A stretch of 22,804 nucleotides of DNA. Source: a virus. Location of the stretch: IMG/VR virus record IMGVR_UViG_3300005530_000449, positions 1 to 22,804 of that record. One strand, 5' to 3'. Position numbers and translations under genes: made by a program. Below are positions 1 to 22,804 of this stretch, piece after piece (positions within the stretch are counted from its first letter, which is position 1; each line of letters begins with the position of its first letter). The notes under the pieces were generated by a model. That model saw nothing but the letters and a program-made list of their open reading frames with translations. It searched no databases and was not told the origin of the DNA.

Positions 1-840
1 CATTTTCAGTTCGAGAAGGCAGCGGTCAAGGCGGGCATCAAGCCCATATTCGGACTGGAGGCGTACTGTGGCTCCGTTCTGGAGGAGAACGATGAGAGAC
101 GACTCGTCCAGCGCGGAGGAGAGGTCGAGCTCCTCCCCGCCCGATCCGCATACAAGAATCACCTCACCCTCCTTGCCGCCACCGCCGCTGGCTATCGAAA
201 CCTCAATAAGATCGTTGCCCAGTCGTACCGAGATTACTATTACCACCCTACAGTATCCGGGGGTAACCTTGCGGCAAATGCCGGCGGCATTGTCGCTCTT
301 TCAGGGTGTTCCGGAAGCCTCCTCGCTTGCGCCCTCCTTGGAGGAAAAGGAACTCCTGAGCATAACGATGATCCTGACTTTGAAAGCGCCAGAGGAGTCA
401 TCGAGCGATTCGAGCGGCTGTTCGGAGAGCGGTACTTCATAGAGATACAGCCGTTCTATGAACTGCCGCGGACCTGCGCCATGAACACCGCCTACGCTCA
501 GCTGAGCAAGGAGATGGGCGTCCCGCTCGCGGTGACCTTCGATGCTCACTACCCGTCCATGGACGACGCAGAGATGCAGGCAGTGCTTCACGCCGTTCAC
601 CGGGGTAAGGCGTCCGTCGACGACGCCATGCGGGAGTGGAACTACGCGGTGCCGCTTACCCTGCCGACCGACGAGCATGAGCTAGTCAACCGGCTGAAGA
701 AGACCGGGCTGACCGGACGCCAGGCCTGGGCCGCGATCATGGCGACGGCCGAGATCGCCGACATGTGTGATGTAACCCTACCCAAGGCCGAGAAGCTGCG
801 CTATCCGGCCGAGCCAAAGGACCTAGAGCCGTGGACGTGA
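1..840 (+). CDS. DNA polymerase III alpha subunit, PHP-domain part (5' end outside window)
   Basis: Reading frame 1 is open from the first base to the TGA at 838-840, giving 279 residues, so the start codon lies upstream of the window. The protein matches the N-terminal PHP domain of bacterial DnaE. It opens with an H followed by FEKAAVKAGIKPIFGLEAY, the segment after the usual DHG motif. It then has HLTLLA, IVALSGCSGSLLACALLGGK, YFIEIQ and the metal-site-like AVTFDAHYPSMDDAEMQ. In DnaE the PHP domain is a metal-binding domain that can be a nuclease or a structural part next to the palm. Here it ends by itself, without palm or fingers, which are encoded two genes downstream. Its stop overlaps the next gene by 10 bases. 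That the two polypeptides assemble into one polymerase is inference. An independent PHP phosphoesterase is less likely given the DnaE-type motifs. Confidence 0.85.
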   Translation, partial: HFQFEKAAVKAGIKPIFGLEAYCGSVLEENDERRLVQRGGEVELLPARSAYKNHLTLLAATAAGYRNLNKIVAQSYRDYYYHPTVSGGNLAANAGGIVALSGCSGSLLACALLGGKGTPEHNDDPDFESARGVIERFERLFGERYFIEIQPFYELPRTCAMNTAYAQLSKEMGVPLAVTFDAHYPSMDDAEMQAVLHAVHRGKASVDDAMREWNYAVPLTLPTDEHELVNRLKKTGLTGRQAWAAIMATAEIADMCDVTLPKAEKLRYPAEPKDLEPWT

Positions 841-1097
841 ACGAATTTGAGCCTATCATCCCTCCGACGACGCTGAACGAGATAGAGGACGAGGCGCTGC
901 GTGCATGGCAGAAGCACGGCGAACACGCCATGATCAACCCGGCGCTGCCGACGCTGGAACGTCTCTCCATTCTTGGCGAGGAGTTCGGCGAGGTCTGCCG
1001 CGCCCTCACGTACGACTCCGGCGAGGGCAATGTGGAGCTTCGGAAGGAACTGATACAGCTGGCCGCCATGGCCGCCTGCTGGGCGGGGGTCCTGTGA
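831..1097 (+). CDS. MazG-like nucleotide pyrophosphohydrolase-type protein
   Basis: This is an 88-residue protein starting at GTG 831, with an AAAGGA-type ribosome site about 9 bases upstream. It has the helical MazG/dUTPase-like signature: an EExxE element (ILGEEFGEVCRAL, around residues 49-61) followed by a second acidic helix (ELRKELIQLAAMAACWA, about residues 69-86). Known MazG-like enzymes hydrolyse (d)NTPs to monophosphates using Mg ions held by such Glu/Asp residues. At 88 residues it is a single-domain form typical of phages. It overlaps the PHP gene at its start and the polymerase catalytic gene at its end (GTGA at 1094-1097), so it lies between two parts of one enzyme. A role in cleaning or shaping the nucleotide pool near the polymerase is inference. 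Confidence 0.75.
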   Translation: MDVNEFEPIIPPTTLNEIEDEALRAWQKHGEHAMINPALPTLERLSILGEEFGEVCRALTYDSGEGNVELRKELIQLAAMAACWAGVL

Positions 1098-3340
1098 CCT
1101 CCGAGGAGCTGCTCTGGCAGTGGTGCCGGTTCGGATGGAAGTACCGGCGCATTCACGAGCGGCCGAAGGAGCAGCAGGACTGGTACGCCGAGCGCACCAA
1201 GTATGAGATGGGCCTGATCGTCGACAAGGACTATGCGGACTTCTTCCTGGCCACGAGCGACATGGTGCGCTGGGCTAAGGACTCCGGCATCCCGATGGGG
1301 CCGGGCCGTGGCTCCGTGGCCGCTAGCGTGGTCAGCTGGCTGATCCGTATCACCGAGGTTGACCCCATCCGCTACCCCCACCTCCTGTTCGAGAGGTTTA
1401 TCGATGTCACTCGTACCGATCCTCCTGATATCGACCTTGACATCAGTGACGAGCGTCGTCACGAAGTACGCGAATACATGGCCTCACGCTATGGCGGTGA
1501 TTGTGTTGGTACAGTTGCCAACTTTGTGCGCTATCGTGGGAAGAACTCGCTAGACGATACATGCCGCGTCTACCAGATCCCGCACTGGGCAAAGAAGGCG
1601 ATCAGCGAGCGCATTATCGAGCGGTCGGGCGGCGACTCCCGGTTCAGCTCTTCTCTGCAGGACACGTTCGACATGTTCCCCTCGGCGATGGCCATCAAGA
1701 ACCAGTTCCCGAAGGTATGGCAGGCCACCCGGCTTGAGGGTAACGTCCGGGGCATGAGCATTCATGCCGCCGGCCTGATCGTCTCTAACACGCCGCTGAC
1801 CGACGTGTGCTCCGTGTACGACCGGGACGGCCGCTCCGTACTGAGCATTGATAAGTACGACGTTGAGTACGCCGGCATGATCAAGATGGACCTGCTCGGT
1901 CTCAAGACGATGGGTATCATCGCCAACTGCCTCGAGATGGCCGACCTTACCCTGGAGGACCTTTATGCGATACCTGACGATGACCCCCGATCACTGGAGA
2001 TCTTCAAGCGAGGAGATGTCACAGGAATCTTTCAGTTTGAGGGTCGAGCTACCCGCCTGGTCAATAGAGACGTCTCTCCGGATACGTTTGGCGAAGTGGT
2101 CGACATCAATGCACTCAGCCGTCCAGGTCCACTCTTCTCTGGTACTACAGCGGAATACTGTGATGTCAAGCACGGACGCCGTAAGCCAGAGCGCTTTCAT
2201 CCAATCACAGATCGCATCACAGCTCACACGCGCGGTCAGATCATATACCAGGAGCAGATCCTCCAGATCGTTCGGGAAGTAGGCGGATTCGATTGGACGA
2301 ACGCGAACGAGATCCGGAGAATCATCGCCAAGAAGATTGGCGAAGCCGCCTTCAACGTGAGCATGGGGAACTTTGTGGAGGGAGCTGCGAGACTACACTC
2401 TATCGACGAGAAGACGGCGCAGCGGATATGGAAGCGACTTGTCACCTCGGGTACCTATGCGTTTGTCTATGCCCACTCGGTCAGCTACTCGATCCTTGGC
2501 TTGTGGTGTGCATGGCTAAAGGCCCACTACCCGCTGGAGTTCTATGCGGCGTCGCTGGCGAAGGAGGGGGATGTCGAGGGCCAGTTCAAGCTGATGAAGG
2601 ACGCCCAGGCGCACGGCATAGCGATCCGCCCGCCCTCGCTGACGAACTCCAGAGGAAGCTGGACTGGTGTACCGAACATTGGCCTCGTCGCGGGCTGGAG
2701 CCAGATCAAGGGGATCGGCGAGAAGACCGCTGACAAAATTCAGGAGTGCGAGCCGGAGGGCGGCTGGAAGAACTGGGCGGACCTTCAGATCGTGCCGGGC
2801 ATCGGACCCAAGACCGTGGAGAAGATGCAGGAGTTCGCCACGGCCAAGGATCCCTTTGGGCTCCACAGGACGGAAGAGATCCTGGACAAGGTAGGCCGCT
2901 GGCTGGGCAGGCAGCGCAACGTTCCGCGCCCCACCCACGACGGAGCCCAGACCGCCGAGATCTATGTAGAGCAGAACTACGGAGCCAATGCCAAGAATAG
3001 TTACGGTGAGGGACCCCGCGTGGTCTACATGGGTCTGGTTCGCGAGATCAACTACCAGGACGCCGTGGAGAACCGCCGCTCACGGACGGGTGAAGAAGCT
3101 GCTGATATCCTCAAGACCCTCAAGCGCCCAGACCTTCTGGCGTACTGCTCTATCCGCTGCTATGACACGACCGACGAAGAGGTCTACCTTCGGGTGAACC
3201 GCTTTAGATTTCCTTCGCTAAAGCGTAAGATAGAGGGTATCGCCGTTAACCACGACGTAGTGGTCTGCGTAGGCAACCGAATCGCGGGGTTCGGTACCCC
3301 ACTCATGGTAGAGAGGCTGTATGTTGTCGACCCCGACTAG
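1094..3340 (+). CDS. dnaE: DNA polymerase III alpha subunit, catalytic part (palm, fingers, HhH)
   Basis: The protein has 748 residues. I chose GTG 1094 because it overlaps the preceding TGA as GTGA; the frame stays open further upstream, but that part shadows the MazG-like gene. The motifs are those of family C polymerases. GPGRGSVAASVVSW is at about residues 69-82. PPDIDLD follows, with D112 and D114 matching the first two catalytic aspartates (E. coli D401 and D403). The third is D266 in KMDLLGLKTMGII. Next come FQFEGRATRLV, ALSRPGPLFSG, IYQEQILQIV and AHSVSYSILGLWCAWLKAHYPLEFYAASL. Two helix-hairpin-helix elements (GIGEKTADKI, PGIGPKTVEKM) and a C-terminal stretch that may be an OB fold complete it. 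The PHP domain is absent and is encoded separately upstream. The N-terminus falls close to the PHP/palm boundary, so this looks like a clean domain split and not decay. All three catalytic aspartates are present, so the enzyme is probably active in replicating phage DNA. Confidence 0.93.
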   Translation: MTSEELLWQWCRFGWKYRRIHERPKEQQDWYAERTKYEMGLIVDKDYADFFLATSDMVRWAKDSGIPMGPGRGSVAASVVSWLIRITEVDPIRYPHLLFERFIDVTRTDPPDIDLDISDERRHEVREYMASRYGGDCVGTVANFVRYRGKNSLDDTCRVYQIPHWAKKAISERIIERSGGDSRFSSSLQDTFDMFPSAMAIKNQFPKVWQATRLEGNVRGMSIHAAGLIVSNTPLTDVCSVYDRDGRSVLSIDKYDVEYAGMIKMDLLGLKTMGIIANCLEMADLTLEDLYAIPDDDPRSLEIFKRGDVTGIFQFEGRATRLVNRDVSPDTFGEVVDINALSRPGPLFSGTTAEYCDVKHGRRKPERFHPITDRITAHTRGQIIYQEQILQIVREVGGFDWTNANEIRRIIAKKIGEAAFNVSMGNFVEGAARLHSIDEKTAQRIWKRLVTSGTYAFVYAHSVSYSILGLWCAWLKAHYPLEFYAASLAKEGDVEGQFKLMKDAQAHGIAIRPPSLTNSRGSWTGVPNIGLVAGWSQIKGIGEKTADKIQECEPEGGWKNWADLQIVPGIGPKTVEKMQEFATAKDPFGLHRTEEILDKVGRWLGRQRNVPRPTHDGAQTAEIYVEQNYGANAKNSYGEGPRVVYMGLVREINYQDAVENRRSRTGEEAADILKTLKRPDLLAYCSIRCYDTTDEEVYLRVNRFRFPSLKRKIEGIAVNHDVVVCVGNRIAGFGTPLMVERLYVVDPD

Positions 3341-3605
3341 GGAAAAGAAAGAGCAACATATCTGCGAAGGGAAGTTTTACTCAAGCGCGGAGTTCTGTCC
3401 TGTTCACGGTAAGAAGGAGACCATCCAGGAGGTGATGGAGGGCGGGCGGAAGCCGTGGTGGTACTGGTTTCGCATCGACGTTCCGAAGAAGCCGGGCCAG
3501 CGCGCCGACTTTATCATGCTGCTGCTCGCGATCGTAGTCGTTGAATGGATAGTCGGACCGATCATCGGTATTGCCCTGAGGAGCATATTCGGGTGGCCAT
3601 TCTAG
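3321..3605 (+). CDS. small membrane protein with Cys/His N-terminus
   Basis: This 94-residue protein starts inside the end of the polymerase gene (20-base overlap), as expected in a tightly packed phage operon. The N-terminal half has spaced C and H residues (HIC, then CPVH) that could bind a metal. The C-terminal part has one strongly hydrophobic segment, about residues 66-88 (FIMLLLAIVVVEWIVGPIIG), likely a transmembrane helix near the C-terminus. Charged and aromatic residues (KPWWYWFRIDVPKKPGQR) sit just before it. I do not recognise the family and propose no function. The frame, operon position and overlap support a real gene. Confidence 0.6.
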   Translation: MLSTPTREKKEQHICEGKFYSSAEFCPVHGKKETIQEVMEGGRKPWWYWFRIDVPKKPGQRADFIMLLLAIVVVEWIVGPIIGIALRSIFGWPF

Positions 3606-3811
3606 AGCGTGTTCTCGTCACCGCGAGCGAGAACATGACGGACGAGAACTTCGCCAAGCACATGGAGAACCGGCACGCCGACTCGCTCGGGTATCTGGTC
3701 GGGCTCAAGACCATCCTCAACAGCGAGTACCTCCTGAGAATGTGGCGACTGTACCACGGCCACCTTCACCGCTGGCGCATCGACCTCGAGCACGAGCACG
3801 GAGAACCGTAG
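3593..3811 (+). CDS. hypothetical protein, 72 aa
   Basis: I chose GTG 3593 because GAGGAG lies at 3578-3583, nine bases upstream. An ATG at 3635 is a shorter alternative, and the ATG at 3545 lies deep inside the preceding gene. The start overlaps the previous stop by 13 bases. The product is rich in His, Glu and Arg (ending WRLYHGHLHRWRIDLEHEHGEP) and probably helical. No motif that I recognise is present. It belongs to the same rightward operon as the polymerase genes. Confidence 0.55.
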   Translation: MAILERVLVTASENMTDENFAKHMENRHADSLGYLVGLKTILNSEYLLRMWRLYHGHLHRWRIDLEHEHGEP

Positions 3812-3819
3812 GGGCGGCG

Positions 3820-4014
3820 ATGGGCAGGCCAAAGGGATACAAGCTATCGCAGCAGACCAGGGACCGGATGAGCGCGAGTGCTCTGAAGCGCCACGAGGAA
3901 GAACGGAAGGCCAGGCTGTTCCTGATCAGGATCGACCAGGCGGTGATGGACGGGAACAGGGAACTCGCCCATGAGATACTTGACGAGTACATAGGTGAAC
4001 TAGAGGGGCCATGA
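3820..4014 (+). CDS. small basic protein with AT-hook-like / NUMOD3-like N-terminus
   Basis: This 64-residue protein starts at ATG 3820 behind GGGGCGG. The N-terminus MGRPKGYKLSQQTRDRMSAS combines a GRPKG core, as in AT-hook minor-groove binders, with a stretch resembling the short NUMOD3-type motif (LSxETRxKMSxS) found beside homing endonuclease domains. A charged helical middle and an acidic end (LAHEILDEYIGELEGP) follow. It has no nuclease domain. A DNA-binding role is plausible, but this is inference from short motifs only. Its TGA overlaps the next ATG as ATGA. Confidence 0.55.
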   Translation: MGRPKGYKLSQQTRDRMSASALKRHEEERKARLFLIRIDQAVMDGNRELAHEILDEYIGELEGP

Positions 4015-4430
4015 TACCAACAACAGAAGACCACGCGTTTATGGGCGTGGCAAAGTCGATCTCGGGCCTGGCCCGCTGTACCCATCGGAACGTCGGCGCG
4101 GTCGTTGTGTCCTCCGAGGGCCGCATACTCGGGCACGGCTACGCCAAGGGTCCGTACGGCCAGCCGACCTGCATACAGGGCGGCTGCCCGCGCGGCAAGC
4201 TCCCGGCCGGCCAGGGCAAGAGCGACTACAGCGACTGCATCACGGTCCATGCCGAGGTGGGCGCGATCGTGATGGCCAGCCCCCAGTTCTGGCACGCCGC
4301 CACGCTGTACGTGAACAGCGAGCCCTGCTTCATGTGCTACCGGGTGGCCGAGGGATCCGGCATCTACCGGGTCGTCTGGCAGGGCGGGAACGAGTGGGAC
4401 ATGTACGAACGGCATTTCTTCAAGCCCTAG
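4011..4430 (+). CDS. deoxycytidylate (dCMP) deaminase
   Basis: This 139-residue protein starts in an ATGA overlap with the gene before. It carries the zinc site of the cytidine/deoxycytidylate deaminase family: HAE with H80 and the proton-shuttling E82, then PCFMC with C106 and C109. The region between (CIQGGCPRGKLPAGQGKSDYSDC) has the extra Cys-rich loop typical of dCMP deaminases of the ComEB/phage type. The enzyme converts dCMP to dUMP, the precursor of dTTP, and the gene follows polymerase and MazG-like genes as nucleotide-metabolism genes often do. Length fits the family. A general cytidine deaminase is less likely because of the loop and the operon context. Confidence 0.9.
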   Translation: MIPTTEDHAFMGVAKSISGLARCTHRNVGAVVVSSEGRILGHGYAKGPYGQPTCIQGGCPRGKLPAGQGKSDYSDCITVHAEVGAIVMASPQFWHAATLYVNSEPCFMCYRVAEGSGIYRVVWQGGNEWDMYERHFFKP

Positions 4431-4450
4431 CGAACCCATTCCTGTTCGGG

Positions 4451-4456
4451 TATACT
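4451..4456 (+). promoter_or_regulatory. candidate -10 box TATACT
   Basis: TATACT matches 5 of 6 bases of the bacterial -10 consensus and lies 20 bases after the deaminase stop. The best -35 at 17-base spacing is TAGCGA, which is weak. If used, it would transcribe only about 150 bases of non-coding sequence before the hairpin at 4571-4608. Chance occurrence is quite possible. Confidence 0.25.
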
Positions 4457-4520
4457 AGGGGTCTGGGTAGATATCCCCGAATGGATGGAGGGCCTATGGG
4501 TCCTTGGCTTCCCTTGGTGT

Positions 4521-4556
4521 AGCAGCAACTGGATCGCGACCCTATCAGTTGCCGCT
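4521..4556 (+). other. hairpin, 10 bp with one mismatch
   Basis: GCAACTG (4525-4531) pairs with CAGTTGC (4546-4552). The stem extends after one A/C mismatch by AGC (4521-4523) with GCT (4554-4556). The loop is 14 bases. Only GCCTTTCCC follows, so it is a weak terminator on its own. It may be the first of two tandem hairpins ending the rightward operon, or part of a structured RNA. Confidence 0.5.
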
Positions 4557-4570
4557 GCCTTTCCCAGTAC

Positions 4571-4608
4571 AGGCCCCGGTGAGCTATTTGCGGCTCTCAC
4601 CGGGGCCT
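4571..4608 (+). terminator. rho-independent terminator-type hairpin after the replication operon
   Basis: AGGCCCCGGTGAG (4571-4583) is perfectly complementary to CTCACCGGGGCCT (4596-4608), with a 12-base loop. The 13-bp GC-rich stem is followed by GTTCCTATT, a poor but T-containing tail as often seen in actinobacteria and their phages. Its position 140 bases after the dCMP deaminase stop fits termination of the polymerase-deaminase operon. Confidence 0.75.
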
Positions 4609-4788
4609 GTTCCTATTGAAAGGCAGAACCGACGGAGAGGCCGAAATAAGGCGTCGGGCGGTCCGGTCCGGGCGCTAGCGCGCGGCGACCCCTTTTCTCC
4701 CGGCCTCGACAGGCTCCGCCACGGGCCGGAGGGGTAGGGCCGGAGCCCCGCCGGCCGACCGCGCCGCGAAGCCAGCTGGCGACCGCTT

Positions 4789-4828
4789 TATAACGCTTAG
4801 GTAACGAATACGTAATTCGCCCGTTATA
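4789..4828. repeat. nested inverted repeat, possible operator
   Basis: The outer arms TATAACG (4789-4795) and CGTTATA (4822-4828) are exact inverse complements. Inside them, CGAAT (4805-4809) and ATTCG (4815-4819) flank ACGTA. This AT-rich dyad stands out in a GC-rich surrounding and lies 80-120 bases before the LysM gene. Such a layout fits a site for a dimeric regulator or a recombination or attachment site, but no regulator or integrase gene is in the window. Confidence 0.45.
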
Positions 4829-4890
4829 CACCCCCTGGTAGGGAGTAGCGTCAAACTCGCCAATCCCGCTGCAGTTAATTTGCGGGTCCC

Positions 4891-4899
4891 TGCTAGGAT
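4891..4899 (+). promoter_or_regulatory. candidate extended -10 promoter of the LysM gene
   Basis: TGC followed by TAGGAT (4894-4899) fits both the extended -10 rule (TGN before the box) and the TAGRRT form common in Streptomyces housekeeping promoters. No good -35 is visible at 16-18 bases. Transcription would begin near 4906, giving an almost leaderless message for ATG 4909. The same bases also supply AGGA as a possible ribosome site, so the two readings compete. Confidence 0.35.
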
Positions 4900-4908
4900 C
4901 GGATAGCG

Positions 4909-5736
4909 ATGTCTAATCGTGAACTGATGAGCTGGCGAGATGTTAGGAACTGCGTACTGGCTGCGATCGCCATTACCCTGGTGATATGCGGCGGGTCATA
5001 CCTCGGGGCCGGTGGCCCGTTGCCGGACGCGATGGCCGCGAACTCGGCAGTGAGCCAGCCGGTAACGCACATCAATCTGAGCAATGAACAGGTGCGACAG
5101 AAACCGGCTGCCGCCGCCGTCAGCCCGGTAGTCGTTCACCAGATCGCCGACGTGTCTCGCACCTACCGCGTGCGGCCGGGCGACTCACTGAGCACAATCT
5201 CTGCCCGCATCTATGGATCGTCCAAGTACTGGACGGGCATCTACTGGGCCAACAATAGCACGATCAAGTACGCCAACGTCATCTACGTCGGCCAGAACCT
5301 CACCGTTCCCGTCAACCCCCACGCGCTAGCCGCCCCGCGTGTTCTGTCTCCTGCCTCGTCACCTCAGCCGCATCGGTTCGCCACGGCGACCGATTCCACC
5401 GGGAGCATCCCCCAGCCCACGGTGGTTTCTGGCGGGCAGTCGCAGCACTCAACCGCGAGCGGGCAGCTGACGCCCGGACAGGTTGGCGCGCTATGGATAG
5501 AGGCAGGCGGCCCGGCCTGGGCCGAGCCGGCAGCCGAGTCGGTCGCCATGTGCGAGTCGGGTGACAACACCAACGCCTATAACCCGAGCGGGGCGAGCGG
5601 GCTGTGGCAGATCCTCGGGAGCGTGGTCGGAGGCAACCTGTTCAACGGCTACACCAACGCCCTCAACGCAGTCGCCAAGTTCAAGGCGAGCGGGAACAAC
5701 TGGAATCAGTGGGTGTGCAAGCCATGGCTCTCGTAA
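4909..5736 (+). CDS. exported LysM and Rpf/SLT-like peptidoglycan hydrolase
   Basis: The protein has 275 residues. Residues 14-34 form a hydrophobic segment, and A41-M42-A43 is a possible signal peptidase site, so it is probably exported or anchored. A LysM domain, which binds peptidoglycan glycan strands, spans about 85-134 (TYRVRPGDSLSTISARIYG ... VGQNLTVP). A Ser/Pro/Gln-rich linker follows. The C-terminal lysozyme-like domain (about 190-275) has the pattern C215-E216-S-G and NPSGASGLWQI. E216 is the likely catalytic acid. C215 directly before it, with C270 near the end, recalls the disulfide of actinobacterial resuscitation-promoting factors. It would cut glycan strands as a lysozyme or lytic transglycosylase. 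The gene lies outside the late operon, facing it across a shared terminator. It may be a second lysin, an entry-related enzyme or a host-modifying gene. Confidence 0.85.
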   Translation: MSNRELMSWRDVRNCVLAAIAITLVICGGSYLGAGGPLPDAMAANSAVSQPVTHINLSNEQVRQKPAAAAVSPVVVHQIADVSRTYRVRPGDSLSTISARIYGSSKYWTGIYWANNSTIKYANVIYVGQNLTVPVNPHALAAPRVLSPASSPQPHRFATATDSTGSIPQPTVVSGGQSQHSTASGQLTPGQVGALWIEAGGPAWAEPAAESVAMCESGDNTNAYNPSGASGLWQILGSVVGGNLFNGYTNALNAVAKFKASGNNWNQWVCKPWLS

Positions 5737-5822
5737 GGCAGCTCGCCCGCCACGGAATCCTGCAGATAGGCATCGTCGGGGTCGCGGTCCTCGTGGCCGG
5801 CATCCTGATCGCCGTCGTCTAA
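5724..5822 (+). CDS. 32-residue single-TM peptide
   Basis: This short frame starts at ATG 5724, thirteen bases before the LysM gene ends, and stops at TAA 5820-5822. It encodes MALVRQLARHG followed by an unbroken hydrophobic segment (ILQIGIVGVAVLVAGILIAVV) running to the C-terminus. That is the pattern of a tail-anchored or signal-anchor peptide with a basic N-terminus. No strong ribosome site is visible, so translation may be coupled to the upstream gene. A holin-like or regulatory role beside a cell-wall enzyme is inference; a chance frame cannot be excluded. Confidence 0.5.
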   Translation: MALVRQLARHGILQIGIVGVAVLVAGILIAVV

Positions 5823-5831
5823 CCACAAGCC

Positions 5832-5875
5832 GCAGCCCCGTTCCTGGACGCCGCAACGTTCAGGAGCGGGGCTGC
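5832..5875. terminator. bidirectional terminator between convergent operons
   Basis: GCAGCCCCGTTCCTG (5832-5846) pairs with CAGGAGCGGGGCTGC (5861-5875). This is a 15-bp stem with a single T-G wobble and a 14-base loop. It lies 10 bases after the membrane peptide stop and 7 bases before the stop of the leftward endolysin gene, so it can end transcription from both sides. There is no long T tract on either side. Confidence 0.8.
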
Positions 5876-5882
5876 TTCACGT

Positions 5883-6707
5883 CTACCTGTAGGTGACCGA
5901 CACGGTCGTCCCTGGGGCCACGTGGGTACCTGGAGCCGGGGTCTGGGTGGCGATGATCGGGAGCGGCTCCCCGTGCGGGTGAAGCCCCGCCTCGGACAGG
6001 ATCTTGACGGCGTCCGAGGCCTCCTTGCCCACCACGTTCGGCACGACGACGGTACCCGGCTGAGGAACGTACGGATGCGGCCACTGCCCGAAGTCCGCCT
6101 GCCTCTGCACATGTACGTTCACGTCAACGCCGACGAGGGGCGGCGTATGCACCGTCTGTAGCAGATTGATCCGGGGATCGACGTTGCCGCCGGACCAGGC
6201 GACCGTCTGCCATCCCATGGTCGCGAGGCCCGCATCCATAATGCGCTTGACAGCCCAGTACCCGCCGTACACGCCGATGCGGTAGCCGCCCTTGTAGTCC
6301 TTGATGGCCTTGAAGTACTGGCCGATCGGTCCCAGCTTCTCCATCGCGTTCTGTGGGGTATTCGCGAGCGAGGGCGCGTAGTCCGGGATGTCGTAGTCCA
6401 CGGCGAAGTACACGCCCGTGGTGACCGGCGCGTCCAGCTGCGCCAGCTGCTCCTTGGCGAGGGCGGCGTCCTTCGCGCCCTGCTCGTGACCGAGCGCCGC
6501 CGCGTTGGCCAGGTACTCGAACACGATTCCGACCGAGATCCCGGCCCTGATGTAGGCGTCGGCCTCCGCCTTGGTCAGGTTCTTCCCGGTGTTGGGGTAC
6601 CCGCTGACCCCGTCCCAGCCGATGTACCGCATGACGGTCGTCACGCCCGCCGACTTGAGCAGTGGGATGCTCGGCCGGGCCGTGCTGAAGTCGATGATGA
6701 TGCCCAT
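5883..6707 (-). CDS. endolysin: DUF1906 glycoside hydrolase-like domain plus PASTA domain
   Basis: The protein has 274 residues. I chose ATG 6707 because GGAGAAGTA precedes it and it forms a TAATG junction with the gene upstream; the frame stays open further upstream but that part shadows the neighbour. Residues 1-210 match the DUF1906/Rv2525c-like glycoside hydrolase fold. The TIM-barrel strand ends carry acidic residues (IIIDFS with D6; GIVFEY; GVYFAVDYD) and the late VGVDVNVHVQRQADFGQW. Residues 219-274 are one PASTA repeat (VVVPNVVGKEASDAVKILSE ... APGTTVSVTY), a domain known to bind peptidoglycan. As the last gene of the late operon, behind membrane protein genes, it is the probable lysis enzyme. 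No signal peptide is visible, which fits release through a holin. Substrate specificity is not shown by the sequence. Confidence 0.8.
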   Translation of the reverse strand: MGIIIDFSTARPSIPLLKSAGVTTVMRYIGWDGVSGYPNTGKNLTKAEADAYIRAGISVGIVFEYLANAAALGHEQGAKDAALAKEQLAQLDAPVTTGVYFAVDYDIPDYAPSLANTPQNAMEKLGPIGQYFKAIKDYKGGYRIGVYGGYWAVKRIMDAGLATMGWQTVAWSGGNVDPRINLLQTVHTPPLVGVDVNVHVQRQADFGQWPHPYVPQPGTVVVPNVVGKEASDAVKILSEAGLHPHGEPLPIIATQTPAPGTHVAPGTTVSVTYR

Positions 6708-7036
6708 TACTTCTCCTCTTCTTTCGTGTCGATCTTCCTCTGCTTCTTCCAGATCATCACGCTGCGCCAGATGACGATGATGGGTATGAGCCATATCGAT
6801 ATTGCAATGAGCCAGATGAAGAAGTCCTTGCTGACATTGGTCCCGAAAACCCGGTGCACGAATGACGGAAGGAGAGCGATGGATACAGCCAGATCCAGAA
6901 GGACTATGTTCCATCCCCACTCGTCCTTCTCCCAGGCCCAGATTATCCGGATGTAGGCGGGGAAGAAGAATGGCACGAGGAATGCAAAGTCCACACCCCA
7001 GTTGATAAGGTCAAAGGCTATCTGTCTCGGGTCCAT
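6707..7036 (-). CDS. multi-TM membrane protein, holin candidate
   Basis: The protein has 109 residues. ATG 7036 is preferred to the GTG at 7039 because the AAGGAG site is slightly less crowded there. About three hydrophobic segments are visible: residues 8-30 (including FAFLVPFFFPAYIRIIW), about 40-58 (NIVLLDLAVSIALLPSF) and about 72-92 (FFIWLIAISIWLIPIIVIW). A charged C-terminal tail (WKKQRKIDTKEEE) follows, as is common in holins. The stop overlaps the endolysin start as TAATG. Position and topology fit a holin that opens the inner membrane for the DUF1906 enzyme, but the family is not recognised. Confidence 0.65.
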   Translation of the reverse strand: MDPRQIAFDLINWGVDFAFLVPFFFPAYIRIIWAWEKDEWGWNIVLLDLAVSIALLPSFVHRVFGTNVSKDFFIWLIAISIWLIPIIVIWRSVMIWKKQRKIDTKEEEK

Positions 7037-7247
7037 CACTCCTTACCCTCCTGATGATCGAGTCGAGATGCTCACTGATGTGATTCTCTCTCGCCATCAC
7101 CCTGAGCGGCCTTATGGTGGTCGCGTCGTCATGAGCTAGCTGCTTGTGGGCGCTCTTCAGCTTGCGCTGGGCCTCTTCCCTCTGGGCCCTTGCATGCTGA
7201 ATCGGCGTTACATCAACCTGCACCCTCTTCCTCCTGAAAGGCCACAT
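7011..7247 (-). CDS. small basic coiled-coil protein of the lysis cassette (DUF7620-like)
   Basis: This 78-residue protein begins MWPFRRKRVQVDV and continues with an Ala/Glu/Lys/Arg-rich helix (QREEAQRKLKSAHKQLAH), then IRPLRVMARENHISEHLDSIIRR. The pattern of a WxFRRR-type start, a helical middle and an RENHxxE motif recalls a small actinobacteriophage family next to holin genes that I believe is called DUF7620. That match is from memory. The start forms a TAATG junction with the gene upstream, and the end overlaps the next gene by about 26 bases. No TM is present. Function is unknown; it may sit at the membrane through its basic N-terminus. Confidence 0.65.
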   Translation of the reverse strand: MWPFRRKRVQVDVTPIQHARAQREEAQRKLKSAHKQLAHDDATTIRPLRVMARENHISEHLDSIIRRVRSDGPETDSL

Positions 7248-7531
7248 TACTGGATCTCCTTACGGAGGCTGAGCATGATGTCCTTGGCGATCTGCCCCGC
7301 CAGGACACCGGCGTCCGCTCGCTGTCTCTCGACATCAGCTCTCTGCCTCTCGATTTCGGATATCTTCTTCCATTCATCCCGCTCCTCCCGCAGCGCCCTC
7401 ATATCCGCCCTGATCTCGGTCAGCCGGCTCTTCGGGACGATATGCCCCGATATGAACAGCGCTAGCATGACCAGCCCGACCGCACCACCTCCGGATCCAC
7501 CTAGCAGGGCAAGGATTTCCGTCGGGGACAT
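7247..7531 (-). CDS. N-terminal TM plus coiled-coil protein, second holin/spanin-like candidate
   Basis: The protein has 94 residues, with GAGGTGG just before ATG 7531. A short N-terminus (MSPTEILALLGGSGGG) leads into one TM segment (about residues 17-33, VGLVMLALFISGHIV). A long charged heptad-like helix follows (RALREERDEWKKISEIERQRADVERQRADAG). One TM with a coiled coil is a layout seen in Gram-positive phage lysis regulators and holin-associated proteins. Its stop overlaps the next start as TAATG. Whether it is the holin, an antiholin or a partner cannot be decided from the sequence. Confidence 0.65.
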   Translation of the reverse strand: MSPTEILALLGGSGGGAVGLVMLALFISGHIVPKSRLTEIRADMRALREERDEWKKISEIERQRADVERQRADAGVLAGQIAKDIMLSLRKEIQ

Positions 7532-7542
7532 ACCACCTCATT

Positions 7543-7758
7543 TTAAATCGCAACTGATAAGGCGGGGGATTCACTTTCGCTCTCGGCGTCCATCTTGGCC
7601 ACGAGCGCGGCGGACAGCTCAGCGATCCGAGCCCGCGCGTCCTCAAGCGCCACGGTAAGAACGGCGTTGTGCATGTTGGCATCGGCCAGCTGCTCGCGTA
7701 GTATCGCCGCGACTCGGTTTGCGTCGACTCGGATGTCCGGTGCTATTGATGTGGCCAT
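7543..7758 (-). CDS. hypothetical coiled-coil protein, 71 aa
   Basis: ATG 7758 follows GGAGG with a 7-base spacer. The protein is mostly a predicted helix with Ala, Leu, Arg and Asp in heptad-like spacing (LREQLADANMHNAVLTVALE, then ARIAELSAALVAKM). It ends in an acidic Ser/Glu stretch (ESESES). I recognise no family. It lies between virion genes and the lysis cassette, so it may belong to either. Confidence 0.6.
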   Translation of the reverse strand: MATSIAPDIRVDANRVAAILREQLADANMHNAVLTVALEDARARIAELSAALVAKMDAESESESPALSVAI

Positions 7759-7784
7759 GACGTTGCCTCCGTCGGTGATAGGGG

Positions 7785-8339
7785 TTAGATGGTTGCCGGG
7801 GTAACAACAGACTGCACAACCGAGCAGTCCGCCACCGTGTTCAGGGTCTTGATGTGCGCCACGAGCGAGGCGGTGATGGTGTCGATGTCCGCCTGGCTGA
7901 GCTTCCCGTCCGCCGGGGAAGCCGTGGTGAGCTGGGCCGAGTCGGAGCCATTCTCCTGGCCAGAGATCTCGGTCGGGAGGGTGATGTTGAACAGGAAGTT
8001 AGACCAGTTGGCGTCGAAGAGAAGATGGACCCCTACGCCCTGGGTGACGCTGAATGCCGTGAGCGTCGAGCCCACCACACCGGACAGCGCGTCAACCGCT
8101 GTCTTTAGAGCGGCAGCCGTGCCGTCGGAATCGGCCTCCGTCAGCGCGTCGAAGCTGTATATCGGAGGGTCGTTGTACTGCATGTACCCTGGGCTCGGGT
8201 AGGCCGTTGAGAAGAACATCTGAGTGTTCCCTGTGCCGGTGATGATGTCGAGAACCCAGGCCCCGCCCACGGGGTACGATACACCATTGACCTCGGCACT
8301 GCTGCGACCAGCAGTCTGCGTCCACTTAACCGATGACAT
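7785..8339 (-). CDS. hypothetical virion-associated protein, 184 aa
   Basis: The start ATG 8339 has GAAGGG seven bases upstream. The protein has no TM or coiled coil. It is rich in Thr, Ser, Val and Asp with likely beta structure, and contains a central stretch (TLTAFSVTQGVGVHLLFDANWSN) and a C-terminal SVVTPATI. It follows the large minor tail protein directly, where small tail-tip or fibre-associated proteins are usual in siphoviruses. Function is not recognised, and a tail role is inferred from position only. Confidence 0.6.
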   Translation of the reverse strand: MSSVKWTQTAGRSSAEVNGVSYPVGGAWVLDIITGTGNTQMFFSTAYPSPGYMQYNDPPIYSFDALTEADSDGTAAALKTAVDALSGVVGSTLTAFSVTQGVGVHLLFDANWSNFLFNITLPTEISGQENGSDSAQLTTASPADGKLSQADIDTITASLVAHIKTLNTVADCSVVQSVVTPATI

Positions 8340-8351
8340 TGCGATACCCTT

Positions 8352-11300
8352 CTATAAGATGAATCCGAGACTGTGCATTCTGTTGATAAGGCCGTTGATA
8401 GCACCAGCGAGGCTTACCTCATTCGCCGACGGGCTTGTGAGGGAAGGGCTCGAGACCGTGCTCAGCGGCAGCGCGCCCGATCCATTCAGGCCGCCTGCAA
8501 CAATCACATTCCCGCCGAAGTTAGCGCCACCGTTCACCTCAACTGCAGCCGAGCCGGTCGCACCACCGACCAGAAGCTGGTGCGTCACGGCGAGGTAGGT
8601 ACCGAGCACGCCTGGACCCCAGGCGGCCGAGGAGCTACCGCCCACTTCCAGGAATCCGGTGCAGGTAAAGCTGCCATCCGCTGCGGTTCCGTCCAGGATG
8701 ACGTTGACGCCGAGGTTGTCGAATGTGGACTGCGGACCGGCGAACCTCATCTCCATGCGCTCGTTGCCAGCGCCCTGGTTGAAGATTGTCATGGACATCC
8801 GGGTCGGCGTCGCCTCGGTGCCGCCACCCGACGGGTACTCCGTTACCGCCTGGCTCCCGTTGACATACATGTGGACCTGGCTGCCGTTGGAACCGTAGAT
8901 GGCGAAGCCGGAGCCGTAGCTGTTTCCGCGCCCGTCCGCCCCGGTGGCCCCGGAGAGGGAGGCGACCATGTTTCCGGAGGCGGGAGAGCCGGAGTAAACG
9001 AGCACCTGGCCCGTGCTTCCGTGCAGGATCAGCTGCGCACCCGAGATGGTGGTGGCATCCACGATGCCGGCGACCACGATGCCCGCCGCGAACAGGGAGG
9101 CGGTCAGGGTTCCGACCAGGATCTCGGATGCGGTGATCGTTCCGGCGGCTATGACGTTGGTGGCGTCAAAGACGATGCCGTTCCAGTTCGTTCCGTCAAA
9201 CCGATTGATCTGGTAACCGGCGCTGCTGTTGATCCAAAGGTCCCCGGTGTTGGGGTCCACCGGAGCGGTCGGGCCTTCGGATACGGTGACGCCACCGATG
9301 CTGGCCGAGTTGGTATAGTCGGAGAGGTTGCCGGGGCTGATGGCCCCGTCCCCGATCTCCGCCCCGCTGACCGAGCCGGACTGGCTGCCGGTCACGGTGT
9401 TGCCGGCCGAGCGGCTCCCGCTGGTCGTTCCCGGGAAGAACGCCGACTCGTAGCCTACTTCGGGGATCGTGTTGAACACGATGTACCAGCCGAAGTTGCT
9501 GAGCGTCTCGCTGTAGCCGAGGACGATCTGCTTCGAAGGGCTGGCGCCGGAGAGCCAGGAGGGCGGATTGGAAATGGCTAGGTAGTCACCGACGAACACA
9601 CCGGGGATCGTGGCGAACAGGCTGGCCACCTGCGAGCGGGCGAGGTTGACGCTCACGCTCGGTATGCGAATCTCGTCCACGACGCCGGGGTTCAGGATTC
9701 GCTTGGCCACCTGGGCAATGCCCGTCGCCTCGCCAACCGAGTACAGATTGACGTCCACCGGGTTCCCCGGATAGTCGCCAACACCGTTGGGCGGATCCTG
9801 GACGGACATCGCACCGGAGGCCAGCTGAAGCCGGTAGGTGTAGCCGTCGTAGTTCTTCACCGTGACGTCGTTGACGATGTTCTGGTCGTCATAGGTCGGC
9901 ACCGGCACGGCGGAGAGCATGCCGGCCGCGTAGTCCAGCGTAGCGACGGCCGTCTGGTCTACCATGGAGTTGTACGCGCGGTAGCCGAGGCCGAACTGGG
10001 TGATCGACTCGTACAGGAGACCCTGGTCGCTATCCTCTATGGTCTGGAGAACAGCGGAGATAGTCCCGTTGAACTGCGGCCCCATCTGTACCGAGCTGGA
10101 ACCGATCACCTCAAAGGGGATGCCCTCTTCGGTGCAGATACGCTCGAACCGGGCGATCGCGGCCTCTCCGACATGACCGCCAATGGCGTCGGCCGCGTCG
10201 GCAAGCGCGGGCGAGGAGTACAGGACTATGGCCTGGCCGACGACCGTTCCCTTGTAGGCTGCTCCGGAGTTGAAGACCACCGACGTGGCGTCGTCGACGG
10301 TGCCGGTAATGCTCCCGCTCGCGCTAGCCGTCGGTGATGTATCGCCCGGCAGGTAGAGGTTGAGCGCGTAGCTGATGTTTCCGCCGGACTGAACCAGGCT
10401 GACCTCAGCCAGCAGCGTAATGCCGAACGTGTGGACGGTAGTCGAGTCGGCCGAGAACAGCTGGGACCCGCCCGAATTGTAGCCCTTGATCGTGACCGGA
10501 CCGCCACCGCTTCCCGTCAGCGTCACGTCCACGCGGGCGACGGTGCCGGAGGTATGAAGCGTAGCCAGGACGCTCCCGCTCGGCACGCCGGTATCGCCAC
10601 CGGACGGCACGAACATGGCGAATCGGAACCTGTTGACGGTGGGGTTGGAAGCGGTGGCTATGCTTCCGGTAAGGACAGAACCATTCAGCGCCGGGAGCGC
10701 GTCGGAGCCGAGGAAGGCTCCGCTGGAAGATAGGTTGGGCGCTCCGCTGGTGAACGCCATCACCGACTGGCCCAGGATCCCCGAGGCAAAGTCGAGCGAG
10801 CCGGAGCCGTCCTCCATCGTCCAGTACCCGGCGACGTTGCTCAGGGTCCGGTTGTACCGGGTGTACGCCGAGCCGATGTTGGTGTTCGCACGGGAGAGCC
10901 GTCGCCAGATGCCTGAGCTGGTGATCTGTAGGTACTGGTCGGTGCCGGTCGTGTCCGCAGTCGGGGGCCATTCCGACACCTCGCCGAAGAACCGATAGCC
11001 GGAGTAGTTGACTCCGGTCACGGACGCCGCGTTAACGTGCACCCGAATCTGGGTGTTTCGCTGGATGTAAGGGTAGTACGCGCCGGCGGCGTTCTTCGGC
11101 GTGAACCGACCGTCCCGGTTGTTCAGGGTTAGCGTACACTGGCCCGCCTGGATGGTGGAAGACTCATTCGGGCGGCCGATGTCCGTGATGTTAATGGGAT
11201 CCCGCTCGTACACGTAGTCGGTGATGTCCGTCCACGTGCCGTTGAGGTTCAGTTCGACGATGAATGCGAGCGGGTTCTCAGGGAAGGTCGGAACATACGA

Positions 11301-12311
11301 CGCACTACCGGCCAGCGACGGACGGAAGGTCAGACCGCCCGCGCCGATGAAGTTCTCGATGTCCGTGCCGAAGAGCGCCGGGCGGAAGGTAAGGCCGCCC
11401 GAGGCAACGGTCGGTACACGGGCTGATCCCGCGAGCGACGGGCGAAACGTCATCCCACCCGAGGTGGTGACCGGGATCGGAATGATGCCGGTACCCGCCA
11501 GGCTGGGCTTCAGCGTCATGCCGCCCGAGGCGGAGACGCTGCCGCCACCCGCGCTACCGGACAGGCCGGGCCTCAGCGTCATGCCGCCGGAAGTGGTTAC
11601 GGACGTATTGAGCTTGAGGGTCATGACCGTAGCGACCCAGAAGCTGGTACTACTAGACGTGCCGTTGTACACAACAGTGCCGGTAGAGCTAAGCGTATTG
11701 AAACCGGCAGTGGAGTACATGTTGAACGTGCCGAAGCCGCCGACCGAACCGGAGTCGTGCAGCGTAGTCTCGTTCGTCCAGGGACTGCCTGGTAGGGTGA
11801 CCGTCCCTGTTCCGCCCGAGTCGGGGAGGACCAGCGAATGGCCGAAGGCGATCTCGCTGGCCTGGGCTGTGGTGGCGGTCGTTCCGGAAGACCAGGACGC
11901 GGTGTCGCTGTTTCCAGGGCTAGCGCTGACCACGTCAACCGCCGCGCTGGCCGGGACGCCCGACACCTCGAAGACATCGACCTGGACTACCGTCTGCTTG
12001 GTAGCGGTAGCGGTCTGTGCAAAGTTGGCGACGACAACAACGCTCGTTCCGCCGCCAGCGGTGTTAAGGTCAACCCATTGCTCGGAGTCGATGCCGAACG
12101 CGGCGTCCGAGATGCCGACGGCCTTGGCCCAGTTCTCAGCGTTGGTGCCGGTCTTTACGCTGGCGACCGTCGGGGCGGCACTGGCCGAGGTGATACCTAT
12201 ACAGGCAACGAGGGCGTTACCCGCGCTCGCAGCGCTGATGGGGACGGTAACGCTACCTGTTGTTCCAGAAGAGAACACGCCCTGGTTTGACGCGTGCTGT
12301 ACGATAGCCAT
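8352..12311 (-). CDS. large minor tail protein (tail-tip / fibre hub), 1319 aa
   Basis: Residues 1-230 form a Thr/Ser/Val-rich beta domain (SVTVPISAASAGNALVAC ... VATVMTLKL). Residues 240-340 hold five GGMTxRPxL repeats, annotated separately. From about 343 there is a hub-like region (FIVELNLNGTWTDITDYVYE, GQCTLTLNNRDGRFTPKNAA, RFFGEVSEWPP), a pattern common in minor tail proteins of actinobacteriophages. A LamG/concanavalin-like insert (from VAGYWTMEDGSGSLDFASG) spans about 490-700. The hub pattern resumes (LNPGVVDEIRIPSVSVNL) to about 960. The C-terminal 350 residues are a Gly/Ser-rich fibre-like segment (GTITASEILVGTLTASLFAA). It probably forms part of the tail tip and contacts the host surface, with the LamG-like and N-terminal domains as possible glycan binders. 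Its length and modular layout fit such proteins; the receptor is unknown. Confidence 0.82.
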   Translation of the reverse strand: MAIVQHASNQGVFSSGTTGSVTVPISAASAGNALVACIGITSASAAPTVASVKTGTNAENWAKAVGISDAAFGIDSEQWVDLNTAGGGTSVVVVANFAQTATATKQTVVQVDVFEVSGVPASAAVDVVSASPGNSDTASWSSGTTATTAQASEIAFGHSLVLPDSGGTGTVTLPGSPWTNETTLHDSGSVGGFGTFNMYSTAGFNTLSSTGTVVYNGTSSSTSFWVATVMTLKLNTSVTTSGGMTLRPGLSGSAGGGSVSASGGMTLKPSLAGTGIIPIPVTTSGGMTFRPSLAGSARVPTVASGGLTFRPALFGTDIENFIGAGGLTFRPSLAGSASYVPTFPENPLAFIVELNLNGTWTDITDYVYERDPINITDIGRPNESSTIQAGQCTLTLNNRDGRFTPKNAAGAYYPYIQRNTQIRVHVNAASVTGVNYSGYRFFGEVSEWPPTADTTGTDQYLQITSSGIWRRLSRANTNIGSAYTRYNRTLSNVAGYWTMEDGSGSLDFASGILGQSVMAFTSGAPNLSSSGAFLGSDALPALNGSVLTGSIATASNPTVNRFRFAMFVPSGGDTGVPSGSVLATLHTSGTVARVDVTLTGSGGGPVTIKGYNSGGSQLFSADSTTVHTFGITLLAEVSLVQSGGNISYALNLYLPGDTSPTASASGSITGTVDDATSVVFNSGAAYKGTVVGQAIVLYSSPALADAADAIGGHVGEAAIARFERICTEEGIPFEVIGSSSVQMGPQFNGTISAVLQTIEDSDQGLLYESITQFGLGYRAYNSMVDQTAVATLDYAAGMLSAVPVPTYDDQNIVNDVTVKNYDGYTYRLQLASGAMSVQDPPNGVGDYPGNPVDVNLYSVGEATGIAQVAKRILNPGVVDEIRIPSVSVNLARSQVASLFATIPGVFVGDYLAISNPPSWLSGASPSKQIVLGYSETLSNFGWYIVFNTIPEVGYESAFFPGTTSGSRSAGNTVTGSQSGSVSGAEIGDGAISPGNLSDYTNSASIGGVTVSEGPTAPVDPNTGDLWINSSAGYQINRFDGTNWNGIVFDATNVIAAGTITASEILVGTLTASLFAAGIVVAGIVDATTISGAQLILHGSTGQVLVYSGSPASGNMVASLSGATGADGRGNSYGSGFAIYGSNGSQVHMYVNGSQAVTEYPSGGGTEATPTRMSMTIFNQGAGNERMEMRFAGPQSTFDNLGVNVILDGTAADGSFTCTGFLEVGGSSSAAWGPGVLGTYLAVTHQLLVGGATGSAAVEVNGGANFGGNVIVAGGLNGSGALPLSTVSSPSLTSPSANEVSLAGAINGLINRMHSLGFIL
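11301..11591 (-). repeat. five degenerate repeats encoding (S/A)GG(M/L)TxRPxLxG
   Basis: Within the minor tail protein the motif appears as SGGMTLRPGLSGSA, SGGMTLKPSLAGTG, SGGMTFRPSLAGSA, SGGLTFRPALFGTD and AGGLTFRPSLAGSA. The period is 20-22 residues (60-66 bases). The spacers differ in sequence (GGGSVSA, IIPIPVTT, RVPTVA and others), while the core is strongly kept. It links the N-terminal beta domain to the tail-hub region, so it looks like a repeat linker or stalk. Confidence 0.85.
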
Positions 12312-12352
12312 GGCGTGTCACCCCTTCCGCTAGAGCAACGGGTATCAGAAGG

Positions 12353-12868
12353 CTATCCGCCGGTGATCGTGTAAGCCGAGCAGGAGACGCTCGCGCCGCT
12401 CGCGATTGACGTGGAGTTGAAGTTCAGGTCCGCGCCCGAGGTGCCGACCGATCCGGTGGCCACCGCTGTAGTTCCGTTGCTCTCGAGCAGGGCGTGGTAT
12501 CCGGCCGTGCCGGTGTTCCCAGCGGTACCAGCGGTGATCGCGTTGGCGGTCGCCACGCCGCCCGAGCTGGCCCCGAACGCGGTCGCGCCGAACGTCAGCG
12601 TCGCGAGCAGAGTGCCCGTCAGCGCCGCGTTGGCTGCCGGCTGAGCGCCGCTCAGGATCTGCATCTTTCCGCTGTTGAGCAGCGCACAGACCGCGTTGAC
12701 CGCCGCGTCGTACCAGTGCGGGTTGTTGGCGTTGAGGAACAGGCGGCCGTTGAGGAACCTGTTTACCTGCTCCGGCGACAGGGTCGACAGGTAGTACTGC
12801 GCCCGCGCCCGGTTGACCGCGACGACGGCTGGCGAGTGCCAGACCACCGTGCCATTGCTAATCTTCAT
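12353..12868 (-). CDS. virion protein, probable minor tail / fibre component, 171 aa
   Basis: ATG 12868 is preceded by GGAGGAAGAG. The N-terminal 70 residues are helical (RARAQYYLSTLSPEQVNRFL). The rest is small-residue-rich beta sequence (LLATLTFGATAFGASSGG, then TGTAGYHALLESNGTTAVA and GSVGTSGADLNFNSTSIASG). The second part recalls a module found in phage tail fibres and decoration proteins of varied phages (GTAGYHxL...GSVGTSGADLN). It sits between the tape measure and the large minor tail protein, where distal tail proteins are expected. The exact role is not shown. Confidence 0.65.
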   Translation of the reverse strand: MKISNGTVVWHSPAVVAVNRARAQYYLSTLSPEQVNRFLNGRLFLNANNPHWYDAAVNAVCALLNSGKMQILSGAQPAANAALTGTLLATLTFGATAFGASSGGVATANAITAGTAGNTGTAGYHALLESNGTTAVATGSVGTSGADLNFNSTSIASGASVSCSAYTITGG

Positions 12869-12968
12869 CCTCTTCCTCCCGGTTCCCGGTTCCGAACTGG
12901 AGCACGATGCCGCCCCAGCAGACTATGTCCTGCGGTGCTTCCTCTTCGACCGGCTGTTCCGGTGTCAC
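12858..12968 (-). CDS. tiny acidic ORF (36 aa) between tape measure and tail gene
   Basis: A GTG at 12968 overlaps the tape measure TGA as GTGA, and the frame runs 36 residues to TAG at 12858-12860, passing the ATG of the next gene by 11 bases. The peptide begins VTPEQPVEEEAPQDIVCWGG and ends GNREEEDED. It exactly fills the space between two late genes with overlaps at both ends, which favours a real gene. No close ribosome site is seen, so translational coupling would be needed. No family is recognised. Confidence 0.5.
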   Translation of the reverse strand: MTPEQPVEEEAPQDIVCWGGIVLQFGTGNREEEDED

Positions 12969-15900
12969 TTGTTTCTCCCGAATGCCTTCTGGACGTTGCC
13001 GCCACCCTTGACCCGCACCCACTCGCGGATCGCCATGATCATGAACTGCTCGAACGCCGACTGCCCGCTACTGTCTATCTCTAGCTGGAGAGCGGCAATG
13101 CTGTTCATCCCACCCTGGCTGGCGTAGCCGGGGGTGATGCCGTGGGGGTAGACCTGGGAGCCGGCCGGCAGCCGCACAAGCTCCGGCCCTAGCTCGCCGA
13201 CCATGGTAAGCCCCTGCCGGTAGCCGCCGGTCGCCGCGTGCGGCATGTTCCCGACGATGCCGCCGACCGCCCGCAAGGCACCGCCGCCGATGCCGCCCGG
13301 AACCGGGATCGTGTTCTCCACCTGGACCTGCTGCACAACCGTGGCGTACACCGTCTTGTTGTGAAGCCCGTTCAGGTAGGCTTGGACCTGGTTAATCGCT
13401 GCGATCGCCTGGCCCGTGTTGGCATTGACCGCAACTGTCTTTCCGTGCATCGCATCGATCTTGCGCTGCAGGCCGTCCACGAATTTCGTGGCGTCGGTTG
13501 CGTTCATGCCCGTGGCTTCGAGGTCGGCGATCAGCTGGGCCCGAGCGCCTCGGTAGGCAGCGGTTGATGTACCGCCGTGCACAACCGCATCAGTGAACTT
13601 CTTCATCGCGGCGTTGGCCCCGCTGCTGGCGAGCAGGTCAGCCTGGAACTGAGAGTTGAGATCATTCTGGAGGACGTTGGCGAGGCTCGCTGCCTGTTCC
13701 TGCGCCTTGGCGACGATGGAGGCGAATCCCGACATGCTCGTCGAGTTCTTCCTAACCCAGCCGTCAAGGGTTTGCATTCTCACGGTGCCCGGACCGAGCG
13801 CGTTGTTGATCATGGCCACCATCGTCGACCGCGCGGCATCGTTGTTCCCGGCGAACTGGAGCATCTGTCCGGCCTCGGTGGCGACTGCGGTTGTCAGGTC
13901 GTGGTAGCCCACCTGCTGCTGCTGTAGGGCGTCGATCACCTTCTGGGCGTTGCCGACCTGCTGGTAAAACGCCTGGCTCAGCGTGAGGCTGGCCTGGCTG
14001 GTCCCGCCGAGGACCGCGCCGGTCAGCTTCGCGGAGCTCTTGATGTCTCCGAGACTGTGAGTCACCGTGGCCGCGGATTTCGCCGCGTCGTTGAAGTTCT
14101 GGGACAGCGTCTGCTGGCCAAGTGCGAAAGTGTCGAATGCCGTCACGCCGCCGGTGATGACGTTCATCAGCCCGTCTTCGGCCTGGGTGATCTTCTGGAT
14201 CTGGGTGATCGTCCCGCCCATGACGTTCAGGGCGTTCTGGGCCGCCGCCGCCTGCCCTCGCTGGTAGCCGGCCAGCTGGACCGTGGCGCTGTTCAGCGCC
14301 TTCAGCTCGACGATGTCCTTCGCCCAGCCTTCGGCGTTCGCGTTCGCAATGTCGGACAGCTTGATACCCGCCTGGCTCATTGCGTTCTGCGCGGCGGCGG
14401 AGCTGCCAAAGATCCCGATGAGCTGCTTCTGGCGGCTCTGCTCCATACCGAGCTGTCCGGTCAGCTTCTGAGAGTTACTCTGCAGCTGCTGGTAGGCGCT
14501 GTTGACAGTGGTAACAGAACTGGTGATACCGTGCATGCCAACTTGGGTACGTGTCGTGTACTCGGGGGTCTTGGCAAGCTCCGCGTTCGTGGTGCTGATG
14601 GCGTTCCGGGTAACGCTGATGATCCCAGAGAATGCACTCTGGGCATTGATAGTATTCTCTACCGAGTCCAGGTACTGCTGCTGGGCACTCTTTGCGTTCC
14701 CCAGCCAGGAAACCAGGGCGATGACCCCACCGACTACAAGCGCCACCCCGGCCGCAGCGAGCAGCCAGGGGTTGGCGAGCTTGAGCGTGTCTGTCGCGGC
14801 AGCGGCGATACCAGCGCTGGCCGCCTCCTCGAGGAATGCGGACCCGAGCGCTGCGACGGTTGCTATCCCGTCAATGGCCCAGGTGACGATCGAGGTGAGC
14901 GGACCGCGCAGCGCGAGCAGGGCGGTGCCTGCGAGGCCAGCATAGAAGATGGCACCATGGAGTCCAAGTGCAAGGCCGACGAGCCCCTGGGCCGCTCCGG
15001 ATGACGTGATGTCTTCTAGGGCTCCGGTGATGCCATGGAATACATTGAGCAGAATTTCGGCGTATCCGGGCATTGACTTCAGCAAGTTACCGATGATACC
15101 GAATACATTACCGAACGTATTGGCGAGCAGGGATAGGTCATCAACGCCATGGGCAATGAATGAGGACATGCCCTGGCTGCCCAGGGCCACCTCGATACGT
15201 GCGCCCAGGTCGTCTACAACCCTGCCGGTTTCCACGGCGATATCCTTGAATTCGCCGGTCTTGCCGTTAATCGTGTCCAGCGCTTCCCCGGCGAGGATGT
15301 ATACTTCCGGCTTAACCGCGTCGGCCATCTTGCTAAACTCGTCGCTCAGGCCGGGCAGATGCATCCCGAGCGCCTGGCTCACCGTGAACATGTTCTTCTC
15401 GGCCGTGTACATATCGCCGATGGTCGGAACGGCCGCAGCTGCAAAGGCACCGAATGCGATTCCTGCAGGAATAAGAACGGCAGAAAGCTCGACGATACCC
15501 TCGGTTAGAATGTGGAGGCCGGTAACGGTACCGACCCACTCAGGTGCTCCGAGCTTAGTAAGCCAACCGCCGAAGAGCTGCAGACGACCATTAAGGCGAC
15601 CGAGTACGCCATCACCATTCTTCCAGGTCTTGATCCCGGAGTCCATCGCCCTGCTGAACTTGTCCACGGCGTCGGATGACTTAGAGAGCCCGACAGACAA
15701 TGCATCAAGAAGGATGGCCCCGGAACGTTCGGCGTCGCGTGCGAGTTCCTTCATATTGGGGATGGTATTGTGGGAGAAGACGTCCGCGATCTTTTCCGAC
15801 CAGGGAATCAGCTCGGCCAGGCTCATACCCAGGAGGGACATATACTTGGACGTGCTGCCGGCCTGCTCCCCCATTCGCAGTACCCGGTCTACGAACGGAG

Positions 15901-16666
15901 GGAGAGCGATGTCGGCAGCGGTAAGCGCGACACCGAGCGCGTTCGTCGCCGTGGAAAGATTCTGCTCGGCTGCCACAGCCCCCGTTATGGCGTTACCCAG
16001 CTCTTCGAAGTCGCCGGACTTTGGTAGGTTTGCAATGTCAATCTTCGCCGGTATGTCCAGGATAGGCATGGTCTCGCCATGCCGGACGAATTCCTTGACG
16101 TCGATATTGGCTGGCACGTTAAGGATCGGCTCGTGCGGTCCGACCTCGCGCCCAAAGTCGAATGTGACGGGGACGTGCTCGGTACCGATCTGCCCAAGCT
16201 TCGGCATCTTGGACATATCGAACTTGATCGGGATGTCGATGGCCGCAGCGCCTAGCTTGTGCAGGTCGGCCGAGAGATCGGCGGGCGTCAGGTTGAAGTC
16301 CAGGACGTCCGAAACCCCGCTCTGGTTGATCAGCCGCTTGATCAACTGAAGCTGCGTCATGAGGCGGCCGGGCTGCACGTCAATGTCGGCAAGGTCGGCG
16401 ATGCCCAGTGACTGCATCTTAGAGCGAAGGGCCATCAGGCCGGTGTTGAGATCGCTCATGTTGATGTGGCCGAAGCTGATATCGTCGGCCGCCCGCTTGA
16501 GCACCTCTAGCTTCGTCAGGGCATCGCCGATGCCGAGTTCAAACTGGCGGTCCTTGAACGCTTCGTCCGCAAGCTTCTTGGCCGCATCCAGCTTGGCCAT
16601 CACAGAAGCGAACGCGGGGCCAGTCAGGTCATGAGCGGTGATGCGGATCTCTACCTCATTCGCCAT
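12965..16666 (-). CDS. tape measure protein, 1233 aa
   Basis: ATG 16666 has GGAAGAGG close upstream and overlaps the end of the frameshifted chaperone frame by 11 bases. The protein is the longest helical protein of the late operon. It has an N-terminal coiled coil (MAKLDAAKKLADEAFKDRQF), hydrophobic segments near residues 390-420 and 627-655 (WLLAAAGVALVVGGVIALVSW), and long Gln/Ala-rich helices. The C-terminus has GGIGGGALRAVGGIVGN and GELGPELVRLPAGSQVYPHG (about 1118-1185), the ending typical of siphoviral tape measures. Tape measure proteins set tail length and pass through the membrane at infection. By the usual 1.5 Å per residue rule the tail would be about 185 nm; this is an estimate. 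No peptidase or lysozyme motif is seen inside. Confidence 0.93.
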   Translation of the reverse strand: MANEVEIRITAHDLTGPAFASVMAKLDAAKKLADEAFKDRQFELGIGDALTKLEVLKRAADDISFGHINMSDLNTGLMALRSKMQSLGIADLADIDVQPGRLMTQLQLIKRLINQSGVSDVLDFNLTPADLSADLHKLGAAAIDIPIKFDMSKMPKLGQIGTEHVPVTFDFGREVGPHEPILNVPANIDVKEFVRHGETMPILDIPAKIDIANLPKSGDFEELGNAITGAVAAEQNLSTATNALGVALTAADIALPPFVDRVLRMGEQAGSTSKYMSLLGMSLAELIPWSEKIADVFSHNTIPNMKELARDAERSGAILLDALSVGLSKSSDAVDKFSRAMDSGIKTWKNGDGVLGRLNGRLQLFGGWLTKLGAPEWVGTVTGLHILTEGIVELSAVLIPAGIAFGAFAAAAVPTIGDMYTAEKNMFTVSQALGMHLPGLSDEFSKMADAVKPEVYILAGEALDTINGKTGEFKDIAVETGRVVDDLGARIEVALGSQGMSSFIAHGVDDLSLLANTFGNVFGIIGNLLKSMPGYAEILLNVFHGITGALEDITSSGAAQGLVGLALGLHGAIFYAGLAGTALLALRGPLTSIVTWAIDGIATVAALGSAFLEEAASAGIAAAATDTLKLANPWLLAAAGVALVVGGVIALVSWLGNAKSAQQQYLDSVENTINAQSAFSGIISVTRNAISTTNAELAKTPEYTTRTQVGMHGITSSVTTVNSAYQQLQSNSQKLTGQLGMEQSRQKQLIGIFGSSAAAQNAMSQAGIKLSDIANANAEGWAKDIVELKALNSATVQLAGYQRGQAAAAQNALNVMGGTITQIQKITQAEDGLMNVITGGVTAFDTFALGQQTLSQNFNDAAKSAATVTHSLGDIKSSAKLTGAVLGGTSQASLTLSQAFYQQVGNAQKVIDALQQQQVGYHDLTTAVATEAGQMLQFAGNNDAARSTMVAMINNALGPGTVRMQTLDGWVRKNSTSMSGFASIVAKAQEQAASLANVLQNDLNSQFQADLLASSGANAAMKKFTDAVVHGGTSTAAYRGARAQLIADLEATGMNATDATKFVDGLQRKIDAMHGKTVAVNANTGQAIAAINQVQAYLNGLHNKTVYATVVQQVQVENTIPVPGGIGGGALRAVGGIVGNMPHAATGGYRQGLTMVGELGPELVRLPAGSQVYPHGITPGYASQGGMNSIAALQLEIDSSGQSAFEQFMIMAIREWVRVKGGGNVQKAFGRNK

Positions 16667-17218
16667 GATCCTCTTCCCTCCTACCCAACTGTACGATTCT
16701 CAGCGTTCTCAGGAATGTGGCCGGCTGGTCTAGGACGCCGCCCTTACGCGGTAGCTTTCCGAACCGATCGCAGAGCCCAACGGTAAGCTCGGCGAGTTCC
16801 AGCTCGGGAGGCTTTCCGATAGTTTCGCCAGATCGAGTGACTGCTCCTCCGAAGTCCTTCCATTCTCGGAGTTCCCGCTCGAGATTTTTGGGATCCCCAC
16901 CATGGCCAGCTGCCAGGCGGTGATCATGATCCCGGCGTGGCGGTGGTCGATCTTCTGCCATCCTTCCAGGGTCAGCGGAACCAGCTCCCCCTCGGGTATC
17001 TCCAGGTCCCATTCGACGACGTGACCTAGGAACAGCTGGGCGATCTGGTCGTTGGCCTCGGCAACTTCTCCGCCGTTGGCCTTCCGCTCTGCGCTCTGTC
17101 GGAGCATCTCATTCCACTCCCCCACCGTGCACGGCTTAACCCTTACGGTCAAGCCGTGCAGCGGGGTGTCCTCTTCGAACACGAGCTTCAGGATCTCTTC
17201 CTTCGGGGTGAATCCCAC
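16656..17218 (-). CDS. tail assembly chaperone, -1 frameshift fusion product
   Basis: The fusion reads 17218-16886 in frame 0, slips back one base at CCCAAAA, and continues 16886-16656 in the -1 frame. The product has about 187 residues. The junction reads MVGIPK then NLERELREWKDFGG, followed by a region ending RTLRIVQLGRREEDHGE. The -1 frame has no good start of its own, and its stop overlaps the tape measure start. In lambda and many siphoviruses the rarer fusion (gpGT) bridges the tape measure and tail tube proteins. That slippage happens here is inferred from the heptamer, gene position and frame layout. Confidence 0.8.
16730..17218 (-). CDS. tail assembly chaperone, short (0-frame) product
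   Basis: I chose GTG 17218, behind GGAGG with a 5-base spacer, giving 162 residues that begin VGFTPKEEILKLVFEEDTPL. A longer frame from ATG 17290, two bases after the preceding stop, would add a hydrophobic N-terminus unlike known chaperones. The gene lies between the tail tube and tape measure genes, the fixed place of the gpG-like chaperones that coat the tape measure protein during tail assembly. The core has VRVKPCTVGEWNEMLRQSAE and MITAWQLAMVGIPK. Past the slippery site the 0 frame continues as a low-complexity Ser-rich tail (KLSESLPSWNSPSLPLGS) to the stop. Confidence 0.8.
   Translation of the reverse strand: MGFTPKEEILKLVFEEDTPLHGLTVRVKPCTVGEWNEMLRQSAERKANGGEVAEANDQIAQLFLGHVVEWDLEIPEGELVPLTLEGWQKIDHRHAGIMITAWQLAMVGIPKISSGNSENGRTSEEQSLDLAKLSESLPSWNSPSLPLGSAIGSESYRVRAAS
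16886..16892 (-). promoter_or_regulatory. -1 ribosomal slippery heptamer C CCA AAA
   Basis: On the minus strand the 0-frame codons are ATC CCA AAA ATC. The heptamer CCCAAAA fits the X XXY YYZ rule exactly, with re-pairing as CCC AAA. It lies inside the overlap of the two chaperone frames. An AGGA-like or structural stimulator was not established. Confidence 0.85.
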
Positions 17219-17292
17219 TGTAGCCTCCGTTACAGTTGTAGCGATGAGCCACAACAGGAACACGATGTGAACCAGTAGTGGCCAGTTCATGA

Positions 17293-17721
17293 CTAAGCGT
17301 GCGTGGTCCAGGTCGGGGGCGTTCCGTCCGCCAGCGAGCCGGGCACCTGCCAGGTCAGCTCGCCCGTGTTGGCGCGAGTGATCTGGTAGTCGGTAAGCAG
17401 GCAGTTGGTGACCATCGAAGGAGCGCCGGTCGCCGCGCCCAGCGGGTCGAGCTCCACACTGCGCTGTACCGAGGTCGAGGTGACCGTCTTGAACACATCG
17501 TGCGACTTGTTCGCGGCGGTGTTGAACACGCCGTTGAGCGTCACGGTGAAGTCCGCGAGCAGGAGGAGCCGCTCGTTGGCGAACTTGTCGACGCCGGTGA
17601 TGTCCTGCGTGTTGCGCGGCGTGGTGAACGAGTAGTTGGTCACGTCGTTGGTGATCGTCTGTGCAACGGACGAGGCGTCCTGCACGATGATTGCGCCACC
17701 AAGACCCGAGGTCTTTGCCAT
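17293..17721 (-). CDS. tail tube-like protein, smaller paralogue, 142 aa
   Basis: The protein starts MAKTSGLGGAIIVQ and has GAGAGG upstream. It aligns by eye with the larger tail tube-like protein two genes upstream. Both share MAKxSGLG, then DITGVDKFANERLLLLADF here against EATGIKQFAEQRLAGRRDG there, an FN(T/S) turn, and an Leu-Thr/Tyr-rich late segment (DYQITRANTGELTWQVPG here, NYDGTRDNDGNLTFQAEV there). It stands directly before the chaperone pair, the normal place of the major tail (tube) protein. It is short for a complete tube protein but has the core strands. Which of the two builds the tube cannot be told from sequence. Confidence 0.75.
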   Translation of the reverse strand: MAKTSGLGGAIIVQDASSVAQTITNDVTNYSFTTPRNTQDITGVDKFANERLLLLADFTVTLNGVFNTAANKSHDVFKTVTSTSVQRSVELDPLGAATGAPSMVTNCLLTDYQITRANTGELTWQVPGSLADGTPPTWTTHA

Positions 17722-17722
17722 T

Positions 17723-18211
17723 TCAGCCTCTCTTTACTGTTTCGGCTATCTTGTCCTGATGGGTGGCGAAATCATCCACCCAATCCTCCGGTCGCCGGTG
17801 CTTCGTCCGAGGGGTGCCGCGCGGGTTACCGCGCCAGTCACCGCCGGACACCAGGTAGAACGGAGGACGATCGAGCGGGACCTTGTGGTCTCCCCGCTTG
17901 AAGCAGGGATTCCCCGGTCCGTAGATCAGCTTCACCTCGTAGGGGCCGGTGCGCTGCATGTGGTAGCGCCGGTCCTTGTCGACCTTGGTCAGGTAGTGAA
18001 GCTGCTTCTGGCCAAGGTCGGTTGAGAAGTCGATGGTCATGACGAATCCGTGGAGGAAGTCCTGGCACTCGTACTCCTCGCAGGTGGCCGGTCGCCAGTG
18101 ACTCGCGAACGGCGCGGACATCGTATAGGTCTTGTAGTGCTCGGGACCGAGGTCCGGAGCGATCCGGCTGACCATCGCCTGGCCGAAAGGCACCTGAACG
18201 AGATGGCCCAT
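17723..18211 (-). CDS. conserved actinobacteriophage protein of unknown function, 162 aa
   Basis: The protein starts at ATG 18211 directly after the preceding stop, and ends one base before the smaller tail tube gene start. It has the pattern APFASHWRPATCEEYECQDF followed by LHGF, which I recall from neck or tail regions of many actinobacteriophages as a protein of unknown role. Two cysteines (C43/C48 region) and a third (NPCFKRGDHK) are present. The C-terminal third is basic and rich in Arg, Gly and Pro (GGDWRGNPRGTPRTKHRRP). No TM is seen. Its place between two tube-like genes suggests a tail or neck role, by position only. Confidence 0.7.
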   Translation of the reverse strand: MGHLVQVPFGQAMVSRIAPDLGPEHYKTYTMSAPFASHWRPATCEEYECQDFLHGFVMTIDFSTDLGQKQLHYLTKVDKDRRYHMQRTGPYEVKLIYGPGNPCFKRGDHKVPLDRPPFYLVSGGDWRGNPRGTPRTKHRRPEDWVDDFATHQDKIAETVKRG

Positions 18212-19159
18212 CTAGAACACCACCCCAGCGACCGGGTTGCGGCAGAACTGGACGGCGAACTGCGCGTAGGTGAAGGTGCCGGTCGTGGTAACCCGGACAT
18301 AGCGGTTGACGAGGGTCGTGTTGCTGACCGAGCCGCGCGCCGCCTGGTTCGGTACGGCCAGACTCCCGAAGTCGATCAGCGTGGTGAAGGTTGTGTTGTC
18401 CGACGAGTGCTCGATCTTCACATCGACGTTGGTGCCGACGAGCGCGGTCAGCTGAAGGTACGCCTGGGCCCCGAAGTTGCTCAGTGCGCCATCGTCCCGG
18501 CTCGTCCCGGTGGTCGGCACGGTGTCGGCCCGGAGGCCTGCCGTAAGCATCACTCCCCACTCCGCGCCGAACCCGTCCGAGTCAACCTCTGCCTGGAATG
18601 TTAGGTTGCCGTCGTTGTCGCGGGTGCCGTCGTAGTTGATCAGGACGCCCTTGACGCTGGCGGCCGGGTTGCCCACGGCGTTCCCGCGGAAGTAGGTGGC
18701 GAAGGTGTCCGTCCGCGGAAGGGAGGATAGGGCGTTGTGCTCGGCCAGAACCCCAACCCAGTTCCAGGTTGGAGCGGCGGTGTACGTGACCGAGATCGTC
18801 TGGCCGGCCGGAACCACATAGGTGCCCGCCGTGGTACCGACCTGGGTACCGTTCACCTTCACGGCGGTCAGCGTGCCGCCCGTGATCGTCACGAACACGG
18901 CCCAGCCGTTGGGGTTGGTCACCGGCGTATTGCTGGCCGGGAAGGCGGGGGTGGCCGTCGTTCCGGTGCTGTTGAACAGGGTCGTGAACTGCATGTTGCC
19001 GTCACGTCTCCCTGCGAGCCGCTGCTCTGCGAACTGCTTGATGCCCGTCGCCTCGAGCAGGGCGAGCGGCGCGCTGATCTTGCCGATCGAGGAGACGTCG
19101 CCGCTTAGGTCGTAGCCCCCGATGTAGAAGTTGTCTCCAAGGCCTGACTGCTTAGCCAT
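18212..19159 (-). CDS. tail tube-like (major tail) protein, larger paralogue, 315 aa
   Basis: The start ATG 19159 has AGGTGG upstream and lies 55 bases inside the preceding gene. The core matches the smaller paralogue (MAKQSGLG; TGIKQFAEQRLAG; GTRDNDGNLTFQAEVDSDGF). About residues 78-137 form an inserted beta module (VFVTITGGTLTAVKVNGTQV ... GQTISVTYT). About 240-315 form a C-terminal beta sandwich-like domain (DVKIEHSSDNTTFTTLIDF ... VRVTTTGTFTYAQFAVQF). Extra domains of this kind decorate the tail surface in several siphoviruses. It follows the tail terminator gene, which favours it as the main tube subunit, though the smaller one is next to the chaperones. Confidence 0.78.
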   Translation of the reverse strand: MAKQSGLGDNFYIGGYDLSGDVSSIGKISAPLALLEATGIKQFAEQRLAGRRDGNMQFTTLFNSTGTTATPAFPASNTPVTNPNGWAVFVTITGGTLTAVKVNGTQVGTTAGTYVVPAGQTISVTYTAAPTWNWVGVLAEHNALSSLPRTDTFATYFRGNAVGNPAASVKGVLINYDGTRDNDGNLTFQAEVDSDGFGAEWGVMLTAGLRADTVPTTGTSRDDGALSNFGAQAYLQLTALVGTNVDVKIEHSSDNTTFTTLIDFGSLAVPNQAARGSVSNTTLVNRYVRVTTTGTFTYAQFAVQFCRNPVAGVVF

Positions 19160-19650
19160 AACGCCACCTGATCAAATGCGTCGTTGATAACGATAGGTAT
19201 GTTCAGAGTCATGATGCGGAACATGCGTCGGTCGATCTCCACGTAACCGGCCGCCGCGCTCAGCCCTTGCATTCCCATGTTCGCCCCCTCCGCCCCAAGG
19301 AGGTCTACATATCGTACATCCGCAACCCCGCCGAAGTTGAAGTCACCGCTGAAGGCCGCCATCAGGTCAGTGGTGGCCGACATCACCTGCGGGTCGATCG
19401 CGTCGTACGGAACCTGGTTGAACGGTATGTAGATCCTGCCCTGGAACTGAACGAGGATCGAGGTGGCCGCCAGACCGCTCCGCCGGGTCGGCCGGATCGT
19501 CTGCGCCCAGACCGCGAACGCCACGCCATTGCCCGGTGACGACTTCGGCTCGTGGCCGTTAACCGATTCGAACCGTCCGCTCGAAAGTGCATAGCTGACG
19601 ATCTTGTCGATCACCTCGTTGATGGCCTGGTCGTTGAAGTTCGCAGTCAT
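19105..19650 (-). CDS. probable tail terminator / tail completion protein, 181 aa
   Basis: ATG 19650 follows AGGAG with a 6-base spacer. The protein begins with a helix (QAINEVIDKIVSYALSSGRF), then alternates strands and helices (FAVWAQTIRP, AATSILVQFQGRIYIPF, VMSATTDLMAAFSG, RYVDLLG, GYVEIDRRMFRIMTLNIPIV). This is the profile of siphoviral tail terminators (gpU/gp17-like), which cap the tail tube and join it to the neck. It is placed directly before the tube gene, as expected. It overlaps that gene by 55 bases. The assignment rests on gene order and fold-like pattern, not on a diagnostic motif. Confidence 0.65.
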   Translation of the reverse strand: MTANFNDQAINEVIDKIVSYALSSGRFESVNGHEPKSSPGNGVAFAVWAQTIRPTRRSGLAATSILVQFQGRIYIPFNQVPYDAIDPQVMSATTDLMAAFSGDFNFGGVADVRYVDLLGAEGANMGMQGLSAAAGYVEIDRRMFRIMTLNIPIVINDAFDQVALWLSSQALETTSTSGATT

Positions 19651-19658
19651 GATGGCTC

Positions 19659-19901
19659 CTAGTGGCCGAGCACCAGACCGCCGCTGCTGGCGAGCGGCTG
19701 CGGGTTGTCGACTCGGATGTGATCAAGGCAGACAGGAAGGGCAACACAGGCCATCACCAGCTGGCCCATGCCTAGATCCATCTGTTGCCAGGAGGGCGCC
19801 ATCGTGACGGAGTCCTGTACCTCTTCCCAGGCCACGGGCGTCTTCTCGGACTCAGGAAGCCGGATGTACCTCTCGATGCAGTGGATACACTTAAGATTCA
19901 T
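19659..19901 (-). CDS. small Cys protein (CxxC), 80 aa
   Basis: ATG 19901 has GGAGG eight bases upstream and overlaps the preceding stop by 11 bases. The protein opens MNLKCIHCIERYI, with a CxxC pair, and later has AVTMAP-like text (DSVTMAPSWQQMDLGMGQLV) and VCLDHIRVDNPQP with another Cys and His. The combination could bind a zinc ion. A similar short protein occurs in the head-tail regions of actinobacteriophages as I remember them. No function is known to me. Confidence 0.65.
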   Translation of the reverse strand: MNLKCIHCIERYIRLPESEKTPVAWEEVQDSVTMAPSWQQMDLGMGQLVMACVALPVCLDHIRVDNPQPLASSGGLVLGH

Positions 19902-20310
19902 TGCTCTTCGCCTCCACGTGAGCTTGAACCGGAAGTTCCGGCAACGGCGCGTTCCCGAAGGACGCCATCGCTGCCGACATCGCGCCGTAGTCCGTCGCGA
20001 AGTTTGCGTAGATGCTGTAGACCAGGGTGATGAACACGCCCCACTTCAGCCACAACGTCGGTTCGCCGAAGAACAGGGCAGCCACGAGTGGGAAGTTGAT
20101 CAGCCAGTAGATCACCCCGTACAGGTGAACCTTGTACTGGGTGTGCGGATTGGTCTCGAGGTCCTTGACCACGACCTTCAGCCACCCGTGTCGCATGACC
20201 GTCGCGTTACGATTAGCACGGAACGCCGCCATCTCCGTGCGCAGCTTACGGAACTCAGCAACGGTGTCCTCGGAGAGTTCCGTTACCACCTTGATTTCGC
20301 TACTTGCCAT
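19891..20310 (-). CDS. two-TM membrane protein inside the head-tail region, 139 aa
   Basis: AGGAGG stands seven bases before ATG 20310 but only one base before ATG 20316, so I chose 20310. A charged N-terminal helix (ELSEDTVAEFRKLRTEMAAF) leads to two hydrophobic segments: about residues 75-92 (HLYGVIYWLINFPLVAALFF) and about 98-115 (WLKWGVFITLVYSIYANFA). The C-terminal region is small-residue rich (MSAAMASFGNAPLPELPVQA). Membrane proteins are unusual among neck genes. It may be made late and act on the cell envelope, or belong to the virion. No family recognised. Confidence 0.7.
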   Translation of the reverse strand: MASSEIKVVTELSEDTVAEFRKLRTEMAAFRANRNATVMRHGWLKVVVKDLETNPHTQYKVHLYGVIYWLINFPLVAALFFGEPTLWLKWGVFITLVYSIYANFATDYGAMSAAMASFGNAPLPELPVQAHVEAKSNES

Positions 20311-20321
20311 TTGCATGCCTC

Positions 20322-20813
20322 CTATAACCCATCATTGAGCGCCGCCAGGAAGGGTGGCAGGTCCTCGTAGGCCAGGTCGGCCGCCACAGCCTGGATCTCG
20401 TGGGTTGTTTTCTGGAAGGCATGGTACCCAGGGAAACGCGGGCCCAGCCCGCGCTTCATGCGACCCTTGGCCCCGAAGTAGGTGTTGCCCGGTGCGATAC
20501 CCTCGATCCAGGGGCCGTAGATGACCTGCGGGTAACCGCCGTCCAGAACCAGGTGCGAGTCGGTCGTCTCCCGACGCTGGTGAATGGTAGAGACCAGGTA
20601 GCCGGCGTCCGGTGGCACCGGGTTGTCCTTCGGGTTGCCGCCGTTGTGACCGAGGTACATGTACTGCGTCGGCAGGTACTCCTTGATGCGACGGACGGCG
20701 GTATCCGACAGGTGGTTCAGGACAGCCTGCTTGTATGCGAAGAGGATGTCCGCCCAGCTTCCGTCAAACACCGGCCCCTGGCCGTCAATGTCCACGTCAA
20801 TTTCGAATCCCAT
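20322..20813 (-). CDS. neck / head-tail closure protein (HK97 gp10-like), 163 aa
   Basis: I chose ATG 20813 (MGFEIDVDIDG) with GGGTGG upstream; an open frame continues further upstream inside the connector gene. The layout of a short acidic start, a long helix (WADILFAYKQAVLNHLSDTAVRRIKEYL), a middle loop with aromatic and Gly/Pro residues (GPWIEGIAPGNTYFGAKGRM) and a C-terminal helix (KTTHEIQAVAADLAYEDLPPF) fits gp10-like neck proteins. Gene order (connector, this, terminator, tube) agrees. It overlaps the connector gene by 97 bases, which is long. The call is by order and pattern, with no decisive motif. Confidence 0.65.
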   Translation of the reverse strand: MGFEIDVDIDGQGPVFDGSWADILFAYKQAVLNHLSDTAVRRIKEYLPTQYMYLGHNGGNPKDNPVPPDAGYLVSTIHQRRETTDSHLVLDGGYPQVIYGPWIEGIAPGNTYFGAKGRMKRGLGPRFPGYHAFQKTTHEIQAVAADLAYEDLPPFLAALNDGL

Positions 20814-21913
20814 AAGACCACCCGGCTTCGGGCCTGGCGGGCATACGCCTCGCACACCCTGGCTCGCAGATCATTGATGCCGGGGCCGGGGAACGACTCC
20901 GCCTGCTGGCCCTCGCCACGCTGGCTCTGGCCGAACCAGTTTGCCTGCATCTGGTTGGCGTAGCCCTGCGACTCCTGGATGAGCGACATGATCGTCTCGG
21001 CGACCGTCAGCTCGTTAACCAGCTCCGGATACACATCTATGCTCACGGACGTGTTGTCCGGGTACGCAGCAGCCGTGGTCCCTAGGAATCCGCGCACCAC
21101 CGTAAGCTGGCGCTTGGCCCAGATCGTCGTCGGGCTGTGAGCCGCGAGCACGGAGCCGGAGTAGGCCCGCTTGACGATCATTCTATTACCGATGACGTTC
21201 TGGATCAGCATCCACTCGCTGTCCACCAGGATGACCTCCTGGGCGGAGAACTGAGTTCCGTCCGGAACGACCATCGTGTTGTCGGCGGCCGAGTTGGCGG
21301 TGCAGCCGGAGATGAAGCTGATCCCGGTACTGACATACTGATTGTCCGTCACCAGCATGCGCTCGGATCCGACGACCAGCGTCGCGCCCGCATCGACGAG
21401 GCCGGACGGTCCAATCTCGACGCTGGTCTGGGAGGCCGTGCTCACAGCCGCCGCCAGGCTGCCGGCGGGCTCCGTCTGGATCCAGTAACCGTACGGGCCG
21501 GTGACCTGGATGTCGTACTGCGGCGTGGTGTTGTTCCCGAACGCCACGTTCTTGTCCCGACGCAGCTGGATGCTGGTGTAGGGCGGACCCGACTGCGGCT
21601 GAAGGATATAGTCGTCCGGAGAGATGGTGATTGGGTTTGTCAGAAACGGGCCGGACAGCACCACACTGGGCTGCCCGGCCAGCTCCCGCTGGTCTAGCCA
21701 CAGCCGCCACGGGTAGGCATACTGGTAGTTCGGCCAGTCCCAGTTGTACGTCTTGATTTCCGGGTAGAACTTCCGCATGCAGAGACGGTCAACCGACCCG
21801 GACGCACTCTGAATCTTGCGATCAATGATCGCATCGTGGTACGCCGACTGCTGAACGTCTAGCGCTCGTCTAACCTGCTCGCGTGTAGCATAGCAGGCTC
21901 TCGTAATAGCCAT
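20717..21913 (-). CDS. head-tail connector (adaptor) protein, 398 aa
   Basis: It starts MAITRACYATREQVRRALDV, the start typical of gp6-like head-tail connectors, and continues with a helix pair (YHDAIIDRKIQSASGSVDRL), an aromatic segment (FYPEIKTYNWDWPNYQYAYP) and QRELAGQPSVVLSGPFLTN. A beta-rich middle of about 120 residues (TSVEIGPSGLVDAGATLVVG ... FSAQEVILVDSEWMLIQNVI) seems inserted, and the helical pattern resumes at VNELTVAETIMSLIQESQG. Connectors join the portal to the neck. The final 32 residues (SRVVLWDSKLTWTLTARGRC ...) overlap the next gene and have a low-complexity, basic character, so the stop may lie past the functional end. The start has only a weak ribosome site (AAGGCAACGG). 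Confidence 0.75.
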   Translation of the reverse strand: MAITRACYATREQVRRALDVQQSAYHDAIIDRKIQSASGSVDRLCMRKFYPEIKTYNWDWPNYQYAYPWRLWLDQRELAGQPSVVLSGPFLTNPITISPDDYILQPQSGPPYTSIQLRRDKNVAFGNNTTPQYDIQVTGPYGYWIQTEPAGSLAAAVSTASQTSVEIGPSGLVDAGATLVVGSERMLVTDNQYVSTGISFISGCTANSAADNTMVVPDGTQFSAQEVILVDSEWMLIQNVIGNRMIVKRAYSGSVLAAHSPTTIWAKRQLTVVRGFLGTTAAAYPDNTSVSIDVYPELVNELTVAETIMSLIQESQGYANQMQANWFGQSQRGEGQQAESFPGPGINDLRARVCEAYARQARSRVVLWDSKLTWTLTARGRCLTEAGRTSSSHTSRLS

Positions 21914-21988
21914 CCGTTGCCTTGCTTTCTTGCTGAGAACCCTCTGGGGGTAGGCTGGCCGTCTCTGCGGTTGTGGGTTAAGCGTAGC

Positions 21989-22216
21989 CTACGGGACGAG
22001 CATCCCGCCGGCCGAGGGATCGGCCTCGCTAGGACCGGCCCCGGTGCCACCGCCCCGTGGCGGAGCGTCGGCTAGGGCGCGAGCGCGGGCGTCCCGTACG
22101 TAACCGCGCGCCGTAGCGACGGCCCGTCGGCTAGCCCCACGCTTTTCTGCGATTCCTATGAGGCGATCCGCCTCGTCGTAGTTCTGCGATTCGTACGCCT
22201 CGTGGGCGAGCGCCAT
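21989..22216 (-). CDS. hypothetical protein with helical repeat-like N-terminus, 75 aa
   Basis: The frame is open further upstream but overlaps the zinc protein in another frame, so I chose ATG 22216. A TTG at 22234 behind GGAGG is an alternative but lies too close to it. The N-terminal part (MALAHEAYESQNYDEADRLI then GIAEKRGASRRAVATARGYV) looks like two short helices of TPR-like type. The end is Gly/Pro/Ala-rich (PPRGGGTGAGPSEADPSAGG). The codon use has high third-position GC. It lies just before the connector. Function is not recognised. Confidence 0.55.
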   Translation of the reverse strand: MALAHEAYESQNYDEADRLIGIAEKRGASRRAVATARGYVRDARARALADAPPRGGGTGAGPSEADPSAGGMLVP

Positions 22217-22247
22217 GACCTGCTCATGGTGCAAGTCCTCCGGAACG

Positions 22248-22520
22248 TCAGCCGCCTGGACCTGGTCCGGGGTAGCTTCCTTCGGCGGAACTGAGCCCTC
22301 CGAAGAGCCCGACGGGCTCGCTGGGCTGGAGCCAGTCTCTTGGCCACTGCCATCCGTCGAATCGGCAGAAGAGAATACTGGCTTCGGAGGTTGGTCCGTT
22401 GAGGAGAGGCTCTCCACATCGTGGGCAGGCGATGGGAGGCCGGTCGTTCCAGAAGTGCCACTCCATCCTGGCTTGCTTCCGGATGTCGAGGAGCTGGTAC
22501 CAAGACGTATTGCATCCCAC
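22248..22520 (-). CDS. zinc-ribbon-like small protein of head region, 90 aa
   Basis: The only in-frame start is GTG 22520, with AGGAAG directly adjacent. The pattern WYQLLDIRKQARMEW, then PPIACPRCGEPLL, then LFCRFDGWQWPRDW is the one I know from a small protein common in actinobacteriophage structural regions. It carries CxxC followed by a third Cys and an FDGW motif. Three Cys and an acidic or His neighbour suggest a metal site. The end is Gly/Pro-rich. It may help neck assembly; that is not established. Confidence 0.75.
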   Translation of the reverse strand: MGCNTSWYQLLDIRKQARMEWHFWNDRPPIACPRCGEPLLNGPTSEASILFCRFDGWQWPRDWLQPSEPVGLFGGLSSAEGSYPGPGPGG

Positions 22521-22559
22521 CTTCCTATCGGATCGTTGCTCGATCCCGCGATCGTTGAC

Positions 22560-22769
22560 CTAGCCACGGGTCTTCCCCCAGTTCCCCTCATCGCTTCCGT
22601 CTGGTGTCTGCGGAGCCTCCCGGTCACCCGAGTCGGCGTTCTCGGGTGCGGAGGCGTCCGGTGATGGCGGCTCCGCAGACACGTCTTGGTTGCGTGGGGT
22701 GAAGCATTGAGGACAGAACTCCAGGTCGTTCGCTATGGCCTGGCAGCCACAGTGCTCACAGTCCCACAT
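22560..22769 (-). CDS. zinc-ribbon protein with acidic Pro/Ser tail, 69 aa
   Basis: AGGAGG stands seven bases before ATG 22769. The N-terminal 27 residues (MWDCEHCGCQAIANDLEFCP then QCFTPRN) hold two CxxC pairs, C4-x2-C7 and C19-x2-C22, the classic zinc-ribbon layout. The rest is a disordered-looking acidic stretch (AEPPSPDASAPENADSGDRE) ending GNWGKTRG. Similar proteins sit next to capsid genes in many actinobacteriophages as I recall. A zinc ribbon with a charged tail could bind protein or nucleic acid; no role is proven. Confidence 0.75.
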   Translation of the reverse strand: MWDCEHCGCQAIANDLEFCPQCFTPRNQDVSAEPPSPDASAPENADSGDREAPQTPDGSDEGNWGKTRG

Positions 22770-22780
22770 CGGAAGGCCTC

Positions 22781-22804
22781 CTATGGGGCGGTGACCGCGC
22801 CGGG
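22781..22804 (-). CDS. 3' end of an upstream late gene, possibly the major capsid gene (partial)
   Basis: On the minus strand the last 24 bases of the window read PGAVTAP followed by TAG at 22783-22781, eleven bases before the zinc-ribbon gene starts. This frame ends where a gene should end. The neighbours suggest the major capsid protein or another head gene, but seven residues cannot identify it. Confidence 0.35.
   Translation of the reverse strand, partial: PGAVTAP

Follow-up and report, generated by a model that had tools for sequence, protein, structure and literature searches.

Organization of the polymerase locus

The window analysed here is a viral record of 22,804 bases whose 5' end falls inside a PHP gene. 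The PHP and palm regions of a DnaE-type polymerase, which are usually joined in one polypeptide, are encoded on separate open reading frames (ORFs), each with its own stop or start codon. A small MazG-like gene lies between them. The features of the locus are as follows.

1–840, plus strand: PHP subunit of the split DnaE, open at the 5' end (Pfam PF02811, 4e-18; phrog_7513/405, ~1e-60)
817–837, plus strand: C-terminal tail of the PHP chain, KDLEPWT, containing the D-x-x-P-W motif
831–840, plus strand: 10-nt overlap of the PHP gene and the slot gene; the slot-gene GTG lies across the Pro-Trp codons and the PHP stop is TGA
831–1097, plus strand: MazG-like slot gene, 88 aa, GTG start (phrog_2831, 1.5e-9; three-helix AlphaFold2 model)
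1094–1097, plus strand: 4-nt GTGA overlap of the slot-gene stop and the palm start
1094–3340, plus strand: polymerase core subunit (palm, thumb, fingers, HhH), 748 aa, GTG start (matches in Pfam, phrog_11165 and PDB DnaE structures)
1427–1435, plus strand: catalytic D112 and D114 (PDIDLD), invariant in 12 relatives
1889–1891, plus strand: catalytic D266, invariant in 12 relatives

An ORF check returned this three-gene arrangement with its overlaps and coordinates exactly as described in the initial annotation. An upstream ATG at 905 was considered as the palm start and rejected, since homology begins at 1094 and the palm of L019, a relative with an empty slot, begins at the equivalent point. 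In DnaE1 of M. tuberculosis, the PHP domain spans residues 1–300 and the palm begins at 301 (PMC5636811). The cut in the window corresponds to this transition, in agreement with the earlier placement of the break near the normal domain boundary. In relatives with a fused gene, matches to PHP and to palm adjoin or lie at most a few dozen residues apart; thus, no conserved segment has been lost at the cut.

The two polymerase chains

The core chain matches Pfam families PF07733 (DNA_pol3_alpha; 3.5e-64) and PF17657 (finger; 9e-37), phrog_11165 (1e-261) and DnaE entries of the PDB (6e-86). This half alone scores 439 bits against TIGR00594, above the cut-off of 434. An alignment of 12 relatives shows D112, D114 and D266 without variation, which, together with the Pfam matches, bears out the reading of a catalytically equipped palm starting at 1094. 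Comparison of the window with its sister phage L023 gave dN/dS ratios of about 0.07 for the palm gene, 0.10 for the PHP gene and 0.20 for the MazG-like gene, rough values because synonymous sites are partly saturated. The low ratios indicate that all three genes are protein-coding and constrained. A second DnaE split site, just past the third catalytic aspartate (LSLQTMG), is seen in L012 (Mycobacterium phage Fowlmouth, 4842–8032) and L016 (Corynebacterium phage P1201, 4776–8136), two phages that the palm tree does not place as sisters.

The PHP chain of the window is incomplete, its first approximately 40 residues lying off the contig. Profile searches matched the gene to Pfam PHP (4e-18) and to NCBIfam DnaE models (3e-30). 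Active PHP proofreading exonucleases carry the motif HHDHEH[C/H]DH (PMC12926913). Five of these nine metal ligands fall inside the window and all five are kept, the other four being known only from relatives. Of 60 complete split PHP proteins, 58 keep the whole nine-ligand motif, as against 91 of 94 fused ones. Judged by its sequence, the window protein is a putative 3'–5' proofreading exonuclease.

The initial annotation had named a stand-alone phosphoesterase, unrelated to the polymerase, as the identity that would undo its reading of this gene. An AlphaFold2 model of the orthologous PHP protein of L020 (pLDDT 91.9) reaches Z values of about 36 with DnaE PHP domains, as against at most 16.7 with stand-alone PHP enzymes. 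This fold ranking places the protein far closer to the polymerase domain, so that the phosphoesterase identity is rejected and orthology to the DnaE PHP domain is supported. Two irregularities were noted among the relatives. L018 (1–1716) has a frameshift in the PHP gene near the TEHG motif; this gene may be broken or the contig misassembled. In Mycobacterium phage Candle (L011, 4857–5792), gp70 is a separate PHP subunit, and its record names it 'DNA polymerase III sliding clamp (Beta)', which looks like a misannotation.

Recurrence of the split among relatives

Relatives were gathered from deposited phages and from IMG/VR, and were classed as split or fused by whether one ORF holds both PHP and palm. 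Clustering at 95% PHP identity left 50 split and 85 fused genes; these are counts and not frequencies, as the second search used an alignment of split PHP proteins. The same boundary cut is thus found in 50 distinct phages, deposited complete genomes included, while 85 carry an intact gene. The split is not special to the window phage, and several deposited genomes are annotated with two pol III alpha genes. Wherever both halves are seen among the 50 split cases, PHP and palm adjoin within one operon. Of the gene order proposed earlier, the PHP/palm cut recurs in related phages, but the intervening gene varies or is absent.

On the palm tree, all ten split rows of the window clade group together, and L060 and L062 are the nearest fused relatives. 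The split state requires seven changes on this tree, and well-supported branches force every one of them. Seven are likewise needed on the PHP tree, whose clades match those of the palm tree. A single split clade is rejected by the AU test on the palm tree (p 2.15e-5). The change counts give no direction and accommodate both repeated fission and an old fission followed by re-fusions; an ancestral split with repeated re-fusions is possible. Exchange of PHP modules between lineages, considered as a source of the scattered distribution, is unsupported because the two trees share clades.

A variable slot between the halves

In 15 of the 50 split genes, the slot is shorter than 80 nt and counts as empty; in L019, the palm start codon overlaps the PHP stop. 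Elsewhere the gap reaches more than 1 kb and contains unrelated ORFs. Tiling was possible for 34 occupied slots, which hold 47 ORFs belonging to 32 sequence families. Among the closest relatives, the slot contains Cys-rich ORFs (L020, L021) or small membrane-like ORFs (L022, L025, L058); in the wider set, methyltransferases also occur (L152, L159, L216). The slot of L023 contains the MazG-like gene of the window and two other genes. A DnaQ-like DEDD exonuclease (phrog_192, DNA polymerase exonuclease subunit; 4e-20) lies between PHP and palm in L149 (6562–7032) and L151 (2410–2946); in these two loci, two classes of proofreading nuclease stand side by side. Even Madi and Sienna, two isolates of one species, differ in an 85-aa slot gene, which Sienna has and Madi lacks. 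This variation fits a tolerated site at which passenger genes are acquired and lost.

No endonuclease gene lies between the halves in the window. Such genes do occur in the slots of L018 (an HNH/NUMOD3-type ORF, with a different MazG type), L168 and L170 (NUMOD3-type homing endonucleases) and L115 (endonuclease VII; Pfam 7e-13). By analogy with gene 43 and nrdA of T4-related phages (PMC2988022), homing-type endonucleases are a plausible vehicle for these changes in slot content. A small conserved protein with the core DxAWxVIxxWPLGxPxxxxAALxVLKVIAxTS is encoded directly before the palm gene in L018 (2465–2962), L020 (5667–6011), L021 (5703–6011) and L023 (5772–6011).

The MazG-like gene

The slot gene of the window belongs to a small but widespread protein family of phages and some bacteria, with the motif LGEEFGEVC...ELIQ/H. 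The EExxE element of MazG proteins is kept, and the usual ExxD reads ExxQ here and ExxH in other family members. Searches of Pfam and NCBIfam gave no match, phrog_2831 (1.5e-9) being the only family hit, and sequence comparison of the 88-aa protein with the PDB returned nothing useful. The AlphaFold2 model is a three-helix structure (pLDDT 90.8). A fold search with it ranked 2p06 (Z 9.2) and 7ody (Z 6.4), moderate values mixed with those of unrelated helical proteins, and Foldseek found no match under E 0.001. The 'MazG-like' label is a weak one: it has the phrog_2831 and moderate fold matches behind it, but the missing Pfam and NCBIfam matches and the altered ExxD element count against it. 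The protein shares EExxE with the all-alpha NTP pyrophosphatases, such as MazG of cyanophage S-2L (7ody), and its helical fold resembles theirs moderately; unlike them, it has ExxQ for ExxD, is only 88 aa long and matches no curated family.

A conserved tail on split PHP chains

The C-terminus of split PHP chains reads [RK]-Y-P-x4-D-[LW]-x-P-W. The D-x-x-P-W part, allowing slight variation at Pro, is present in 42 of 50 split PHP chains and in none of 85 fused linkers, the letters allowed in the two patterns differing slightly. A looser form, D/E-x(2,3)-W, is found in 49 of the 50; this count covers the split chains, and the palm helix of fused proteins has Trp residues nearby. The D and the W are invariant across 19 aligned split PHP chains. 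The CC[AG]-TGG codons of the motif often supply the start of the next gene, which overlaps the PHP end by 10 nt in 30 of the 50 cases. In L003, L007, L018, L069, L079 and L087, the motif is kept while that start is not used, which marks it as a feature of the protein.

In the L020 model, the confidence of the tail is about 68–74, below that of the core, as expected for a segment that would bind another partner. Its conservation and lower model confidence suggest that the tail may aid docking of the PHP chain onto the palm chain. A comparison with the acidic C-terminus of SSB was dropped because several tails run past the Trp (L003, L007, L079). We tentatively suggest, as a wider reading that falls somewhat short of being probable, that a PHP proofreader, on becoming a separate subunit, always gains or keeps the tail as a docking motif. 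On this reading, these phages would have natural two-part proofreading polymerases with an evolutionary slot at the junction, one of which (L149/L151) has even taken in a DEDD-family proofreading exonuclease.

A probable two-subunit polymerase and the alternatives

Sequence comparison establishes both halves as DnaE orthologues with kept active sites, purifying selection and agreeing trees. The locus probably encodes a DnaE-type polymerase made as two subunits, a PHP exonuclease and a core, which reassemble; the junction serves as a slot, and the MazG-like gene is a passenger. The proposed steps are these. (i) The polymerase is made as an active PHP proofreading exonuclease (1–840) and a polymerase core (1094–3340). 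(ii) Both chains would be translated from one message by way of the overlapping stop and start codons. (iii) The chains would then bind non-covalently into one enzyme, with help from the D-x-x-P-W tail. (iv) The cut would leave a tolerated gap inside the polymerase operon, and this gap would serve as a slot that unrelated small genes, some of them homing-type endonucleases, enter and leave. The initial annotation had likewise proposed two polypeptides that reassemble. A genuine two-chain DnaE under constraint agrees with that proposal, but the physical reassembly is a step that we infer.

The same annotation suggested that the middle gene couples nucleotide clean-up to synthesis. In this form, the MazG-like protein would be a partner dedicated to clearing bad nucleotides from the fork, and the three-gene order would be functional. 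The translational overlaps across all three genes, the same gene at the same place in L023 and the purifying selection on it are what one would expect. Three other slots contain a second MazG type, which has the complete motif and aligns weakly with that of the window; pyrophosphatase-like genes of two types in 5 of 34 slots are suggestive and could hint at a functional bias. The slot comparison nevertheless speaks against a fixed partner. The MazG type of the window is found in only two of the 34 occupied slots (the window and L023), and relatives whose polymerases are 60–85% identical have an empty slot or unrelated genes there. Homologues elsewhere lie away from DnaE: among the viral loci fetched with the MazG-like protein, only L026, which is the same contig as L023, also has DnaE parts. 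ExxQ in place of ExxD also weighs against the idea. A fixed MazG partner is rejected by this comparison, the coupling proposal finds no support in the present evidence, and a dedicated role is improbable. As the junction of relatives holds different, unrelated genes, the MazG-like gene is probably a passenger, that is, a constrained coding gene that is not part of the polymerase machine.

It is slightly less likely again that the halves stay apart, with PHP as an independent nuclease or phosphoesterase and a palm chain that acts alone or with a host proofreader. The confident stand-alone fold predicted for the PHP domain would suit such a separation, but the two genes adjoin in every split operon in which both are seen, share tree clades, and encode a PHP fold of the DnaE/PolC type, unlike stand-alone PHP enzymes. 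Restoration of a single chain by a programmed frameshift, an intein or an intron is very unlikely. Frames do overlap at both junctions, and cyanobacterial DnaE has known split inteins (cited in PMC3919608). Against this, gaps vary from overlap to more than 1 kb and carry unrelated ORFs, every palm has its own start codon, and a Pfam scan of either chain detected no intein family. The chain ends also match relatives directly, PHP ending in a tail of 10–12 residues and the palm beginning at the conserved region. An origin in sequencing error, frameshift or decay has next to no chance of being correct. The window is a metagenome contig, and L018 has its frameshift near the PHP N-terminus; the identical cut in 50 distinct phages, the kept catalytic residues and a dN well under dS refute this origin, and the original view that the junctions are not decay is upheld.

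Relation to known systems

Cluster EF Microbacterium phages have been described with two pol III alpha-related genes where one is usual (PMC7302621, PMC13080520). In these phages, and in Gordonia phages Sienna and Madi, Mycobacterium phages Onyinye and Candle and Rhodococcus phage ChewyVIII, PHP and polymerase are in separate neighbouring genes cut at the same boundary. Some have a small gene between the halves; unlike the window, they have no MazG-like gene there. The cluster EF papers state only that the two genes exist, and the recurrence, slot behaviour and tail are absent from them. No description of these three was found in the open-access literature, most subscription papers lying outside the search. 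Within that scope, the tail is new here; the two pol III alpha genes of cluster EF phages were already published.

Other divided replication enzymes offer partial parallels. The split gp43 (43A/43B) and nrdA products of T4-related phages are reported to assemble into active enzymes; as in the window, an essential replication enzyme is in two parts, sometimes with a homing endonuclease gene between them (PMC2988022). Those enzymes, however, are a B-family polymerase and a reductase, with another cut site, no PHP and a narrower described cargo (PMC2988022). Group 2.2 jumbo phages also divide a C-family polymerase between two proteins, which are thought to come together again, but their minimal pol III alpha lacks PHP and is cut inside the catalytic part, and its genes are far apart (PMC7824862). 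Cyanobacterial DnaE likewise comes from two genes, its products being joined by protein splicing (both as cited in PMC3919608), whereas no intein was detected in the window.

Repeated separation of proofreader and core is a natural test of whether PHP proofreading needs covalent linkage, and the split polymerase lets one ask whether phages trade or tune fidelity. That an essential operon tolerates insertions at one site helps to account for the entry of small genes into phage replication modules. The slot comparison is also a warning against inferring function from neighbourhood alone.

Other genes in the window

Downstream of the polymerase lies a dCMP deaminase-like gene (4011–4430; Pfam 1.5e-16, phrog_2369). 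A LysM and transglycosylase-like protein on the plus strand adjoins an endolysin-like gene on the minus strand (4909–5736 and 5883–6920). An ORF of 1233 aa on the minus strand (12965–16666), with no PHROGs match at E 0.001, is situated amid the tail and virion genes.
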